Source: Burkholderiales bacterium (GTDB lineage: Bacteria > Pseudomonadota > Gammaproteobacteria > Burkholderiales > SG8-41). Taken from it: a stretch of DNA of 64,000 bases. Of this stretch, positions 1 to 64,000 are shown one piece after another; position 1 is the first letter of the stretch, and the number at the start of each line of letters is the position of its first letter. Position numbers and translations under genes: made by a program. Below the pieces are notes generated by a model that had not been told where the DNA came from, did not search any database, and was given only the letters and a program-made list of their open reading frames with translations. Location of the stretch: positions 310,001-374,000 of the forward strand of contig DATAJS010000009.1 in NCBI GenBank assembly GCA_036262035.1, read 5' to 3'.

Positions 1-246
1 CGCGACCAGATCGGCAGCGAGCGCTGCGTAGATGATCGTTGTCGACGACGCGGCACCGGCAATTTCCGCCGGAGCGCGAGCGATCAGCGCGACAAGAAAG
101 CCCCCAACGCTCGTTGCGATGAAGGCGGCGACGATGCCGGCGCCGAGCGCGGACTGTCCGAGCGCTGTCGCGCCCAGGGAGCCCAGGGCGAGCACGAGCG
201 AGAGGTTGAGCAGCGCGATGGTCGCGGCCTTGCCGAGGCCGCTCAT
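1..246 (-). CDS. Polytopic membrane protein, N-terminal part, possibly SulP-like (runs off window)
   Basis: Only the first 82 codons are in the window. From the ATG at 246 the protein starts MSGLGKAA and shows alternating hydrophobic stretches at about residues 8-28, 33-55 and 60-82, with an Ala/Gly-rich run around AEIAGAASST. That run resembles the N-terminal gate of SulP-type anion transporters by eye, so permease of unknown substrate is the safer call. The ATG is 43 nt past the stop of the binding-protein gene at 290-1279 on the same strand, so the two are probably co-transcribed. No strong ribosome binding site is seen. Confidence 0.5.
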   Translation of the reverse strand, partial: MSGLGKAATIALLNLSLVLALGSLGATALGQSALGAGIVAAFIATSVGGFLVALIARAPAEIAGAASSTTIIYAALAADLVA

Positions 247-289
247 CTCGTCACTTTGCGCATGGCGGTCTCCGGTGGGTTGAGCGATA

Positions 290-1279
290 TCAACGAATCA
301 CCTCGTCGGCTCGCAGCAGCAGCTCATCCGGGACGCGCACGCGGAGCGCTTTGGCGGTCGCAAGATTGACGACCGTCTCGAACTTGGTGGGTTGTTCGAC
401 GGGCAACTCCGCGGGCGGGGTGCCCTTCAGTATCTTGTCGATGTAAACGGCCGCGCGATAGTAATGCTCGGCATTGTCCTGCCCGTAAGCCATCAGTCCG
501 CCGACCTCGACCGCCTCGCGCGCCCAGAACATCGACGGCAATCCGCGCTGCGTCGCCATCTCGGCGATGCGCCGCGCGTGCGCGAAGAAGAACGGGTCCG
601 GTAGCGTGATCAGCGCGTGGGCGCCATCTTTGACCATCGCTGCGAAAGCGGCTTCGAAAGCGCCGGCCGTGTCCGCCTGTGCAGGTGCGACCATGACGCC
701 ATGCGCTTTCGCAGCCGCTTCCGCCGCCCTCAGGAAAGCAGGATGATTAGGATGGCCGGGATTCATGAGCACGCCGACCCGGTTGAGCTTAGGTATCACC
801 GTGCGCAGAAGCTCCACATATTTGCTGCTCGCGTCCACATGCACGTTCGACAAGCCCGTGATGTTGCGGCCTGGCCGAGCGAGGCTTGCCACGAAGCCCG
901 CAGAGACCGGATCGGCGGTGCGAACCATCACGATGGGAATGGTTGCCGTGGCCTTCTGCGCGGCCCGGATTCCGGGGCCCGAGGCCGCGACAATGACGTC
1001 GACTTTGGCCTGGACGAGCTCTGCCGCGAGCTGCGGGAGCCGCTCGTACTTCCCCTCCGCCCATCGTGACTCGATCGTGAAGTTGCGTCCCTCGCTCCAT
1101 CCCTGCTCCTCCAGTCCGGATACGAGCGCCCGCCGCCAGCGCCCGAAGCTCGCAGCCGATGCGGGCTCGAGCAGGCCGATTCGTGCGGCTTCCCGGCGTG
1201 CTTGCTGGGCGAACACGAGCTGCGTCCCGGCCGCCGCTGCGAAGGAGAGCGAAATCAGAAATCCGCGACGAGTAAGCAT
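290..1279 (-). CDS. Periplasmic substrate-binding protein, PF04392 (TrpX-like) family
   Basis: A 329-residue secreted solute receptor of the PF04392 family, which binds small organic or aromatic ligands for ABC importers. The N-terminus MLTRRGFLISLSF has a twin-arginine-like RRxFL motif before a hydrophobic segment, with cleavage likely after VFAQQ. Family landmarks are RIGLLEP, the first-lobe element ELVQAKVDVIVAA, the PIVMVRTADPVSAGFV segment, and the C-terminal signature YIDKILKGTPPAELPVEQPT. Length is normal for the family. No permease or ATPase gene is adjacent. The frameshifted cupin gene upstream ends 65 nt before this start, suggesting one transcript led by the cupin promoter. The ligand cannot be read from the sequence. 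Confidence 0.85.
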   Translation of the reverse strand: MLTRRGFLISLSFAAAAGTQLVFAQQARREAARIGLLEPASAASFGRWRRALVSGLEEQGWSEGRNFTIESRWAEGKYERLPQLAAELVQAKVDVIVAASGPGIRAAQKATATIPIVMVRTADPVSAGFVASLARPGRNITGLSNVHVDASSKYVELLRTVIPKLNRVGVLMNPGHPNHPAFLRAAEAAAKAHGVMVAPAQADTAGAFEAAFAAMVKDGAHALITLPDPFFFAHARRIAEMATQRGLPSMFWAREAVEVGGLMAYGQDNAEHYYRAAVYIDKILKGTPPAELPVEQPTKFETVVNLATAKALRVRVPDELLLRADEVIR

Positions 1280-1344
1280 GCGAGCAACTCCTTGGTGAGC
1301 CAGGATGCTGACCCGGAACAGGCCGACCTCCGGCCAGCATATTG

Positions 1345-1946
1345 TCAGTCGAAGGTGGCCGGCGACGAGAATGGCTTATCGGCGTCCAGCATGAACATGA
1401 CGAACATGTGGAGATTGGTCGAGCCCTCATTCGCTGCTTGCATCGCATTGCCGGCGTGAGGACCCGGCAGAGACTGACCGCCAGTCACGCGCTCGACACC
1501 TCGACTGCTCTTCAGCGCAAGTTCGCCGGAGAGCACGTAGAACGCTTCAGATCCAGGGTGCGTGTGCACAGGTGAGCGGAATCCCGGGATATTGTTCGCT
1601 TCGCGCACCTGCAGGTGATATTGGGTCCCGGTCGCAACCGGGACAGGGCCGATCTCGGCTACTTTGCTGCCGCCAGACGGGGCATGTCCCGTGGGGCCCA
1701 ACGTGAAGAGCCATATCTTGCCCACCGCCTCGGCGATCAAGGCCGTGGGGCCCGCCGCTGCCTGCGCCTCTGCGAGCGTGCGGAAGTTGTCGATGCGCCA
1801 GAAAAGCGGGCCCGTCGGCAGCCTCGCCAGCTTCTTTTCCGCCAGCAACTTGGGCCGGCGTGATGCTGCGCGAATGCGTGAACGTTGAGAGAAGCCAGAA
1901 TAACTGCGAGAGCGAAACCAAAAGCGGCGCGATGAGCATTTTTCAT
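1345..1946 (-). pseudogene. Secreted cupin protein interrupted by a one-base frameshift
   Basis: The ATG at 1946 follows AGGAACC and opens a good signal peptide (MKNAHRAAFGFALAVILASL, cleaved near AFAQ). After about 30 codons that frame loses family character, while the cupin itself (KLLAEKKLARLP onward) continues in the neighbouring frame. The switch falls near 1852-1856 in a run of G and C and is explained by one missing base. The cupin has the metal-site motif VHTHPGSEAFYVLSGE and a second-strand GPHAGNAMQ. If the indel is a sequencing error, this is an intact secreted cupin of about 200 residues. It sits directly upstream of the binding protein at 290-1279, and a palindromic element lies 80 nt upstream of its start. 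Confidence 0.7.
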
Positions 1947-1999
1947 GATGGTTCCTGTGGGTTGACTGCAGGACCATCGTAGGTCTGGGGCCGCATCCG

Positions 2000-2038
2000 C
2001 TCGGTGAACACCTTGGCACGTGTGGCGTGAATATTCAC
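2000..2038 (-). repeat. Palindrome-plus-tail element, copy 1
   Basis: The exact 12-bp palindrome GTGAATATTCAC lies at 2027-2038. Read on the minus strand it is followed by a tail (GCCACACGTGCCAAGG) that weakly matches the tail of the other copies. It lies 80 nt upstream of the cupin start at 1946 and points toward it. The tail match is the poorest of the five copies; the palindrome is exact. Confidence 0.6.
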
Positions 2039-2084
2039 AACACGCGCACCGACGCCGGCACCCGCGGTGAGTATGGCGCCAATT

Positions 2085-3257
2085 TCAGGCACGCAGCCGC
2101 AGCACGTTGTAAGCCGTGATCGGCCGATTGATGCCCTTCAGTGCGAGCTCGCCGACCGATTCGGCTTCGACGAGGTCTTCCACGCGGCCGAGCACGCGCT
2201 GCTGGACGAGCGTCTGCCCGCCCTTCGCTTCCGAGCACAGGCGCGCGGCGACGTTCGAAACGCCGCCGATCGCACCGTAGTCCAGACGCCCCTCGAAGCC
2301 TATCGCGCCGATCGTCGCATAGCCTTGAGCGATGCCGATCCCGATGTGAAGGTCGAAGCCGCGCTTGCGCCATGTGATCGCGCACTTTTCGAAGGCTTCG
2401 TGCATGTCGAGTGCGAGGCGTATAGCATGTTCCGCCGGATTCTCGAGCGGGATCGGATCATTGAAGAAGATCATGATCGCGTCGCCTGCAAAGCGCTCGA
2501 CGGTGCCATGGTGCTTCATGATGAGACGCCCCATCTCGGCATGATATTCCCTCAGCACGTCCATGACGTCTTCGGGCTCCGCGCTTTCGGTGAACGAGGT
2601 GTAACCGCGCAGATCGATGAACAGGACGGTGATCTCGGTGCGATGGCTCTTCAGCGGATCGCGCGTATCTCCCGAGATGATGAGTTCCGCCACCTGAGGG
2701 GAGAAGAACCGTTTCATGCGCGACAGGCGCTCGAGCTCCGCCACGCCCTCCGCGACCCGCTCCTCCAGCGTGCGATTCCACTCCGCGAGCTCCGCCTTCT
2801 GCGCCTGCACTTCGGCGTAGAGCGATTCGATGCGCGCGAGCGATTCCGCAAGCTCGACCTTCTGCGCCTGGACCTCGTCGTGCAAGGATTTGATGCGCAG
2901 CAGCGAGCGCACCCGTGCGAGCAGCTCCTGCTGATTGACCGGCTTGCTGAGAAAATCGTCCGCGCCCGCCTCCAGGCCCTTGATACGCTCCTCTTTGGCG
3001 TCGAGCGCCGTCACCATGACGATGGGAAGCAGCGCCGTCGCGGGGGCGGCACGCAGCCGCTCGCAGACTTCATAGCCGGTCATCTCGGGCATCATCACGT
3101 CGAGGAGCACGAGATCCGGTGCGTCGGCCTCGATCAGCGACAGCGCTTCCGGGCCGGAACTGGCGGTGGCAACGCTGTAGCCTTTCACTTCCAGCACGTC
3201 GGCGAGCAGCGTCACGTTCATCGGCTGGTCGTCGACGACGAGGATCTTCTGTACCAA
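2085..3257 (-). CDS. Response regulator with class III adenylate/guanylate cyclase output domain
   Basis: A 390-residue cytoplasmic protein with three parts. Residues 1-118 are a receiver domain (acidic pocket D9/D10, phospho-acceptor D53, conserved K105 in SKPVN). Residues 120-180 are a coiled coil with an internal heptad duplication (EVQAQK twice). Residues 205-385 are a class III nucleotide cyclase domain, with metal-binding D215 in FIDLRGYTSF and D259 in RFAGDAIMIFF, and the N/R pair in VSNVAARL. The usual substrate-selecting Lys before FAGD is Arg, as in many two-component cyclases, so ATP versus GTP is not settled. The gene lies 4 nt after a receiver-only gene and downstream of a histidine kinase, giving a phosphorylation-to-cyclic-nucleotide cassette. 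Confidence 0.9.
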   Translation of the reverse strand: MVQKILVVDDQPMNVTLLADVLEVKGYSVATASSGPEALSLIEADAPDLVLLDVMMPEMTGYEVCERLRAAPATALLPIVMVTALDAKEERIKGLEAGADDFLSKPVNQQELLARVRSLLRIKSLHDEVQAQKVELAESLARIESLYAEVQAQKAELAEWNRTLEERVAEGVAELERLSRMKRFFSPQVAELIISGDTRDPLKSHRTEITVLFIDLRGYTSFTESAEPEDVMDVLREYHAEMGRLIMKHHGTVERFAGDAIMIFFNDPIPLENPAEHAIRLALDMHEAFEKCAITWRKRGFDLHIGIGIAQGYATIGAIGFEGRLDYGAIGGVSNVAARLCSEAKGGQTLVQQRVLGRVEDLVEAESVGELALKGINRPITAYNVLRLRA

Positions 3258-3261
3258 CGCT

Positions 3262-3636
3262 TCAATCCTTGCCAGCGGGCAAGAAGCCCTCGACGGTTGC
3301 GACGAAGCTTTTCACGTTGATGGGCTTCGTAATGAACGCGTTGAAGCCGGACGCAGCGATGCGCTGCTGGTCGTCGGGCATCACGGAGGCCGACACCGCC
3401 AGCACCGGCACGTCCTTGAGCGCCGGCTCTTCGCGAATCCGCGCGAGCGCTGTGAGGCCGTCGATGTCCGGAAGCTGTATGTCCATCAATACCAGATCGG
3501 GCTTGCGCTCGATCGCGAGTCGCACCCCCTCGGCCCCGGTCGTCGCTTCGAGAGTCTCATAGCCCTTGAACTGGAGCACGTCGCGCACCAGCATCATGTT
3601 GTTCTCATTATCCTCGACGATCAGGATGACGCTCAC
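3262..3636 (-). CDS. Single-domain response regulator
   Basis: A 124-residue stand-alone receiver. The GTG at 3636 is chosen because it follows GGAGGTGG and gives the canonical start SVILIVEDNENN; the frame stays open further upstream but without receiver sequence. Landmarks are the acidic E8/D9 pair, phospho-acceptor D52 in LVLMDIQLP, the switch Ser in VSAS, and K104 in ITKPIN. There is no output domain, so it may relay phosphate or compete with the cyclase regulator for the kinase. It starts 16 nt after the kinase stop and ends 4 nt before the cyclase gene, in one operon. Confidence 0.9.
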   Translation of the reverse strand: MSVILIVEDNENNMMLVRDVLQFKGYETLEATTGAEGVRLAIERKPDLVLMDIQLPDIDGLTALARIREEPALKDVPVLAVSASVMPDDQQRIAASGFNAFITKPINVKSFVATVEGFLPAGKD

Positions 3637-3652
3637 TCCACCTCCGGCTGAG

Positions 3653-5524
3653 TCATGATTGCAGCTCCGCGGAAACGGGCTGCAGCTCCTTCTGCGGGAG
3701 CGTAAAAACAAACGTGGATCCCTTGCCCACCTCGCTGTGCAGCGTGAGCATGCCGCCATGAAGCTCGACGAAGCGGCGAGTCAGGGCGAGGCCGAGGCCC
3801 GTCCCTTCGGTTTTCTTCAGATAACTGCCGGTTGCCTGGCGGAATTCCTGGAAGACGAGCTCCTGGTCCTCGGGCTTGATGCCGATGCCGGTATCGCTGA
3901 CGGCGATCTCGACCTGGTCCTCGTGGCGCGCCGCGCGCACGGTGATCCTGCCGCCTTGCGGCGTGAACTTAACCGCATTGGAAAGCAGGTTCAGCATGAT
4001 TTGCTTGAATTTGCGCTCGTCCGCGACCCACTCGCCGACGCCGTCGGCGCATTCGAGCGCGAGCTGGACGTTGTTCTTCATCGCACGCTCGCGGATGAGC
4101 GCGATCGCGCTTTCCAGCGCTGCGCGAAGGTCAAATCGCGAAAGCTCGAGCTCCATCTTCCCCGCCTCGATTTTCGAGAGGTCGAGGATGTCGTTGATGA
4201 GCGAGAGCAGGTGCGTGCCGGAGCTGTGTATGTTCCTCAAGTACTGCGCCTGCTTCGCGTTGACGTCACCGAACATCTGCTCGGACAGCACTTCGGAGAA
4301 TCCGATGATCGCGTTCAGGGGGGTCCGCAGCTCGTGCGACATGCCGGCGAGGAACTCGGACTTGTGTCGGTTGGCGACTTCGAGCTGCTTCTGCGAGTCA
4401 GAAAGCTCCCGCGTGCGCTCTTCGACTTTGCGCTCGAGGTCTGCATACGACTCCCGCAGTTGCGCCGCCATGTCGTTGAACTGCCCGGCGAGCGCCTGGA
4501 GCTCGTCTCCGGTGCTCACCTCGATGCGCTGGTCGAGCTTGCCCGTCGCGAGCTGCGCCGCGCCGCCTTGAATGATCTCGATCGGCTTGACCATGCGCCT
4601 CGCGACATACAGACTCAGCAGGAACGCCGAAATAAGACCGGCGAGTAGAAGAAAACCTGTCCGCTGCAATGCCGCATACAGCGGCGCGAATGCTTCGCTA
4701 AGCGGCTGCTCGACGAGCACGTGCCAGCCCAGCGAAGCGATGGGCGCGTGCGCCGTCAGTACTTGCGAGCCTTGCGGGCCCGGAGCGATCGAAATAGTCT
4801 GGGTGTCCTCGCCTCTACTGTGGAGCGCGGCCTCGACCTGGGGCAGATGCGAAAGGTCGCGCTTCTGCAGGACAAAGCTGATATCGGGATGGGCCACCAG
4901 TCGACCGCGCGAATCCACGACGTAGGCAAGGCCCCCTTTGCCGATCCGGATGCGTGAGATCACGTCCCAGATGAACTTGAGGTTCACCTCGGCGACCGTC
5001 ACGTTGGCCTCGTTGCCCATGCTCGCCACCGCGATGGTCATGTAGGGCTCGGTCTCCTTGCGGAAGTACACCGGGCCGAAATACGTCTTGCCGCTGCGGG
5101 CCTCCGTGAACTTCGGGTCCTTCGAATAGTCGGCTTCTCCGCCGCTCACATCCATGCTCAGGCGAGAGACCCGCAATTGTTCCCGGCCCGCGGCGTCGAG
5201 GAGCATCACGTCCGTGATCGCGGGTGCGACGCGCAGGAGCTTCAGGTATTCGATGCGGCGCTGCTCGGGCGTCTGGGGCCCCACCTGAGGCAGACGCATC
5301 CAATCGAGCTGGCGCTCTATCTCCTGCACGTACGTCTCGATGCGAGTCGCCGCCGCTGCGGCTTTCTCCCGCTGCAGATTGAGCAGCGCGTCCTTGTTTT
5401 CCTGGTAGGTGAAGTAGAGCTGTACGAGTGCGCTGGCGATGAGCGCGGCGCTGACGACGGCGACGAAGTACACCGCGTACTTACGAAATAATGAACCGCG
5501 CAGGATCAAGCGCGCCTTCCCCAT
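3653..5524 (-). CDS. Membrane sensor histidine kinase (Cache sensor, HAMP, HisKA, HATPase)
   Basis: A 623-residue inner-membrane kinase. A transmembrane helix (about residues 16-38) leads into a periplasmic double-Cache-type ligand domain (about 45-280, with the PYMTIAVAS and SLGWHVLVEQPL elements). A second membrane helix (about 288-308), a HAMP linker (309-362) and a coiled coil follow. HisKA carries H397 in SHELRTPLNAIIGF; the ATPase has the N box LLSNAVKFTP (514-522), G1 DTGIGI (544-549) and G2 GTGLGLAL (574-581). There is no C-terminal receiver; two receivers are encoded just downstream instead. The likely stimulus is a small extracellular ligand, perhaps one of the acids the neighbouring binding proteins carry (inference). 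Confidence 0.92.
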   Translation of the reverse strand: MGKARLILRGSLFRKYAVYFVAVVSAALIASALVQLYFTYQENKDALLNLQREKAAAAATRIETYVQEIERQLDWMRLPQVGPQTPEQRRIEYLKLLRVAPAITDVMLLDAAGREQLRVSRLSMDVSGGEADYSKDPKFTEARSGKTYFGPVYFRKETEPYMTIAVASMGNEANVTVAEVNLKFIWDVISRIRIGKGGLAYVVDSRGRLVAHPDISFVLQKRDLSHLPQVEAALHSRGEDTQTISIAPGPQGSQVLTAHAPIASLGWHVLVEQPLSEAFAPLYAALQRTGFLLLAGLISAFLLSLYVARRMVKPIEIIQGGAAQLATGKLDQRIEVSTGDELQALAGQFNDMAAQLRESYADLERKVEERTRELSDSQKQLEVANRHKSEFLAGMSHELRTPLNAIIGFSEVLSEQMFGDVNAKQAQYLRNIHSSGTHLLSLINDILDLSKIEAGKMELELSRFDLRAALESAIALIRERAMKNNVQLALECADGVGEWVADERKFKQIMLNLLSNAVKFTPQGGRITVRAARHEDQVEIAVSDTGIGIKPEDQELVFQEFRQATGSYLKKTEGTGLGLALTRRFVELHGGMLTLHSEVGKGSTFVFTLPQKELQPVSAELQS

Positions 5525-5683
5525 GTTCCCTTGGCAGCAATCACTGTCGCACGAGCAGCCGGCGGGGACAAGGACCTGCCTGCATGAATGTTCACCTTCA
5601 GCACTCCCCGATCCCCGCGCGGCTCGACTCTAGCGGCCGGCGGCGCCTTCGCAGGCGTGCAAAGCGGGATCCACGGGAGCTGC

Positions 5684-6631
5684 TCATTCGATCAGCCGAT
5701 CGGCGCGCACGAGCAGCGCCTGCGGAATTGCGATGCCGAGTGCGCGCGCAGTCTTGAGGTTGAGCACGACATGGCGCTTCGGCACCTGCACCGGAAGGTC
5801 CGCGGGCTTCGCGCCGCGCGCGATGCGCTGCACGTAATCCACGCCCTGGCGGCAGATGTCCGGAACGTCGATGGCGAAGCAGAGGAGGCTTCCGGCGTTA
5901 GCGAACGATTCCGGCGTACCGCCGGACGGTATGCCGCGTTCGAGCAGCAGCGCGGCCGTTCGGCTCGGAAAGCTCCCCTGGATGATCACCACATCGGGCT
6001 TCTGGCGGCTCAAGTCGGCTACGGCCGAATCGAGCGCATCCGGGGTCGTGATGGCGAGAGGCTGTACGTCCAGCGACCGACGTTTGCCGACTTCGCGCAG
6101 ATGATCCATGAAGGTTTTCGCGTACGGGTCGCGAGGATCGGTGATGACCTGGACGCGCTTCGCCGCAGGCAGCGCTTCGGAGAGGAGCTCGAGCGTCTTC
6201 GCGTTCGCTTCGGCGGAGCTGTCGCCGATGCCGGTGACGTTCGCGCCGGGGCGGTTCATGGAAGCGACGACGCCGGTACCGACGGGATCGCCCACGCCGA
6301 GAAACACGATCGGTATCGATGTCGTGGCCTTCCTCGCCGCATTCGTCGCGACGGTGAGCACGCTGACGATGACGTCGACGTGCGCGTTGACGAGCTCGGC
6401 AGCGGCCTGTGCGAGCTCCGGTGCGCGCGCGGGGGTGCGCACCTCGACCTGCACCGTCTTGCCTTCTATATAGCCTCTGTCGCGAAGCGCCGTGCGAAAC
6501 GGTGTCAGGTAGGCCTCGGCGATGCTCGCAATCGTGATGAAGCCGATCTTCAACACGCGCTGCTGCGCGGACGAAACGAGGGGAAACGCAGCGAGCGCCG
6601 CGCCGAGCGATACGAAGTGGCGGCGGTTCAT
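5684..6631 (-). CDS. Periplasmic substrate-binding protein, PF04392 family
   Basis: A 315-residue receptor with signal sequence MNRRHFVSLGAALAAFPLVSSAQQ (twin Arg followed by a hydrophobic core). Family motifs include LVNAHVDVIVSV, PIVFLGVGDPVGTGVV, GANVTGIGDSSAE and a C-terminal YVQRIARGAKPADLPVQVP. The ATG at 6631 overlaps the stop of the upstream paralogue by 4 nt (ATGA), so the pair is translationally coupled. The two proteins are clearly different in sequence, so this is an old duplication rather than a recent copy. The specificity helix region around SFPSRTAALLLERG differs from the neighbour, suggesting different ligands. Confidence 0.85.
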   Translation of the reverse strand: MNRRHFVSLGAALAAFPLVSSAQQRVLKIGFITIASIAEAYLTPFRTALRDRGYIEGKTVQVEVRTPARAPELAQAAAELVNAHVDVIVSVLTVATNAARKATTSIPIVFLGVGDPVGTGVVASMNRPGANVTGIGDSSAEANAKTLELLSEALPAAKRVQVITDPRDPYAKTFMDHLREVGKRRSLDVQPLAITTPDALDSAVADLSRQKPDVVIIQGSFPSRTAALLLERGIPSGGTPESFANAGSLLCFAIDVPDICRQGVDYVQRIARGAKPADLPVQVPKRHVVLNLKTARALGIAIPQALLVRADRLIE

Positions 6632-7575
6632 TCGATCACCTTATCGGCCCGCAACACGACCGACTGCGGCAGGGTAATGCCGAGTGAACGGGCGGCTTTC
6701 TGGCTGACGATGAAGTCGAACTTCGTCGGTTGCTCGACCGGTAGGTCTGCAGGCTTGGCACCTCTCAGGATGCGGTCGACGTAAGTCGCGGCCTTGCGCG
6801 AGAAATCCGCGGCGTTCGCGCTGTAGCTGAAGAGCACGCCGCTGTCCGCAAACAAGGTCGACGAAGCGGCGGCCGGAATGCGCTCGTTCATTGCGAACGC
6901 CGCCGCCGTCGTTGGCAGGCTTGGCTGGATGACCAGCGCATCCGGCCGATCCTTAGCGATGGCCGCGACGGCGGCAGGCAGCTCCTCAGCTCGCGTCCTT
7001 ATCGTGGTCAGCCTTATTCCCAGAACTTTCGCCGATAACTCGACCTGTTCGGAGAACGGCTTGTTGAAGGGGTCGGCCATGTTGAGCAGCACCGTGATTC
7101 GTTTCACCGACGGCACGAGCTCGCGCATGATCTGCACGGATTTTCCAGCGAGCTCCGCGGTCGCCGTGGTGACGCCAGTAATGTTGCCGCCGGGATGCGA
7201 CAGCGTCTTTACGAACCCCGCGGCGACCGGATCGGCGGCGGCCAGCATCACGATCGGGACGTGCTTCGTCGCCCGGCTCGCCGCTTCGACGGACGGCGTC
7301 TGGATACCGACGATCAGCTCCACGTTTGTTCGCAGCAACTCGGCCGCAAGCTCAGGAAGCCGGCTCACACTGCCGTTGGCGGAGCGGTACTCGAGTCTGA
7401 TGTTCCTGTTCTCGACGTATCCGAGATCGCGCAATCCCTCCCTGAAGTAGCCCCAGATCGGTTCGGGATTGGGAAGGTGCGTGAGCACGCCGACGTGGCG
7501 CATCCGCGTCTGTTGGGCGCGCGCGGGGAACGCCACCGCCGCCGCGGCCAGCACTACGAAATCTCGACGATTCAT
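6628..7575 (-). CDS. Periplasmic substrate-binding protein, PF04392 family
   Basis: A 315-residue receptor, first gene of a coupled pair with 5684-6631. The frame is open upstream to 7668, but the ATG at 7575 is chosen because it begins a classical twin-Arg signal (MNRRDFVVLAAAAVAFPARAQQ); the extra upstream residues are Arg/Pro-rich and unlike a leader. Motifs are VGVLTHLPNPEP, LLRTNVELIVGIQ, PIVMLAAADPVAAGFV, GNITGVTTATAELAGK and [21 protein letters not shown] palindrome-plus-tail element lies 218 nt upstream and points at this gene, so it is the candidate regulatory region for the pair. Confidence 0.87.
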   Translation of the reverse strand: MNRRDFVVLAAAAVAFPARAQQTRMRHVGVLTHLPNPEPIWGYFREGLRDLGYVENRNIRLEYRSANGSVSRLPELAAELLRTNVELIVGIQTPSVEAASRATKHVPIVMLAAADPVAAGFVKTLSHPGGNITGVTTATAELAGKSVQIMRELVPSVKRITVLLNMADPFNKPFSEQVELSAKVLGIRLTTIRTRAEELPAAVAAIAKDRPDALVIQPSLPTTAAAFAMNERIPAAASSTLFADSGVLFSYSANAADFSRKAATYVDRILRGAKPADLPVEQPTKFDFIVSQKAARSLGITLPQSVVLRADKVIE

Positions 7576-7770
7576 CGGCTCATCTCGTTTCGGGGTGCGC
7601 CATGGCGGCCGACGCCTGCCCGGGCGCCGGCCCCTCGCCGAGCTGAGAGGCGACGAATACGACCGCAATCAAGAGGAGCAAAGGAACGACGGTATAGCGG
7701 CGGGTGCGCATGACGATCTCCGATGGATGGCTCGAAGCACCATCTTCGGCCCAGCCCCCGGGTCGTCTCT

Positions 7771-7805
7771 GCCAAGCAAGTCGCAGCCGCAGCGTGAATA
7801 TTCAC
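7771..7805 (-). repeat. Palindrome-plus-tail element, copy 2
   Basis: Exact GTGAATATTCAC at 7794-7805. On the minus strand it is followed by GCTGCGGCTGCGACTTGCTT, which matches the tail of copies 3 and 5 (GCAACCGGTGTCGACTGCTT) after a one-base gap on each side of the GG, sharing GACT and GCTT. It points toward the binding-protein pair starting at 7575. Confidence 0.65.
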
Positions 7806-7922
7806 GCCGCTTGCGGTCGGCAGTGTACGCACGTCCCCTCCTCGTTAACATCTTTTATGGAGCTCTCGATCGTGAGTGCAGCGCTCTGCCGTGTCAACCC
7901 TGCGCGATGCCGATCGGCCGCC

Positions 7923-7961
7923 GTGAATATTCACGCAACCGGTGTCGACTGCTGACGTGTC
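7923..7961 (+). repeat. Palindrome-plus-tail element, copy 3
   Basis: Exact GTGAATATTCAC at 7923-7934, then a 26-nt tail beginning GCAACCGGTGTCGACTGCT. The tail is identical to that of copy 5 at all but one base. It precedes the binding-protein remnant at 7993-8091 and points toward it. Confidence 0.75.
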
Positions 7962-7992
7962 AATGGCTGGAGAGCGTCCTGACGTGGAAGCT

Positions 7993-8091
7993 GGCGCACT
8001 GATGTCGTATTCGGCGGATACCGTAGACCTCTTCCGGCGAACAGCGGTCTATGTCGATCGCATCCTCAGAGGAACGAAACCCGGTGGTCTA
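7993..8091 (+). pseudogene. Remnant of a PF04392 binding-protein gene (C-terminal signature only)
   Basis: About 33 codons read [16 protein letters not shown]... through [15 protein letters not shown], the conserved C-terminal signature of PF04392 proteins (compare [15 protein letters not shown] in the gene at 6628-7575). No N-terminal lobe precedes it and the reading degenerates immediately afterwards, so this is a decayed relic. It lies between two same-orientation copies of the palindromic element (7923 and 8129), as if an entire gene with its upstream element had been lost by deletion. The rest of the 697-nt interval 7576-8272 holds only the palindromic elements and no other gene that I can recognise. 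Confidence 0.7.
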
Positions 8092-8128
8092 GCTGCTTCA
8101 CCAAGTCGAGGAGCTTGCCGCACCGAAT

Positions 8129-8167
8129 GTGAATATTCACGGCCCCGGTGAGCACTGCTTACGTTGC
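8129..8167 (+). repeat. Palindrome-plus-tail element, copy 4
   Basis: Exact GTGAATATTCAC at 8129-8140 followed by a tail with CCGGTG and ACTGCTTACGT in the same register as copies 3 and 5 (17 of 26 tail positions match copy 5). It lies 132 nt upstream of the TTG start at 8273 and points toward it. Confidence 0.72.
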
Positions 8168-8272
8168 TTCGCGCTTCCTGCGATCCTAATATGGCTTCTC
8201 CTGCTCGTGCAGTCCAGTACCCGGGTGTGCTCTGAATCTCGTCCACGTTTCACGACAAACGGAAAGCCTTAA

Positions 8273-9250
8273 TTGAACCGCAGGCGCTTCAGTTCAGCCA
8301 TCGCCGCTCTGGGTGTATGGAGCCAGTTCGGACTGTCACAGGCCCAACAGGCGCTGCCGATCGTTGGGATCCTGAGTGGCACGAACCGCGACCCACGGCT
8401 CATCGACGCGGTGCAGGAAGGTTTGAAAGAAGCGGGATTCACCGACGGCCGCAACGTGGCGATCGAGTTCCGCGGCGCAGAAGGACACTTCGACCGGCTG
8501 CCGGCGCTGGCAGCCGATCTCGTGCAGCGGCGTGTCTCGGTCATCGTGGCGATGCAAAGCGCGAATGCGCCGCGCGCTGCGAAGGCGGCTGCGAACGCGG
8601 TCCCGGTTGTGTTCTGTATCGGCGGCGACCCGGTTGCGCTGGGACTGGTGCAAAGTCTTAGCCGCCCTGAAGGTCACGTCACCGGGACGACGTTCCTCGT
8701 GAACTCGCTCGCGGGCAAGCGACTGGAGCTGCTGCGCGAGATGCTGCCGAGTGCGGCAACGGTGGGCGTGCTCGTCAATCCGAAGAACCCGGCGGCGGAG
8801 TCCGAATTGAAGGACATCCACGCTGCGGCCGCGGCGCTGCGGGTAAAGGTTGCCGTGCGTAACGCAGGTAGCGAACGAGAGATCGACGAGGCCTTTGCAG
8901 CATTTGCGCAGCAGCGCGTCAACGCCGTCACGTTTGCTGCGGATGCAGTGTTCAATGCACGTCGCAAGCAAGTCATTGCGTTGGCGGCGCAGCATCGGCT
9001 GGTGACGATGTACTTCTACCGGGCGTTCACCGACGATGGCGGGCTCATCAGCTACGGCGGCCATGACACCGATTCGTACCGCATGGCGGGCGTTTACGCC
9101 GGACGCATTCTGAAAGGCGAACGGCCGGGAAACCTCCCCGTGCAGCAGTCGACCAAGGTCGAGCTCGTCATCAACATGAAAACGGCGAAGGCCGCCGGCG
9201 TACAGATACCGCCTTCGCTGATTGCGCGCGCAGACGCCTTGATTGACTAA
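8273..9250 (+). CDS. Periplasmic substrate-binding protein, PF04392 family, TTG start
   Basis: A 325-residue receptor. The first codon is TTG at 8273, preceded by GGAAAG at about 8260; it gives the twin-Arg leader MNRRRFSSAIAALGVWSQFGLSQAQQ, and no ATG or GTG yields a comparable leader. Motifs include LVQRRVSVIVAMQ, PVVFCIGGDPVALGLV, VTGTTFLVNSLAGKR and YAGRILKGERPGNLPVQQST. The weak start codon may limit expression. It is followed 79 nt later by a secreted cupin gene, the same pairing of PF04392 protein with periplasmic cupin seen at 290-1946, which suggests the cupin and receptor families work on related compounds. Confidence 0.85.
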   Translation: MNRRRFSSAIAALGVWSQFGLSQAQQALPIVGILSGTNRDPRLIDAVQEGLKEAGFTDGRNVAIEFRGAEGHFDRLPALAADLVQRRVSVIVAMQSANAPRAAKAAANAVPVVFCIGGDPVALGLVQSLSRPEGHVTGTTFLVNSLAGKRLELLREMLPSAATVGVLVNPKNPAAESELKDIHAAAAALRVKVAVRNAGSEREIDEAFAAFAQQRVNAVTFAADAVFNARRKQVIALAAQHRLVTMYFYRAFTDDGGLISYGGHDTDSYRMAGVYAGRILKGERPGNLPVQQSTKVELVINMKTAKAAGVQIPPSLIARADALID

Positions 9251-9329
9251 AGAACGTTCAACGAAGTGCAGATTGCCATCGGCTGCGTCGAAGACGTGGC
9301 GTCCGATCTCTGAACCAGTGAGGAATCGA

Positions 9330-9734
9330 ATGAAAAGAGCTTCAACGTATCTGTTCGTCTCAGCCGCATTGGTCGCGTTGTCCCTGCCCGTCGGCCATGC
9401 GCAGGAGCGGCAAGGCATCAAGTCGACACCGCTTGCCAAAAAGGCCGTCAGCGGCATGCCGGACAAGGAGTTGCTGATCCTTTCGATCGAGCTCGAGCCC
9501 GGCGGCGCCAGCGGGCTTCATACACATCCGGGCGACGAGCACGGGACGGTCGTAGAGGGCAACTTGATGGTGAAGATCGGCGACGAGGAGTACAAGCCTG
9601 TGAACGCCGGCGAGACGTTCTCGGCACCGCTGGGCACTGTCATGGGCATCATGAACAAGAGCGACAAGCCGACCAAAGTGATCGGCGTTCTGCTGGTCGA
9701 CAAAGGTAAGCCGTACTCCACACCCGTCAAGTAA
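9330..9734 (+). CDS. Secreted single-domain cupin protein
   Basis: A 134-residue protein with a signal peptide (MKRASTYLFVSAALVALSLP, cleaved near GHAQ) and one cupin barrel. The metal-site motif GLHTHPGDEHGTVVEGNL supplies two His and Glu ligands; the second motif reads NAGETFSAPLGTVMGIMN and lacks the usual His, so metal binding may be incomplete. The ATG at 9330 is preferred over earlier in-frame starts because it has an AGGA box and begins the leader. Small periplasmic cupins of this type have no assigned reaction. It is probably co-transcribed with the binding protein ending at 9250. Confidence 0.8.
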   Translation: MKRASTYLFVSAALVALSLPVGHAQERQGIKSTPLAKKAVSGMPDKELLILSIELEPGGASGLHTHPGDEHGTVVEGNLMVKIGDEEYKPVNAGETFSAPLGTVMGIMNKSDKPTKVIGVLLVDKGKPYSTPVK

Positions 9735-10046
9735 CGGGAACAGCGCGCCCGACGTAACCCGCGATCGGCGTCCGCCGAACGGCAGTCGATTCATCGGCCT
9801 CGAACTATTTTCGCCGGGTCGATGCTTAGCAGGAGCACAGAAGTGGCGGAGAAGTTCGCGCGTTCAACAGGCGCGTCATCCACGCGAACGCCTGCGGCCC
9901 GGCACACCGCCATCCGCCTCGACGAATCCGATCTTGCGGCGAAATCGATGGGGTGAATTTTCACGCAACCGGTGTCGACTGCTTACGTGTGCTATGCGAC
10001 GCGCGAACCTACGATGGCTTCGCACCTCAACCACACGGAGACCGTT
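9735..10046. other. Intergenic stretch with palindromic element
   Basis: This 312-nt gap separates the cupin gene from the Bug gene. Apart from the palindrome-plus-tail element at 9953-9991 and a GGAG box at about 10037, I see no gene, hairpin or RNA. Short frames in it have no recognisable content. Confidence 0.5.
9953..9991 (+). repeat. Palindrome-plus-tail element, copy 5
   Basis: GTGAATTTTCAC (one base off the perfect palindrome) at 9953-9964, then the tail GCAACCGGTGTCGACTGCTT and ACGTGT. It is nearly identical to copy 3 over 38 nt. It lies 82 nt upstream of the ATG at 10047 of a TTT binding protein, almost the same spacing as copy 1 to its cupin gene. Confidence 0.73.
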
Positions 10047-11042
10047 ATGCGAAGCAGCCGCACCAAGGCCATCAAACAACACGTGTTCGGCGCGCTGTCG
10101 ACGACGCTCATATTCGCAGCCGCCGGCGCGTGGGCTCAGCCCGTTTATCCTCAGAAGCCCGTTCGCATGATCGTCCCCTTCCCGCCCGGCGGCGGGATCG
10201 ACCACGTCACGCGCGTGCTCGCACCGAAGCTCGCGAAGGCGTGGGGGAAGCCGGTCGTAGTCGAGAATCTGCCGGGGGCCGCGGGCAGCGTCGGCGCGGA
10301 GCGTATCTCGAAATCAACGCCCGATGGTCATGCGCTCCTGCTCACGGGCGATGCCGCCATGACGACGAACGTTGCGCTCTACCCTGCGCTCAAATACGAC
10401 CCGACGCGCGATTTTGCGCCGATCACGATGATCGCAGTGATGCCGAACATCGTCGTCGTGCATCCTTCGCTTCCTGTAAAGAGCATGAAACAGCTCGTGG
10501 CGCTCGCAAAAGCGCGTCCGGATGAGATCAGCTACGCGTCCGCCGGCGCCGGAACTTCGCAGCATCTCGGCGCCGAGCTGCTGAAAAGCGTCAGTGGCGT
10601 CGACATGCTGCACGTGCCGTACAAGGGCAACGCGCAGATCCTGCCCGATCTCCTCGCCGGCCGCGTTGCCGTGTGGTTCGGGACGATGGTCAACACGCTG
10701 CCGCTGGTGCATGAAGGCAAGGTGCGCGCCCTCGCGGTGACCTCCGCTACGCGCGTGAGCTCCGCCCCCGAGATGCCGACGGTTGCCGAGAGCGGTTTCC
10801 CCGGTTTCGAAGCCGTCGCGTGGGCGGGCCTTCTGGCGCCGGCTCGCACGCCTGATGCCGTGGTCCACAAGATCCACGACGAGGTGATTCGCGCGATCGC
10901 GCTGCGTGAGGTACAGGCGAAGTTCGTGGACGCCGGCATGGAGATCGTCGGCAACTCCCCGGACGACTTCGCGGCCCGGATCAAATCCGAGATCACTACC
11001 AAAGGCAAGCTGGTAAAAGCGGCCGGCGCGAAAGCCGACTGA
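10047..11042 (+). CDS. Tripartite tricarboxylate transporter (TTT) binding protein, Bug/TctC family
   Basis: A 331-residue periplasmic receptor for a carboxylate or other small polar solute. The ATG at 10047 follows GGAG and gives a long leader ending AGAWAQ; upstream in-frame ATGs add no leader-like sequence. Bug landmarks are YPQKPVRMIVPFPPGGGIDHVTR (ligand loop 1), the ENLPGAAGSVGAE segment, ISYASAGAGTSQHLGAELL (loop 2), HVPYKGNAQILPDLLAGRV and EMPTVAESGFPGFEA. It is the only Bug gene in the left 11 kb and shares the upstream element of the PF04392 genes there. Substrate unknown. Confidence 0.88.
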   Translation: MRSSRTKAIKQHVFGALSTTLIFAAAGAWAQPVYPQKPVRMIVPFPPGGGIDHVTRVLAPKLAKAWGKPVVVENLPGAAGSVGAERISKSTPDGHALLLTGDAAMTTNVALYPALKYDPTRDFAPITMIAVMPNIVVVHPSLPVKSMKQLVALAKARPDEISYASAGAGTSQHLGAELLKSVSGVDMLHVPYKGNAQILPDLLAGRVAVWFGTMVNTLPLVHEGKVRALAVTSATRVSSAPEMPTVAESGFPGFEAVAWAGLLAPARTPDAVVHKIHDEVIRAIALREVQAKFVDAGMEIVGNSPDDFAARIKSEITTKGKLVKAAGAKAD

Positions 11043-11054
11043 CGCGTCGCGATG

Positions 11055-11085
11055 GCCGCCGCGGCATTACCAGTGCCGCGGCGGC
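11055..11085. terminator. Hairpin between convergent genes
   Basis: A perfect 11-bp stem (GCCGCCGCGGC, 11055-11065, with its complement at 11075-11085) closes a 9-nt loop between the Bug stop and the convergent Crp-type gene, whose stop codon lies in the loop. There is no T-run on either side, so termination would need Rho or the stem alone. Confidence 0.55.
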
Positions 11086-11705
11086 TGTCGCAGGAGCGTG
11101 ATGCGCCTCTTGTCGATGCTCATGTAGCCGCCGGCGGTCAAATCCTTGAAGATGCGACTGATCATTTCGCGCGACGACCCGACACGATCGGCGATGTCCT
11201 GCTGCGTCAATTTTTCGGTGATAACCCAGCGGCCGTTCTCCTCGACCGCCAGATCGAGCAGAAGACGTGCCACCCGGCCGTAGACGTCCATCAGCGCGAG
11301 GCTCTTCACGTTTCCGGTGAGCTCCCGCACGCGGCCGATCAGGCGCTCGACGAGATGCGACGAGAACGTCGGATGCGACTCGAGAAATGCACGGAAGTTG
11401 CGCTTGGGGAGCACGGCCAGACGAGACGGCTCGAGCGTCATGACCGAAGCGGACCTGGGTCCGCCGTCGAGCACCATCTCGCCGAAATAATCGCCGGCCT
11501 CCTGCGTCGTGAGCACGATCTCGCGCCCCTGATCGTCGCTGAGGTAAACCTTCACGCGGCCGGAAATGATCAGATAGAAAGCGTCGGTGTCGTCGCCCTC
11601 GTTGACGATCACCGCGTTCCTCGGATACGCCTTGACGATACCTTGCTTCACGAGCCCGTCGATATCGTCCAGGCCGACGCGCCTTGCCGCAATTGCCGCT
11701 CTCAT
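11067..11705 (-). CDS. Crp/Fnr-family transcription regulator with CRP-like cAMP pocket and DNA helix
   Basis: A 212-residue regulator. The N-terminal cyclic-nucleotide-binding domain (about residues 10-115) contains the phosphate-binding cassette FGEMVLDGGPRSAS, with Glu76 and the Arg84-Ser85 pair in the positions that contact cAMP in E. coli CRP. A dimer helix (about 115-140) leads to a winged helix whose recognition segment GSSREMISR keeps the Arg179-Glu180-Arg184 pattern of CRP, which reads TGTGA half-sites. There are no FNR-type cysteines at the N-terminus. It could therefore respond to the cyclic nucleotide made by the cyclase at 2085-3257, a link that is inferred. The CRP Thr127/Ser128 pair is not evident, so ligand identity stays open. 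Confidence 0.85.
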   Translation of the reverse strand: MRAAIAARRVGLDDIDGLVKQGIVKAYPRNAVIVNEGDDTDAFYLIISGRVKVYLSDDQGREIVLTTQEAGDYFGEMVLDGGPRSASVMTLEPSRLAVLPKRNFRAFLESHPTFSSHLVERLIGRVRELTGNVKSLALMDVYGRVARLLLDLAVEENGRWVITEKLTQQDIADRVGSSREMISRIFKDLTAGGYMSIDKRRITLLRQPPRHW

Positions 11706-12069
11706 TCTGTGACGCCTTATTGTTGTCGTGGGCAGGGCATCGTGCGCAGCAGGTTGTGGAATGTCAATGTGCTGACGTCTCCTCGCGCCGGCAATCGGAG
11801 TGGTCGTCGGATGGCAGCTGCACGACGCACGATATACCGCTCAATCGTCGCGTTCGGGCAACGCGCGGGATTACTGCTGTGGGTTCAGCAACGCGGTTCC
11901 AGCGCTCAGCCGCATCAGTAGAGGCGATGTCTACCCTGTCTGCACCGCTTACATATCCGGTTCAGCGGGTCTGAATTTTCAGCGGAAATTCCCCGAAATC
12001 CGCGGGAATATGCAAGACCGCACTGATGCATAATCTATCCGTATCAACGGCTTAGCGAATTTTTCCGTA
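11706..12069. other. Intergenic stretch ending at a tRNA fragment; candidate integration scar
   Basis: No credible gene is visible in this 364-nt gap. Its right end abuts the 3' half of a tRNA-Asn gene, and sequence near 11970-12005 carries short imperfect inverted repeats (GCGGAAATT...GAAATCCGC) of the kind seen near recombination sites. No integrase is present. Confidence 0.4.
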
Positions 12070-12118
12070 CGGACTGTTAATCCGCAGGTCCCTGGTTCGA
12101 GCCCAGGTCGGGGAGCCA
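12070..12118 (+). tRNA. tRNA-Asn (GTT) 3' fragment, 5' half missing
   Basis: The stretch holds an anticodon arm (CGGACTGTTAATCCG, loop CTGTTAA, anticodon GTT), a variable loop, a perfect T arm around GGTTCGAGCC, an acceptor 3' strand CGGGGAG and an encoded CCA. It matches bacterial tRNA-Asn from the anticodon stem onward. The bases upstream cannot form the D arm and do not supply the CTCCCCG strand needed to close the acceptor. This is what remains at one end of an element that integrated into a tRNA-Asn gene by recombination near the anticodon; the intact gene must be elsewhere. Confidence 0.8.
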
Positions 12119-12266
12119 CCTCCTTCAAGCACTCACGCCCGGCGCTCCCGTGCGCGCCTTGCGAGCTTCCTCGATTTTTCGAGTTTTTCCTCCCGCCGCT
12201 TCGAGCTGTAAGCAGCTCCCGCGGGCGTACATGCCGCGTACCCGCGGCTGCAGTCAGCCCGTACGC

Positions 12267-12286
12267 TAGAATGTTGCCAGCAACAT
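12267..12286 (+). promoter_or_regulatory. Candidate vapBC operator overlapping a -10 box
   Basis: A perfect inverted repeat ATGTTGC-CA-GCAACAT lies at 12271-12286, 20 nt before the antitoxin ATG, overlapping a TAGAAT -10-like hexamer at 12267-12272. This is the usual place for VapB-VapC complexes to repress their own promoter. No good -35 box is seen. Confidence 0.6.
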
Positions 12287-12305
12287 CTCTCGGGATTGCC
12301 GGCTG

Positions 12306-12551
12306 ATGAAAACGACGATCGATATCGCGGATCCCCTGCTCGAGAAGGCGCGGCGGGTCGCAGAGCGCGAAGGAACGACGGTCAAGGCCCTGGTCGAAGC
12401 CGGCCTTCGACGCGTCATCGACGAGCGCGAGCAGCGCGGCAAATTCCGGCTGCGCCGTGCCAGCTTCAAAGGACGCGGCTTGCAGCCCGGCGCGCAGGGC
12501 GCGTCCTGGGATCGATTGCGTGAAATGGCCTACGAGGGACGCGGCGATTGA
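12306..12551 (+). CDS. vapB: VapB-type antitoxin
   Basis: An 81-residue protein. The N-terminal half (MKTTIDIADPLLEKARRVAEREGTTVKALVEAGLRRVI) has the ribbon-helix-helix pattern of VapB DNA-binding domains; the basic, Gly-rich C-terminus (RRASFKGRGLQPG) is the kind of flexible tail that occupies the partner's active site. The stop overlaps the toxin start (TTGA), the usual coupling of this gene pair. It would neutralise VapC and repress the operon through the palindrome just upstream. Confidence 0.82.
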   Translation: MKTTIDIADPLLEKARRVAEREGTTVKALVEAGLRRVIDEREQRGKFRLRRASFKGRGLQPGAQGASWDRLREMAYEGRGD

Positions 12552-12985
12552 TCGCCGTCGACACGAACATCCTCGTTTACGCGCACCGGGAGGACGCCGA
12601 GTTCCACGACGTCGCCGCGGCGCGCATGCGCGAGCTCGCGGAAGGCCGCGGCCAATGGTGCATCCCGTGGCCGTGCGTGCACGAATTCTTCGCGATCGCG
12701 ACGCACCCACGCATATTCGCTCCACCCACGCCTTCAGCGAAAGCGATCGATCAGATCGAGGCCTGGGTGGAATCGCCCACGCTCACGCTGCTGTCCGAGT
12801 CCACTGCGCACTGGAGCGAGCTCCGGCGCCTGCTGGAGGGGGCTCGCATTTCCGGACCGCAGGTGCATGACGCGCGGGTCGCCGCGCTGTGCATCCAGCA
12901 CGGCGTGCGCGAGCTGTGGACCGCCGATCGCGACTTCAGCCGTTTCCCGGGACTCATGGCCGTAAACCCGCTGATACCGCGCTGA
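12548..12985 (+). CDS. vapC: VapC-type PIN-domain ribonuclease toxin, TTG start
   Basis: A 145-residue PIN-domain protein. The acidic metal-binding residues are all present: D5 in MIAVDTNIL, E46 in VHEFFAI, D108 in VHDARVAAL and D127/D129 in TADRDF. The start is TTG at 12548, overlapping the antitoxin stop, so toxin translation depends on antitoxin translation and should stay lower. VapC enzymes cut tRNA or rRNA; the target here cannot be predicted. The module sits about 190 nt from the tRNA-Asn fragment, consistent with cargo of a lost or decayed island. Confidence 0.87.
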   Translation: MIAVDTNILVYAHREDAEFHDVAAARMRELAEGRGQWCIPWPCVHEFFAIATHPRIFAPPTPSAKAIDQIEAWVESPTLTLLSESTAHWSELRRLLEGARISGPQVHDARVAALCIQHGVRELWTADRDFSRFPGLMAVNPLIPR

Positions 12986-13016
12986 TTCGTGGTGCAACAT
13001 GCCTTCGATTCGGCGA

Positions 13017-13490
13017 TTAGGTCGTCTCGAAGGTGTCTGCCTTCAATGCGCGCGCGACCTGCTCTCCCACCAGGAGCGCGGCGGGATACATCACTTGCTC
13101 CTCGGTTTGCGCGTGCAGCACCAGCGCCTCGGCGAATCGCTCGTACTCGGCACGCTCGGCAGCTCGAGCCGCGGCCCGCAGCTTCTCCAGCGCCGCGACG
13201 ATCTGTTTGTGCTCGGCCAGCATCGCGGGAAGCTCGGCCTTGAGCCGCCTGGTCATCGGCAGGACCTCGGCCATCTCGGGGCGAATGCTGCCGGCGGCAA
13301 CGTCCGCGAGCAGCGCGAGCGGCGGCAGCGCAAATTGTTCCTCCCGGACGAAGTGGGGGTGCAGGTAGCGCGCGACCTCACGCGCCGCTTCTCCCACGGC
13401 GCCGGATTCCTTGGTTGCCCTGGCGAGCGTGGCATGCAGCTCCTCGTGCTCGACTTGAAGGGATTTCGGAATATCGAATGTCATGGTCAT
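13017..13490 (-). CDS. Hemerythrin-like HHE-domain protein
   Basis: A 157-residue all-helical protein with the diiron-site pattern of HHE-domain proteins: H15 and H19 (VEHEELHATL), H44/H46 with E50 (LHPHFVREEQF), H94 (AEHKQIVAAL) and H126 with E130/E131 (VLHAQTEEQVMYP). Such proteins bind oxygen or nitric oxide, or store iron, in the cytoplasm. It is a single gene with a short spacer to the DUF6448 gene at 13562-14188, and may share the oxidative/metal-stress theme of that cluster. It has no signal peptide. Confidence 0.85.
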   Translation of the reverse strand: MTMTFDIPKSLQVEHEELHATLARATKESGAVGEAAREVARYLHPHFVREEQFALPPLALLADVAAGSIRPEMAEVLPMTRRLKAELPAMLAEHKQIVAALEKLRAAARAAERAEYERFAEALVLHAQTEEQVMYPAALLVGEQVARALKADTFETT

Positions 13491-13561
13491 TCCTTAGTGT
13501 GCGAACGGGTTTCTGCAACGGTGCTCCGATGCCGCCTCGCGTTGATCTGCTTCAGCCGAGA

Positions 13562-14188
13562 TCAATGCGTGTGGAGACTCGGCGCAGTTTTCTGCACATG
13601 CTCGGGCGCCAACGTTTCGGCCGCGTTATACAGACGCTCGACATAATGCGTGTATTCGACGTAGGCGCTGACAAACGCGCGGCCCGCGGCGACGTCGTTC
13701 GCGTTGTATTTCTTCCTGGCCACGACCGCCTCGAAGCTCCGATGCAAGCCCTGCTCCGTCCGCTTCGAGATGAGCTGCGCCACGTCCTGCAACTTGCCGG
13801 TCTCGAGCGACTTGTCGGCAGCCGCGATCGGGGGCTCGATCTTGCCCGCCGCTTTCAGGCCTGTGTAACCGGCACCTTCGCCGGCGCGGTGGATGCGCAC
13901 CAGAGTCTCGAAGAAGTACATGTCCGCAAGCTCCTTCGCCTGCCCGCCGGCCTTGCGCACGGCAATAGTTTTCTGGAACTGGTTCTTGATCTCCGCTTCG
14001 TCGTTCTTCTGCACCCACACCAGTACCAGATTGACGTTGTTGGTATCGAGCGCCTTGCGTGCCGCGCCCACCACCGGCCCGTCGAGCGTGTCGCAATGGG
14101 CTTGTGCGCCGGCGGCCCAGCCGAAAGTGAGGATCGCGCCGACTATAGTCAGCGCGCGTTTGAAGGGCAGCGATTTGCCTGTGCTCAT
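13562..14188 (-). CDS. Secreted DUF6448 family protein
   Basis: A 208-residue exported protein of unknown function. The signal peptide (about residues 1-30) ends GAQAH, and the mature protein begins HCDTLDGPVVGAARKAL, the hallmark of DUF6448. A helical body follows, with EIKNQF, MYFFETLVRIHRAGEG and YVEYTHYVERLY segments, and a His-containing end (LHTH). It is the fourth gene of the ECF sigma cluster but lies 128 nt beyond the third and has its own ECF-type promoter match at 14221-14248. The ATG at 14188 has a GGAG box at the right spacing. Co-regulation with a periplasmic metal sensor suggests a role in metal or envelope stress. Confidence 0.78.
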   Translation of the reverse strand: MSTGKSLPFKRALTIVGAILTFGWAAGAQAHCDTLDGPVVGAARKALDTNNVNLVLVWVQKNDEAEIKNQFQKTIAVRKAGGQAKELADMYFFETLVRIHRAGEGAGYTGLKAAGKIEPPIAAADKSLETGKLQDVAQLISKRTEQGLHRSFEAVVARKKYNANDVAAGRAFVSAYVEYTHYVERLYNAAETLAPEHVQKTAPSLHTH

Positions 14189-14220
14189 AAAAGCTCCTGT
14201 AAGTAGTAGTGCTCACCCGT

Positions 14221-14248
14221 TAAACGAGCGACCGGCGGTTTTGTTCCA
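14221..14248 (-). promoter_or_regulatory. ECF-type promoter for the DUF6448 gene
   Basis: On the minus strand TGGAAC, exactly 16 nt, then CGTTTAAC. The -10 side lies 33 nt upstream of the ATG at 14188, an ordinary spacing. The same -35, spacer length and -10 occur at the front of the sigma gene of this cluster (15813-15840), as expected for autoregulation. Confidence 0.6.
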
Positions 14249-14316
14249 GGGCGAACGGAGCGCCGGCAAGATCGACGTCCTTGTCAGGCGCATACACGAT
14301 CGCGCCTGTAGACCGA

Positions 14317-14778
14317 CTACTGGCGGTGAAGACGCTCCACCGCGCTGGCGCCTGGCGCCTGCCTCAGCAGTTCCGCAAGCGCCTGCTGTTGCGATACATC
14401 GAGTAGTTCCCGCTCCTGGAGAACCTGCGCTATCACGCGTTTCTGCTGCTGCGCCTGCAGCCGCGCGATGGCTACGCGCTCCGCCTCGACCTGCTCCAGG
14501 TCCGGCCGGTCCGAGAACATCCCGCGAATCAGCTTCTCGCGATGCTCGGCAATCTGTTTCACATCGGACTGGAATTCCCGCAGAAAACCCGCTTCGAGCG
14601 CGTGCCATTGCTGCCGCTGCTGCGGCGTGAGCTTGAGGTAATCAGCGGCGCTCGACTCGGTCCGAAATATTCTCGACACACCCCCTTGCCGGGCCGCTGT
14701 GTAGCCGACCGCTGCCAGCACGCCCAGATTGAGCAGCACCGACAGCGCAAGCGCATATTTGAATTTTGCTTGGGTCAT
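14317..14778 (-). CDS. Periplasmic metal-sensor / CpxP-CnrX-like protein
   Basis: A 153-residue protein anchored by an N-terminal membrane helix (about residues 9-29) with a helical periplasmic domain. The LTPQQRQQWHALEAGFLREF stretch and later Gln-rich coiled region (LQAQQQKRVIAQ) fit the heavy-metal-resistance sensor family that includes CnrX and CpxP-type proteins. The ATG at 14778 is taken because it follows GAGGTG and gives the membrane helix directly. Lying 1 nt from an anti-sigma gene that follows an ECF sigma gene, it likely senses metal in the periplasm and signals to the anti-sigma factor, as CnrX does to CnrY (inference from gene order). Confidence 0.78.
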   Translation of the reverse strand: MTQAKFKYALALSVLLNLGVLAAVGYTAARQGGVSRIFRTESSAADYLKLTPQQRQQWHALEAGFLREFQSDVKQIAEHREKLIRGMFSDRPDLEQVEAERVAIARLQAQQQKRVIAQVLQERELLDVSQQQALAELLRQAPGASAVERLHRQ

Positions 14779-14779
14779 G

Positions 14780-15232
14780 TCACCTCGTTCCCGATGCGCA
14801 CGACGCACCGACACACAGCCCGCCCGGCGGAATTGCATCGAATACGGCCATCGCAGCCGGCCGCGTGGCCACCGCGGCAGTTCCGCCCATCAGGAGCATT
14901 CCCAGATAAACGCCGGTCGCGAGCACGCCGACCCCAGCAGCGCCCATGGGAGCGTGTTGCCAGGGCCAATGACGGCGCGCATGCGCTCTGCCCGCAGGTT
15001 CCCTCGGCGCCAGTCGCGGTTCGACGAGCGCGGCGACATCGACGCCGGCGTCGGGATCGGGGCTGCCCAGTAACGCCCCGCGCAGCGCGACGAACTGGCG
15101 GAGCATCGTCCCGCACAACGGGCACACGGCGGCGTGCGCCGTGATCCGCTCGTGCTCGCGCGCAGAAAGCTCGCCGTCGATCATTGCGGACAGCGCCTCT
15201 GCACGCGGGCAATCCTGGCTTTGCGGCATCAT
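14780..15232 (-). CDS. Zinc-finger anti-sigma factor, membrane anchored
   Basis: A 150-residue protein with a short cytoplasmic domain carrying the His-X3-Cys-X2-Cys motif of zinc-binding anti-sigma factors (HAAVCPLC, about residues 32-39), preceded by SAMIDGELSAREHERI. A single membrane helix lies at about 97-117 (GVGVLATGVYLGMLLMGG) and a short periplasmic tail contains two Cys (LCVGASC). The ATG at 15232 overlaps the sigma stop by 4 nt, so sigma and anti-sigma are made in coupled amounts. The redox-capable tail cysteines could contribute to sensing. Confidence 0.85.
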   Translation of the reverse strand: MMPQSQDCPRAEALSAMIDGELSAREHERITAHAAVCPLCGTMLRQFVALRGALLGSPDPDAGVDVAALVEPRLAPREPAGRAHARRHWPWQHAPMGAAGVGVLATGVYLGMLLMGGTAAVATRPAAMAVFDAIPPGGLCVGASCASGTR

Positions 15233-15828
15233 GCGTCGGCGTTTTCGAATCTCGCGGCGAGCGCCGTTCGCGCGCGCGCCAGCCGCGACTTGACGGTGCC
15301 TTCGTTCACTCCGAGCACGGCGCTGAGCTCCGCGTACGACAGGCCCTCCACCTCGCGCAGCAGGAGGGCCTCGCGCTGCTCGGGCGGCAGCCATGCCAAT
15401 GCGGCTTCGAGCGCCCGCAGGCGCTGCTTCGATTCCAGTTGAGCTTCGGGGCCGGGATTGCCTGACACGGCATCGTACTGCGGGTCGAGCGCCGTGAACT
15501 CCACCACCTTGCGCCGGCGCAGCGCATCCATTGCCGCATTCGAGCCGATGCGAAACAGCCAGGTATGGAAAGCCGCGCCCGGCGTCCACTGCGGCAATGC
15601 CTGCCATGCCTTGATGAACACGTCTTGTGACAATTCCAACGCCTCTTCGCGTGTGCCGACCATGCGCAGAATGAAACGGTACAGCCGACCCTGATAGCGT
15701 CCGACGAGCTTTGAATAGGCGGCTCGTTCACCCGCCTGTGCGCGACGGATCCATTCGCGCTCCTCTTCCGCGGCCGAAGGCGCCGAGCCCGCGACGCGGT
15801 CCGGCTGCTCTGTTAAACGAACCGGCAT
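15229..15828 (-). CDS. ECF RNA polymerase sigma factor
   Basis: A 199-residue sigma-70 family factor with region 2 (about residues 30-98, including LYRFILRMVGTREEALELSQDVFIKAW and FHTWLFRIGSNAAMDALRR) and region 4 (about 135-190, LPPEQREALLLREVEGLSYAEL through GTVKSRLARAR). Regions 1 and 3 are absent, as in ECF factors. It leads a cluster with its anti-sigma factor and periplasmic sensor. The annotated ATG at 15828 lies between the two boxes of a promoter-like motif shared with the DUF6448 gene, so either transcription starts further upstream or the motif serves another purpose; no better downstream start codon exists before region 2. Confidence 0.9.
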   Translation of the reverse strand: MPVRLTEQPDRVAGSAPSAAEEEREWIRRAQAGERAAYSKLVGRYQGRLYRFILRMVGTREEALELSQDVFIKAWQALPQWTPGAAFHTWLFRIGSNAAMDALRRRKVVEFTALDPQYDAVSGNPGPEAQLESKQRLRALEAALAWLPPEQREALLLREVEGLSYAELSAVLGVNEGTVKSRLARARTALAARFENADA

Positions 15829-15840
15829 GGGAAAGGTTCC
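15813..15840 (-). promoter_or_regulatory. ECF-type promoter motif at the sigma gene
   Basis: On the minus strand TGGAAC-N16-CGTTTAAC, the same boxes and spacing as at 14221-14248. The ATG of the sigma gene falls inside the spacer, which conflicts with simple use of both. The match is exact over 14 positions, so chance is unlikely. Confidence 0.45.
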
Positions 15841-16329
15841 AAGGGGAACGGACGGGATCCGCCCCGACTTCCATCCTCCAGCCTGCTCGGCGCCGGGGAT
15901 TGATGGAGATCAAGCTTTCACCGTTTACCGGTGAGCGGCGGCAGGAACCTTGGCGCGCCGGAGTTTCTTGCAAATTCGGAAGCGATACTCAAACGGCCAC
16001 GAGTACGCCATTCTGAATAGATATTGCTTCATCGAGATCGTCTCGACCGCGGTCGGCGGCGCGCCGAACGCGACGAACAGGCTCCGGCCGGCCAGCGAGA
16101 CTTTTTTCGCATAGCCGAACGCGACGGTCACGTCCTGGTGCGAGCTCTTCGACTCGCCCGATAGGAGCTTGCCCGAAGCGGTAAGTAAACCCGAACGAAT
16201 AGTGCAGCCGACAAGACCGGCCGACAGACGGCGCGGATCGACGCGAGCCCCGGAGGCCCCTCTAGCTTGCGGGAGGGGTTCGGAGCTTTGGCGGGTTCGG
16301 CCGGCGTGAGACGACTGAGGTCGAGGCGC
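15829..16329. other. Intergenic stretch with one doubtful short frame
   Basis: About 500 nt between the sigma gene and the ABC importer operon. A minus-strand frame at 15925-16131 (GTG start, 68 codons) encodes VTVAFGYAKKVSLAGRS... and MKQYLFRMAYSWPFEYRFRI. It has a protein-like mix of hydrophobic and aromatic residues, and the frame is open further upstream, but I recognise no family and see no ribosome binding site. It may be a gene relic. A short GC hairpin at about 16257-16280 has no T-run. Confidence 0.25.
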
Positions 16330-17268
16330 TCACCGGCTCCGCAGCTTCGGGTCGAACGTATCGCGCACCGCGTCCCCGAACAGATTGAACGCGAACACCG
16401 CGAGCGTGATGGCCAACCCGGGGAAGACCGCGATCCACGGCGCGCTCTCGGCATACTCCTCCGCCCCGCCCTGCAGCATGAGGCCCCACGCGGGCGTGGG
16501 CTCCTGGACGCCCAGGCCGAGATACGACAAGGACGCTTCCAGGAGGATCGCCTGGCCGAGGAACGTCGTCAGCATGATGAGGAACGGCGCGACGCAGTTG
16601 GGCACCATGTGGCGCAGGATGATGCGCGTGTGGCTGTAACCCAGCGCACGCGCAGCGTCGATGTAGGGAATCTCGCGCAGCGCCAGCGCGCTCGCGCGCA
16701 CCACCCGCGCGCAGCGCGGGACGAACGGGATGGTGATCGCGATGATCACGTTCTCCGGGCCGGTGCCGAAGATCGCCACGACGGCGAGCGCCATGATGAT
16801 GAGCGGAAACGCGAGGAAGACGTCCATCACGCGCTGGAACAGCAAGTCGAACAGACCCCCGAAGTACGCGCTGGTCACGCCGAGGATGAGCCCTGCGAAC
16901 GCGCCGATGAAGGCCGACGAGAACCCGATGAACAGCGCCGTGCGCGCGCCCCAGATGATCCGCGACAGCAGGTCGCGCCCGAACTGGTCGGTGCCGAGCC
17001 AGAACTCGGCGTTCGGCGCGACTTCCATCGCTTCGTAGTGGTTCTGTATCGGATCGAATGGCGCGATGTGCGGCGCGAACAGCGCCACCGCGATCATGAA
17101 CAGCACGCACAGCGCGCTGGCCGCGCCGAGCGGCTGGCGCCGTATCCACTTGAGGAACGCCTTGCCTCGCGGCGCACGCGCCGCGGCCAGCTCCTGCTGA
17201 TCGATCAGCCCGTGCGGGGCCGCGACGGGGATGGCTTCGGTTCCGGGTGCGGTCAGGGTTTCAGGCAT
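16330..17268 (-). CDS. Peptide/nickel-type ABC transporter permease (DppC-like)
   Basis: A 312-residue inner-membrane protein, last gene of the importer operon. A cytoplasmic N-tail of about 45 residues is followed by one membrane helix, a periplasmic segment (HYEAMEVAPNAEFWLGTDQFGRDLLSRIIWGART, the DppC/OppC hallmark) and five more helices. The ATPase-coupling EAA loop reads EIPYIDAARALGYSHTRIILRHMVPN. It pairs with the DppB-like permease whose gene overlaps by 8 nt. Length and topology are normal. The frame extends a little upstream but the ATG at 17268 gives the expected start. Confidence 0.9.
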   Translation of the reverse strand: MPETLTAPGTEAIPVAAPHGLIDQQELAAARAPRGKAFLKWIRRQPLGAASALCVLFMIAVALFAPHIAPFDPIQNHYEAMEVAPNAEFWLGTDQFGRDLLSRIIWGARTALFIGFSSAFIGAFAGLILGVTSAYFGGLFDLLFQRVMDVFLAFPLIIMALAVVAIFGTGPENVIIAITIPFVPRCARVVRASALALREIPYIDAARALGYSHTRIILRHMVPNCVAPFLIMLTTFLGQAILLEASLSYLGLGVQEPTPAWGLMLQGGAEEYAESAPWIAVFPGLAITLAVFAFNLFGDAVRDTFDPKLRSR

Positions 17269-18232
17269 AGCGGATGCGCGGGTCGAGCCACGCGTAGCAG
17301 ATGTCCACGAGGAAGTTGGTCATGACGAACACGATGACCACGAGCATCACCAGCGCCTGGGTCATGGTGTAATCGTTGTTGACCACCGATTCGACGAAGA
17401 GCTTGCCGAGGCCGTTGAGGTTGAACACCTGCTCGGTGACGACCAGGCCGCCCATGAGAAACGCGAACTCGATCCCGATCACGGTGATCACCGGCAGCAT
17501 CGCGTTCTTCAGTGCGTGCCGCCGCAGGATGAGCTGCTGCGCCAGGCCTTTGGCCCGCGCCGTGCGCACATAATCCTCGCGCAGCACTTCGAGCAGCGCC
17601 GAGCGCGTCATGCGGGTCGCGACCGCCGAGTAGCGGTAGCCGGTCGCGATCGCGGGCCAGATCAGCATCGAGAGGTTGTAGAGCGGCGCCTCCCAGATCG
17701 GCTTGTAGGCGATGGGCGGCATCCACGGACGTCCGAGGAAGTGCTGCGAACCGATGAGCAGGCCGAGGATGATCAGGATGCCCAGCCAGAACGACGGCAT
17801 CGCGGTGCCGGCGATGCTGATGCCGCGGACGATGTAGTCGACCCACGTGTTCTGCTTCACCGCCGAGATCGTTCCGAGCGGAATGGCGACCAGGATCGCG
17901 ACGATGGTCGCCATGATCGCGAGCTGCAGCGACAGCTCGAAGCGCAGCGCGATCTCGGACACGATCGGGTGCCCCGTCCACATCGACTTGCCGAAATCGA
18001 AGCGCACCAGGCCCCATACGAAGTTTCCGAACTGCACCAGCTTCGGCTTGTCGGTCCCCACCTCTTCACGGCAGATGCGGATCGCGTCTTCGTCGAAGTA
18101 GCCGCCGCTGCCCGCCATGCGCAGCTCGCAGATGTCCCCCGGGATGAGCCGCAGCAGGATGAACACCAGCGCGGCCGCGCCTAACAGCGTCGGCACGACC
18201 AGCAGCAGCCGCTTCAGTATGTAGCGATACAC
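17261..18232 (-). CDS. Peptide/nickel-type ABC transporter permease (DppB-like)
   Basis: A 323-residue inner-membrane permease starting MYRYILKRLLLVVPTLLGAAALVFILLRLIPGD, the standard DppB/OppB opening. The EAA loop reads LREDYVRTARAKGLAQQLILRRHALKN, and the C-terminus ends in VDICYAWLDPRIRYA. The periplasmic insert between helices 1 and 2 is longer than usual (CELRMAGSGGYFDEDAIRICREEVG) and has two Cys. It is separated by 60 nt from the binding-protein gene upstream and overlaps the DppC-like gene. With the two ATPases it forms a complete importer. Confidence 0.9.
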   Translation of the reverse strand: MYRYILKRLLLVVPTLLGAAALVFILLRLIPGDICELRMAGSGGYFDEDAIRICREEVGTDKPKLVQFGNFVWGLVRFDFGKSMWTGHPIVSEIALRFELSLQLAIMATIVAILVAIPLGTISAVKQNTWVDYIVRGISIAGTAMPSFWLGILIILGLLIGSQHFLGRPWMPPIAYKPIWEAPLYNLSMLIWPAIATGYRYSAVATRMTRSALLEVLREDYVRTARAKGLAQQLILRRHALKNAMLPVITVIGIEFAFLMGGLVVTEQVFNLNGLGKLFVESVVNNDYTMTQALVMLVVIVFVMTNFLVDICYAWLDPRIRYA

Positions 18233-18247
18233 GACAGCCTCCGATCC

Positions 18248-18274
18248 GGACGCCCGCGATGCGCTGCGGGCGCC
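18248..18274 (-). terminator. Intercistronic hairpin in the importer operon
   Basis: A 7-bp GC stem (CGCCCGC with GCGGGCG, extended by two pairs across a mismatch) sits in the 60-nt gap between the binding-protein stop and the first permease gene. Such hairpins stabilise the abundant binding-protein part of the message or reduce permease expression. There is no T-run. Confidence 0.4.
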
Positions 18275-18292
18275 CGGTCTCCCCGATTACGC

Positions 18293-19909
18293 CTATTTGT
18301 CCAGCCAGACGTTGTCGAGCGCCTGATTGAGATAGTGGCTGGGACTGATCTTCCAGCCCTTGACGTACGAGCGGTGCGGCACGATGCGGTGCCACCACAA
18401 GGTCATGAACTGGTTGGCGTGGGTGTCCAGCGTGAGCTTCTCCATCTGGCGCATGAGATCGCGCTGCTCTTTCTTGTCGCCCGACTGGTTCATCTTCTCG
18501 AACAGCGCGTCGACCTCGCGGTCCTGGTACCCGCCGTACTGCGACCCCGACTTGTCGTCCGAGATGTACTTGGAGACGTCGAGCAGCGGGTTCACCACCG
18601 ACTGGCAGTTGAAGTCGATCGAGACGTCGAACTCCTTCTTCTGGCGCAGCATGTCGTAGAAGGGGCCCGTCGGAACGACGTGCTGCTCGAACTTCAGCCC
18701 CACCTGTTTCCACTGATCGAGCAGCCACGTGCCGACGATCTTGTACGGCTGGTCGACCGCGCGGTTGTTGAAGTAGTACGTCTTCGACAGATCCACGCCG
18801 GCTTCCTTCAGCAGCCGCTTCGCCTCGGCGCGCGACTTGTTCAGGTCCGGCCAGTAACCTGCGATCTGCTGCAGCTCCTCCCTGCTCGCGGCGAGCTGGT
18901 GCCCCGGGAAAGCGATGCCGCCGACCGCCTGCACGATCGCGATCTTCGACAGATACTTCGATCCGCCCCAGCGGTCGATCGCCAGCGTCAGCGCCCGCCG
19001 CACGCGCACGTCGTCGAAAGGCTTGTGCTTGTGATTGGGCGTGACGAGCAGGCCGCAGTTCCAGTCGCTTTTCTCCACCGTGATGTCGTTGCCGAGCGCA
19101 TCGACGAGGTCTTCGGCGGCTTTCGGCGGGAAGCCGCGGAACTCGATCGCCGCGCGATCGCCGCGGATCGCCTGCACCCGCAGCGATTCCTTCTTGGCGA
19201 AGATCGCCTCGAAGCCGTCGAGATACGGCCGCCCTTTCACGAAGTAATCGGGATTGCGCACGCCGCGCACCACCGCGCCCGCCTCGCGCTCCTTGAAGCG
19301 GAACGGGCCGGTGCCGTCGACGTTCTTCTCGTACCAGTGCATGTCCTTGTCGAGGATCGCCTTCTGGTAGATGAAGTTGAACGGCACCGCCAGCGCGGGA
19401 ATGAACGCGCCGCTGGGGTACTTCAGCTTGAAGACGACGGTGTAGTCGTCGGGCGCTTCGACGCTCTGAACCATCGTGTAGTACGCCTTGCGCGCGCTCA
19501 CGACGTCCTGCGGCGGAAAGATGATCTTCTTGAACGTCGCCGCGACGTCCTGCGCCTTCAGGCGCGGGCCGCTGTGGAACTTCACGTCTTTTCTGATCTT
19601 GAACGTGTAGGTCTTGCCGCCGTCGGTGGGCTCGGGCACCTTGCCTTCGCACACGTCGCACACGAAATCGCTCGTCGAGGACGGATTGTCGGGATTGACC
19701 CGGATGAGCAGGCTGTAGAAAGGCCGTATCGGGTGGATCAGCGCGAATGTGGTCTCGCGATGCCCGTCGAAGCTCGGCGGCTCGTCAGGCACCACGTACT
19801 TGAGGATGCCGCCGCGCTTCGGCGTTTCGGCACCCGAGGCCGATGCGGCCATTCCGAACGCAATCGACGCCAGCAACACGCCGATGGCCCTTGCTCCGAT
19901 CCTGTTCAT
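18293..19909 (-). CDS. Peptide/nickel-type ABC transporter substrate-binding protein (SBP_bac_5)
   Basis: A 538-residue periplasmic receptor of the DppA/OppA class. The ATG at 19909 follows GAGGATC and gives a leader (about residues 1-28) ending ASGAE, then TPKRGGILKYVVPDEPPSFDGHRETTF, the usual opening. Motifs include YTFKIRKDVKFHSGPRLKAQDV, GTGPFRFKE, VRRALTLAIDR and the long C-terminal lobe with YGGYQDREVDALFEKM. The frame is open far upstream, but that part is the shadow of the ATPase gene. Ligands of the family range from peptides to glutathione, nickel or sugars; none is indicated here. Confidence 0.92.
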   Translation of the reverse strand: MNRIGARAIGVLLASIAFGMAASASGAETPKRGGILKYVVPDEPPSFDGHRETTFALIHPIRPFYSLLIRVNPDNPSSTSDFVCDVCEGKVPEPTDGGKTYTFKIRKDVKFHSGPRLKAQDVAATFKKIIFPPQDVVSARKAYYTMVQSVEAPDDYTVVFKLKYPSGAFIPALAVPFNFIYQKAILDKDMHWYEKNVDGTGPFRFKEREAGAVVRGVRNPDYFVKGRPYLDGFEAIFAKKESLRVQAIRGDRAAIEFRGFPPKAAEDLVDALGNDITVEKSDWNCGLLVTPNHKHKPFDDVRVRRALTLAIDRWGGSKYLSKIAIVQAVGGIAFPGHQLAASREELQQIAGYWPDLNKSRAEAKRLLKEAGVDLSKTYYFNNRAVDQPYKIVGTWLLDQWKQVGLKFEQHVVPTGPFYDMLRQKKEFDVSIDFNCQSVVNPLLDVSKYISDDKSGSQYGGYQDREVDALFEKMNQSGDKKEQRDLMRQMEKLTLDTHANQFMTLWWHRIVPHRSYVKGWKISPSHYLNQALDNVWLDK

Positions 19910-19947
19910 GGTAGATCCTCGCTCCCGTTTCCTTCCTCGTTCGGCGG

Positions 19948-20979
19948 TCATACTCGGGCACACGCCACCCAGTGCCCGGTCTTCACTTGGCGCAGCTCCG
20001 GCACGTGCTGCGCGCACTCCCCGACGGCGTTCGGGCAGCGCGGGTTGAATACGCATCCGCTGGGCGGGTTCATCGGGCTCGGCACCTCGCCCTTCATCAC
20101 CCGATGCGATCGCTGTCGCTCGATGTCGGGGTCGGGCACCGGCACCGCCTCGAGCAGCGCCTGGGTATAGGGATGCAGGGGATTGCCGAAGAGCTCGTCG
20201 GTATCGGCGAGCTCCACCAGCCGTCCCAGGTACATCACCGCGACGCGATGGCAGAGGTGACGCACCACCGAGAGATCGTGCGCGATGAACAGATACGACA
20301 GGCCGAAGCGCTCGCGCAGGTCTTCGAGCAGGTTGATCACCTGCGCCTGTATCGACACGTCGAGCGCGGAGACCGCCTCGTCGCACACGATGAACTGCGG
20401 GCGCAGCGACAGGGCGCGGGCGATGCCGACGCGCTGGCGCTGCCCGCCGCTCATCTCGTGCGGGTAGCGGTCCATGAATCCCGGAGACAGGCCGCACAGC
20501 CCGAGCAGCTCCGCGACGCGCTCGGTGCGCTCGCGGCGATTGCTGCAGATGGCGTGCACCTTCATCGGCTCGCCGATGATGTCGCCGATCTTCATGCGCG
20601 GGTTGAGCGAGCTGTAGGGGTCCTGGAAGATGACCTGCATGCGCTCGCGGATCGCGTTGAGGCTGGTGCGGTCGAGCTTGCCGAGGTCCTGCCCGTCGAA
20701 CACGATCTCGCCGGACGTCGGCCGCTCCAGGCTGAGGATGCAGCGACCGGTGGTGGTCTTGCCGCAGCCCGACTCCCCGACCAGGCCGAGCGTCTCCCCG
20801 CGGCGGATGCTGAAGCTCACGTCGTCGACGGCCTTGACGACCGACGCCGACTTGCGCGAGAGCACCCCGTCGTCCACGCTGAAGTGCATCCTGAGATTGC
20901 GCACCTCGAGGAGCGGCCGCGGCGCCGGCGCGATCTCCGCGACGTTGCCGAACGAGATCGCACCGGTGAAGGCGTTCAC
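19948..20979 (-). CDS. Peptide-type ABC transporter ATPase 2 (DppF-like)
   Basis: A 343-residue cytoplasmic ATPase. The GTG at 20979 overlaps the stop of the first ATPase (GTGA) and is chosen for that coupling and because homology starts with [14 protein letters not shown]. Motifs are Walker [11 protein letters not shown]-loop [13 protein letters not shown], signature [15 protein letters not shown], Walker [13 protein letters not shown] and the switch His in FIAHDLS. The C-terminal oligopeptide-transporter extension carries [12 protein letters not shown] and a Cys cluster ([14 protein letters not shown]). The Walker B Asp-Glu is intact, so it should hydrolyse ATP. Confidence 0.92.
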
Positions 20980-21974
20980 GACGCCTCCTCCAGCAAGCGC
21001 TCGAGCCGCTGTTTCTCGAAGCACGCGCAGACGTGGCCCTCGCCCGCCGGCTCGAGCAGCGGCGCTTCGTGCGCGCAGCGCTCGACCGCGTAGGCGCAGC
21101 GCGGGCGGTACGCGCAGCCCCGGATGCGGCGGCTCAGGTCCGGCGGTTGTCCGTCGATGGGAATCAGCCGGCTGGTGCGCGGCCGGTCGAGGCGCGGCAC
21201 GCTGCGCAGCAACCCGACCGTGTATGGATGCACCGGGTGGTGATAGATCTGCGACGCGGTGCCGCTCTCGACGATCCGGCCGGCATACATCACGTTGACC
21301 CGGTCCGCATAGCGCGCCACCACGCCGAGGTTGTGGGTGATGATCACCAGCGCCACGCCGAAGCGCTTGGTCAGGTCCTTCATGAGCTCGAGGATCTGCG
21401 CCTGGATCGTCACGTCGAGCGCGGTGGTCGGCTCGTCGGCGATGATCAGCTTCGGCTTGCACGACAGCGCGAGCGCGATCATCACGCGCTGGCGCATGCC
21501 GCCGCTCAGGTGATGGGGGTATTGCCGCAGGCGCCGCTCGGGCTCGGAGATGCCGACGAGTCCGAGCAGCTCGACGGCGCGAGCGCGTGCCTGTTCCCGC
21601 GTGAGCGAAAGGTGCAGCTCCATGGCTTCGCAGAGCTGCAGCCCGATGGTCAGCACCGGATTGAGCGAGGTCATCGGCTCCTGGAACACCATGCCGATGC
21701 GGCCGCCGCGCACCTGCCGCATCTCGGCTTCGCTCAATGCCAGCAGGTCGCGCCCTTCGAAGCGCACGCGTCCCTGCGTGATCCGGCCGGGCGGCTGGGG
21801 AATGAGCCGGAGTATGGAGAGCGCGCTGATCGACTTGCCGCAGCCGGACTCGCCGACGATGCCGACCGTCTCGCCCTCGTCGACCGTATAGGAGATGCCG
21901 TCGACCGCCCTCACGACGCCGGCCACGGTCTCGAACTCGGTATGAAGATCCTCGGCTTCCAGAAGCACGGGCAC
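20976..21974 (-). CDS. Peptide-type ABC transporter ATPase 1 (DppD-like)
   Basis: A 332-residue ATPase, first gene of the five-gene importer operon (ATPase, ATPase, binding protein, permease, permease). The GTG at 21974 has a GAGGAG box 9 nt upstream; the frame continues far upstream without homology. Motifs are Walker [10 protein letters not shown]-loop [13 protein letters not shown], signature [15 protein letters not shown], Walker [13 protein letters not shown], switch His in IITHNLG, and the C-terminal Cys cluster [14 protein letters not shown]. The gene order with both ATPases first is less usual than the binding-protein-first order of dpp operons. Confidence 0.92.
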
Positions 21975-22231
21975 GCCGGCAAATCTCCTCGAAGGTCGTT
22001 CTCTTGTGAGCGCGCGGCAGGACGCGATGGGTGAAGCTAGAGACCGTCGGCCGGGAAAAAACCTGTCAGGCGCTGGCGCAGTTACTTGCGGAGCGTGGAC
22101 CAGAGTCCTGTACGGGTGCGGCGGACAAAAATGGCCTGGTCGCGCGCTGCGCGAGTAAGCAACCCGCCGCGGCGCCGGTCTAATGCTGTGGAGCAACGCC
22201 GCGCCTCGCGCGCGCATCCGGGAGAGACGCC

Positions 22232-23122
22232 ATGGACCCTTTTCTTGCACCTGACAGCGCTCCCGAGGCGTTGATGACGCCGCCGCGCCGCGAGCGCTCG
22301 AGCCCCCGATCGGCGCTGCTCTGGGCGGCGATCCCGGCGCTGATCCTGGTATGCTGCATCGCCGTGCTGTTGTTCTACCGTTCGCAGCCCGAACCTCTGC
22401 CGGCCGAGCTCCCGCCCGCGCAGCCGCCGCCTCAGAGCGCGAGCGAGGCACCGCCCGCTGCGCCTGCCGAGCCCGCCGTGCGCTATCCGATCGCCGCCGA
22501 GCCCGAACAGGCGCTGCCGCGGCTCGAAGACAGCGACCCGGCGCTGCTCCATGCGCTGGCGATGCTCTTCGGCGAAGCGCGGCTCGCGGAGCTCTTCTAT
22601 CCGGATTCGATCGTGCGCAGGATCGTCGCGACCGTGGACAACCTGCCGCGGCACAAAGCGCCGCTCAGGATGAGGCCGGTCAAGCCCACGCGCGGCGCAT
22701 TCGAAACCACGGCCAGCCCGCGCGGCCCGACGATCGCCAACGCGAACGCGCGCCGCTATGCGCCGTACGTCGCGCTCGCCCGATCGATCGACGCGAAAGC
22801 GCTGGTGGCGGCGTACACCCGCCTCTATCCGCTGTTCCAGCGCGCCTACGAAGACCTCGGCTACCCCGGACGCTATTTCAACGATCGCCTCGTCGAGGCG
22901 ATCGACGACATGCTGGCGGCGCCGCAACCGTCTTCGCCCGTTCTGCTCGTGCGGCCGCGCGTGTTCTATGAATTCGCGGATCCCGATCTCGAGGCGCGCT
23001 CCGCGGGGCAGAAAGTCATGCTCCGCGTGGGGCCCGACAACGCGGCCGTCCTGAAGCAGAAGCTGCTCGAGATCCGCCGCGAGCTGACGACCGCACGGAA
23101 AGGGTTGAACGACATGCGATGA
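22232..23122 (+). CDS. DUF3014 membrane-anchored protein
   Basis: A 296-residue protein of the DUF3014 family, function unknown. It has a cytoplasmic N-tail with basic residues, one membrane helix (about 29-50), a Pro/Ala-rich linker (51-86) and an export-side domain (about 90-290). Typical sequences are FYPDSIVRRIVATVDNLPR, APLRMRPVKPTRGAF and RRYAPYVALARSIDAK. It is transcribed divergently from the ABC importer and lies 38 nt before a Bug gene; that adjacency may be accidental. Confidence 0.82.
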   Translation: MDPFLAPDSAPEALMTPPRRERSSPRSALLWAAIPALILVCCIAVLLFYRSQPEPLPAELPPAQPPPQSASEAPPAAPAEPAVRYPIAAEPEQALPRLEDSDPALLHALAMLFGEARLAELFYPDSIVRRIVATVDNLPRHKAPLRMRPVKPTRGAFETTASPRGPTIANANARRYAPYVALARSIDAKALVAAYTRLYPLFQRAYEDLGYPGRYFNDRLVEAIDDMLAAPQPSSPVLLVRPRVFYEFADPDLEARSAGQKVMLRVGPDNAAVLKQKLLEIRRELTTARKGLNDMR

Positions 23123-23160
23123 GCTTAGGCGCCGCTTCGGCGCAACCACGAGGAGGAACC

Positions 23161-24135
23161 ATGAAACATGCGTATCGTGCCTCGCTTTGCTGTCTGCTCT
23201 CGGGAGTCGCCTGCCTGGCGCACGCGCAGGCGCAGGCGCAATATCCGACTCATCCCATCCGTTTCATCGTTCCGTTTCCGCCCGGAGGCGGCACCGACAC
23301 CATGGCGCGAGCCATCGGCAACCGGCTCGGCGAAGCGCTGGGCGAGCAGATCGTGGTCGACAACCGCGGCGGGGGCGGCGCCAACATCGGCGCGGAGCTC
23401 GCGGCGAAGTCGGCCGCCGACGGCTACACCTGGTTCCTGATGACCGGCACGCACACGGTCAACGCCACGCTCTATCGCAAGCTCGGCTACAACCTCGTGA
23501 AGGATTTCGTCCCGGTCACGCATCTCGGCAGCACCGCCTATGTCGTGGTCGTCAATCCGTCGATAACCGCGACCTCGATCAAGGAACTGGTGGCTTTCGC
23601 CAAGGCGCACCCGGGGGAGCTGCGTCATTCGTCGTCCGGCGTCGGCAGCGGTCCCCACCTCGCGGGCGAGCTCTTCAAGTCGATGACCGGCACCAATATG
23701 CTGCACGTGCCGTATCGCGGCGGGGGACCGTCGGTGACGGCGCTGGTCGCGGGCGAGGCGAAGGTGGGCTTCACCACCACGCCGTCCTGCATCACCCAGC
23801 TCAAGGCAGGCCGGCTGCGCGGGCTTGCCGTCAGCACGGCGCAGCGCTCGCCGTTCCTGCCCGACCTGCCGACGGTCGCCGAAGCCGGGGTTCCGGGCTA
23901 CGACACCAGCGCGTGGTATGCGCTGGTGGTGCCGACCGGCACGCCGAAGACGGTCATCGCGCGCGTCAATGCGGACACCGCGAAAGTGCTCGGTCTGCCG
24001 GACGTCAAGGCGCGGCTGGACGCCACCGGGATGGTGCCGGAGGCGAGCACGCCCGAAGCGCTCAACAAGAAGATCCGCGCCGAGATCGCCCTGTGGCGCA
24101 AGGTGGTGAACGGCCTCGGTTTGACCGCCGACTGA
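23161..24135 (+). CDS. TTT binding protein, Bug/TctC family
   Basis: A 324-residue periplasmic receptor, first of three tandem Bug genes on the plus strand. The ATG at 23161 has a strong GAGGAGG box; the leader ends AHAQAQAQ before YPTHPIRFIVPFPPGGGTDTMAR. Loop 2 is LRHSSSGVGSGPHLAGELF, followed by HVPYRGGGPSVTALVAGEAKVGF. Loop 1 keeps the canonical PFPPGGGTD form, unlike the next two genes, so the three probably bind different acids. Confidence 0.88.
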   Translation: MKHAYRASLCCLLSGVACLAHAQAQAQYPTHPIRFIVPFPPGGGTDTMARAIGNRLGEALGEQIVVDNRGGGGANIGAELAAKSAADGYTWFLMTGTHTVNATLYRKLGYNLVKDFVPVTHLGSTAYVVVVNPSITATSIKELVAFAKAHPGELRHSSSGVGSGPHLAGELFKSMTGTNMLHVPYRGGGPSVTALVAGEAKVGFTTTPSCITQLKAGRLRGLAVSTAQRSPFLPDLPTVAEAGVPGYDTSAWYALVVPTGTPKTVIARVNADTAKVLGLPDVKARLDATGMVPEASTPEALNKKIRAEIALWRKVVNGLGLTAD

Positions 24136-24302
24136 TCGAGGTTTCCTGACAGGATCGCGCGGCTCGCCCGGTCTTACGCATCAGGGCCGAGCCGCGTGCT
24201 ACGGCCCACAAGCGCACGACGATTTCTGGACTGTGCCGTCGCGACTCACGGGCGAAGACTCACCTTTTTGGTGCGTGATCGATCTGGACAGGAGGACCGA
24301 CG

Positions 24303-25271
24303 ATGAGAAGCCTCTGCTTTGTCGTTTTCATCGCATTGGCAGGACGGTTCGTTGCAGACGTGCAGGCCGCGGATTACCCGGCCAAACCCATCCGCTATAT
24401 CGTCGCCACCGGCGCGGGGGGCGCGTCCGACCTGCTCGCGCGGGTCGTCGCGCAGTCGCTGTCGGAGATCCTCGGCGTGCAGATCGTCGTCGACAACCGC
24501 CCCGGGGCCGGCAATACCGTCGGGGCGGAGATCGCGGCGCGCGCGGTGCCGGACGGCTACACGCTGCTCTCCTGCAACATCGCCTCGCTCGCGGTCGGCC
24601 CCGCGCTCTACAAGAGGCTCCCGTACGACGCCGAACGCGATTTCGCGCCCCTCGGTCTCATCGCGAGCAATCCCAACGCGTTCAGCGTCAATCCGTCGGT
24701 TCAGGCCAAGACGCTCCCTGAATTGATCGCGCTCGCCAAGGCCAGTCCCGGCAAGCTCAACTACGCGTCCGCGGGCATCGGCACCTCGCCGCAGCTGTCC
24801 ATGGAGCTCTTCAAGATGCAGGCCGGCATCGACCTCGTGCACATCGCTTACAAGGGCGTAGGGCCCGGCCTGCTCGATCTCATGGCCGGACGGGTGCAGG
24901 CCATGACCTCGACCGTGCCGGCGGTTCTGTCGTCGGCGCGCAGCGGCAAGGTGCGCACGCTCGCCATCACGTCCAAGCAGCGCGACTCGCAGTTGCCGGA
25001 CGTGCCCACCGTCGCCGAATCGGGCCTGCCCGATTTCGAGGTCGTCTCGTGGCAGGGCTTGTGCACGAACGCCGGTGCGCCGCAGGCCGCGCTCAAGCGC
25101 CTGCGCGGCGCCCTCGCCACCGCGCTGGCGCAGCCCGACACGCAGAAGCGCATCATGGAGCAGGGATTTCAGATGTACGTCATGCCGGCCGACACGGCGG
25201 CCGCCTTCATGAAGGGCGAGCGAACGAGATGGGCCAGGCTGGTCAAGCAGCTCGGCGTGCCGCAGCAATAG
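24303..25271 (+). CDS. TTT binding protein, Bug/TctC family, atypical loop 1
   Basis: A 322-residue receptor with leader ending DVQAAD and first strand YPAKPIRYIVATGAGGASDLLAR. The usual aromatic-proline pair of loop 1 (PFPPGG) is replaced by ATGAGG, which should alter the pocket that holds the first carboxylate. The rest is standard (DNRPGAGNTVGAEIA, LNYASAGIGTSPQLSMELF, HIAYKGVGPGLLDLMAGRV). It is separated from the Bug gene before it by 167 nt and from the next by 34 nt. A GGAGG box precedes the ATG. Confidence 0.87.
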   Translation: MRSLCFVVFIALAGRFVADVQAADYPAKPIRYIVATGAGGASDLLARVVAQSLSEILGVQIVVDNRPGAGNTVGAEIAARAVPDGYTLLSCNIASLAVGPALYKRLPYDAERDFAPLGLIASNPNAFSVNPSVQAKTLPELIALAKASPGKLNYASAGIGTSPQLSMELFKMQAGIDLVHIAYKGVGPGLLDLMAGRVQAMTSTVPAVLSSARSGKVRTLAITSKQRDSQLPDVPTVAESGLPDFEVVSWQGLCTNAGAPQAALKRLRGALATALAQPDTQKRIMEQGFQMYVMPADTAAAFMKGERTRWARLVKQLGVPQQ

Positions 25272-25305
25272 CGGCGCGCAGGCAGTCGACCATAAGGAGA
25301 AGACA

Positions 25306-26274
25306 ATGATGCGTTCCGCCGTAGTCGCAAGCACGTTGTTCCTGGCGTTCCCGGCAGCCGGTCTCGGCGCCGCGCAGCAGGTGTATCCCACCAAGCCCAT
25401 CCGACTCATCATCCCCTTCGTCCCGGGCGGACCCAGCGACTTCCTGTCGCGCCTGGTGGGGACCAAGCTGTCCGAGAACCTCGGGCAGCAGATCGTCCCC
25501 GACAACCGCGGCAGCGCCGGCGGTATCGTGGGTTTCGAGATGGGCGCGCACTCGACGCCCGACGGCTACACCATGCTGATGGCGGCTTACAGCGGCTACA
25601 CCATCAACCCGCACGTCTACAAGAAGCTGCCCTACGATCCCCTGAAGGAACTCCAGCCGATCACCCAGCTCACGCTGGGCGGGAACATCTTCGTCATCAA
25701 TCCGACGATCAAGGCGGGCACGCTGCAGGAATTCATCGCGCTCGCCAAGACGATGCCCGGCAAGCTCAATTTCGCCACGACCGGCGCCGGGCCGCTGCTC
25801 GCGACCGAGCGCTTCAAGAAGGAAGCGGGGATCAACCTCGTCAACATCCCGTACAAGGGCACGGGGCAGGCGCAGATGGCGCTGCTGTCCAACGAGGTGC
25901 AGTTCTTCGTCGAGAACCCGCTGATCGCCGTTCCCAACATCAGGAACGGCAAGGTTCGCGCGCTCGCGGTGACCTCGCTGAAGCGCAATCCGGTGCTACC
26001 GGACCTGCCGACGGTGGCGGAACAGGGCTTTCCCGGCTACGAGAACGTGACCTGGCACAGCTTCGCGTTTCCTGCCGGGGTGCCCAAGCCGATCCTCAGG
26101 AAGATGCACGACGAGATCGTGAAGGCGCTCCAGACGCCGTCGGTGCGCGACACCATCCTCGCGCAGGGTCTCGAGCCGATCGGCAATACGCCCGAGCAGG
26201 TGAGCGCCCGGATCCGTAAAGAGTCCGCCGAGTACGGGAAGCTCGTGAAGGCGATCGGCTACCAGCCGCAATGA
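25306..26274 (+). CDS. TTT binding protein, Bug/TctC family
   Basis: A 322-residue receptor starting at tandem ATGs (25306 or 25309) behind GGAGAAG. The leader ends GLGAAQQ; loop 1 is IPFVPGGPSDFLSR, loop 2 LNFATTGAGPLLATERF, and the conserved Asn-Arg motif reads PDNRGSAGGIVGFE with Pro instead of the usual Val before DNR. It ends just before an intergenic repeat (26288-26323) and faces a convergent Bug gene. It is probably co-transcribed with 24303-25271. Confidence 0.87.
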   Translation: MMRSAVVASTLFLAFPAAGLGAAQQVYPTKPIRLIIPFVPGGPSDFLSRLVGTKLSENLGQQIVPDNRGSAGGIVGFEMGAHSTPDGYTMLMAAYSGYTINPHVYKKLPYDPLKELQPITQLTLGGNIFVINPTIKAGTLQEFIALAKTMPGKLNFATTGAGPLLATERFKKEAGINLVNIPYKGTGQAQMALLSNEVQFFVENPLIAVPNIRNGKVRALAVTSLKRNPVLPDLPTVAEQGFPGYENVTWHSFAFPAGVPKPILRKMHDEIVKALQTPSVRDTILAQGLEPIGNTPEQVSARIRKESAEYGKLVKAIGYQPQ

Positions 26275-26287
26275 AAGAATTGCATGT

Positions 26288-26323
26288 AGCGCCGCCAGGC
26301 GCTTAAGCACGCAGTTGCGCCCG
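26288..26323. repeat. Short intergenic repeat (AGCGCCGCCAGGCG family), copy 1
   Basis: The sequence AGCGCCGCCAGGCGCTTAAG followed by CACGCAGTTGCGCCCG lies between two convergent Bug genes. A closely similar copy is at 45150-45182. It contains a small hairpin (GCGCC-GCCA-GGCGC) and may end transcription from both sides. Confidence 0.6.
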
Positions 26324-26346
26324 AAGGAGCGGTGTGGATCTTTTCG

Positions 26347-27339
26347 CTAGTTCGCCTTGAGGTTGGCGACGCGGATCGCGTCGCCGAAGCTCTTCCAGTC
26401 TTTCCTGATGAGCGCGGCGAAGTCGGCCGCGCTGCCGACGACGGGCTCGGCGCCGACCTTCTTCAACGCGGCGTTGGTCGCGGCATCGTTCACCGCCGCA
26501 TGCAGCGTCGCACGCACTTTGTCGGTGACGCGTTTGGGCACTTTGCTCGGCGCCATCAGGCCGGCCCACCCGGACGAGACGAATCCCGGAACGCCCGCCT
26601 CGATCACCGTCGGCAGCTCGGGCGCGGATTCCGCCCGCTTCTCACCGCCCACCGCGAGCGCGCGCAGCCGCCCCGCGCGCACGTGGCCCAGTACCGACGG
26701 CGCCGGCACGAAGCTCACCTGCGCCTCGCCGGACATCACCGCATTGAGCGAAGGCCCGGCGCCCTTGTAAGGCACGTGCAGCACGTCGATACCCGCCATG
26801 TGGGTGAAGAGCACGCCGGCGAGGTGGCTCTGGAACCCGGTCCCCGCGTTGGACCACCGCAGCTTGCCCGGATTGGCTTTGGCGTACGCGACGAGCTCCT
26901 TCAGGCTGTTGAACGGCGTCGACGGCGTGACCACGATCACGTTCTGGGTGATCGCGAACTGCGAGATCGGCTGGAAATCGCGGAACGGATCGTACGTGGT
27001 GACCTTCTTGTAGATCTGCGGCCCGATCACCTGCGACGCCGTGGCGGCCGCGAACAGGGTATAGCCGTCGGGCTCCGCATGCGCCGCGATGCCGCCGCCG
27101 ATGGTGCCGCCCGCCCCGGTGCGATTGTCGATGACGAGCTGCTGGCCGATGAGCTCGCTCATCCTGGTGAAGACGACGCGGCTCATGGTGTCGATCGACG
27201 AGCCCGGCGATTGCGCGATGACGACGCGGATCGGGCGCGTCGGGTAGCTCTCCGGCTTGGCCGGCGCGGACGCAGCGCCGTGCGCGGTCGAAACGAAAGT
27301 GCAAACCACTGCGAGCCCTATGCTGAGTGCACGCTTCAT
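26347..27339 (-). CDS. TTT binding protein, Bug/TctC family, atypical loop 1
   Basis: A 330-residue receptor. The ATG at 27339 is taken for its leader (MKRALSIGLAVVCTFVSTAHG) and GAGG box; the frame is open to 27420 without leader-like sequence. Loop 1 reads VVIAQSPGSSIDTMSR in place of PFPPGGxxD, the most divergent of the Bug set in this window, while DNRTGAGGTIGGGIA and HVPYKGAGPSLNAVMSGE are standard. It is divergent from a TDT-family channel gene with a perfect 16-bp palindrome between them. Confidence 0.86.
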   Translation of the reverse strand: MKRALSIGLAVVCTFVSTAHGAASAPAKPESYPTRPIRVVIAQSPGSSIDTMSRVVFTRMSELIGQQLVIDNRTGAGGTIGGGIAAHAEPDGYTLFAAATASQVIGPQIYKKVTTYDPFRDFQPISQFAITQNVIVVTPSTPFNSLKELVAYAKANPGKLRWSNAGTGFQSHLAGVLFTHMAGIDVLHVPYKGAGPSLNAVMSGEAQVSFVPAPSVLGHVRAGRLRALAVGGEKRAESAPELPTVIEAGVPGFVSSGWAGLMAPSKVPKRVTDKVRATLHAAVNDAATNAALKKVGAEPVVGSAADFAALIRKDWKSFGDAIRVANLKAN

Positions 27340-27422
27340 GTGGAGCCTCCTCGTTTTGGCGTCCGCAGTCCGTCCGGCATGCGGGCTTCCTACGCTAAAC
27401 CTATGTTTCGCCCCACACAACG

Positions 27423-27438
27423 CTGGAGTGCACTCCAG
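27423..27438. promoter_or_regulatory. Perfect 16-bp palindrome between divergent genes, candidate operator
   Basis: CTGGAGTGCACTCCAG is fully self-complementary and lies 84 nt upstream of the Bug start at 27339 and 50 nt upstream of the channel start at 27489. Its form resembles MerR-family operators. No MerR-type gene is in the window. Confidence 0.5.
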
Positions 27439-27488
27439 GCTCTTCGCGTTTTGATCGCGGCGCCCGAACCGTGCGATGATCGCGCGCC

Positions 27489-28517
27489 ATGAAAACCAGC
27501 GGTCTCGCCGATCTCTCGCCCGCGTACTTCGGACTGGTGATGGCGACGGGCATCGTCTCCATCGCCGCGCACCTGCTCGGCGCGCCGCCCATCGCGACCG
27601 CCCTCTTCGCCATCGCCGTCGCCGCCTATGCCGCGCTGTGGCTCCTCACCATCGCGCGCGCCGTGCTCTATCCGCGGCGCTTTTTCGGCGACATGATCGA
27701 CCACCTGCGCGGGAGCGGGTTCTTCACGACCGTCGCGGCGACGAGCGTGCTCGGCAGCCAGTGCATCGTGATCGGCGGCAGCTACGGCGCGGCGCTGGTG
27801 CTGTGGGGCGTGGCGATCGCGCTGTGGGTCCTGCTCACGTACACGATCTTCGCCGGCTTCACGGTCCGCGAGGAGAAACCCACGCTCGACCGCGGCATCA
27901 GCGGCGCGTGGCTGCTCTCGGTCGTCGCGACGCAGTCGATCGCGGTCCTGAGCGCCCTCCTCTCGCCGCACGTCGATCAGCCGCATCGGCTGGAGATCAA
28001 CTTCCTCGCGCTGTCGATGTGGCTGTGGGGCGGGATGCTCTACATCTGGATGATGTCGCTCATCTTCTACCGCTACACCTTCTTCCGGCTCGCGCCGGGC
28101 GACCTCGCCCCGCCGTACTGGATCAACATGGGCGCGATGGCGATCTCCACGCTCGCCGGGTCGCTGTTGATGACCAACGCGCCGGACGCGCCTTTCCTCT
28201 CCGCGCTGCTGCCGTTCCTCAAAGGCTTCACGATCCTCTACTGGGCGACCGGCACGTGGTGGATCCCCATGCTGCTCGTCCTCGGCGTCTGGCGCTACGT
28301 CTACCGCCGCTTCCCGCTGCGCTACGACCCGCTGTACTGGGGCGCGGTGTTTCCGCTGGGCATGTACGCGGTCGCGACGCACGAGATGAACGTCGCCATG
28401 CGCTTCGACTTCCTGGAGTTCGTCCCTCACGCGTTCCTGTACGTCGCGCTCGCGGCATGGTCGGCCGCGTTTCTCGGTCTTGCGCTCGACCTCGCCCGCC
28501 GCTTTCGCACGCAATGA
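27489..28517 (+). CDS. TDT/SLAC1-family transporter (tellurite-resistance/dicarboxylate type)
   Basis: A 342-residue integral membrane protein with about ten membrane helices and little else, the size and pattern of TehA/SLAC1 channels. The opening LSPAYFGLVMATGIVSIAAHLLG is the family signature. Other conserved segments are WGVAIALWVLLTYTIF, LWGGMLYIWMMSLIFYRYTFF and FPLGMYAVATHEMN. These proteins carry anions such as dicarboxylates or sulfite, or are tied to tellurite resistance; the substrate here is open. It is divergent from a TTT binding protein, which hints at an organic anion. Confidence 0.85.
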   Translation: MKTSGLADLSPAYFGLVMATGIVSIAAHLLGAPPIATALFAIAVAAYAALWLLTIARAVLYPRRFFGDMIDHLRGSGFFTTVAATSVLGSQCIVIGGSYGAALVLWGVAIALWVLLTYTIFAGFTVREEKPTLDRGISGAWLLSVVATQSIAVLSALLSPHVDQPHRLEINFLALSMWLWGGMLYIWMMSLIFYRYTFFRLAPGDLAPPYWINMGAMAISTLAGSLLMTNAPDAPFLSALLPFLKGFTILYWATGTWWIPMLLVLGVWRYVYRRFPLRYDPLYWGAVFPLGMYAVATHEMNVAMRFDFLEFVPHAFLYVALAAWSAAFLGLALDLARRFRTQ

Positions 28518-28535
28518 TCATTTTCCGCCACAAAG

Positions 28536-28668
28536 CTGCTGGAAGCGCGCAAGGCGCTCTCCGCAGCGCTCGGCTCCACGCTGTTCCCGATCGCGGACGA
28601 CGTGAAGCTGCAGGTCGAGTTCAAGCCTGCCCTGGTCTGCGCGTACCGCGCAGGGCGCAGACCCTGAG
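28536..28668 (+). pseudogene. C-terminal relic of a YfbK-like von Willebrand factor A protein
   Basis: Forty-three codons from LLEARKALSAALGSTLFPIADDVKLQVEF to CAYR and a stop match the conserved stretch of VWA-domain proteins of the YfbK type (a motif close to KIQVEFNPAxVxxYRLIGYE). The reading ends shortly after CAYR with unrelated residues, and nothing upstream, inside the TDT gene, encodes the rest. This is a short gene relic and should not be translated. Confidence 0.6.
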
Positions 28669-28694
28669 CGCCCCGGCCTCCCGATGATCGCGCG

Positions 28695-29252
28695 CTACGC
28701 CAGCGGCGCGCCGGCCGCCCGCGATGCGGCCTGCGCGAAGCGCTCGTACACCGTCCAGTCGAGCGCGTGCTCTTCGAGCGTCTCGGGGTTCCACATCAGC
28801 CGCGGGCGCTCGAAGATGTCGGCGCCGTAGACGTGCAGGCCGATGGCGGGCGCTTCGCTGAGGCACTCGGCGACGTGCACCGTGTCGTGCCGCATCGACA
28901 GGATCGATCCGCCGGTGAGCGTCGCCTCGCCGGCGCGGCGCAGCTTTCCGTCCTCGCGGCGATACAGCGTGTTCTTCTCTTCGCCCGACAGGAGCAGGAT
29001 CGTCGCCCACGTGCCGTGGTCATGAGGCGGCGTGCGTCGGCCGCGCGGAAAGCACACCTTGAGGAGCGTGAGGTTGGGCGCGCGGTAAAACACCTGGCGC
29101 GCGTTGCCGCCGGTGCCGGGGATGTAGGCGAGCGCCCGGTCGATCGCGCCGACGTCGGACTTGAGCGCTTCGAGCACCGCACGGGCCGAGGCCATCGGAT
29201 CGTCCGCTTCGACCGCCTTTGCGCACCGCGCGACCAGCTCGTGAACTTTCAT
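28695..29252 (-). CDS. Cysteine-dioxygenase-like cupin enzyme
   Basis: A 185-residue cytoplasmic cupin. The iron-site motif reads PPHDHGTWATILLLSGEEKNTLYRRE, as in thiol dioxygenases of the cysteine dioxygenase superfamily, and the third His is supplied by SMRHDTVHVAE. There is no signal peptide. The ATG at 29252 follows GGAGGTC. The family oxidises thiols such as cysteine or 3-mercaptopropionate, but many bacterial members are uncharacterised. It is divergent from a CoA-transferase gene pair. A distant relative with the same fold lies at 42599-43153. Confidence 0.78.
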   Translation of the reverse strand: MKVHELVARCAKAVEADDPMASARAVLEALKSDVGAIDRALAYIPGTGGNARQVFYRAPNLTLLKVCFPRGRRTPPHDHGTWATILLLSGEEKNTLYRREDGKLRRAGEATLTGGSILSMRHDTVHVAECLSEAPAIGLHVYGADIFERPRLMWNPETLEEHALDWTVYERFAQAASRAAGAPLA

Positions 29253-29342
29253 ACGGACCTCCTCCATTCCTCGTGTGCCGCAGTTTGACACGATGCCGGC
29301 CGCGATAGAATCGGACGCGTGTCCAGCTCTACGGAGAAAGCC

Positions 29343-30209
29343 ATGCGCAGCAAGCTCCAGCCGCTCCATGAAGCGGCCGCGTGCGTCAAAGACGGCGCGC
29401 ACCTCGTCATGAGCGCGAACCTCACGCGCTCGCCGATGGCGTTCCTGCGCGAGCTCGTGCGCCGGCGCGTGCGCTCCTTACGCGTGATCGGCGTGGTCGG
29501 CGGCGAGCTCAACATCGATTTCCTGGTCGGCGCGGGCGCGGTGGCGGCAGTCGATACGTGCAGCGTGACGCTCGGCGAGTTCGCGCGCACCGGACCGAAC
29601 TTCGCGCGCTACGTCCTCGGCGAGCGCGTGAGGGCGCTCGACAACACCTGAGGGGTGCTCTTTTCACAGGCCCAGGCTGGGTCTATGGGTGTGCCTTACG
29701 TGCCGGTGATCGGACTGGTCGGCACCGATCTGCTCAAGCGGCGCGACGACATGGTGCTTGCACCGGATCCGTTCGGCGAAGGCAAGGTCACGGTGGTCGC
29801 GAAAGCGATGCGGCCGGACGTCGCGGTGTTTCACGTCGACAAGGCCGACCGCCACGGCAACGTCTCGTGCGGCTACGACGCCGAAGCGGTCATCCTCGCA
29901 GAAGCCTCGGCGCACGTCGTGGTGACCGCCGAGGAGATCGTCGACCGCGTCACCGAAGCGAATGCGGTCGGCACGTTCATCCCGTCGATCCTCGTCGATG
30001 CGGTGGTGCACGCGCCATACGGCGCATATCCGGGCGGGATGACGCGCCGCTACACGCCCGACGCCGCGGCGCTGCGCGAGTACGTCGCCGCATCGCGCGA
30101 CGACGCGTCCTTCGAGGCGTATCTGAAGCGGCAGGTGTTCGACGTGCGCGACCACGACGAATACCTCGCGCGTTTCGTGCCCCATGCAGCGCCGGAGCAC
30201 ACGACGTGA
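29343..30209 (+). pseudogene. Two-subunit CoA-transferase, alpha subunit, with in-frame TGA
   Basis: The frame starts at the ATG at 29343 (GGAG box) and encodes a family I CoA-transferase alpha subunit of 288 codons. Conserved parts are HEAAACVKDGAHLVMSANLTRSPMAFLRELVRR, VVGGELNIDFLVGAGAV, FSQAQAGSMGVPYVPVIGLVGTD and KADRHGNVSCGYDAEAVILAEASAHVVVTAEEIV. A TGA at 29649-29651 interrupts it with no frame change: the sequence before (VRALDNT) and after (GVLFSQAQAG) is contiguous family sequence. This is either a nonsense mutation, a sequence error, or a split gene restarted at the GTG at 29655 behind GAGGG. The partner subunit is intact and overlaps the stop by 4 nt. Confidence 0.72.
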
Positions 30210-30949
30210 CGAGCCCCGACTGCAACGATTCCGAGCTGATGGCGGTGCTCATGTCGCGCGAGGTGCGCGACGGGGAAGTGTCGGCGTGCGGCGCGCTGTC
30301 GCACATACCCGCGGCCGCGCTGCTGCTCGCCAAGGCGCTGCACTCACCCGACGCCGAGCTCATCATCCTGAACACCTCGTTCAGGCCGTTCGCGACGTCG
30401 CGCCAGTTCCACTTTCTCGCGCAGCGCGGCGAGCTCGGGCTCTTCTTCGTGAGCGGCGTGCAGATCGACCGCCACGGCAACTACAACCTGCACCAGCTCG
30501 GCCCCGATCCCGACCACCCGAAAGCGCGTTTCCCCGGCGGCTACGGCGGGGGCCTCATCTACTACGCCGCGAGGCGCACGGTCGTCTTCCGCACCGAGCA
30601 CACGCGGCGCTCGCTGGTCGAGCGCGTGGATTTCATCTCCGCGGCAGGCAGCAGCCCGCCGGAGACCGTGCGGCTCGGCGGGCCCAGCAAGGTGATCACG
30701 CCGAAGGCGACGTTCGCGTTCGACCGCGCGTCGGCCAGCCTGCGCCTCGAATCGATCCATGCGCCTTACAGCTTCGACGAGATACGCGAGAACACCGGCT
30801 TCGACGTGGGCTCGACAGTTCCGCCGCCCACCCCGGCGCCGACCGAAGAGGAGCTCTCGACGCTGCGCGGCCACGTACGCAGCACGATGATCGACACCGG
30901 TACCTACGCGTCCTGGGCGGCAGCGACGCTGGGCGCGGTCACGGCATAG
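30206..30949 (+). CDS. Two-subunit CoA-transferase, beta subunit
   Basis: A 247-residue partner of the alpha subunit, read from a GTG at 30206 that overlaps the alpha stop (GTGA). The frame is open much further upstream but only as a shadow of the alpha gene. Features include GEVSACGALSHIPAAALLLAK, FFVSGVQIDRHGNYNLHQLG, and SKVITPKATFAFDRASASLRLESIHAPYSFDEIRENTGFD, typical of glutaconate-type CoA-transferase B subunits. The usual catalytic Glu motif (SENG) appears altered to VSACG. Its end overlaps the convergent SulP gene by 46 nt. Confidence 0.78.
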   Translation: MTSPDCNDSELMAVLMSREVRDGEVSACGALSHIPAAALLLAKALHSPDAELIILNTSFRPFATSRQFHFLAQRGELGLFFVSGVQIDRHGNYNLHQLGPDPDHPKARFPGGYGGGLIYYAARRTVVFRTEHTRRSLVERVDFISAAGSSPPETVRLGGPSKVITPKATFAFDRASASLRLESIHAPYSFDEIRENTGFDVGSTVPPPTPAPTEEELSTLRGHVRSTMIDTGTYASWAAATLGAVTA

Positions 30950-32646
30950 AGCGGCGGCGCGGGCGCGGCGACGACGTTGCGCCGGCCGATCTCGCGTATG
31001 CGCCCGCTGCGCACGAGCACGTGGCGCACGTCGTTGTTGACCCCGCAGAGATACATCGAGGCGCCGCCGCGGCGCACCCTCAGCGCGACTTCGGCCAGCA
31101 CGCGCGCGCCGCTCGTGTCGATGAAGTTGACCCGGCTCAGGTCGACGATGACGTCGGGCGGGCTGTCGGCGCTCAGGGCGAGGTCGAGCAGCGATTCCAG
31201 CACGTGCTGCGCCGCGCCGAAGTAGATCGAGCCGCGGATCCGGATCAACTGTGTCGGACGGTCGCCGGGCGGCAGACCCAGCACCTCGCGCAGTCCCTCG
31301 TACGAAGCCGCGTCCATCGCCGACCTGAACACGTGCGGATGCGACGTGCGGAGCAGGTACAGCATCAGCGACAGGATCACCCCGAGATAGATCGCGAACG
31401 CAAGGTCGCCGAAGAGCGTCGCGGCGAGCGTGACGGTCAGCACGATCGTCTCCGAGCGTCCTACACGCAGCACCTTGCGCATGTACCTGAAGTCGATCAA
31501 CGCCCAGCCCACGAGCATCAGCACGCCCGCCATGGCCGCCTCGGGCAGGTAGCGCGCGAGCGGCGCGATCGCGACGAGGGCGAGCACCAGGAAGACCGCC
31601 GAGAAGATCGCCGACAGCGGCGTCTTCGCGCCCGCCTCGTAATTGAGCCCGCTGCGGTTCAGCGATCCGCTCGCCGCGTACGCCGAGAAAAACGCGCCGG
31701 TGATGTTCGCCAACCCCTGCCCTATGAATTCCTGGTTGGCGTTGATGCGCTGCTCGGAGCGCGCGCCGATCGCGCGCGCGATCGACATCGCTTCGGTCAG
31801 TCCGACGATGGCGACCGCGACCGCCGGCGACATGGTCTTGCGCAGCACTTCGAACGACATGCGCGGCGGCGCGAAGTGAGGCACCGGCCCCGGCAGCGTC
31901 GCCAGCGTCGGGATGTGGTGCGCCGCCGAGAAGCCCGGCACGAACCGCAGGAGATAGGCATACACGCCGCCCGCCGCCATCGCGGCGATGAGGTACGGCG
32001 ATCGCGGGTAACGCCGCTTGAGCCCCAACGCGGCCAGCAGAGTGATGCCGGCGACCGAGGCGATGTACCAATCGATGTCGTTGGCGCGCAGCACGATGAA
32101 GCGCAGCGTCTCGCCGAAGCCCAGGCCGCGCGGGATCGAGAGGCCGAGGAAGTACTGCAACTGCCCGGCGACGATCAGGATTCCCGCCCCGCTCGTGAAC
32201 CCCACGATCACGGTCTGCGACACCAGGTTGACCAGCACCCCCAGGCGCATCAGCCCCATCGTGAGCTTGATGCACCCGGCGATGAGCGACATCGTGAGCA
32301 CGAGCTGCACGTACTCGTTGGAGAACGGCGACGAGACCGCGCTCATGGTCGAGAAGATCACGATCGAGGTGGCGGTCGTCGGCCCGGCCATGAGGTGCCA
32401 GCTCGAGCCGAACAGCGCCGCGATGATGGTCGGAACGATCGCGGCGTACAACCCGTATTCGGGAGGCATCCCGGCGATCGTCGCGAACGCCACACCCTGA
32501 GGGAGCACGATGAGCGCGCCCGTGGCGCCCGCCATGAGATCGGCGCGCACGCTCACCCGGTTGACGCGCGGCCACCAGGCGAGGAACGGGAGGAATCGCA
32601 GGAGCAGCGCCCGGACGTTGGGCGCGGCGGCGGAACCGGTCAGCAC
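30904..32646 (-). CDS. SulP-family anion transporter with C-terminal STAS domain
   Basis: A 580-residue inner-membrane transporter. The membrane part (about residues 20-440) has the SulP signatures LIVLPQGVAFATIAGMPPEYGLYAAIVPTIIAALFGSS and MSIARAIGARSEQRINANQEFIGQGLANITGAFFSAYAASGSLNRS. A cytoplasmic STAS domain (about 470-560) includes VIVDLSRVNFIDTSGARVLAEVA, where the Ser could be a regulatory site as in anti-sigma antagonists. Likely cargo is sulfate, bicarbonate or a dicarboxylate. The start is GTG at 32646. A TGTAAG-N17-GGTCT promoter matching those of the ECF operon at 48-49 kb lies just upstream. Confidence 0.9.
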   Translation of the reverse strand: MLTGSAAAPNVRALLLRFLPFLAWWPRVNRVSVRADLMAGATGALIVLPQGVAFATIAGMPPEYGLYAAIVPTIIAALFGSSWHLMAGPTTATSIVIFSTMSAVSSPFSNEYVQLVLTMSLIAGCIKLTMGLMRLGVLVNLVSQTVIVGFTSGAGILIVAGQLQYFLGLSIPRGLGFGETLRFIVLRANDIDWYIASVAGITLLAALGLKRRYPRSPYLIAAMAAGGVYAYLLRFVPGFSAAHHIPTLATLPGPVPHFAPPRMSFEVLRKTMSPAVAVAIVGLTEAMSIARAIGARSEQRINANQEFIGQGLANITGAFFSAYAASGSLNRSGLNYEAGAKTPLSAIFSAVFLVLALVAIAPLARYLPEAAMAGVLMLVGWALIDFRYMRKVLRVGRSETIVLTVTLAATLFGDLAFAIYLGVILSLMLYLLRTSHPHVFRSAMDAASYEGLREVLGLPPGDRPTQLIRIRGSIYFGAAQHVLESLLDLALSADSPPDVIVDLSRVNFIDTSGARVLAEVALRVRRGGASMYLCGVNNDVRHVLVRSGRIREIGRRNVVAAPAPPLYAVTAPSVAAAQDA

Positions 32647-32673
32647 TTCGGTATTTTATAGCGGAATGAAATC

Positions 32674-32701
32674 AGACCGGCCGCGCCGCCCGAACCTTAC
32701 A
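32674..32701 (-). promoter_or_regulatory. ECF-type promoter (TGTAAG-N17-GGTCT) for the SulP transporter
   Basis: On the minus strand TGTAAGGTTCG, a spacer giving exactly 17 nt between boxes, then GGTCT at 32678-32674. The -10 box ends 27 nt before the GTG start at 32646. It matches three other sites at 48-49 kb in both boxes, in the spacer length and in the bases after the -35 box. Confidence 0.65.
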
Positions 32702-32704
32702 GCC

Positions 32705-33688
32705 TCAATCGAGCTGCTGCATCTTCGAATCGAGGATGGTCTTGCGAAATTTGTCGGTGTCGCGCTTGACACGCTGCGCGAAATGCTCGGGACTGTCGCC
32801 GACGACCTCGTAGCCGACGTTCACGAAGCCTTTTTTCACGTCCGGCAGGTTGATGATGCGCACCATCTCGCGGTTGAGCGCGTGGACGACTTTGGGCGGG
32901 GTCTTGGCGGGCGCAAACACGCCGACCCAGAACTCGACCTCGTAGCCCGGCAGACCGCTCTCGGCGATCGTCGGCACGTTCGGGATCTGGGGATCGCGCT
33001 TCGCGCTCGTCACCCCGAGCGGCTTGAGACGCCCCGCGTCGAAAGCGCCCTTGAGGCTCGAGTACAGCGTCAGGACGAGCTGCGACTCGTTGGCGATCAC
33101 CGCCTGCATCGCCGGCGCCCCGCCTTTGTACGGCACGTTGGTGATGTCGCATTGGCCCTGCAGCTTGATCAGGTTGCCGGCGATCTCGCCGGTCGCGCCG
33201 GCGACGGCGAAGTTGAGCTTGCCCGGAGCCCGCTTCGCTTCGGCGATCAGGTCCTTCACGCTGGCGGCCGCGACCGACGGGTTCGCGGCGAGGACCAGCG
33301 GGGCGAAGATGACTTCGGTGATCGGCGCGAAATCGCGGATCGGATCGTAGCTCGGCTTCTTGTAGAGCGTCGCGTTGACGGCGTGCGTGCCGCTGTTGCC
33401 CACGGCGAGCGTCGTGCCGTCGGGCGCCGCGCGCGCGACGAGCTCCGAGCCGATCACGCCGTTGGCGCTGGGCCGGTTGTCGACGATCACCGGCTGGCCC
33501 AGGGTTTCCGAGAGCCTGGGGGCGATGAGGCGCCCGACGAGATCGTTGGGACCCGCCGCCGCGTTGGGGACGATGATGCGTACCGGCTTGGCCGGCAGTC
33601 CCAGCGTATCCGCGGAGGCGAAGGCGGGATACAGCGACGCGGCGAACAGTGCGGACAGCGCGAGACACGACCTGTGCAGCATGGACAT
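32705..33688 (-). CDS. TTT binding protein, Bug/TctC family, atypical loop 1
   Basis: A 327-residue receptor. The ATG at 33688 follows GAGGAGG; leader cleavage likely at AFASA. Loop 1 is VPNAAAGPNDLVGR instead of PFPPGGxxD, and loop 2 LNFAVAGATGEIAGNLIKLQGQ lacks the usual HLA motif, so the ligand is probably different from that of the neighbouring Bug proteins. NVPYKGGAPAMQAVIANE and DPQIPNVPTIAESGLPGYE are standard. It lies upstream of the SulP gene on the same strand, and its 3' end overlaps the SulP promoter region. Confidence 0.86.
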   Translation of the reverse strand: MSMLHRSCLALSALFAASLYPAFASADTLGLPAKPVRIIVPNAAAGPNDLVGRLIAPRLSETLGQPVIVDNRPSANGVIGSELVARAAPDGTTLAVGNSGTHAVNATLYKKPSYDPIRDFAPITEVIFAPLVLAANPSVAAASVKDLIAEAKRAPGKLNFAVAGATGEIAGNLIKLQGQCDITNVPYKGGAPAMQAVIANESQLVLTLYSSLKGAFDAGRLKPLGVTSAKRDPQIPNVPTIAESGLPGYEVEFWVGVFAPAKTPPKVVHALNREMVRIINLPDVKKGFVNVGYEVVGDSPEHFAQRVKRDTDKFRKTILDSKMQQLD

Positions 33689-33806
33689 GCAGTGGCTCCT
33701 CCTCGTCGGCTGCGGCATCGATTGCCGCTAGGCCCCGATTTGAGCATAGGCGTAAGATGCCTCCAAGCACCGCGCCTGCCGACGGTGCCCCACCGAGGAG
33801 GAATCG

Positions 33807-34775
33807 ATGAAAGCATTGTCTGGATTCGCCTGCACGGTCGCCGCGCTCGCGGCATTCGCGTCTCCGACCGCGCTCGCGCAGACGTACCCCACCAAAGCCA
33901 TACGCTTCATCCTGCCGTTCCCGCCGGGCGGGCCCACCGACATCGCCGGCCGCACGATCGCCCAGAAGCTCGGCGAGCAGCTCGAGCAGCCGGTGATCGC
34001 CGACAACCGCCCCGGCGCGACGTCGAACCTCGGCCTCGAGCTCGCGGCGAAAGCGCCTCCGGACGGCTACACCATCGTGCTCACGCCGCCGTCGATCTCG
34101 CTCTCGCCGTCGATGTACAAGAAGCTCAACTACGATGCCCTGCGGGATTTGCAGCCGCTGTCGCTCGTCGCGAACATGTATTACGTGACGGCGGTGCACA
34201 ACTCGGTGCCGGCGAAGAACCTCAACGAGTTCATCGCGCTCGCCAAGCGCAATCCCGGCAAGCTCAACTTCAGCTCGAGCGGGCTCGGCGCCGGCAACCA
34301 TCTCGCGACCGAGCTCCTGAGGAGCATGTACGGTCTTTCGATGGTGCACGTGCCGTACAAGGGCAACGTCGCGGGACTGCTCGCGTGCGCGACCGGCGAA
34401 GTCGATTTCGGCACGTTCGCGATCGCGCCGGCGATACCGATCGTGAAGTCTCACAAGGTCCGCCCGCTCGGCGTGCTCACCGAGAAACGGCTGTCGGTGC
34501 TCCCCGACGTGGCCACCGCGCGCGAGCAGGGCGTCGACCTCGTATCGGTGCAGTGGTACGGCATCCTCGCGCCCGCCGGCACGCCCAAGCCGATCGTCGA
34601 CCGGCTCGTGACCGAGATCCACAAGGCAGTGTCGTCGCCGGAGGTGAAGGACAAGCTCGCGGCCTCGGGCATCGACACGGTGACGAGCACGCCCGATCAG
34701 TTCCGCGACTTGATCCGCAGCGACACGGTCCGCTACGCAAAGGTCATCAAGGCCGCCGGGATCAAGCCCGAGTAG
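33807..34775 (+). CDS. TTT binding protein, Bug/TctC family
   Basis: A 322-residue receptor, divergent from the Bug gene at 32705-33688. The ATG has a GAGGAGG box, the leader ends TALAQ, loop 1 is LPFPPGGPTDIAGR and loop 2 LNFSSSGLGAGNHLATELL; HVPYKGNVAGLLACATGEVDF is standard. It ends only 3 nt before the stop of the convergent formate/nitrite channel, so there is no room for a conventional terminator between them. Confidence 0.88.
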   Translation: MKALSGFACTVAALAAFASPTALAQTYPTKAIRFILPFPPGGPTDIAGRTIAQKLGEQLEQPVIADNRPGATSNLGLELAAKAPPDGYTIVLTPPSISLSPSMYKKLNYDALRDLQPLSLVANMYYVTAVHNSVPAKNLNEFIALAKRNPGKLNFSSSGLGAGNHLATELLRSMYGLSMVHVPYKGNVAGLLACATGEVDFGTFAIAPAIPIVKSHKVRPLGVLTEKRLSVLPDVATAREQGVDLVSVQWYGILAPAGTPKPIVDRLVTEIHKAVSSPEVKDKLAASGIDTVTSTPDQFRDLIRSDTVRYAKVIKAAGIKPE

Positions 34776-34778
34776 CGC

Positions 34779-35561
34779 CTATTCGGAACCGCCCAGCTGC
34801 TCTTCGCGCTCGCGCGGGTTGAGGTAGGTGAACGGCAGCCCGACGAGCACGACGCCGCCGACGACATTGCCCAGCGTGCTCCACAGGAGGTTGTGCAGCG
34901 CCTCGCCCGCGGTGAGCGCGCCGCCGCCGAGCATCGCGATCGAGAACGTCCCCATGTTGGCGATCGAGTGCTCGAAGCCCAGATACACGAAGATGAAGAC
35001 GATGGAGACGAGGATCAGGATCTTCGCGGTCTCTTCCTTGCAGCGCAGAGCGATGCGCACCGCGAGGCACACGATCCAGTTGGCGAGGATGCCTTTAAAG
35101 AAGATGACGCTCGCCGACTGGTGCGCCTTGTGCAGCGCGCCCTCGAACAGCGCGTGATCGGCGGGAAGCTGCAGCGAGCCCGCGCCGAGGAGGAGCAGCG
35201 CGACGAACAGCGCGCCCGCGAGATTTCCGAACCAGCACACCGCCCACAACAGTCCCGTCTGTTTCCAGCTCGTGCGGCCTTCGCTCGACGAGACGGTGAG
35301 ATACATGTTGTTGCTGGTGAACAGCTCGGTGTTCGTGAAGACGATGATCGTCAGGCCGACGCCGAAGAACGCCGCCGCGATCGCCTTGCCGAGCGAGATG
35401 TCGGCGAGGTTGTGGTTGAGCGACCAGAACGCGAACACCACGATCGTGAGCCCGGCCCCGCCGCCGATCGAACGCAGCACGTAGCGGGCGATGTCGCGTT
35501 GCAGGAGGCCGACCTTGAATGCGCCGGCGTGCGCGGCTTTCTCGACGTGGACTCGGTCCAT
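34779..35561 (-). CDS. Formate/nitrite transporter (FNT) family channel
   Basis: A 260-residue membrane protein with six membrane helices, the size of FocA/NirC. FNT hallmarks are NTELFTSNNMYLTV (the Omega-loop region after helix 2), WFGNLAGALF, GILANWIVCLAV and GFEHSIANMGTF, which contains the pore His. The family moves formate, nitrite, lactate or hydrosulfide down gradients coupled to protons. No formate- or nitrite-metabolism gene is adjacent. The convergent position to a Bug gene is not informative. Confidence 0.88.
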   Translation of the reverse strand: MDRVHVEKAAHAGAFKVGLLQRDIARYVLRSIGGGAGLTIVVFAFWSLNHNLADISLGKAIAAAFFGVGLTIIVFTNTELFTSNNMYLTVSSSEGRTSWKQTGLLWAVCWFGNLAGALFVALLLLGAGSLQLPADHALFEGALHKAHQSASVIFFKGILANWIVCLAVRIALRCKEETAKILILVSIVFIFVYLGFEHSIANMGTFSIAMLGGGALTAGEALHNLLWSTLGNVVGGVVLVGLPFTYLNPREREEQLGGSE

Positions 35562-35634
35562 TGCGGGCCCTCCAGCGCGAGAGGCTAAACCCGCAAGCGC
35601 CCCCGCGCATGTGGCCCTTGGTCCAATAGCCGGT

Positions 35635-36606
35635 CTACTGCGGCTTGATGCCTCCGGCCTTCACGACCTTGCCCCAGCGCTCGGTCTCGGCGCGGATCTT
35701 CGCGCCGAGCTGCTCCGGCGTGAGCGGCTCGGGATCGACGCCGCCGGCGACGAGCTTGCCGTTCACGTCAGGGGCGGTGATCGCCGTCGCGACTTCGCGG
35801 TTCAGCTTCTCGACGATCGCGCGCGGCGTGCCCGCGCGCGTGAGGATCGCGTACCACGAGCCCGCCTCGTAACCGGGCACCGTCTCGCCGACCGTGGGAA
35901 CGTCGGGCACCTGCGGCAGGCGCTTCGCGCTCGTCACGGCGAGCGCGCGCACCTGCTTCTGGTTGATGTACGCCAGACCCGACGCGAGGCCGGAGATCAT
36001 GAGCTGGATCTCGCGGCCGACCAGGCCGATGAGCGCCGGCCCCGCGCCTTTGTACGGCACGTGCGTCATCTTCACGCCCGCCATCATGCACAGCAGCTCG
36101 GTCGCGAGGTGCCCGGTGCCGCCCTGCCCCGACGAGCCGTAGTTGATGGCGCCCGGTGCGCGCCTGGCGAGCGCGATGAGGTCCTTCATCGATTGCGCCG
36201 GGACCGAAGGGTGCACCATCACCGCGAGCGGGCTGTTGCCGATCAGCGCGACCGGCGTGAAGTCGCGGCTCACGCTGAACGGCAGCTTGGTGAAAAGATT
36301 GGGCGCGATGGCGATCGTGCCGTTCGCGCCGGCGAACAGCGTGTAACCGTCGGGCGGCGCTTTCGACACGATCTCGCCCGCGACGCTGCCGCCGACCGCG
36401 GGACGGTTGTCCACGACGATCTGCTGCCCCATCTGCTCGGAGAGCTTGGCGGCGACGAGGCGCATCACGACGTCGGTCGGTCCGCCCGCGGCGAGCGCAA
36501 CCACCAGACGTACCGGACGCGTGGGATAGCCTTGCTCGCCGGCATGAGCCGGCAGAGCGGCTGCGAGCGCGCACGCGACGGCGGCGCTCGCAGCGGTCAG
36601 TCGCAT
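35635..36606 (-). CDS. TTT binding protein, Bug/TctC family
   Basis: A 323-residue receptor. The ATG at 36606 gives leader MRLTAASAAVACALAAALPAHAG; an in-frame GTG at 36618 would add MRSR and neither has a good ribosome binding site. Loop 1 reads VVALAAGGPTDVVMR, loop 2 INYGSSGQGGTGHLATELL with an extra Gly, and the pocket-forming HVPYKGAGPALIGLVGREIQLM is standard. It begins 22 nt after the cupin-rubredoxin gene stop, in the same direction, so the two may share a transcript. Confidence 0.86.
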   Translation of the reverse strand: MRLTAASAAVACALAAALPAHAGEQGYPTRPVRLVVALAAGGPTDVVMRLVAAKLSEQMGQQIVVDNRPAVGGSVAGEIVSKAPPDGYTLFAGANGTIAIAPNLFTKLPFSVSRDFTPVALIGNSPLAVMVHPSVPAQSMKDLIALARRAPGAINYGSSGQGGTGHLATELLCMMAGVKMTHVPYKGAGPALIGLVGREIQLMISGLASGLAYINQKQVRALAVTSAKRLPQVPDVPTVGETVPGYEAGSWYAILTRAGTPRAIVEKLNREVATAITAPDVNGKLVAGGVDPEPLTPEQLGAKIRAETERWGKVVKAGGIKPQ

Positions 36607-36628
36607 GCGGCTACGCACGCGAGGCCGA

Positions 36629-37573
36629 TCAGAACTCGATCATCTCGAAATCGGCTTTCGTCGCCGAGCAGTCCGGGCAGCCGAAGGATTCCGGCACGTC
36701 CGCCCAGCGCGTGCCGGGTGCGATGCCTTCATCCGGCATGCCCGCGGCTTCGTCGTACACGAACGCGCACAGGATGCACTGCCAGGTCTTGTACTCGCCG
36801 TCGGCATCGGCCGCGACGACCTTGGCTTCTTCGGGCCGGCCGCCGCCGGGAACGGGAAAGTTGAGGATGAGGCCTTCCATGCCTTCGGGGCCGGCCTGAA
36901 GCTCGAACGGGCCTTCGTTCTTGCCGACCCAGATGATCGTCAGATCTTTCTTGAGCTTGCCATCGTGCTGAACCCCGCCCTTCAGCACCAGGATGTACTG
37001 CCCGTCGCCCTTGGAAGGATCGGGCGCGAACGCCTTGACGCCCGGCTTCATCTTGACCGACCACCCCGCGAGCCCGTCGTGGTGTCCGGTGAGACCTTCG
37101 AGCGCTTTCATCGTGACGCCGCGCTCACCCGGCAGATAGTCGAAGTCGGGGGCGACCGTCACCTGCCACGGCGTGCGGTTTTCGACCTTGTCGAGCACTT
37201 CGCGGCTGTCGGGCAGATACTGCGCACCCGGGTCGCGATGGGCGCGCAACGTGATGAAGCCCAGCCCCTTCTCGCTGTAGGCAATCGGACCGTAAGGGGT
37301 GTACGCGCGAGAGAAGTGCACTGCGCCGGGACCGACATCGTGCTTGCCGAGCGTGCCGGCGCCGTTGTACATCACCTGGAACTGGTCCACTTCGTGGAAG
37401 TGTGCGCGCAGCACGCGGTGGGCCGAGCCTTCGGCGAGAAAGGCCATCGGCGTGTCGACGCTCTTGTCTTCGGGACGCTTGATGAAGTCGCTGCGCCACG
37501 CGAAGTGGCCGTTCGCGAGGTTGCGCTGGATGCGCGGGTTCTCGATCTCGTCGTACGCCTTGATCAGCGGCAT
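36629..37573 (-). CDS. Cupin-like enzyme fused to a C-terminal rubredoxin domain
   Basis: A 314-residue cytoplasmic fusion. Residues about 45-240 look like a bicupin-type fold with a His-rich first motif (RAHFHEVDQFQVMYNGAGTLG, H58/H60) and later His (H78, H86). Residues 262-314 are a complete rubredoxin: C266-X2-C269 in WQCILCAFVYDEAAG and C299-X2-C302 in FGCPDCSATKADFEMIEF, with the conserved Asp/Gly/Pro spacing. A rubredoxin tail suggests that electrons are delivered to a metal site in the cupin part, as in an oxygenase or reductase. I know no characterised enzyme with this order of domains. The gene is upstream of a Bug receptor. Confidence 0.78.
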   Translation of the reverse strand: MPLIKAYDEIENPRIQRNLANGHFAWRSDFIKRPEDKSVDTPMAFLAEGSAHRVLRAHFHEVDQFQVMYNGAGTLGKHDVGPGAVHFSRAYTPYGPIAYSEKGLGFITLRAHRDPGAQYLPDSREVLDKVENRTPWQVTVAPDFDYLPGERGVTMKALEGLTGHHDGLAGWSVKMKPGVKAFAPDPSKGDGQYILVLKGGVQHDGKLKKDLTIIWVGKNEGPFELQAGPEGMEGLILNFPVPGGGRPEEAKVVAADADGEYKTWQCILCAFVYDEAAGMPDEGIAPGTRWADVPESFGCPDCSATKADFEMIEF

Positions 37574-37864
37574 TGGGGAGTCTCCTTGGGTCGCAGGCGC
37601 GTATTGTAGTCATGTCTGTCGCGGTGCGGCAGGCATCGCTGCGTCAGCCACTCACAATGTGGACGGGGTTCGGCGCGCAAACCCGGCGTCCGCATCGAAA
37701 AAACCGCATCACCGCTCCCATCGGGCCCCTCCGTAACATCCTTTTACAAAGCACACATCTCGTTACAACTCAGCGCGTCTCCTTGCGGCAACAAGGCCCG
37801 TTAGGGGCATGCCACCTGCACCTCTCCTCGTGTAGTTTTCGACAACGAGGAAGGAGATGTTCCC

Positions 37865-38605
37865 ATGATTCGCAAACATTCCAAGAGCGTCATCGCCGCT
37901 GCGATCTTCGCAGCACTCAGCAGCGCAGGCTTCGCACAGACTCGTCAATCCACCGATGCGAGCCAGGCCGCACAGACCAACCCGTTGCAATCGGTGAATC
38001 CGAGTGCGGTGACCGGCGTGCAGTCCGACATCGGCGTCTCGGGTAGCGGCAACGACGTACGGCTGAACTCGAGCGCGACGACCAACCAGTCGACGAGCGC
38101 GTCGCAGAATACCGGCGCGACGCAGAACCTTGGCGTGGAGTCGAGCGGGACCTTCAGCAGCGACAACGCGTCACGCGCACGTCAGTCCACCGACGCGAGC
38201 CAGGCGGCGCAGACCAATCCCGAGCAGTACGTGAATCCGGGCGCGGCGACCGGCGTCGCGGCGGACGCGCGGCTGCGCGGTGACGACAACCGCGCGCGGA
38301 TGGACACGAGCGCAACGACCAACCAGTCGACCACCGCTTCGCAGAACACCAACGCTTCGCAGAGCGCCGACGTGCGATCCGGCCGCAGCCGCGACCGTAA
38401 CCGCAGCTCGAGCAACCTGCCTGGCATGAGCGCGGTGCCGGGCGTGTCGAGCGGCGCGATCGGCGGTGCGGCAGCGAGCGCCGGCGGCACTTCGTCCAGC
38501 GCGGGCGGCGCGGTCGGCTCCAAAGTCGACATGAGCGACGGTCCGGGCAAACACGGCCAGGGCAAGGCCAAAGGCCATCGCAACGCGCCGTGGTCGAAGC
38601 ACTAA
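37865..38605 (+). CDS. Secreted Q/N/S-rich protein with a duplicated 79-residue unit
   Basis: A 246-residue exported protein that I cannot assign to a family. After a signal peptide (cleaved near GFAQ) two units begin RQSTDASQAAQTNP at residues 27 and 106, a 79-residue period (237 nt in DNA). Each unit continues with a TTNQST(S/T)ASQNT segment. A Ser/Gly/Ala-rich linker (about 180-220) and a basic His/Lys/Gly tail (GPGKHGQGKAKGHRNAPWSKH) follow. The composition resembles amyloid-forming or adhesive surface proteins such as curlin repeats, but the repeat is longer and not a known motif. It has a strong AAGGAGAT ribosome binding site, is single, and is followed by a strong terminator, so high expression is likely. 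Confidence 0.7.
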   Translation: MIRKHSKSVIAAAIFAALSSAGFAQTRQSTDASQAAQTNPLQSVNPSAVTGVQSDIGVSGSGNDVRLNSSATTNQSTSASQNTGATQNLGVESSGTFSSDNASRARQSTDASQAAQTNPEQYVNPGAATGVAADARLRGDDNRARMDTSATTNQSTTASQNTNASQSADVRSGRSRDRNRSSSNLPGMSAVPGVSSGAIGGAAASAGGTSSSAGGAVGSKVDMSDGPGKHGQGKAKGHRNAPWSKH

Positions 38606-38617
38606 CCCGGCGTCATG

Positions 38618-38647
38618 AAAAACACCCGCTTCGGCGGGTGTTTTTTT
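38618..38647. terminator. Strong intrinsic terminator, bidirectional
   Basis: A7-bp stem CACCCGC/GCGGGTG closes a TTCG tetraloop and is flanked by AAAAA on the left and TTTTTTT on the right. It ends the Q/N-rich gene on the plus strand and, by its A-run, also the convergent dehydrogenase gene that stops at 38649. Confidence 0.9.
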
Positions 38648-38648
38648 G

Positions 38649-39884
38649 TCAGTGGCGCGGCACGAGCTTCCAGATCTGCCCGCCCCCCGTAGCGATGTAC
38701 AGCAAGCCGTCCGGTCCCTGTCTCACGTCGCGGATGCGCTGATGGCGGTCGGTGAGCAGATGCTCTTCGCCGACGACGCGATCGCCCTCGATCGCCAGCC
38801 TCACCAGCCGCTGCTCCTTCAGCGCGCCGACGAAGAGGCTGCCGCGCCACGCGGGAAACGCTTCACCGGTGTAGAACTGCGCGCCCGAGGGCGCGATCAC
38901 CGGGTCCCAGTAATACACCGGCTGTTCCATGCCTTCGCGCGCGGTCGCCGCACTCTCGATCGGCGTGCCCGAGTACTCTTCGCCGTACGCCTGCAGCGGC
39001 CAGCCGTAGTTCTTCCCCTTCTGGATCAGGTTGAGCTCGTCGCCGCCCTGCGTGCCGTGCTCGACGATCCAGAACTTTCCCTGCGGATCGAACGCGGAGG
39101 CCTGGATGTTGCGATGCCCGTAGCTCCAGACCTCCGGCCGCGCGCCTTTCCTGCCGACGAACGGATTGTCTTTCGGCGCGGAACCGTCGGGCGCGATGCG
39201 CACCGTCTTGCCGAGCGTGCTGCCGAGGTCCTGCGCGTACTTGCGCATCCGCGTATCGGAACGCTCGCCGGTCGTGACGTACAGCATGCCGTCCGAACCG
39301 AACGCGAGCCGGGAGCCGTAATGCCCGACGCCCGGGTAGGTCGGCGTCACGCGAAAGATCACGCGCACGTCGGAAAGGCTGCGCCGGTCCGCCGACAGCA
39401 CCGCGCGCGCGACGCTCGTGCCGTTGCCGCCTTCGCGCGGCTCGGAAAAGCTGAAGAAGATGGTGTGATCCGATTCGAACTGCGGGCTCAGCGCGACGTC
39501 GAGCAGGCCACCCTGCACGCGGTCGTCGACCTTCGGCACGCCCGAGATCGGCGGTCCGATCTCGCCTTTCGCCGACACGATGCGCAGCCGCCCCGGCTTT
39601 TCGCTCACCAGCAGGTCGCCGCCGGGCAGCGGCTCGACCGACCACGGCGTGTCGAGACGGTCGGTGAGGACGACCACGTCAAACGCGACGTGCGATCGAA
39701 CTCCGCAGACGCGCGTCTGCCCGGGAAACGCCGGACGCTGCTCGGGGGCATTGGGCGGTCGGGTCTCGATCGGCCGGCAGGACGCTGCCGCCGACGCGGT
39801 TCCTACGGACGACGGCATGTCGCGCTCGCTGCATGCGGCAAGAGCCGCGAGGCTTGCGAGCAGGATGGCAAGGTGCAGGCGCAT
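38649..39884 (-). CDS. PQQ-dependent sugar dehydrogenase-type lipoprotein
   Basis: A 411-residue protein with a lipoprotein signal (MRLHLAILLASLAALAAC, lipobox LAAC) and a six-bladed propeller of the soluble aldose-sugar dehydrogenase (GSDH/YliI) type. Typical motifs are DTPWSVEPLPGGDLLVSEKPGRLRI, GHYGSRLAFGSDGMLYVTTGER, GHRNIQASAFDPQGKFWIVEHGTQGGDELNLI and GKNYGWPLQAYGEEYSG. Members oxidise aldoses or related alcohols in the periplasm using PQQ. The ATG at 39884 is chosen for the lipobox; the frame is open upstream across the methyltransferase gene as a shadow. Confidence 0.88.
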   Translation of the reverse strand: MRLHLAILLASLAALAACSERDMPSSVGTASAAASCRPIETRPPNAPEQRPAFPGQTRVCGVRSHVAFDVVVLTDRLDTPWSVEPLPGGDLLVSEKPGRLRIVSAKGEIGPPISGVPKVDDRVQGGLLDVALSPQFESDHTIFFSFSEPREGGNGTSVARAVLSADRRSLSDVRVIFRVTPTYPGVGHYGSRLAFGSDGMLYVTTGERSDTRMRKYAQDLGSTLGKTVRIAPDGSAPKDNPFVGRKGARPEVWSYGHRNIQASAFDPQGKFWIVEHGTQGGDELNLIQKGKNYGWPLQAYGEEYSGTPIESAATAREGMEQPVYYWDPVIAPSGAQFYTGEAFPAWRGSLFVGALKEQRLVRLAIEGDRVVGEEHLLTDRHQRIRDVRQGPDGLLYIATGGGQIWKLVPRH

Positions 39885-39950
39885 GTGTGCTCTCGTTTTT
39901 GAAAAGGCGGAAAGGCTGCAAGAAGCAGTCCGCGCTGTTACAGTCCCATT

Positions 39951-40607
39951 ATGCCGTCCGCTTCGACGCTTCCTGCGTACTACGCCGCGCGCGCCGCGGA
40001 ATACGAGCGCGTCTACGACAAGCCCGAGCGCCAGCGGGATCTGGCGAAGCTGCGCACCTCGATCCCGCCGCTGCTCGCGGGCCGCGACGTGCTCGAGATC
40101 GCGTGCGGTACCGGCTATTGGACCGCGGTCATCGCGCCGAGTGCGCGCCGCATCGTCGGGGTCGACATCAATCCCGAGACGCTCGAGATCGCCGGCGCCA
40201 AACCCTATCCGCCGGGGCGCGTGACTTTCGAAGCGGCCGACGTGCACGCCGCGCTCGCGAAGCATCGCGGCTTCGACGGCGCATTCGCCGGCTTCTGGTG
40301 GTCGCACATCCCGCGCCGGGAGCGGCGCGCGTTCGTCGAATCGCTGTGCAAGGCGCTCGCACCCGGCGCGGTCGTCGTCGTGCTCGACAACCTCTACGTC
40401 GAAGGCAGCAGCACGCCGCTCGCGCACACCGACGCCGACGGCAATACGTTCCAGAAGCGCCGGCTCGACGACGGCTCGGAGCACCTCGTGCTCAAGAACT
40501 TCCCCACTGAAGCGGAGCTGCGGGAGGAGCTCGCCGGCCTCGCCTCGCGAGTCGGCTATACCGCGCTCGATTACTACTGGCTGCTCGAATTCAGCACGTC
40601 AGATTGA
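39951..40607 (+). CDS. Class I SAM-dependent methyltransferase
   Basis: A 218-residue cytoplasmic enzyme. The SAM-binding motif I is VLEIACGTGYWTAVIA, motif II ends in IVGVDINPETLEIA, and the acidic post-II residues lie in FEAADVHA. The C-terminal half has DNLYVEGSSTPLAHTDADGNTFQKR and ends with an aromatic DYYWLLEF. Its substrate is unknown; the family includes small-molecule and arsenite-type enzymes but no arsenic-binding cysteines are seen. Its 3' end overlaps the convergent NMT1-like gene by 9 nt. Confidence 0.85.
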   Translation: MPSASTLPAYYAARAAEYERVYDKPERQRDLAKLRTSIPPLLAGRDVLEIACGTGYWTAVIAPSARRIVGVDINPETLEIAGAKPYPPGRVTFEAADVHAALAKHRGFDGAFAGFWWSHIPRRERRAFVESLCKALAPGAVVVVLDNLYVEGSSTPLAHTDADGNTFQKRRLDDGSEHLVLKNFPTEAELREELAGLASRVGYTALDYYWLLEFSTSD

Positions 40608-41519
40608 CGGCGGGTCCTCGCGAACGACCGACTCGCCGAAGCTCGGATCGACGTAATCCTCGTACTCGAGCCCCTGTTTGATCGTCCCGGTCTCGAGCAT
40701 CGCGTCGCGCTTCCATTCGATGCCCGCGCGCTTGACGCTCGGGTCGCGGCTCCACACGCCGAGCGATTTGTACTCGTCGAAGCATCGCGCGAGCACGCCG
40801 GCCGGCACGTGCGAGAGATACGCCGCCACGACAGCCGCGAGCTGCGCGCCCGAATGCGCATGGATCCACTTCTGCGTGCGGTAGATCGCACGCGTCATGC
40901 CAAGCAGGGTTTGCGGGTGCTCGCGGATGAAGCGCCGCGTGGTGTTGAGCGTGGTGTAGCAGCACAGGCCGCGGCTGGCGGCTGCATACCAGAGGTGGCC
41001 CGCGCCGTCGTCGAGGACGTTGCGCGCATACGGCTGGAAGAGCTGGATGACGTCGACCTCGCCGGCGCGCAGCGCCTCCGAGTTCCCGGCCATGGTCCGC
41101 GGAGGACCGCGCGTGATCGTCGACGGATCGATCCCGGCGAGCTGCAGATCGCGCTGAAGACAGATCCACGGCGTCGGCACTTCGGTGGTGATGCCGACGC
41201 GCTTGCCGAGGAGATCGGCAAGGCTGAACGACGGATTGGGCTCGCGCCCGATCAGGAAGAACGGATCGCGCCCGACGACCTCGCAGAACGCGACGGTGTC
41301 GGACGCGGGGTCCTTGTCGTGCGCGAGGATGACCCGCAACGGTCCGCCCCACGACACCTCGCCCGTGCCGGCAGCGAGCATCTCGATGCTTCGCGCCGCG
41401 CCTTCCGGCGTGATCATGTCGACGTCGAGACCCTCGGCGCGATACGCGCCGAGCTCGAGCGCGGCGTAGAACGGGGCGTAGAACAGCGCCCGGAAGTTTT
41501 CGATCAGCGTTAATTTCAT
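40599..41519 (-). CDS. NMT1/SsuA-type substrate-binding protein without signal peptide
   Basis: A 306-residue protein of the NMT1/THI5-like fold (ABC transporter receptors for nitrate, sulfonate or pyrimidine precursors). It opens MKLTLIENFRALFYAPFYAALELGAYRAEGLDVDM, with GKRVGITTEVPTPWICLQRDL and GEVDVIQLFQPYARNVL following. The opening lacks a leader, so either it is cytoplasmic or it is exported in an unusual way. No permease is adjacent. It starts 28 nt after the class II aldolase gene and is the last gene of the minus-strand cluster from 45072. Confidence 0.8.
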   Translation of the reverse strand: MKLTLIENFRALFYAPFYAALELGAYRAEGLDVDMITPEGAARSIEMLAAGTGEVSWGGPLRVILAHDKDPASDTVAFCEVVGRDPFFLIGREPNPSFSLADLLGKRVGITTEVPTPWICLQRDLQLAGIDPSTITRGPPRTMAGNSEALRAGEVDVIQLFQPYARNVLDDGAGHLWYAAASRGLCCYTTLNTTRRFIREHPQTLLGMTRAIYRTQKWIHAHSGAQLAAVVAAYLSHVPAGVLARCFDEYKSLGVWSRDPSVKRAGIEWKRDAMLETGTIKQGLEYEDYVDPSFGESVVREDPPSI

Positions 41520-41547
41520 CTTTACTGCCGGGCGCCGCGCCTGCTCC

Positions 41548-42351
41548 TTACGACATGTAGCTCGGATCGACCTGCGCCATCCAGCGGCGCACCGCCGCCC
41601 ACAGCATCGACGGGCCGTCGGCCGCTTCGCCCTTGGCGTCGGCGTTCTGGTCCATGGTCATCGTGGTCTGCTGCGTGGTCTTGCCGACGACGTTCATCGG
41701 GGGCATCGAGAGCTTCGCGCCGCCCGACTGCGCCATGATCTGGACCTCGCACGCGCTCTCGAGCCGGCGCATGAGGTTGAACGCTTCGGCCGCGTTCTTG
41801 CCGCAGGTCAGCAGGCCGTGATTGCGCAGGATGAGCACGTTCTTGTCGCCGAGCGCCGCGGCGATCTGCTCGCATTCGTCGGCTTCGTTGGTCACGCCCT
41901 GGCAATCGTAATAGTTGATCTTGTCGTAGAGACCCATCGAGCCGAGGTTGATCGGCAGCAGGCCCTGCTCCTGGCACGACACCGCGACACCGGCATTCGA
42001 ATGCGTGTGAATCACGCACTTCACGTCCTCGCGCACGCGATGCACCGAGCTGTGAACCACGAAGCCCGCGGTGTGCACCGGGTAGGGCGACGGATTGACC
42101 TTGCGCCCCTTGAGATCGACCTTGAGCAGATTGGACGCAGTGATCTCGGTGTACATGAGCCCGAGGGGGTTCAGCAGGAAGTGCGTCTCCGGTCCGGGCA
42201 CGCGCATCGAGATGTGGTTGTAGATGATGCTCTTGTGCCAGCCGAGATGGGACACGATGCGATAGAGGCAGGCGAGGTCGACGCGCGCTTCCCATTCCTC
42301 GGGAGAGCAATCGATCGTCGGGGTGGTCTTCAGCGTCAGTGGAGCGTTCAT
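41548..42351 (-). CDS. Class II aldolase/adducin family protein
   Basis: A 267-residue enzyme. The zinc-site His are in HTHSNAGVAVS (about residues 114-116) and the third His lies in ILRNHGLLTCGKNAAEAF. The start, MNAPLTLKTTPTIDCSPEEWEARVDLACLYRIVSHLGW, and the overall size fit the aldolase/adducin-head group that includes fuculose- and rhamnulose-phosphate aldolases and many uncharacterised decarboxylase-like enzymes. With TauD, a hydroxyacid dehydrogenase and a thiol-dioxygenase-like cupin, it seems to belong to a catabolic cluster. Confidence 0.85.
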   Translation of the reverse strand: MNAPLTLKTTPTIDCSPEEWEARVDLACLYRIVSHLGWHKSIIYNHISMRVPGPETHFLLNPLGLMYTEITASNLLKVDLKGRKVNPSPYPVHTAGFVVHSSVHRVREDVKCVIHTHSNAGVAVSCQEQGLLPINLGSMGLYDKINYYDCQGVTNEADECEQIAAALGDKNVLILRNHGLLTCGKNAAEAFNLMRRLESACEVQIMAQSGGAKLSMPPMNVVGKTTQQTTMTMDQNADAKGEAADGPSMLWAAVRRWMAQVDPSYMS

Positions 42352-42433
42352 TAAGTGGACTCCTCTCTGGTCGGACGGCGGATGCGGGATCGCGGGACGA
42401 TTCTATACGGATCGGGAGGTAAAGGCGTTATTG

Positions 42434-42468
42434 ACCGCAGAGGACGCAGAGGTGCGCAGAGGAAAAGC
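42434..42468. repeat. Intergenic repeat ACCGCAGAGGACGCAGAGG, copy 1
   Basis: ACCGCAGAGGACGCAGAGG at 42434-42452 is followed by another GCGCAGAGG unit. A copy differing at two of 19 bases lies in the opposite orientation at 55381-55399, where it serves as a ribosome binding site. This family is a common proteobacterial intergenic sequence. Confidence 0.65.
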
Positions 42469-42502
42469 AAAAAGATGAACCGCAAAGGACACGAAGAACG
42501 AC

Positions 42503-42594
42503 GTCATTCCCGCGAAGGCGGGAATCCATCTTGACCTGCTAGCCATTCAAAATGGATTCCCGATCGGTCCCGCTGCCGCGGGTCGGGAATGACG
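42503..42594. repeat. REP-like composite repeat (GTCATTCCCGCG...GGGAATGAC), copy 1
   Basis: GTCATTCCCGCGAAGGCGGG and AATCCA at the left, then TGGATTCCCGATC and a second stem ending GGGTCGGGAATGACG. Two hairpins, each with 7-9 bp arms, face each other. The same composite recurs at 61849-61940 and a single stem at 56393-56417. Confidence 0.75.
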
Positions 42595-42598
42595 ATTC

Positions 42599-43153
42599 CT
42601 ATCGTGGACGCAGCTCGGCCAGCCGCGCGTTCGCGTCCTCGAACGCCTTGAGGGTGTGCGCGACGTCGTAGGGCTGCTCGACGTGCGTCGCCGCGTCCCA
42701 CTCGCTGCGCGCCGTGGCGAAGAAATCGCCGCCGTAGACGTGGATGGCGCTGGTGATGCTGTCGAGCGGGTTGCGCACGGCATGGATGATCGAAGCGCCG
42801 AGCGGCGCGGTGTCGCCGACCCCGAGCTCCCTGGTGCCGTGCTGCGCGAGCCCCTGCTCCGCGCGCCGGAAGAACGTGTTGAGCTCGGTGCCGCCGTAGA
42901 TCCCGATCACGGCCCACATGCGGTGATCGTGCGGCCGCATGAACATCTGCGGTCCCCACGAGAGGTTGAGGATCGTCAGGTCGTCGCCGCGATAGAGCGT
43001 CTCCACGCCTGAGCGCGTCGGCTCCCCCAGAGCACGGATGACCTGCGGCGGCTCGCTCACCGCGCGCGCGACGAGCTCGCGGATCTGCGCCTGCGCGTCG
43101 GCGCTTTTGATCGCCGCGCGGCAGTCCTCGATGAAGCGATCCCTGTCGAACAT
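42599..43153 (-). CDS. Cysteine-dioxygenase-like cupin enzyme, second copy
   Basis: A 184-residue cupin. The metal-binding motif is FMRPHDHRMWAVIGIYGGTELNTFF (H-D-H) with a third His in SIIHAVRNP; the late DSITSAIHVYGGDFF closely parallels the gene at 28695-29252. The two are related in fold and length but divergent in sequence, so they probably act on different thiols or related compounds. The gene lies between two intergenic repeats, which separates it from the Ldh2-family gene upstream and from the aldolase gene downstream. Confidence 0.78.
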   Translation of the reverse strand: MFDRDRFIEDCRAAIKSADAQAQIRELVARAVSEPPQVIRALGEPTRSGVETLYRGDDLTILNLSWGPQMFMRPHDHRMWAVIGIYGGTELNTFFRRAEQGLAQHGTRELGVGDTAPLGASIIHAVRNPLDSITSAIHVYGGDFFATARSEWDAATHVEQPYDVAHTLKAFEDANARLAELRPR

Positions 43154-43172
43154 GGCGCCCTCCGATCAATTG

Positions 43173-43226
43173 GGGTCAGAGTCGGATTTACGGTCAACCG
43201 CTTTGCTGAAAATCCGACTCTGACCC
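43173..43226. repeat. Long perfect hairpin with 17-bp arms (GGGTCAGAGTCGGATTT)
   Basis: GGGTCAGAGTCGGATTT at 43173-43189 is exactly complementary to AAATCCGACTCTGACCC at 43210-43226, with a 20-nt loop. This GTCAGAGTC-type hairpin is common among REP elements mobilised by RAYT-type transposases. It lies between the cupin gene start (43153) and the stop of the dehydrogenase gene (43232). Confidence 0.8.
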
Positions 43227-43231
43227 GGATT

Positions 43232-44212
43232 TTAACGGGCCTGGGCGAGCAGGCGTTCGTAGACGCGGTCGTCGACGGTGACGAACCCTTCCGCGAGCCG
43301 CGCCTTGCGGCGATGCAGGCTCCCGTCGCCCGGCACGCGCACCGGCGAACCGCTCGATTGCGGGCGGTTGGCCTGGATCGATCGTCTCAGCTCCGACACG
43401 CGCGACGTGAACTCGTCGCGGTCCATGAGCACGTGCGGATCGACGACCAGGAAGAACAATCCGTAGTTGCCCACGCCGTGGATCACCGGCGCACTGCCGG
43501 CGAGCACGCCCAGCGCCTGCACCGCGAGCGACAGCGCGCTGCCGCGCTGCCCGCCCCAGGCGAGGAAAGCCCCCTCGAGCGCGGCGGCGGGATCGAGCGT
43601 CGGCCGGCCTTGCGGATCGACCGCCACGCCCTGCGGCAGCGGCTCGCCCTTGGTGCGCGCGAGATCGACGTCACCCCATGTCATCGCGGAGGTGCCGATA
43701 TCGATCAGCAGCGGCTCGTCCTGGCTCGGGAACGCGATCGCGACAGGATTGGTCCCCATCAATCGGTCGATGCCGCCGAAAGGCGCGACGCGCGCGGTGG
43801 TGTTGGTCGTGTGCATCGCGACGAACCCCCGCCGGGCCGCACGCTCGACGTAATAAGCGAGCCGACCGCTGAACCACGTGTTGTGGGCGCCCACGACCGC
43901 GACGCCGCTTTCTTTCGCGATCTCCATCGCCTTGTCGATCGCATACAGCGAGACGACGTACGCCACGTTGTCGCCGCCGTCGATCACCGCCGAGCATTGC
44001 GTCTCGCGCACGATACGGATCTCGCCCGGCGGCGGCTTCTCCGAGAGCTCCGCGGCGAGCGCGAGCACGCGCGGGAGGCTCGAGAACTCGTGCCCGCAGA
44101 GGTTCGCGTCGACGAGATGGTCGGCGACGATGCGCGCGGCGATGGGCTTCATGCCCGCGCGCACGAGGCCGCGCACCGCGAGATCGGTCGCCTCCTCGAT
44201 CGAGAGCTTCAT
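43232..44212 (-). CDS. Ldh2/malate-L-lactate dehydrogenase family oxidoreductase
   Basis: A 326-residue NAD(P)-dependent dehydrogenase of the Ldh2 fold, which oxidises 2-hydroxyacids such as malate, lactate, sulfolactate or ureidoglycolate. The catalytic His is in ANLCGHEFSSLPRV, and the characteristic NTTARVAPFGGIDRLMGTNPVAIAFPSQDEPLLIDIGTSAMTWGDV stretch covers cofactor and substrate binding. The ATG at 44212 starts MKLSIEEATDLAVRGLVRAGM; the frame is open upstream as a shadow. It follows the TauD gene by 8 nt. Confidence 0.85.
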   Translation of the reverse strand: MKLSIEEATDLAVRGLVRAGMKPIAARIVADHLVDANLCGHEFSSLPRVLALAAELSEKPPPGEIRIVRETQCSAVIDGGDNVAYVVSLYAIDKAMEIAKESGVAVVGAHNTWFSGRLAYYVERAARRGFVAMHTTNTTARVAPFGGIDRLMGTNPVAIAFPSQDEPLLIDIGTSAMTWGDVDLARTKGEPLPQGVAVDPQGRPTLDPAAALEGAFLAWGGQRGSALSLAVQALGVLAGSAPVIHGVGNYGLFFLVVDPHVLMDRDEFTSRVSELRRSIQANRPQSSGSPVRVPGDGSLHRRKARLAEGFVTVDDRVYERLLAQAR

Positions 44213-44220
44213 CGAGCCTT

Positions 44221-45072
44221 TTACAAACCGTTGATCACGGTCGTCCGATGCATCAACCGCCGCAGCGGCAGCGCGTAATCGAACGTCGCCTTGTGCTGGG
44301 TCGAGCAGTCGTCCCACATCACCAGGTCGCCTTCCCGCCAGTTGTGGCGGTACTGGAACTCGGGTTTGGTGCAGTGGCTCGTGAGCTCCGCGATGAGCTG
44401 GCGGCTTTCGTCTTCGGGCAGCCCGATGATCTTCACCGTATAGCCCTCGCTCACGTACAGACACTTCTTCTTCGTCACCGGATGCACGCGCACGACCGGG
44501 TGGATCGCCTCCGGATCGGCCTTGATCGCGGCGGTGTACTCCTTCTTGCGGCCTTCGTTCAGCGTCTTCTGATGGCGGTAGATGATGCTCTGCAAAGCCT
44601 TCAGGCCTTCGAGGCGCTTCTTCATCGAGTCCGGCAGCGCGTCATACGCCGCGCTCATGCTGGCGAACGCCGTGTCGCCCAGCACACGGCCGTCCTGCAC
44701 CGGCACTTCGAGCGCGCGCAGAGCGGAGATCGCGTGCGGGTTCGCAAGATACGCACCGTCGGTGTGCCAGTAGATGCCCGCATCGTAGGCGCCGATGTAC
44801 TTGCCGTCCTCCATGATGTTGGAGACGACGAAGATCTCCGGATACGGGGCGCGGACCTGGTCGAACTTGAGCTTGCGCAGCTCGCCGAAGCGCTGGGAAA
44901 AGCGGATGTGATCTTCGTCGGAAAGCTGCCGGCCGCGAAAATACACGACCTGGTGCTCGTAGAACGCGTCGCGCACGGCGTTGAACGTCGCGTCGTCGAG
45001 CGGACGCGTGAGATCGACGCCCTCGATGCGCGCGCCGAGCGCGTCTCCGCTCGGGATGACTTCTATTGCCAC
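44221..45072 (-). CDS. TauD/TfdA-family Fe(II)/2-oxoglutarate dioxygenase
   Basis: A 283-residue oxygenase. Iron ligands are in WHTDGAY (His and Asp) and the late His of DDCSTQHKATFDY; the 2-oxoglutarate-binding Arg is in LRRLMHRTTV. The opening VIPSGDALGARIEGVDLTRPLDDATF is typical. TauD/TfdA enzymes cleave sulfonates, aryloxyacetates or other C-O/C-S substrates by hydroxylation. It heads a minus-strand cluster with a hydroxyacid dehydrogenase, which could further oxidise its product. It is divergent from a Bug gene. Confidence 0.9.
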   Translation of the reverse strand: MAIEVIPSGDALGARIEGVDLTRPLDDATFNAVRDAFYEHQVVYFRGRQLSDEDHIRFSQRFGELRKLKFDQVRAPYPEIFVVSNIMEDGKYIGAYDAGIYWHTDGAYLANPHAISALRALEVPVQDGRVLGDTAFASMSAAYDALPDSMKKRLEGLKALQSIIYRHQKTLNEGRKKEYTAAIKADPEAIHPVVRVHPVTKKKCLYVSEGYTVKIIGLPEDESRQLIAELTSHCTKPEFQYRHNWREGDLVMWDDCSTQHKATFDYALPLRRLMHRTTVINGL

Positions 45073-45088
45073 TGGGGACCCTCCGGTA

Positions 45089-45113
45089 GCGCAGGCGCCC
45101 TCGCCTGCAGCCG
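45089..45113. repeat. Hairpin repeat GCGCAGGCGCC-TCGCCTGCAGCCG, copy 1
   Basis: Twenty-five nt, GCGCAGGCGCCCTCGCCTGC followed by AGCCG, forming a hairpin of GCAGGCG and CGCCTGC. It sits between the TauD start and the Bug gene. A copy that differs at one base (63025-63049) has become the 3' end of a coding sequence. Confidence 0.72.
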
Positions 45114-45149
45114 TTTGCTGATTATCGGTCTAAACTTAGCATATAAAGG

Positions 45150-45182
45150 AGCGCCGCCAGGCGTATAAGCGCGCCGTTGCGC
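45150..45182. repeat. Short intergenic repeat (AGCGCCGCCAGGCG family), copy 2
   Basis: AGCGCCGCCAGGCGTATAAG followed by CGCGCCGTTGCGC, near-identical to 26288-26323. A further hairpin (AGCGGCC-TTCA-GGCCGC) follows at about 45190, so the whole spacer between TauD and the Bug gene is built from mini-repeats. Confidence 0.65.
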
Positions 45183-45247
45183 GGGGAGTAGCGGCCTTCA
45201 GGCCGCGCCGACCGACGGCGTAGATTTTTCCGAGGAGGAGACTCATC

Positions 45248-46210
45248 ATGCGTATCGGACTGTGGGCGGCGCTCGCGTGTCTTGCCGCGTCGCCCGCCAT
45301 CGCTCAGCAGACCAAATACCCCGCCAAGCCCGTGCGCGTCATCGTCGGCTTCGCCGCAGGCGGGGCGGTCGACATTCCGATGCGCCTCATCGCGCAGCGC
45401 CTGGGCGAATCGTTCGGCACCGTCATCGTCGAGAATCGGCCCGGACACGACGGCATCGTCGCAGGCGACGTGGTGGCGAAGTCGCCGCCCGACGGCTACA
45501 CCTTCGTGTGCGTGAGCGCCGGACACGCGATGAACTCGGTGCTCCACGCGAAGACGCTGCCGTATCACCCGATCAACGATTTCTCGCCGGTCTCCATGAC
45601 GGCGACCGGCCCGTTGACGCTCGTGGTCAACCGCTCGCTGCCGGTGAAGGACCTGAAAGAGCTGATCGCGCTCGCGAAACGGCAGCCGGGCAAGCTCAAC
45701 TTCGCCTCGTCCGGCAGCGGCGGCACGATGCACCTCGCGGGCGAGCTGCTGAAGTCGATGGCCCACGTCAACATCGTGCACGTGCCGTACAAAGGCGGCG
45801 GGCCTGCGCTCACCGACGTGCTCGCCGGACAGATCGAGCTCACCTTCGTCGGCGCGCCGGCGGCGATGCCGCACATTCGCTCAGGCAAGCTGAGAGTGCT
45901 CGCGGTCAGCACCGCGAAGCGCGCCGCGGCGCTGCCCGAAGTACCGACCGTCGCCGAGCTCGGTTATCCGGGTTTCGAAGTCGCGACGTGGTACGGGCTG
46001 CTCGGTCCCGCGCGCGTGCCTTCGGCGATCGTCAACCAGCTCAGTTCCGAGGTGTCACGCACCGTGAACGCGAACGACGTGCGCGAGAAGCTGCTGGGAT
46101 TCGGCCTCGAGCCCGTGGGCAGCACGCCCGAGCAGTTCACCGAGCACATCAAGCGCGAGATCGCGCGCTGGACGCCGATCATCGCCAACGCGGGGATCAA
46201 GCCGGACTAG
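45248..46210 (+). CDS. TTT binding protein, Bug/TctC family
   Basis: A 320-residue receptor divergent from the TauD cluster. The ATG follows GAGGAGG; the leader ends SPAIAQQ. Loop 1 is VGFAAGGAVDIPMR, where Phe-Ala-Ala replaces Phe-Pro-Pro, and the Asn-Arg segment is ENRPGHDGIVAGDV. Loop 2 reads LNFASSGSGGTMHLAGELL. Placement suggests it captures a substrate of the TauD cluster. Its 3' end overlaps the small convergent DUF1801-like relic by 14 nt. Confidence 0.88.
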   Translation: MRIGLWAALACLAASPAIAQQTKYPAKPVRVIVGFAAGGAVDIPMRLIAQRLGESFGTVIVENRPGHDGIVAGDVVAKSPPDGYTFVCVSAGHAMNSVLHAKTLPYHPINDFSPVSMTATGPLTLVVNRSLPVKDLKELIALAKRQPGKLNFASSGSGGTMHLAGELLKSMAHVNIVHVPYKGGGPALTDVLAGQIELTFVGAPAAMPHIRSGKLRVLAVSTAKRAAALPEVPTVAELGYPGFEVATWYGLLGPARVPSAIVNQLSSEVSRTVNANDVREKLLGFGLEPVGSTPEQFTEHIKREIARWTPIIANAGIKPD

Positions 46211-46406
46211 GCGTTTTCCTCGTCGGTCGTTTCTCGACCGGGGACGTGTTCAAGATCACTGCGGCGCGAATCAGCGCCTTCAGCGCCTTTTCATCGATCT
46301 TCCGGGCTTCATGGAGGGCGAGCATCTCGCCGCGCCAGTCGCCCAGCTCTTCGATTCGCGAGTCGATGAGCTCAGGCGCGGACGCTTGCGGCGTGTTTTT
46401 TTTCAA
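46197..46406 (-). pseudogene. DUF1801-like protein with internal deletion
   Basis: The 69-residue frame starts with SAPELIDSRIEELGDWRGEMLA, the N-terminus of DUF1801 proteins, and jumps straight to KIDEKALKALIRAAVILNTS, their C-terminus. The usual intervening 55-65 residues are missing without a frame change, so the ancestral gene (about 130 codons) lost its middle. A product may still be made but should not fold as the family does. A lysine-rich tail follows. Confidence 0.6.
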
Positions 46407-46576
46407 GTTCGTTCCCCGATCGACAGACGATTTCCCACGAAGCGTACATCGGACGTATCATCGCGACCGCACGAAGCGGTGCAGGCGCGCGCTTTCGCAA
46501 GAACCGCGCCATGCGGCGATGATAGCCCGGCAACGCCGCTCCCGGGCCGGTACTCGCGGGCCCGGGCTATGTCGGA

Positions 46577-46918
46577 ATGGAACGGTATTCGATGGCAGGC
46601 AGCAAAGAACGCATACAGGACGCTCTACTCAACCAGTACAGGAAGCACGGCACGCGCATCCGGGTGGTTTTGCTCAACTCGGATGCCTTCGACGGCACGA
46701 TCGAATCGTTCGACGTCTATTCGATACGCCTGGCCTCGTCGGAACCGCTGCTGCTGCTCAAGACCAGCATCGCGATGATCGAGCCTGCGCCCAAGCACGG
46801 CAAAGTGCGGGCGCACGCGCCTCGCGTGCACACGACGCAGCACGGGACGCCGCCGGCGCGCACCGCTCCGGTGATCGAGCGCAAGCGCCGCCGCGTGGTG
46901 CTGCGCGACGATTCCTAA
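46577..46918 (+). CDS. Divergent Hfq-like RNA-binding protein
   Basis: A 113-residue protein whose first 75 residues fit the Sm fold of Hfq. IQDALLNQYRKHGTRIRVVLLNSDAFDGTIESFDVYSIRL matches Hfq Sm1 (QDPFLNxLRxxxxxVxxxLxNGxxxxGxIxSFDxFxIxL) in the GxIESFD core. Sm2 reads LLLLKTSIAMIEPA in place of the canonical YKHAISTV, so the proximal poly-U pocket His is gone. A basic tail of about 40 residues (HGKVRAHAPRVHTTQ, ERKRRRVVLRDDS) follows. The start is ATG at 46577 or at 46592. It is a candidate second Hfq, and a putative small-RNA locus lies 1.1 kb downstream. Confidence 0.72.
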   Translation: MERYSMAGSKERIQDALLNQYRKHGTRIRVVLLNSDAFDGTIESFDVYSIRLASSEPLLLLKTSIAMIEPAPKHGKVRAHAPRVHTTQHGTPPARTAPVIERKRRRVVLRDDS

Positions 46919-47910
46919 TAGCCGCGCGTCTCGTCGATGCGCCGCTCGAGGGGCTGTCCCGCGACGTAACGGTCCAGGTTGTCGACGAAGAAGCCCGCGA
47001 CGTCGGCGGGAATGACCGGACCGCTGACGTGCGGGGTGATCCTGACGCTGGCCATTTCCCACAGCGGACTTTCCGCCGGCAGCGGCTCGGTCTCGAACAC
47101 GTCCAGCGTCGCGCCCGCGATGCGTCTCTCGCGCAGCGCTTCGACCAGCGCGCGCTCGTCGAGCACAGCGCCGCGCGCGATGTTCACGAGGTAGGCGCTG
47201 CGCTTCATCGCCGCGAACAGCTTCGCATCGAAAAGACCGCGCGTCTCCTCGGTGAGGGGCAGCAGGACCACGAGCACGTCGCACGCTGCGACGAACGCTG
47301 CGAGCTCGCTGCGCCCGGCATAGACGCGCTCCACGCCCTGCACCGCGTCCGGCGTCCTGCGCCAGCCGATGACGCGCATGCCGTTGCGCGCCACGCCGGC
47401 CGCGACCGCCCGGCCGATGTCGCCGAGCCCGGCGATGCCCACGGTCAGGCCCTGCGCCAGTCCGTTGAGATAGAGAGTCCAGACCTTGGCGCGCTGCTGG
47501 CGCTCCGCGAGGTCGAAGCGCTGCGTATGGGCGTAGATCGCACCGAGCACGTATTCGACCATGCGCGGCGCGATGAGCGCGCCGTGACTGCGCGTGAGCG
47601 CGACACCCGGCGCATGCGGCTGACCGTAGACCACGTCCTCGACGCCGGCGCTGACCTTGTGGATCCACCTGAGCCGCGGCGCATGGCGAAAAGCGTCCGC
47701 GGGGAACCACCAGCCCATGAGGATCTCGGCCGAGCCGATCTCGGCATGGAACGCTTCGGGGGTGGCCGCCGCGGCGAGATTCGACCGGGGCCGCGCCGTG
47801 CGGATGAGAGCCGCGTACTCCTCGGCTTCGCCTGCGCGCGGCGAGTAGACGAGGATGCGCGGGCTTTCGCGGGGTGATGTCAAGGCGTCAGGCGATGCAG
47901 GCGTGGGCAT
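46915..47910 (-). CDS. D-2-hydroxyacid dehydrogenase family oxidoreductase
   Basis: A 331-residue NAD(P)-dependent enzyme. The Rossmann motif is VGIAGLGDIGRAVAAG, the catalytic Arg is in VNIARGAVLDE, the Glu in VFETEPLPAESPLW and the acid/base His in RITPHVSG. It resembles phosphoglycerate/glyoxylate-type reductases, but its substrate loop (GWWFPADAFRHAPRLRWIHKVSAGVED) is of the uncharacterised group. It is convergent to the Hfq-like gene, overlapping by 4 nt. The 3' part of the putative small RNA lies just upstream of its start. Confidence 0.85.
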   Translation of the reverse strand: MPTPASPDALTSPRESPRILVYSPRAGEAEEYAALIRTARPRSNLAAAATPEAFHAEIGSAEILMGWWFPADAFRHAPRLRWIHKVSAGVEDVVYGQPHAPGVALTRSHGALIAPRMVEYVLGAIYAHTQRFDLAERQQRAKVWTLYLNGLAQGLTVGIAGLGDIGRAVAAGVARNGMRVIGWRRTPDAVQGVERVYAGRSELAAFVAACDVLVVLLPLTEETRGLFDAKLFAAMKRSAYLVNIARGAVLDERALVEALRERRIAGATLDVFETEPLPAESPLWEMASVRITPHVSGPVIPADVAGFFVDNLDRYVAGQPLERRIDETRGY

Positions 47911-47955
47911 CCGCGAATCATACCGGCGGAGCTCCGAAAGGCTTTCGGCTGACCC

Positions 47956-47992
47956 AAAAGAAAAGACCCGGCCTGAATCGCTTCAGGCCGGG
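47956..47992 (-). terminator. Strong intrinsic terminator for the minus strand
   Basis: An 11-bp perfect stem (CCCGGCCTGAA/TTCAGGCCGGG, 47967-47992) with a 4-nt loop is followed on the minus strand by TCTTTTCTTTT. It ends the sigma/anti-sigma operon or the small transcript that starts within it. Confidence 0.85.
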
Positions 47993-48061
47993 CCAAGCAG
48001 AAGCCCCAAGGAAGGTAGAAGGGCTCCTGTCCGCCGTGTGATCCGGAATGATCCGGCACTA
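47956..48061 (-). ncRNA. Putative small RNA of about 105 nt driven by an ECF promoter
   Basis: A TGTAAG-N17-GGTCT promoter at 48068-48095 points into a 105-nt interval that ends at the T-rich terminator 47956-47992. The transcript would contain the direct repeat CCGGATCA-TT-CCGGATCA near its 5' end, an unpaired pyrimidine run (CCCTTCTACCTTCCTT) complementary to Shine-Dalgarno sequences, and the terminator hairpin. A 27-codon frame (MSSAGSFRITRR...) also begins at 48066 right after the -10 box. The promoter match and terminator are direct observations; the RNA itself is inferred. Confidence 0.5.
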
Positions 48062-48067
48062 CTCATG

Positions 48068-48095
48068 AGACCGGACTGCCCGGAGAAACCTTACA
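48068..48095 (-). promoter_or_regulatory. ECF-type promoter (TGTAAG-N17-GGTCT) at the end of the anti-sigma gene
   Basis: The stop codon TAA of the anti-sigma gene is part of the -35 box TGTAAG (48095-48090). Exactly 17 nt later comes GGTCT (48072-48068). The segment GGTCTCATGAG is also present at the sigma promoter (49330-49357). Confidence 0.65.
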
Positions 48096-48795
48096 CCCGC
48101 CCTTTCACGAAAAGCTTCTCGGTGCGCTTGGCGATCTTGGGCGACCCCGCGACGACGATGTAACCGCCGCTGCCGGCCGGGCTCACCAGCGCGGTCATGC
48201 GCCGGTCGGCGACCAGGGCGCGCGAGCCGACCGGGTAATCGGGCACCAGGATCACGCTCACCGGGCCGTCGGGCGTATCGAGCACGAGGTGGTCGCACTC
48301 GGTCTCGGGCATGTAGCAGCGCGCGGCATAGTCGACTTTGACGCCCTCCTGGCGCAGCGACAGTCCCAGGCGCTTCAAGCCTTCTTCCATCGCCACGGTG
48401 TCGACGCCGCGGGCTTCGTCGAGATAGGCGGGCTGCTGCTCCACCACCATCGCGATCGCCGCGACCGCGGGATGCGACGGACCGACCGCTTCCATCGGCG
48501 CGGACACCGCGTCCACGATTTGCGGACCGGCGAAGCCCATGAGCACCGAAGCGCCCAAAACGGCCGCCGCGGCGGCGTAAGGCCAGCGCGGCTTGGCGCG
48601 CTTGCCGTAGAGCACGCGGTCGGCGAGCCCCTGCGGCACGGGCACGAGCGCGGCTTCGGCGATCCGCGTGTCGAGCTCGTCGACGCGCAACGACAGCCGC
48701 GAGCACTCCGCACACTCGGCGAGATGGGCTTCCAGCTCGGCGCTACGCTCCCGCGGCGCCGCCAGCAGCGATCTTCTGGTTTCGAGGCAATTCAT
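48091..48795 (-). CDS. DUF3379-type anti-sigma factor
   Basis: A 234-residue membrane protein. The cytoplasmic N-terminus MNCLETRRSLLAAPRERSAELEAHLAECAECSRL carries the His-X3-Cys-X2-Cys zinc motif (HLAECAEC). A membrane helix follows at about 75-95 (AAAAAVLGASVLMGFAG), and the periplasmic domain contains a Cys pair (CYMPETEC) and the DUF3379-like VSVILVPDYPVGSRALVADRRMTALVSPAGSGGYIVVAG. The ATG overlaps the sigma stop by 4 nt. This pair should be controlled by envelope conditions. Confidence 0.85.
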   Translation of the reverse strand: MNCLETRRSLLAAPRERSAELEAHLAECAECSRLSLRVDELDTRIAEAALVPVPQGLADRVLYGKRAKPRWPYAAAAAVLGASVLMGFAGPQIVDAVSAPMEAVGPSHPAVAAIAMVVEQQPAYLDEARGVDTVAMEEGLKRLGLSLRQEGVKVDYAARCYMPETECDHLVLDTPDGPVSVILVPDYPVGSRALVADRRMTALVSPAGSGGYIVVAGSPKIAKRTEKLFVKGRV

Positions 48796-49328
48796 TTCGA
48801 CGACTCCCTTGCGGCCGCGCCGGGCTCCCGCCTCAGCGCCTGCCGCGCCCGGGTGAGCCGCGTCATCACGGCTCCCGGCGTAAGCTGCATCATCTGTGCG
48901 ATCTCTTCGCAGCTGAATCCTCCGACCACCTGCAGCAGCAGCGGCTCCCGGTACGACTCGGGCAGCGCGTGCAGCGCTTCGCGCATCTCCAGCTCGGCCG
49001 ACACGCTCGCCAGGCGCAGGTCCTCGATCGCGTCGAGGTCGGCGCCCTCTTCCACGTCCAGGCGCTTGCGCTCGTGCAGCCGCGCATTCTCGTTGCGCAG
49101 GATCGTGTACAGCCAGCTCTTCGCGGCACCCTGCTCGCGCAAGGCCGCGCGCGCGCCCCACGCACGGGCGAACGTCTCCTGCACCAGGTCCTCCGCGACG
49201 AAACGGTCGCGGCAGAGCCAGTACGCATAGCGATAAAGCTCGGCGGAGTACGCTCTGACGAGCGATTCGAAGCTTGGATTGCTCAACTCGGATTGACCTG
49301 CGGCCGGAAAGCGGCCGTCCTTGCTCAT
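48792..49328 (-). CDS. ECF RNA polymerase sigma factor
   Basis: A 178-residue sigma-70 family factor with region 2 (FESLVRAYSAELYRYAYWLCRDRFVAEDLVQETFARAW) and region 4 (LPESYREPLLLQVVGGFSCEEIAQMM through AVMTRLTRARQALRRE). The ATG at 49328 lies one base after the -10 box of its own promoter match, so if that promoter is used translation probably begins downstream, for example at the TTG at 49286 (L15), which precedes NPSFESLV. Regions 1.1 and 3 are missing. The first ECF factor of the window (15229-15828) belongs to another group. Confidence 0.9.
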   Translation of the reverse strand: MSKDGRFPAAGQSELSNPSFESLVRAYSAELYRYAYWLCRDRFVAEDLVQETFARAWGARAALREQGAAKSWLYTILRNENARLHERKRLDVEEGADLDAIEDLRLASVSAELEMREALHALPESYREPLLLQVVGGFSCEEIAQMMQLTPGAVMTRLTRARQALRREPGAAARESSK

Positions 49329-49329
49329 G

Positions 49330-49357
49330 AGACCCGGACGGGGCGGGAAAGCTTACA
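49330..49357 (-). promoter_or_regulatory. ECF-type promoter (TGTAAG-N17-GGTCT) for the sigma/anti-sigma operon
   Basis: TGTAAGCTTTC at the -35 side (49357 downward), 17-nt spacer, GGTCT (49334-49330). Its -35 box and that of the divergent promoter at 49368-49395 form the perfect inverted repeat AAGCTTACAC...GTGTAAGCTT at 49349-49376. Confidence 0.68.
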
Positions 49358-49367
49358 CGACCCGGTG

Positions 49368-49395
49368 TGTAAGCTTCGACCTCGGTCCCCGGTCT
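49368..49395 (+). promoter_or_regulatory. ECF-type promoter (TGTAAG-N17-GGTCT) for the OmpA-like lipoprotein
   Basis: TGTAAGCTTCG, exactly 17 nt between boxes, GGTCT at 49391-49395, 32 nt before the ATG at 49428. It is back to back with the sigma operon promoter, with 10 nt between the two -35 boxes. Confidence 0.7.
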
Positions 49396-49427
49396 TTTTC
49401 CCACAGGACATCGTCAGGAGATTCATA

Positions 49428-49967
49428 ATGCACCGCACCATCGCTGCTGCAGCCGTCCTGGCCGCCATGGCGGGCTGCGCTTCCACGCCGCCCGCGAGCT
49501 CGAACGCCTCCACTTCCAGCACGCGCGCCACCGCACCCTCGACCAGCACGGCGCGTGCCCCGGCCGCTTCGAGCTCCGCCGCGCCGCGGGCGTCCACGGC
49601 GGGCACCGCCACCGGCGCCTCGACGGTCGCCGCGCCTTCGCAACGCAGCGTCTTTTTCGATTACGACAGCAACGTCGTCAAGGACGAGTACGGCACGGTC
49701 GTGAAGTCGAACGCGCAGTACCTGGCGAGCAAGCGCGGCACGGCCGTCCGCATCGAAGGCAACACCGACGAGCGCGGCAGCCGCGAATACAACCTCGCGC
49801 TCGGCCAGCGCCGCGCGGACGCGGTGAAACAGCACCTCACCCTGCTCGGCGTTCCGGCGCAGCAGATCGAAACCGTCAGCTTCGGCGAGGAGAAACCGCG
49901 CGCCGACGCGCAGGACGAGAAAGCATACGAGCAGAACCGCCGCGCCGACATCGTTTACGGCCGCTGA
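49428..49967 (+). CDS. OmpA/Pal-family peptidoglycan-associated lipoprotein
   Basis: A 179-residue outer-membrane lipoprotein. The signal ends at the lipobox MAGC (Cys at about 17), followed by a low-complexity Ser/Thr/Ala linker (about 18-70). The OmpA-C domain (about 72-179) reads RSVFFDYDSNVVKDEYGTVV, VRIEGNTDERGSREYNLALGQRRADAVKQHL and ENRRADIVYGR, with the DAP-binding Asp/Arg pattern. It lies outside a tol-pal context, under a promoter shared with an ECF sigma operon. The ATG at 49428 follows CAGGAGA. Confidence 0.88.
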   Translation: MHRTIAAAAVLAAMAGCASTPPASSNASTSSTRATAPSTSTARAPAASSSAAPRASTAGTATGASTVAAPSQRSVFFDYDSNVVKDEYGTVVKSNAQYLASKRGTAVRIEGNTDERGSREYNLALGQRRADAVKQHLTLLGVPAQQIETVSFGEEKPRADAQDEKAYEQNRRADIVYGR

Positions 49968-50028
49968 TCGCCGGCCACGTCCTTACCCCAACGCGATCGA
50001 TTCCACCAGTTCTGAGGAGACTTACCCC

Positions 50029-50391
50029 ATGCAGACCAAGCAGTGGCAGTACGGACTCACCCTCGTTTTCGGCCTTTTGCTCCTCTCCATGCCGTGGCTG
50101 TTGCGCTTCTACGACGACATCCCGGTTCGCAGCGTCGACTTCTACGTGATCGGGGCGATCATGGTCGCCTGCGCCGCATTGGCGCTGCACCGGCGCTCGG
50201 TGGCGGCGTCGTGGGTGATGCCGTCGCTCGGCCTGTGGATGCTCGCCTCGCCGTGGCTGCTCGGCTTCATGCAGGTCATCGAGGCGCGCAACAGCGCGTG
50301 GCTGGTCGGCGGCGCGGTCTTCCTGCTGTCGCTGTGGGCGCTGCTCGAGCGGATGTCCGCCGCCCGCACCGGCCGGACGTTCGCCAGCTAA
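50029..50391 (+). CDS. SPW-repeat membrane protein
   Basis: A 120-residue protein with four membrane helices and the SPW motif repeated as MPWLLRF (about residues 21-27) and SPWLLGF (about 74-80). It belongs to the SPW-repeat family of unknown function and lies 61 nt after the OmpA-like lipoprotein gene in the same direction. It probably shares the ECF promoter and thus the envelope-stress theme. Confidence 0.82.
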   Translation: MQTKQWQYGLTLVFGLLLLSMPWLLRFYDDIPVRSVDFYVIGAIMVACAALALHRRSVAASWVMPSLGLWMLASPWLLGFMQVIEARNSAWLVGGAVFLLSLWALLERMSAARTGRTFAS

Positions 50392-50408
50392 AGCTTCAGC
50401 AAACCGGT

Positions 50409-50434
50409 CAGGAGGCGCGGCAACGCGCCTCCTG
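50409..50434. terminator. Hairpin between convergent genes
   Basis: CAGGAGGCGCG and CGCGCCTCCTG form an 11-bp perfect stem with a GCAA tetraloop, 18 nt after the SPW gene. There is no T-run, but the stem is strong and lies between convergent transcription units. Confidence 0.6.
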
Positions 50435-50468
50435 TCAACATCAGCACGATCAGCAGCGCGCCGACCCG

Positions 50469-50486
50469 GTGTGACCTGGGTCACAC
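50469..50486. promoter_or_regulatory. CRP-like palindrome TGTGA-N6-TCACA
   Basis: GTGTGACC-TG-GGTCACAC has perfect 8-bp arms and matches the CRP consensus spacing exactly (50470-50485). It lies between the SPW gene end and the CaiB gene end, 95 nt past the nearest start-facing region, so it is not in a classical promoter position. Confidence 0.4.
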
Positions 50487-50527
50487 TCCGCTCAACGTCC
50501 CCAATCCGGCACCGCGTCAGCGTTCGG

Positions 50528-51697
50528 CTAGCGAACGACCGCGTCGTGGCGCAAACCTTCGATCGCGGCCTCGTCGTAGCCCGCTTCCGCCAGCAGCGCC
50601 GCCGTGTTCTCCCCGAGGCGCGGCGCGGGCGCCGGCTCGCCGGGCGGGGTGCGAGACCAACGCGAAGGCGTCGCCATGGTGACCACCCCGTCCGCGCTCC
50701 TGCGGAAGAACCCCGTCGCCGCCAGATGCGGATCGTCGAGGAGCGTCTCGAGCGTATTGAGCGGCATCGCGGGAATGTCGTGCGCGACGAAGCGGTCCAT
50801 CCATTCCGCGGTGGTCTTCGTGGCGAGCACCGCGTCGACGCGGGCATAGAAGTCCTGCAGGTTGCGGTTGCGCTCGGCGCGCGTGCGGAAACGCTCGTCG
50901 CTCTTCAGCCCGGGCAGGCCGATCGCGTCGAAGAGCCGCGCGCATTGCGGATCGGTGCCTATCCAGAAGCAGACATGGCCGTCGCGCGTGCGGGACGGCC
51001 TGCGCTCGAAGAGACGCGGCGCACCCATGCTTTCGCTCGACGGCTCGAACGTGCGTCCCCACAGGTGCTCCGACAGCACGAACTCGGCCATCGTCTCGAA
51101 CATCGGCAGCTCGACCGACTGTCCTTCGCTCGTGCGCGCCCTGGCGAGCAGCGCCGCGAGGATCGTCTGCACGAACACCATGCCGCACAGCCGGTCTGAG
51201 AGATTGAAAGGCGCGTAACAGGCGTCGCCGGTGAGCCTCTGCTGCAGCGCCGGCACCGCTGCGAGGCCCTGGATCATGTCGTCGTACGCGGGCTTGTCCG
51301 CATACGGCCCGCCTTCGCCGAAACCCACCGCCGCGCAATAGACGATGTCGGGCTTCACGCGCCTGACGTCCTCGTACGCAAGACCCAGCCGCGCCATCGC
51401 CTCGCGGCGGCTGTTGTGGACCACGACGTCGGAGCTTTTGCACAACCCCAGCACGACGTCCCTGCCGCGCGGCTGCTTCAGATCGACGACGATGCTCCGC
51501 TTGCCGCGGTTCTCGTGGATGAACTGCGAGGTCATGCCGCGCTCGCGCGACGGGCCGATGCCGCGCCGGCCGTCGCCGCCCGGCGGCTCGACCTTGACCA
51601 CATCGGCGCCCAGACGCGCGAGGACGCCGGTGGCGTAGGGCCCCAGCAGCATCTGGGTCAGGTCGACCACCCGGATGCCGGCAAGCGGTCCGCTCAT
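50528..51697 (-). CDS. CaiB/BaiF family (class III) CoA-transferase
   Basis: A 389-residue enzyme that moves CoA between carboxylic acids. The start MSGPLAGIRVVDLTQMLLGPYATGVLARLGADVVKVEPPGG is the family signature, and the catalytic Asp is in KPAYDDMIQG. Other conserved parts are NRGKRSIVVDLKQPRGRDVV, GDACYAPFNLSDRLCGMVFVQTILAAL and GQSVELPMFETMAEFVL. As the last gene of the 11-kb operon, 4 nt after a Bug gene, it likely activates the imported acid or an intermediate as a CoA thioester. Confidence 0.9.
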   Translation of the reverse strand: MSGPLAGIRVVDLTQMLLGPYATGVLARLGADVVKVEPPGGDGRRGIGPSRERGMTSQFIHENRGKRSIVVDLKQPRGRDVVLGLCKSSDVVVHNSRREAMARLGLAYEDVRRVKPDIVYCAAVGFGEGGPYADKPAYDDMIQGLAAVPALQQRLTGDACYAPFNLSDRLCGMVFVQTILAALLARARTSEGQSVELPMFETMAEFVLSEHLWGRTFEPSSESMGAPRLFERRPSRTRDGHVCFWIGTDPQCARLFDAIGLPGLKSDERFRTRAERNRNLQDFYARVDAVLATKTTAEWMDRFVAHDIPAMPLNTLETLLDDPHLAATGFFRRSADGVVTMATPSRWSRTPPGEPAPAPRLGENTAALLAEAGYDEAAIEGLRHDAVVR

Positions 51698-51701
51698 CGG
51701 A

Positions 51702-52664
51702 TCACTGCGGCTCGATCGCCGCGGCTTTCGCGACCCGGCCCCACTTCGCGATCTCGGCCTTGATGAACGCTGCGAACTGTTCCGGCGTATTCGCCGCGGG
51801 CTCGGCGCCTTCGCTTGCGAGCCGTTCGGCCAGATCGGGCTTGGCGAGCGCCTTCACCACTTCCTTATTGAGCCGCAGGACGATCGGCCTGGGCGTGCCG
51901 GCGGGCGCGAGCACGCCGAACCACGATCCCGCTTCGTAGCCGGGATAGCCCATCTCCGCGACGGTCGGCAGCTCGGGGATCGCTTTCGTGCGCTTCAGGC
52001 TGCCGACGGCAAGACCTTTCAGCCGTCCCGCTTTGATGTGCGGCAGAGTCGGCGGCATCGTGCCCCACGACACCTGGATATGTCCCGCCACGAGGTCGGT
52101 CAGCGCCTGGCCCGTGCCCTTGTAAGGCACGTGGGTGAGATCGATCTTCGCCATCACTTCGAGCAGCGCCATCGCGAGGTGCGTCGCGTTGCCGGTGCCG
52201 GCCGAGCCGTAGTTGATCGGCCGCTTCTTCGAGCGCGCGAGCGCGATGAAGTCCTGGAAGTTGGACACGCCGAGCGAAGGATGCGCCGCGAGGATGTACG
52301 GGACGATCGTCGCGAGGCTGATCGGCGCGAAGTCCTTGACCGGATCGTACGGCAGCTTGCGATAGAGGTTCGGGTTGATCGTGAGCGCGCTCGACGTCAT
52401 GATCAGCGTGTAGCCGTCGGGCACCGCACGCGCCGCAAGCTCGTTGCCGATATTGGCGTTGGCGCCGGGACGGTTGTCGACGACGACCGTCGTGCCCAGC
52501 CCCTCGCTCATGCTGTGCGCCACGGCGCGCGCGACCAGATCGGTGCCGCCGCCCGGCGCGAAAGGCACGAGCATGCGTATGGGTTTTGTCGGGTATTGCT
52601 GCGCGAGCGCGCCCGCGGACATGAATGCGCCGCAGAACACGGCGGCTGTACGTATCGACATCAT
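51702..52664 (-). CDS. TTT binding protein, Bug/TctC family
   Basis: A 320-residue receptor in the 11-kb operon. It starts at tandem ATGs at 52664 or 52661 behind GAGGAG, overlapping the MmgE/PrpD stop by 4 nt. Leader cleavage is near GALAQQ. Loop 1 VPFAPGGGTDLVAR, NRPGANANIGNE, loop 2 INYGSAGTGNATHLAMALL and HVPYKGTGQALTDLVAGHIQ are standard. It is co-transcribed with CaiB and two MmgE/PrpD genes, so its ligand is presumably the operon's substrate or product. Confidence 0.88.
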   Translation of the reverse strand: MMSIRTAAVFCGAFMSAGALAQQYPTKPIRMLVPFAPGGGTDLVARAVAHSMSEGLGTTVVVDNRPGANANIGNELAARAVPDGYTLIMTSSALTINPNLYRKLPYDPVKDFAPISLATIVPYILAAHPSLGVSNFQDFIALARSKKRPINYGSAGTGNATHLAMALLEVMAKIDLTHVPYKGTGQALTDLVAGHIQVSWGTMPPTLPHIKAGRLKGLAVGSLKRTKAIPELPTVAEMGYPGYEAGSWFGVLAPAGTPRPIVLRLNKEVVKALAKPDLAERLASEGAEPAANTPEQFAAFIKAEIAKWGRVAKAAAIEPQ

Positions 52665-54022
52665 CTTTCTCCTCGGTTTTTCTTGAACGCTTCGAAAAGC
52701 GCTCCCACATCTCCGACGCTCTCCAGGCCCTGCACCACCTCGACCACGCGCGACGCCTGTGCCGGCGATCCGTAGTGCGCGAACAGCGACCGGAACTTCT
52801 CTTCCACTTCCGCGGCGCTCAGCGGGCTCTTGTCGTGACCTTTCGGATAGCGCACGTCGTTCGCGATCTTCGCGCCGTCCCTCGTCACGATCTCGATATG
52901 CGAAGGCGACGCTTCGGGATGCCGGGCGGTGAGCGCCGGATCTTCGGCGACCCTGATGCGCCCCATCAACGCCGTGACGCGCGGCTCGCGCAGCGCCTCC
53001 GGAACGAACGACGACTCGTCCACGCGCCCGTCGATCAGCGCACGCGCGACCACGTACGGCAGGCTGTGATCGGCGGTCTCGGCGGTCTGCGGCGCCCAGC
53101 GCGAAGGCGCGTGCGCCATCAGGGCGAACGCGGTCTTGTGCGTGGCCACGCGCACCTCTTCGATGTCTTCGACACGGACGCGATCGCGCAACGCTAGCGC
53201 GTTCCACACCGCCGACTGGCCGTGATAGCAGATCGGGAAACACTTGATGTGCGTACGCTCGATGCGGGTCGCGACGCCGGGTTTCACCGGCCACTCGAAC
53301 TGGCCGACCGCGTCCCACAGGCCGTGCTTGCCTTCGATCGCCTGCTCCGGACCGGTGAATCCGGACTGCGCCAGCAGCGCGGCGAATACGCCGTTGCGCG
53401 ACGCATTCGCCGCCGCACACCCTTTCCAGCTCGACAGCTCGCCGTGGCGCGTCTGGTACATGGCCATGTTGGGCACCAGCGCGAGCGCCAGCGCGTGTCC
53501 TGCGCGCGCTTCGTCCAGTGCGAGCAGCCGCGCCGCGGCCAGCGCAGCGGCGACGACGCCGTAGACCGGCTGGTCCCAGCCCTGCGAATTGAGGTCGATG
53601 CCGTCGCAGCACGCGCAATACACTTCGTATGCGACGGCGATCGCGGCAATCAGCGAGCGCCCGTCCCTCTGCCCGAGCTCGCTCGCCGCGAGCGCCGCGG
53701 CGATCACGTCGCTCGGGTGCCCGCCGCTCTTCACACGATACATGTCGGACAGGTCGAGCACGCGCAGCGCGACGCCGTTCGCGAACGCCGCCATCTCGGG
53801 CGCGACCTCTCGCGAGCTGCCGAGGATCGTCGCGTTGACGTCCATGCGATAGCGTTCGGCGAGCGTGCGCGCGGCCATCGTCACCGGGTGTGCGTAGGCG
53901 GCCGCGATGCACCCAAGCGTATCGAGGAGCCTCGACTTGCACGCCGCGACGGTCGCGGGCGCGAGGTCCTCGTAACGCGTTCGAAGCGCGTAGCGGACGA
54001 GCTTGCGCGAGGTCTCGTCCAT
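52661..54022 (-). CDS. MmgE/PrpD family protein, first copy
   Basis: A 453-residue protein of the MmgE/PrpD fold (2-methylcitrate dehydratase, cis-aconitate decarboxylase and uncharacterised relatives). Conserved parts are LAPATVAACKSRLLDTLGCIAAAY, FANGVALRVLDLSDMYRVKSGGHPSDVIAAALA, RTHIKCFPICYHGQSAVWNAL and ETADHSLPYVVARALIDG. The ATG overlaps the preceding stop (TGATG). A pair of MmgE/PrpD genes in tandem suggests a heteromeric enzyme or two consecutive steps. The overlap with the downstream Bug gene implies coupling. Confidence 0.88.
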   Translation of the reverse strand: MDETSRKLVRYALRTRYEDLAPATVAACKSRLLDTLGCIAAAYAHPVTMAARTLAERYRMDVNATILGSSREVAPEMAAFANGVALRVLDLSDMYRVKSGGHPSDVIAAALAASELGQRDGRSLIAAIAVAYEVYCACCDGIDLNSQGWDQPVYGVVAAALAAARLLALDEARAGHALALALVPNMAMYQTRHGELSSWKGCAAANASRNGVFAALLAQSGFTGPEQAIEGKHGLWDAVGQFEWPVKPGVATRIERTHIKCFPICYHGQSAVWNALALRDRVRVEDIEEVRVATHKTAFALMAHAPSRWAPQTAETADHSLPYVVARALIDGRVDESSFVPEALREPRVTALMGRIRVAEDPALTARHPEASPSHIEIVTRDGAKIANDVRYPKGHDKSPLSAAEVEEKFRSLFAHYGSPAQASRVVEVVQGLESVGDVGALFEAFKKNRGER

Positions 54023-55374
54023 CAGCGCTTCGCCAGCGCCTCGAGCACCGCGCCGCAATCCGACAGCTCGTCCACCTTCCACAGCACCTTCAGCGCCGAG
54101 TGCACCTGCGTGCCCGCGAGCAGCCGTCCGGCGAGCGCGCGGAACTTGGTTTCGACCTCGGCGTCGCTCATCGGGTTGCGCACGTGCCCGCGCGGGTAAT
54201 CGACCGCCGCGGATTTCACCTCGCCGCGCCGCGTGCGGATGTCGATGCGGCACGGAATTTCCGCCGAGAAGCGCTTCGTGAACGCCGGATCCTCGACCAC
54301 GCGCACCTTGTCGGCGAGCGCGTGCACCTTCGCGTCCTTGAGGCGCGCCTCGGAGAAGATCTCGTCGCTGAACTTGCCGTCGATCAGCACCGCGGCGACG
54401 ATGAACGGCAGGCTGTGGTCGGCGCTCTCGCGCGTGGTCGGGTGCCATTTCTCGGGCTCGCTGCCGATCTCGTGCCACGCGAACCAGTAGGTGTTGATCG
54501 TGACCGACTCGATCTCGTCGGCCTGCACCTGGCGAGAGAGCTGGAGCGCCAGGGTGATCGGCGCCTGCGAGTGATACTCGGACAGGAAGAACTTGATGTT
54601 CGACTGAGTCACGCCGAAGTCGCCGCCCGGTTGCGCCAGGGGTCCGAGCTCGAAGCGGCCGGTGAGCTCGCGCAGTCCGTGCGAGCCTTCGATCGCGTTT
54701 TCCGGGCCGGTCATGCCCTGCTCGGCCAGCAGCGCCGCGAACACGCCGTTGCGCGCGGCGTTGCCCGCCGCGACGCCTTTCCACATCGACAGGTCGCCGC
54801 GGCGTGTCGCATGCAGCGCGATGTTGGGCGTGATCGCAAGCGCGACCGCCTGCCCGAGCTTCCTTGCGTCGAGGCCGAGCAGCTTGCCGGCGCCGACCGC
54901 GCTCGCGACGGCCGTATACAGCACGTGGTCCATGCCGCGGTCGCGCATGCAGAAGCCCTTGAAGAACGCGTAGTAGATCTCGTAGGCGAGCGCGATGGCG
55001 GTGATCAGCGCCTTGCCGTCGCGCTTGCGCGCCTCGGCGATCGCGAGCATGGGCGCGATGACGTCGCTCGGATGCCCGCCCCCGCCCGGCAGCGTGTCGT
55101 TGCCGTCGAGATAGCGCACCATCACGCCGTTAGCGAACGTCGCGAGCTCGGGCAGCGTGCGATGGTTCGTGCCGAGGATGCGCGCACCCTCTCTCGCTTC
55201 CACGCGCGACGCGATGTTGCGCGCGATGACGCAAGGCTCGTCCCCGTAGGCGCCGAGACCGCAGCCGAGCGCGTCGATCATGCGGCGGCGCGCTTCGTGC
55301 ACCGCTTCAGGCGGCAACGCCGGATATTCCAACGTGGCCGCATATTGCGCGATTTTTTCTATCGTTTTATCCAT
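54022..55374 (-). CDS. MmgE/PrpD family protein, second copy
   Basis: A 450-residue paralogue of the next gene. The ATG at 55374 is chosen because it has a GGAGG box supplied by an intergenic repeat (55381-55399). Motifs are LPPEAVHEARRRMIDALGCGLGAYGDE, FANGVMVRYLDGNDTLPGGGGHPSDVIAPMLA, QSNIKFFLSEYHSQAPITLAL and ESADHSLPFIVAAVLIDG. The substrate-binding segment GNDTLPGGGG differs from DMYRVKSG in the neighbour, so their substrates should differ. It is the sixth gene of the operon's second half, after the Bug gene at 55441. Confidence 0.88.
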   Translation of the reverse strand: MDKTIEKIAQYAATLEYPALPPEAVHEARRRMIDALGCGLGAYGDEPCVIARNIASRVEAREGARILGTNHRTLPELATFANGVMVRYLDGNDTLPGGGGHPSDVIAPMLAIAEARKRDGKALITAIALAYEIYYAFFKGFCMRDRGMDHVLYTAVASAVGAGKLLGLDARKLGQAVALAITPNIALHATRRGDLSMWKGVAAGNAARNGVFAALLAEQGMTGPENAIEGSHGLRELTGRFELGPLAQPGGDFGVTQSNIKFFLSEYHSQAPITLALQLSRQVQADEIESVTINTYWFAWHEIGSEPEKWHPTTRESADHSLPFIVAAVLIDGKFSDEIFSEARLKDAKVHALADKVRVVEDPAFTKRFSAEIPCRIDIRTRRGEVKSAAVDYPRGHVRNPMSDAEVETKFRALAGRLLAGTQVHSALKVLWKVDELSDCGAVLEALAKR

Positions 55375-55380
55375 CGTTTT

Positions 55381-55399
55381 CCTCCGCGTCCTCCGCGGT
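55381..55399. repeat. Intergenic repeat ACCGCGGAGGACGCGGAGG, copy 2, used as ribosome binding site
   Basis: The minus-strand reading ACCGCGGAGGACGCGGAGG differs from copy 1 (42434-42452) at two bases. It ends 7 nt before the MmgE/PrpD ATG at 55374 and provides its GGAGG. Confidence 0.65.
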
Positions 55400-55440
55400 A
55401 AACGCTTTTGAAGGCGTGGTGCGTTACCACGCAACCTTCG

Positions 55441-56442
55441 CTACTCGGGGCGGATGCCGGCCGTTTTCGCGAGCTTCACGTTCTGCTCGACCTCGCGCCG
55501 GATCATCTCGGTGAACTGCTCGGGCGTATTGGTGTCGGTCTCCAGCCCCTGCTTGAAGAACGCCGCTTTCATCTCCGGCGTGTTCACCGCTTTCACGATC
55601 GCGGCGTTGAGCCGGTTCACGATGTCGCGCGGCATCCCGCCGGGTCCTATCACGCCGTACCAGCCGGTGCGGTCGTACCCGCGCACGCCGCCTTCGTTCA
55701 GGGTCGGCATGTTGGGCATCAGCGCCGAGCGCTTCGCCGTGCTCATCGCGATCGCGCGCAGACGTCCCGCGTCGAGCAGCGACTGTGCGGAGGTGACGCT
55801 CGCGAACACGAAATCGGCCTCGCCCGACGCGACGCCGACGACCGCCTGCGACACGCCCTTGTAAGGCACGTGGACGGTCTTCACGTTGGCGAGCGAGTTC
55901 ATGAGCTCGGCGGCCATGTGCGCGGAGCTGCCGATGCCGGAGGTCGCGTAATTGAGCTTGCCGGGCTGCGCGCGCGCGACCGCGATCAGCTCCCTGATGT
56001 TCTTCGCCGGCACCGACGGGTGCACCACCAGCACGAACGCCCCGCTCACCACGAGCGAGATCGGCGAGAAGTCCTTCGGCAGTTGATACGAGAGCTTCTG
56101 CCGCATGGCGGGCTGGATGCTGTCCGCCGCCGCCATCATCAGCAGGGTGTAGCCGTCGGGCGGCGCTTTGGCCACGGTCTCGGTCGCGATGATGCCGCCG
56201 GAGCCGGGCCGGTTCTCCACGACGACCGGCTGTCCGAGGCTCTTCGACAGCTCGGTCGCGACCATGCGTGCGGCGGTATCGGTGCCGCCGCCGGCCGCGA
56301 AGCCGACGAGGATACGCACCGGTTTGACGGGATAGTGCTGCGCCGATACCGCCGGCGAGAACCCGAACGCGATGCAAGCAGCGAACGCAGCCGTCATTCC
56401 CGCGCGGGCGGGAATCCGTTTGGTTTTTTGATACTTAGTCAT
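55441..56442 (-). CDS. TTT binding protein, Bug/TctC family, with a repeat-derived N-terminal extension
   Basis: A 333-residue receptor. The ATG at 56442 follows GGAGG and overlaps the LLM stop by 8 nt, but its first 16 codons (MTKYQKTKRIPARAGM) include a copy of the GTCATTCCCGCG repeat read through as RIPARAG. The true signal peptide begins at TAAFAACIAFGFSPAVSAQ, so an internal ATG at 56397 would also work. The mature part starts HYPVKPVRILVGFAAGGGTDTAAR; loop 2 LNYATSGIGSSAHMAAELM and HVPYKGVSQAVVGVASGEADF are standard. It belongs to the 11-kb operon. Confidence 0.86.
   Translation of the reverse strand: MTKYQKTKRIPARAGMTAAFAACIAFGFSPAVSAQHYPVKPVRILVGFAAGGGTDTAARMVATELSKSLGQPVVVENRPGSGGIIATETVAKAPPDGYTLLMMAAADSIQPAMRQKLSYQLPKDFSPISLVVSGAFVLVVHPSVPAKNIRELIAVARAQPGKLNYATSGIGSSAHMAAELMNSLANVKTVHVPYKGVSQAVVGVASGEADFVFASVTSAQSLLDAGRLRAIAMSTAKRSALMPNMPTLNEGGVRGYDRTGWYGVIGPGGMPRDIVNRLNAAIVKAVNTPEMKAAFFKQGLETDTNTPEQFTEMIRREVEQNVKLAKTAGIRPE
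56393..56417. repeat. REP-like stem GTCATTCCCGCG...GGGAATCC inside a coding start
   Basis: GTCATTCCCGCGCGGGCGGG and AATCC form one stem of the element seen at 42503 and 61849. It lies within the first codons of the Bug gene at 55441-56442. Confidence 0.72.
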
Positions 56443-57460
56443 GCTCCTCCATTGGACCTTCGTTTACGTACGGCAGCACGTCGTTCACGAGGCGCTCGAA
56501 CTGCTCGCCTTCGCGATCCGCCGTCGACAGCCGCAGGGTGATGCGATTGATGCCGCTGCCGCGGAACGCGCGCAGCTTCCGCACGCATTCGCGCGCCGAG
56601 CCGTACGCGAGCCAGCTTTGCAGCCGCTCCTCGGTGTAGTTCGCCGAGTAGTAGCGATCGAGGAACGCTTTCGCGCCGTGCAGCGCGCGGTCGCGGTCCT
56701 CGTCGATGTAGATGTGGTGATAAAAGCAGTTGTCGAAGTGCGAGGTGTCCCGCCCGTTCTCTTTCGCGACGGCGAGGATCCGGTTCCACGAATCGCGCAG
56801 GGCCGCGGGGCTCGCGCTGTGCGTCATCCAGCCGTCGGCGAGGCGCCCGCACTGTTTGAGCGCGTAGTCGGAGCCGCCGCTGGCTGCGTCCGCCGCGCCG
56901 CTCGACAACCGCGTCGCGTTGGTCGCGGTCCAGATCGGACACTCGGGGTTCGCGGGCTTCGGCTCGAGCACGATGTCGGCGAAGTCGTGGAACGATCCCT
57001 TGAAAGGCGAGCCGTCGTTCTTCCACAAGTGCTTCAGCACCCGGATGTGCTCGTACATGCGCTTGCGCCGCTCTTCGGGCGGCACACCCAGCGCGCGCGA
57101 TTCGGCGCTCCACAGCGCTTCCCCGCCCCCGCCGGCCGCCACGATCAGGCGCGTACGGCCGTTCGCGAGCTGGTCGATGCTCGCCCACTCGTAGGCGAAG
57201 ACGAGCGGGTTGCGCAGCGCGAACGAGCCCATCGCCGCCGGCCCGAGCAGCACGCGCCCGGTGCGGCCCGCGATCGCGGCGAGCAGCGGAATCGCGTCGA
57301 GCCTGCGATTGACGAACAGCGCATCGCCGACCCACACCGAATCGAACAATGGGTTCGCCTCGACCTTGTCCGCGAGATCGAGGAGCTGCTTCGGCGTGCG
57401 CGTGCCGAGCACGACGCCGCGATTGGACAGCGTGATCCCGAACTTCAGGCGTTCGCTCAT
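56435..57460 (-). CDS. LLM-class flavin-dependent oxidoreductase
   Basis: A 341-residue luciferase-like monooxygenase or F420/FMN-dependent enzyme. The start LKFGITLSNRGVVLGTRTPKQLLDLADKVEANPLFDSVWVGDALFVNRRLDAIPLLAAIAGRT and the VLLGPAAMGSFALRNPLVFAYEWASIDQLANGRTRLIVAAGGG region are typical of the class. The ATG at 57460 is the first with homology; the frame upstream belongs to the neighbour's shadow. Its role in the operon is probably an oxidative or reductive step on an organic intermediate, with FMN or F420 unknown. Confidence 0.87.
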   Translation of the reverse strand: MSERLKFGITLSNRGVVLGTRTPKQLLDLADKVEANPLFDSVWVGDALFVNRRLDAIPLLAAIAGRTGRVLLGPAAMGSFALRNPLVFAYEWASIDQLANGRTRLIVAAGGGGEALWSAESRALGVPPEERRKRMYEHIRVLKHLWKNDGSPFKGSFHDFADIVLEPKPANPECPIWTATNATRLSSGAADAASGGSDYALKQCGRLADGWMTHSASPAALRDSWNRILAVAKENGRDTSHFDNCFYHHIYIDEDRDRALHGAKAFLDRYYSANYTEERLQSWLAYGSARECVRKLRAFRGSGINRITLRLSTADREGEQFERLVNDVLPYVNEGPMEEHD

Positions 57461-57471
57461 CGGCCCGCCAC

Positions 57472-58464
57472 TCAGACGTCCATCGTGCTCTGGGCGAACA
57501 CGTCTTCGAGCGGGATCACGCGCGGCGTCAGGCCCTGCTCGTGCGAGTAACGGGCCGCGGTCTCGAGCACCGCGCGGTTGGCTTTCACGCCGTGCTGCAC
57601 GAGCGGCGTCTTCATCGCCTCGTACGCTTCGCGCGAGATGAGCCCCGCGTCGCGGTGGTATTCGGCGTGCTCGAGGCGCTGCTGATTGGCGAGCTCGTTC
57701 GCCTGCGCGAACGCCTTGTAGAGATTGAGCACCACCCACGGATGCCGGTCGACGACGCTCTTGCGCACCGCCATGCCGTGGTTGATCGGGAAGAGCCCGG
57801 TCTTGCCGTAATAGCGCTCGCCTTCCGCCACGGGGTCGCGGAACAGCGGCTCGATGTCCGGATGGTTCCAGAGGTCGGCTCGGCTGCGGTCGATGAGGTT
57901 GCGGTCGACGAAATACAGCAGCGTCGCGTCGAGCTCGCCCGACAGCATCATGCTGCCGATGTTCTTCTCCTGCGGGATGCGGTGGACCGTGACGCCGGGC
58001 GGCGGCTGGAAACCGGTGGAGCCGCCGTGACTTTGCGCCGGCGCGCGCTCCATGAAGAACTCCATGTCCGAAGGCTGCACCCCGAAATCGTGCTGGAGGA
58101 TGCCGCGCGACCACACCGCGGCGGTCTGCTGGTATTCGGGCACGCCGACGCGCTTGCCTTTCATGTCTTCCGGCGAGTCGATACGCGCGCCCTTGCGCAC
58201 CAGGATCCAGTTCTGGAAGAAGTGGCGCGTGGTGAAGATCGGCAGGCCCACGTAGCGATCGTCGCCGCGCGCTTTCGCCATCGACAGCGACGAGAACGAC
58301 AGCTCCGAGACGTCGAAGTCGGCGAACTTGAGCTGCCTCCAGAACATCTCCGACGGATGCAGCGCGGTCGGAACGAGATCGATACCGTCGGGCTTGACCG
58401 TACCGTCGAAGATCGGCCGCGTGCGCGGGTTGACCGTCATCGCGATGCTGAGCTGCAGGTTCAT
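57472..58464 (-). CDS. 4,5-dihydroxyphthalate decarboxylase-like / NMT1-fold protein
   Basis: A 330-residue protein that opens MNLQLSIAMTVNPRTRPIFDGTVKPDGIDLVPTALHPSEMFWRQLKF, as do proteins annotated as 4,5-dihydroxyphthalate decarboxylase. Further matches are VGVPEYQQTAAVWSRGILQHDFGV and GSTGFQPPPGVTVHRI. The fold is that of NMT1-type binding proteins, so both an enzyme and a cytoplasmic or leaderless receptor are possible; no leader peptide is present. It lies 11 nt before the LLM gene and 4 nt after leuD. Confidence 0.78.
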   Translation of the reverse strand: MNLQLSIAMTVNPRTRPIFDGTVKPDGIDLVPTALHPSEMFWRQLKFADFDVSELSFSSLSMAKARGDDRYVGLPIFTTRHFFQNWILVRKGARIDSPEDMKGKRVGVPEYQQTAAVWSRGILQHDFGVQPSDMEFFMERAPAQSHGGSTGFQPPPGVTVHRIPQEKNIGSMMLSGELDATLLYFVDRNLIDRSRADLWNHPDIEPLFRDPVAEGERYYGKTGLFPINHGMAVRKSVVDRHPWVVLNLYKAFAQANELANQQRLEHAEYHRDAGLISREAYEAMKTPLVQHGVKANRAVLETAARYSHEQGLTPRVIPLEDVFAQSTMDV

Positions 58465-58468
58465 GTGT

Positions 58469-59125
58469 CTACTCCTGCGCGACGCCTGAGCCTGGCGGCA
58501 GCGAAGCCGAAGGACGAGCACCGAGCCATGGCAATTTCCCGCGGTAATCCCGCTCGAATGCGGCGATCGCATCGACGTGCTTCAACGTGAGCCCGATCTC
58601 GTCGAGCCCTTCGAGGAGCAGCGTCTTCCACGTGGGTGCGATGTCGAAGCCGTAGACCGCGCCGTCGGGACCGGTCACCTGCTGTCGAGCGAGATCGATG
58701 GCGACGCGCGCGCCGGGCTGCGCTTCGAGCTGACTGCACAATGCGCGCACCGCGTCGTCCGGCAGGGCCACCGGCAGCACGCCGTTCTGCACGCAGTTGC
58801 CGCGGAAGATATCGGCGAAGCCCGTCGCGATGACCGCGCGCATGCCGTGATCGCGGATGGCATACACCGCGCCTTCGCGCGTCGAGCCGCAGCCGAAGTT
58901 GGCTCCGGACACGAGCACTTCGGCGTCGCGATAGGCCAGGCGATTCAGCACGAACTCCGGCATCTCGCGTCCCTCGCCGTCGAAGCGCTTGTCGTGGAAC
59001 AGGAAGTTGCCGTAGCCCGCGGACAGCGGCTTGCGCAGGAAACGGTGCGGGATGATCTCGTCGGTGTCGACGTCGGCGTGGTAATAGGGCGCTGCGACCG
59101 CGGTGAGCGTGGTGAACGGTTCCAT
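58469..59125 (-). CDS. leuD: 3-isopropylmalate dehydratase-type small subunit
   Basis: A 218-residue swivel-domain subunit of the aconitase superfamily. The signature HADVDTDEIIPHRFL and GANFGCGSTREGAVYAIRDHGMRAVIATGFADIFRGNC match LeuD. It follows the large subunit by 1 nt. No leuA or leuB gene is near, so leucine synthesis is not demonstrated. A paralogous isomerase or hydratase acting on another 2- or 3-hydroxyacid (for example methylmaleate or tartrate derivatives) is equally possible. Confidence 0.85.
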   Translation of the reverse strand: MEPFTTLTAVAAPYYHADVDTDEIIPHRFLRKPLSAGYGNFLFHDKRFDGEGREMPEFVLNRLAYRDAEVLVSGANFGCGSTREGAVYAIRDHGMRAVIATGFADIFRGNCVQNGVLPVALPDDAVRALCSQLEAQPGARVAIDLARQQVTGPDGAVYGFDIAPTWKTLLLEGLDEIGLTLKHVDAIAAFERDYRGKLPWLGARPSASLPPGSGVAQE

Positions 59126-59126
59126 C

Positions 59127-60533
59127 TCAGCCTCCGACCAGGTCGCGCACGTCCGCGAGCCGTCCCGTAACCGCCGCGGCCGCCGCGGTCGCGGGGCTGA
59201 CGAGATGGGTGCGGCTCCCCTTGCCTTGCCGGCCTTCCATGTTGCGGTTGGAGGTCGACGCGCAGCGCTCGCCCGACGGCACGAGATCGCCGTTCGCGCC
59301 GGTGCACATCGAACAGCCGGGGTCGCGCCATTCGAAGCCCGCGGCGAGAAAGACCTCGTGCAGGCCTTCGGCTTCCGCGTCCCGCTTCACGCTCATCGAG
59401 CCCGGCACGACGATGGCGGGAATGCGCGCCTTGCGACCGCGCGCCACCTCGGCGGCTGCGCGCAGGTCGTCGAGCCGCGCGTTGGTGCACGAGCCGATGA
59501 AGACTCGGTGGATCGCGATGTCGCGCAAGGGCGTGCCCGGCGCCAGGTCCATGTAGCGCAGCGCATGCTCGGCACGCGCACGACGCGGTGCATCGTCGAT
59601 GTCGCGCGGGTCGGGCACGCGGCCGGCGATCGCGCACGCTTCGTCCTGCGAAGTGCCCCACGTCGCCATGGGCGGCACGTCGGCGCCGTTCAGGCGCACT
59701 TCGGCGTCGAAGACCGCGGCCTCGTCGCTCTTCATCGTCTGCCAGAACGCGAGCGCGCGATCCCACGACGCCGCGTCGGGCGCGTAAGGCTTGCCGCGCA
59801 GGTATTCGAACGTCTTGTCGTCGGGCGCGATCATCCCTGCACGCGCGCCGGCTTCGATGGTGAGGTTGCACAGCGTCATGCGCCCTTCCATCGCCATCGC
59901 GTCCACCGCGCTGCCGGCGTATTCGATCGCGCTGCCCGCGCCGCCCGCCATGCCGATCTTCGCGATGATCGCGAGCGCGAGGTCCTTGGCGCTCACGCCT
60001 TTTCCAAGCTCGCCGTCGATCGTGATGCGCATCGCCCGCGGCGTGCGCACCCACAAGGTCTGGGTCGCCAGAACGTGCTTCACCTGCGACGCGCCGATGC
60101 CGAACGCGAACGCCCCGAACGCGCCGTTGGTGCAGGTGTGCGAATCCGAGCCGACGATGACCATGCCCGGCTGCGCCATGCCCAGCTCGGGGGCGACGAC
60201 GTGCATGATCCCCTGCTGGGGATGGTCCATGCCGAAATGGACGATGCCGGTGCGCCGGGCGTTCTCGGCGAGGCGCTCGACCATGGCGCGCGCTTCGGCG
60301 TCCGCGATGCCCGCCGAACCGCGCTCGCGGTTCAAAGTGGGCACATAGTGATCGGCGACGCCGACCGTCTGCATCGGCCGCGCGACGCTGCGGCCTTCGC
60401 GCTTCAAGCCGTCGAACGCGTAGAACGGTCCTTCGTGGACGACGTTGGTGTCGATATAGAGCAGGCGCTCGCCGTCTTCGCGCGTGGCGATCGTGTGCAG
60501 GTCGACGATTTTCGCGAGCAGGGTGGCGGTCAC
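59127..60533 (-). CDS. leuC: 3-isopropylmalate dehydratase-type large subunit
   Basis: A 468-residue aconitase-type subunit, the normal LeuC length. The GTG at 60533 overlaps the stop of the upstream gene (TAGTG). The 4Fe-4S ligands are C349 (IGSCTNARLDDL), C407 and C410 (CSMCTG). Other landmarks are VGSDSHTCTNGAFGAFAFGIGASQ and the C-terminal NMEGRQGKGSRTHLVSPATAAAAAVTG. It catalyses hydration/dehydration of hydroxyacids with LeuD. Its position between an Old Yellow Enzyme and a decarboxylase-like protein suggests a catabolic isomerisation. Confidence 0.87.
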   Translation of the reverse strand: MTATLLAKIVDLHTIATREDGERLLYIDTNVVHEGPFYAFDGLKREGRSVARPMQTVGVADHYVPTLNRERGSAGIADAEARAMVERLAENARRTGIVHFGMDHPQQGIMHVVAPELGMAQPGMVIVGSDSHTCTNGAFGAFAFGIGASQVKHVLATQTLWVRTPRAMRITIDGELGKGVSAKDLALAIIAKIGMAGGAGSAIEYAGSAVDAMAMEGRMTLCNLTIEAGARAGMIAPDDKTFEYLRGKPYAPDAASWDRALAFWQTMKSDEAAVFDAEVRLNGADVPPMATWGTSQDEACAIAGRVPDPRDIDDAPRRARAEHALRYMDLAPGTPLRDIAIHRVFIGSCTNARLDDLRAAAEVARGRKARIPAIVVPGSMSVKRDAEAEGLHEVFLAAGFEWRDPGCSMCTGANGDLVPSGERCASTSNRNMEGRQGKGSRTHLVSPATAAAAAVTGRLADVRDLVGG

Positions 60534-61669
60534 TATTCCTCGACGTATCCGGTCTTGCGGCGCCGATCGAGCCACCAGCCGTACTGCACCGGCAGCGACT
60601 TGAACTGCTCGTCCTGTCCGAGCGCGCGCGCCGCATGCGCCGGCCAGAACGGGTTGTAGAGGATCTCGCGGCCGACCGCGATCAGGTCCGCCTGCTCCTT
60701 CGCGAGGATCTCCTCGGCCTGCCTGGCGTGGACGATGAGTCCCACGGCCATCGTCGCAACGCCCGCGTCTTTCTTCACGCGCTCGGCATACGGCACCTGG
60801 AAACCGAGCTTGGGCGCGACGCGGCTCGCGGTGGGCGAACGGATCGCGATGCCGCTCGCCGAGCAGTCGACGACGTCGACGCCGCGCGCTTTCAGCTCCC
60901 GCGCGAGCACCACCGTGTCGTCGAGCGTCCACCCGCCCTCGTCGACCGCGGAGACGCGAAAGAACAGCGGCTTGTGCTCGGGCCACACCTTGCGCACCGC
61001 TTCGACGATCTCGAGCGGAAAGCGCATGCGGTTGGCGAGGCTGCCGCCGTAGGCGTCCTCGCGTTTGTTGGACGCGGGCGAGAGAAATTCGTGGAGGAGA
61101 TAGCCGTGAGCGCCGTGCACTTCGAGGATGTCGAAGCCCGCGCGGTCGGCGCGTTGCGCGGCCCTCACCCAGTTGTCCCTGACTTCGTCGATGTCGGCGC
61201 GCGTCATCGCGCGCGGCAGCGGCCAGCCTGCGAGATACTCGACCGCGCTCGGACCGATCACCTCCCAGTGCTGCTCTCCTTCGACGGGTACGCTGCGATC
61301 GAGCGCGCCGAAGCCGTCCCACGGCTTGTACGTCCCCGCCTTCCTGCCCGCGTGATTGAGCTGCATCGCGGGCACCGAGCCCTGCTCGCGGATGAAGGTC
61401 GCGATGCGGCGCAGAGGCTCGATGTGCTCGTCTTTCCAGATGCCCATGTCGCCCACCGTCCCGAGGCCCCTGCGCTCGACCTTGGTCGCCTCGGTGAACA
61501 CGATGCCTGCGCCGCCCATCGCGAACTTCGCGAAGTGAGCGAAATGAAAATCGGTGACGAATCCGTCTTTGGCGGAGTACTGCGCCATCGGGGAGACGAC
61601 GATGCGATTGCGCAGCTTCACGCCGCGTATCTCCATCGGCGTGAAGAGCCGGGACTTCGAGTCTTGCAT
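60533..61669 (-). CDS. Old Yellow Enzyme family NADH:flavin oxidoreductase, YqjM-like, lacking the modulating Cys
   Basis: A 378-residue FMN enoate reductase, first gene of the 11-kb operon. It has the active-site His pair in LEVHGAHGYLLHEFLSPASNKREDAYGGSLANRMRF and QLNHAGRKAGTYKPW. In YqjM a redox-modulating Cys follows SPM; here the sequence is SPMAQYSAKDG, so that Cys is Ala. The ATG at 61669 gives MQDSKSRLFTPMEIRG, the natural start; an upstream ATG at 61714 adds a Ser/Asn-rich tail. Reduction of activated C=C bonds is the expected activity. Confidence 0.87.
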   Translation of the reverse strand: MQDSKSRLFTPMEIRGVKLRNRIVVSPMAQYSAKDGFVTDFHFAHFAKFAMGGAGIVFTEATKVERRGLGTVGDMGIWKDEHIEPLRRIATFIREQGSVPAMQLNHAGRKAGTYKPWDGFGALDRSVPVEGEQHWEVIGPSAVEYLAGWPLPRAMTRADIDEVRDNWVRAAQRADRAGFDILEVHGAHGYLLHEFLSPASNKREDAYGGSLANRMRFPLEIVEAVRKVWPEHKPLFFRVSAVDEGGWTLDDTVVLARELKARGVDVVDCSASGIAIRSPTASRVAPKLGFQVPYAERVKKDAGVATMAVGLIVHARQAEEILAKEQADLIAVGREILYNPFWPAHAARALGQDEQFKSLPVQYGWWLDRRRKTGYVEE

Positions 61670-61691
61670 TGGGGACCGTTGCTTGTTGGCG

Positions 61692-61741
61692 TTGCTTGTT
61701 GAGTGCGCGTTCAATATACTGAACGGCGTTCACATTACGAT
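61692..61741. promoter_or_regulatory. Candidate divergent promoter with TetR-like operator
   Basis: On the plus strand TTGCTT (61692-61697), 17 nt, TATACT (61715-61720). On the minus strand TATATT (61718-61713). The half-site GTTCA/TGAAC occurs three times at 61709, 61720 and 61728, giving the perfect 13-bp palindrome TGAACGGCGTTCA (61720-61732). It would control both the 11-kb operon and the plus-strand reductase genes. Confidence 0.5.
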
Positions 61742-61848
61742 AACGACCAACGGAGAGGGCGTCAACGTCGCCGCCAAATCGGCGGCGACGTCGACGCAGA
61801 TGCGGCCGTTGAAGCGCCGGCCGCAAGGCGCGTCAACGCCCGCCGTTG

Positions 61849-61940
61849 GTCGTCCCCGCGCAGGCGGGGACCCATTTTGACGTTGAAGGCCAAAAAATAG
61901 ATTCCCGATCCCTTTCCGCTACCGCGGGTCGGGAATGACG
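61849..61940. repeat. REP-like composite repeat (GTCGTCCCCGCG...GGGAATGACG), copy 2
   Basis: GTCGTCCCCGCGCAGGCGGG at 61849 and ATTCCCGATC with GGGTCGGGAATGACG at the right end repeat the two-hairpin arrangement of 42503-42594, with base changes that keep the stems. It fills the leader of the reductase gene at 61966. Confidence 0.72.
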
Positions 61941-61965
61941 AGCTGATTCGGAGGATCCACTACCC

Positions 61966-63057
61966 ATGTTGAACCGTATCGCAGTCGTCGGCGCGGGCGC
62001 CGTCGGCGGCTACATCGCCGGCAAGCTCGCGGCGGCGGGCCGCGACGTCGTCGCGATCGACACCTGGATCGCGCACATCGAGCGCATCCGCAGCGCAGGC
62101 CTCACGCTGAAAGAGCCCGGCGGCGCAGCCAATGCGCGCCTCGAAGCACTGCACATCTCCGACGTGCAGTCGCTGGTCCGCAAGCCCGTCGACGTCGCGC
62201 TCATCTGCACCAAGTCGTACGACACCGCGTGGGCGGCGAAGATGATCGAGCCGTATCTCGCGCCGGAAGGCTGCGCCGTCTCCATCCAGAACAGCCTCAA
62301 CGAAGAGCAGATCGCCGGCGTCGTCGGCTGGGAGCGCACGCTGGGCTGCATCGCGAGCACGATCAGCGTGGTGGCCACCGGTCCCGGCGAGATCACGCGG
62401 GTGCGCACGCCCGGCGGATCGACGTATACCGTGTTCCGCGTCGGTGAAGCGCACGGGCGCGTGACGCCGCGCGCGACCTCCATCGCCGAGCTGCTCTCCA
62501 ACGTCGACAGCTCCAAGGTGACGACCAACCTGTGGGGCGAGCGCTGGGCGAAGCTCACCACCAACTCGATGCACCACGGCATCCTCGGCTCGGCCGGCAT
62601 CAGCGATCATGACCTCATGAAGAACACCGCGACGCGCCGGCTCGCCATCCGCTGCGCGGGCGAGGCGATCCGCGTGGCCCAGGCGCTCGGCCATCCGCTC
62701 GAGCCTATCCTGCGCATGCCCGCGTCGCTCTGGCTCGCGGCGGCACGCAACGAGAAGCCCGCGCTCGCGGAGCTCGAAGCGGGCTGGATCAAGTGGATGG
62801 AGCGCTCCAAAGAGCCGCATTACGGCTCGATCGGACAGGACCTCTCCAAAGGCCGCCGCACCGAGATCGATTACGTCTGCGGTTACGTCGCGGCCAAGGG
62901 CGAGAGCGTCGGCGTGCCCGCGCCGACCCAGGACGCGCTCTACCGGATCGTCAAGCGCGTCGAGCGCGGCGAGATCGCGCAGAGCATGGACAACATCGCG
63001 TCGCTGCTGGCGACGGTCGACGTGGCGCAGGCGCCTTCGCCTGCAGCCGGGAGTTAG
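61966..63057 (+). CDS. Ketopantoate reductase (ApbA/PanE)-like protein, first tandem copy
   Basis: A 363-residue NAD(P)-dependent 2-oxoacid-type reductase. The Rossmann motif is IAVVGAGAVGGYIAGKLAAAG; the conserved ICTKSYDTAWAAKMIEPYL and STISVVATGPGEITRVRTPGG follow, and the catalytic-Lys region is VTTNLWGERWAKLTTNSMHHGILG. The last codons (AQAPSPAAGS) are a read-through of a hairpin repeat (63025-63049) and are not family sequence. It is longer than E. coli PanE (303 residues). The gene next to it is a paralogue. It is divergent from the 11-kb operon and may take part in the same pathway. Confidence 0.85.
   Translation: MLNRIAVVGAGAVGGYIAGKLAAAGRDVVAIDTWIAHIERIRSAGLTLKEPGGAANARLEALHISDVQSLVRKPVDVALICTKSYDTAWAAKMIEPYLAPEGCAVSIQNSLNEEQIAGVVGWERTLGCIASTISVVATGPGEITRVRTPGGSTYTVFRVGEAHGRVTPRATSIAELLSNVDSSKVTTNLWGERWAKLTTNSMHHGILGSAGISDHDLMKNTATRRLAIRCAGEAIRVAQALGHPLEPILRMPASLWLAAARNEKPALAELEAGWIKWMERSKEPHYGSIGQDLSKGRRTEIDYVCGYVAAKGESVGVPAPTQDALYRIVKRVERGEIAQSMDNIASLLATVDVAQAPSPAAGS
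63025..63049. repeat. Hairpin repeat GCGCAGGCGCC-TCGCCTGCAGCCG, copy 2, inside a coding end
   Basis: Twenty-five nt matching 45089-45113 at 24 positions. It encodes AQAPSPAA, the C-terminus of the reductase at 61966-63057. Confidence 0.72.
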
Positions 63058-63062
63058 AACGC

Positions 63063-64000
63063 ATGGGCAAGCACATCGTCTTCATCGGCGCCGGCGCGGT
63101 CGGCGGTTACGTCGGCGGCCATCTCGCGCGGGTCGGCGAGAACGTGACGCTGGTCGATCCCTGGCCCGAGCACGTGCGCGCCATGCGCGAGCACGGCCTG
63201 CACCTCGGCGGCTCGCAGGGCGAGCACGTCGTGAAAGTGAACGCGATCGACCTCTCGGACGTGCAGAGCTTCGTGCGGAAGCCGGTCGACGTCGCGGTGA
63301 TCTGCACCAAGTCGTACGACACCGAATGGTCGGCGATGATGATCGGGCAATACCTGTCACCCGAAGGCTATTGCGTGTCGATGCAGAACGGCATCAACGA
63401 GGAGCGCATCGCGCGCGCGGTGGGCTGGGGCCGCACGGTGGGCTGCACCGTGAGCACGATCAGCGTCAACGCCTACCAGCCGGGACACATCAAGCGCTAC
63501 CAGATGCCGAGCAGCCAGACCAACCACGCGGTGTTCCGCGTCGGCGAAGTGCACGGTATCGTGACCGAGCGTGTGACCGAGCTCGCGAGGATCTTCGGCG
63601 GCGTCGACGCCGCGAAAGTGACGACCAATCTCTGGGGCGAGCGCTGGACCAAGCTCAGCGCGAACACCATCACCCACGGCCTCCTCGGCGCGACCGGCCT
63701 CGACAATACGCACGTGCTCGTGCACCGCTGCCACATCCATCGTCTCGGGGTGAAGCTCGGCGCCGAAGCGGTCGCCGTGGGACGCGCGCAGGGTTACGAG
63801 CTGGGCACGATCCTCGGCATCTCGCCCGACGACTGGTATGCCGCCGGTTTGAAGGAAGACGCCGCCGCGATCAAACGCGTGCAGGACGGACTGACCGCGT
63901 GGATGGCGACGCTGCTCGAGCCTTCGCATTCGTCCGTCGGACGCGACGTGCAGCGCGGCCGGCGCTCCGAGATCGATTTCACCAATGGTCTCGTCGCCGA
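63063..64000 (+). CDS. Ketopantoate reductase (ApbA/PanE)-like protein, second tandem copy (cut by window end)
   Basis: The frame runs off the right edge after 312 complete codons. It opens MGKHIVFIGAGAVGGYVGGHLARVG and shares ICTKSYDTEW, STISVNAYQPGHIKRYQMPSS and VTTNLWGERWTKLSANTITHGLLGATG with the gene before it, from which it is separated by 5 nt. The two probably arose by tandem duplication and have diverged in the substrate-binding half. A GGGAG box lies upstream of the ATG at 63063. Confidence 0.85.
   Translation, partial: MGKHIVFIGAGAVGGYVGGHLARVGENVTLVDPWPEHVRAMREHGLHLGGSQGEHVVKVNAIDLSDVQSFVRKPVDVAVICTKSYDTEWSAMMIGQYLSPEGYCVSMQNGINEERIARAVGWGRTVGCTVSTISVNAYQPGHIKRYQMPSSQTNHAVFRVGEVHGIVTERVTELARIFGGVDAAKVTTNLWGERWTKLSANTITHGLLGATGLDNTHVLVHRCHIHRLGVKLGAEAVAVGRAQGYELGTILGISPDDWYAAGLKEDAAAIKRVQDGLTAWMATLLEPSHSSVGRDVQRGRRSEIDFTNGLVA

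Follow-up and report, generated by a model that had tools for sequence, protein, structure and literature searches.

The window, the whole 64,000-nucleotide stretch of DNA that was analysed, carries on its minus strand a gene for an ECF sigma factor (48792..49328) followed, with a 4-nt overlap, by a gene for a DUF3379 membrane anti-sigma factor (48091..48795; PF11859, E 1e-22). The 178-residue sigma protein has regions 2 and 4 only (PF04542 and PF08281), without region 3, and matches 19 sigma chains in the PDB; its score against NCBIfam PRK12517 is 178 bits, below the cut-off of 197. In keeping with an ECF sigma factor, a two-element promoter motif precedes its own operon. Divergently, on the plus strand, lie a gene for an OmpA-family, Pal-like lipoprotein (49428..49967; PF00691; TIGR02802 Pal, 136.6 bits against a cut-off of 125.35) and, after a gap of 61 nt on the same strand, a gene for an SPW-repeat membrane protein (50029..50391; PF03779, E 1e-23), which is likely to be co-transcribed with the lipoprotein gene.

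Residues C3, H24, C28 and C31 are invariant in all ten DUF3379 proteins that were aligned, the kept residues being those of an Hx3Cx2C zinc motif and an additional cysteine. The motif sits in the N-terminal helical domain, as in zinc-binding class I anti-sigma factors, with a zf-HC2 match that reaches only E 0.04. A single hydrophobic stretch near residues 72-94 was seen in each of the four DUF3379 proteins checked (residues 76-94 in the window protein). The structural model of the anti-sigma factor (mean pLDDT 77) contains helices at residues 3-12, 19-49 and 55-63 and a C-terminal helix-and-strand domain. Searching by sequence returned no solved relatives; with Foldseek the best eight matches to the model were RseB/MucB, at a probability of 1.00 but with E-values of 0.003-0.024 and a TM of 0.3 over ∼ 100 columns, a match that is weak but consistent. 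RseA-like and RseB-like functions combined in one DUF3379 chain would fit such a model. Judging from the overlapping gene order, the anti-sigma factor would bind its cognate sigma factor.

The motif TGTAAG-N17-GGTCT has exactly four matches in the window, compared with a mean of 0.00 in 100 dinucleotide shuffles, and all four lie on the strands and at the positions given in the original prediction. One exact match (49330..49357, minus strand) stands before the sigma/anti-sigma operon, as autoregulation would have it, and is conserved before orthologous operons. The second (49368..49395, plus strand) is a divergent candidate promoter for the lipoprotein–SPW pair, 32 nt before the lipoprotein ATG, the third (48068..48095, minus strand) is found at the end of the anti-sigma gene, and the fourth (32674..32701, minus strand) lies 27 nt before the GTG of a SulP gene. 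The agreement in boxes, spacer and the bases after the -35 box that had been described for these sites was verified: the spacer is 17 nt at all four, and the -35 box is followed by CTTT, CTTC, GTTT or GTTC. It had also been claimed that the window holds no other correctly spaced pair. This stands for the strict motif, of which there is no fifth copy, and falls for weaker sites, namely AGTAAG-N17-GGTCT at 22154..22181 (plus strand), 50 nt before a DUF3014 gene (22232-23122), and a weak divergent candidate, TGACAGGTTT...CGGTCT (TGACAG-N17-GGTCT), at 22041..22068 (minus strand), before an ABC-ATPase-like ORF. That the four strict sites serve as promoters for a single stress sigma factor is almost certain.

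At the operon promoter the sigma ATG (49328) is only 1 nt past the -10 box, as it is also in genome G024 and in Cycloclasticus, so that one of the two starts, that of translation or that of transcription, departs from expectation. Translation could begin downstream, at TTG 49286, which aligns with the orthologues; alternatively, a leaderless transcript would begin unusually near the promoter. The working start is probably TTG 49286.

Conservation of the motif follows that of the anti-sigma gene closely. The extended form TGTAAG-NTT-N13-CGGTCT is present in 10 of 10 family genomes with a DUF3379 orthologue and in 0 of 25 without one (Fisher P = 5e-9), and presence or absence of the two is thus concordant in all 35 family genomes searched for both. 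Three genomes of the same genus have neither anti-sigma gene nor motif, which means that no near neighbour tests the regulon. In the relatives the sites precede the sigma operon, from which a tiny lipoprotein gene often separates them, and the -35 box is mostly followed by (G/A/C/T)TTT. In other families of the order TGTCAG or GGTCAG-N17-GGTCT and TGTAAG or CGTAAG-N17-TGTCT were found in this position with the same spacer, while two or three divergent orthologues there have no motif before the sigma operon. The extended motif is also missing from 10 further genomes of the order-wide sample, whose DUF3379 genes are more distant, and several of these have variants. The full motif also occurs in non-coding sequence of Pseudoalteromonas, Cycloclasticus, Aliikangiella and an Ectothiorhodospiraceae MAG; in these, a stop codon intervenes between motif and ATG. 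Overall, the motif is present before most orthologous sigma operons, in strict or one-base variant form in the family, as variants in the order, and in four gammaproteobacteria.

A conserved GGTC that stands 8 nt ahead of the sigma ATG in Vibrio, Colwellia, Photobacterium and Ferrimonas was considered as a promoter with GAAA-type -35 boxes and was dropped, since it falls in an open N-terminal extension and is probably coding. Taking the internal ATG as the start overlooks this extension (for example FGKKK..PV.SDMDRQ; seen in L153-L163, L166, L171, L173, L175 and L179), which seems to be conserved among gammaproteobacterial sigma orthologues.

A weight matrix built solely from the sites of relatives was applied to 266 kb of the source genome; this sequence was chosen for holding sites, and the result speaks for cross-species agreement of the motif and not for a genome-wide ranking. 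Its top three hits were the promoters of an RNA on contig C11, of the window RNA and of the window sigma gene, the last scoring 27.5, whereas Markov-shuffled window sequence gave no hit at any matrix threshold, the lowest included. Two MerR genes lie behind sites, and the sites might in principle be bound by some other regulator, activating or repressing, such as a MerR-type protein of the same gene islands, instead of being sigma promoters. However, the motif consists of two unlike elements at a constant 17-nt spacing and contains no palindrome; moreover, it tracks the sigma/anti-sigma pair across genomes and stands before the sigma gene itself at a distance suited to a promoter. We therefore regard a separate regulator as highly improbable and treat the sites as candidate sigma promoters.

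A pattern search of the genome (7.14 Mb) gave 11 strict sites, with 0 in the reversed control, and 25 relaxed sites (NGTAAG-N17-GGTCY) with 5 in the control, so some of the 25 may be chance matches. For at least 20 of them a coding-like start follows on the right strand at a distance of 0-112 nt (P ∼ 3e-7; the null was made generous on purpose, with 30% of positions qualifying). Rather than being scattered at random, the relaxed sites cluster around three DUF3379 genes, with 13 of the 25 at most 20 kb from one of these (expected 0.42; P ∼ 4e-17). One strict site (G000:C4:12488-12515; L002) is shortly upstream of a tRNA-like sequence (GCCGGCATAGCTCAGTTGGTAG...), either by chance or because the tRNA is under control of the sigma factor.

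The three DUF3379 anti-sigma genes of the genome are that of the window and two orphans, on contigs C8 (60% identical) and C32 (40% identical), neither of which has a sigma gene beside it. The genome has one sigma factor of this kind. Site TGTAAGAAGTGTTGCGCTGCACCGGTCG (TGTAAG-N17-GGTCG) precedes the start codon of the C8 orphan by 82 nt, and site GGTAAGGATTCGCGGCGCGCGCAGGTCT (GGTAAG-N17-GGTCT) that of the C32 orphan by 32 nt. Paralogues recur behind sites, comprising the two MerR regulators, two RNAs, DUF1508-like genes for small proteins (C23 and C32, with one of similar look on C8), several Bug/TctC receptors and a TctB-like gene. Enrichment of Bug/TctC genes is not claimed, because the genome holds at least 150 of them (607 first-look candidates, of which 150 were scored, all above the Pfam cut-off, on 32 contigs) and Bug hits alone prove little. 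Adjoining the C32 orphan is a transporter-like ORF (FGDLGTLIPF...; L068 3877-5103, minus strand), of molybdate/sulfate type by eye, which echoes the SulP link of the window.

These islands raise the question of which sigma factor they answer to. Their sites often read CGTAAG or GGTAAG with GGTCC, unlike the TGTAAG/GGTCT of the window, and the genome has nine further ECF-like genes; the core regulon could be real and the orphan islands could belong to another ECF sigma factor with a similar promoter. We consider this unlikely: none of the nine adjoins an orphan anti-sigma gene, the nearest is only 38% identical to the window sigma factor, and sites of the TGTAAG/GGTCT type are present in the islands too. 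With the islands assigned to the window sigma factor, the orphan anti-sigma factors would bind that same protein.

The third window site, where the anti-sigma gene ends, scores 33.2 with the relatives-only matrix, and the anti-sigma stop codon is contained in its -35 box (GTG TAA G). Behind it is a predicted small RNA of ∼ 100 nt (47957..48061, minus strand), for which folding gives a hairpin with a CU-rich loop and then a strong intrinsic terminator with a U tract. Since this stretch directly follows the operon, has a terminator at its end and gave no convincing close homologues by BLAST in family genomes, it might be merely the 3' untranslated end of the operon, without a separate regulatory RNA. 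Against this, the C11 paralogue, which has the same promoter and structure and its own terminator, stands alone with no operon before it, and four copies share the 5' stem and the CU loop, a 5' stretch (GGCGGACAGG) likewise being kept, although their terminators vary. A mere untranslated end is quite unlikely on these grounds, and a regulatory RNA with its own ECF-type promoter is the reading preferred here. The C8 member lies just after a Bug gene that has a CGTAAG-N17-GGTCC site of its own. A fourth double-hairpin RNA, at G000:C15:135176 (minus strand; L149; loop CUUCCUCCUCCUUG), is without an ECF-type site. Rfam scores are far below threshold, with 21.4 bits for RF02278 (Betaproteobacteria toxic small RNA; C11 copy only; gathering 50) and 27 bits for RF00519 (suhB/mmgR; gathering 41), and membership of either family is consequently not claimed. 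About 1 kb from the predicted RNA the window also encodes an Hfq-like protein with a long basic tail (46577-46918, plus strand; PF17209, E 1e-11), which scores below the NCBIfam Hfq cut-offs and may be a second, unusual Hfq.

The SulP-family permease with STAS domain (30904..32646, minus strand; TIGR00815, 368 bits, narrowly short of the 380-bit cut-off) had been placed in the regulon by the original prediction. The exact site before its GTG supports this, but the site is found before the SulP genes of 0 of 29 family relatives, a set that includes three same-genus genomes without the sigma factor and two genomes that bear it (G016 and G034). SulP as a conserved target was accordingly rejected, and its membership in the regulon is specific to the source genome and unreplicated. 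Either the site was recruited recently or, of the four, it deserves the least confidence. The lack of a site in so many relatives, sigma-bearing ones included, would also suit a chance match with SulP outside the regulon, to which we assign a lesser though appreciable likelihood, as both boxes, the spacer and the GTT extension are kept 27 nt before a start and relatives devoid of the sigma factor would not keep a site.

Regulon content differs between the source genome and its relatives, in a manner that suggests rewiring: transporters, MerR regulators and RNAs in the former, and Cys-rich exported proteins with NPCAAK repeats, cytochromes and tiny lipoproteins in the latter. In eight relatives (G024, G029, G034, G030, G007, G014, G016 and G005; L038, L046, L039, L042, L043, L048, L047 and L045) the motif precedes exported Cys-rich NPCAAK-repeat proteins, some of which carry a fused domain of the cytochrome P460 or cytochrome c type; no function was found for the NPCAAK-repeat proteins.

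Conservation and clustering, which run against two of the outcomes named beforehand as refuting it (absence of the motif from orthologous operons and random scatter), together support the original proposal that the sites form ECF promoters of an autoregulated sigma factor, and all the sequence tests applied came out in favour of the regulon. That proposal was drawn from the window alone and did not extend to the two orphan anti-sigma genes or the second RNA. With considerable confidence, TGTAAG-N17-GGTCT can be taken as the promoter of the sigma factor encoded at 49328-48792, serving its own operon, the divergent genes, a distant set, RNAs and anti-sigma feedback; transcription from the sites would be carried out by this sigma factor. 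In the proposed mechanism the sigma factor would transcribe its own operon, with the membrane-bound zinc-finger DUF3379 anti-sigma factor, and would also drive the divergent Pal-like lipoprotein and SPW genes and distant targets, many of them clustered round the two orphan anti-sigma genes with the same kind of promoter. A signal, presumably periplasmic or redox, would inactivate the anti-sigma factor and release the sigma factor, turning on a regulon that includes at least two related double-hairpin RNAs. The set may, as was originally suggested, amount to an envelope response. An ECF sigma factor alone can only activate; repression would become possible through an RNA made from its promoter that masks ribosome sites. 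The CU-rich loops would block ribosome binding sites and so provide a repressive arm for an activator. Newly made anti-sigma factors, of up to three kinds, would then close the loop. The complete layout, in which one ECF sigma factor is governed by three anti-sigma paralogues of the zinc-finger DUF3379 type (two being orphans, each in an island of its own), all are made from the sigma factor's own type of promoter, sibling anti-Shine-Dalgarno RNAs form the repressive arm and one promoter is built into the anti-sigma stop codon, is in our assessment evenly poised between true and false. If true, it would make signal integration at the level of the anti-sigma factor directly testable.

The literature searched (with subscription papers and ECF classification tables outside its scope) held no relevant paper on DUF3379 with a sigma factor or on a TGTAAG/GGTCT promoter in an ECF context. 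The motif thus offers a testable promoter code for an ECF/DUF3379 group without a paper in that literature, and one by which the regulon could be read directly from other genomes.

Among known systems, E. coli RpoE/RseA/RseB is alike in having an autoregulated ECF sigma factor, a membrane anti-sigma factor and a lipoprotein target, and the best, if weak, PDB matches of the DUF3379 model are to RseB/MucB. RpoE represses via the small RNAs MicA and RybB. Small RNAs with sigma-dependent promoters (MicA, RybB and MicL, the last from the 3' end of a gene) are a further likeness, the promoters being predicted ones here. The window system differs from that of E. coli in its TGTAAG/GGTCT promoter, its anti-sigma zinc motif, its three anti-sigma genes, its double-hairpin RNAs with a CU loop and its mostly different targets. 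About half of the membrane-bound zinc-binding class I anti-sigma factors (ASDIs) covered in PMC7406223 have Hx3Cx2C and one likely membrane helix, as the DUF3379 anti-sigma factor does; DUF3379 is not named in that paper. The double-hairpin RNAs of Burkholderia (RF02278) resemble those described here in their two hairpins, CU-rich unpaired stretch and several homologues per genome, and three of the Burkholderia copies share an upstream motif (PMC5688073); here, in contrast, an ECF-type promoter precedes two copies and the Rfam score is sub-threshold. NmsR of Neisseria meningitidis likewise comprises sibling RNAs with UC-rich anti-Shine-Dalgarno loops, from promoters that are sigma70-like in appearance and respond to RelA (PMC5362039), whereas the promoters in the window system are of ECF type. 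The proposed mechanism itself belongs to a known kind, that of ECF sigma and anti-sigma factors; what is unusual is the anti-sigma layout, to which the sibling RNAs are added.
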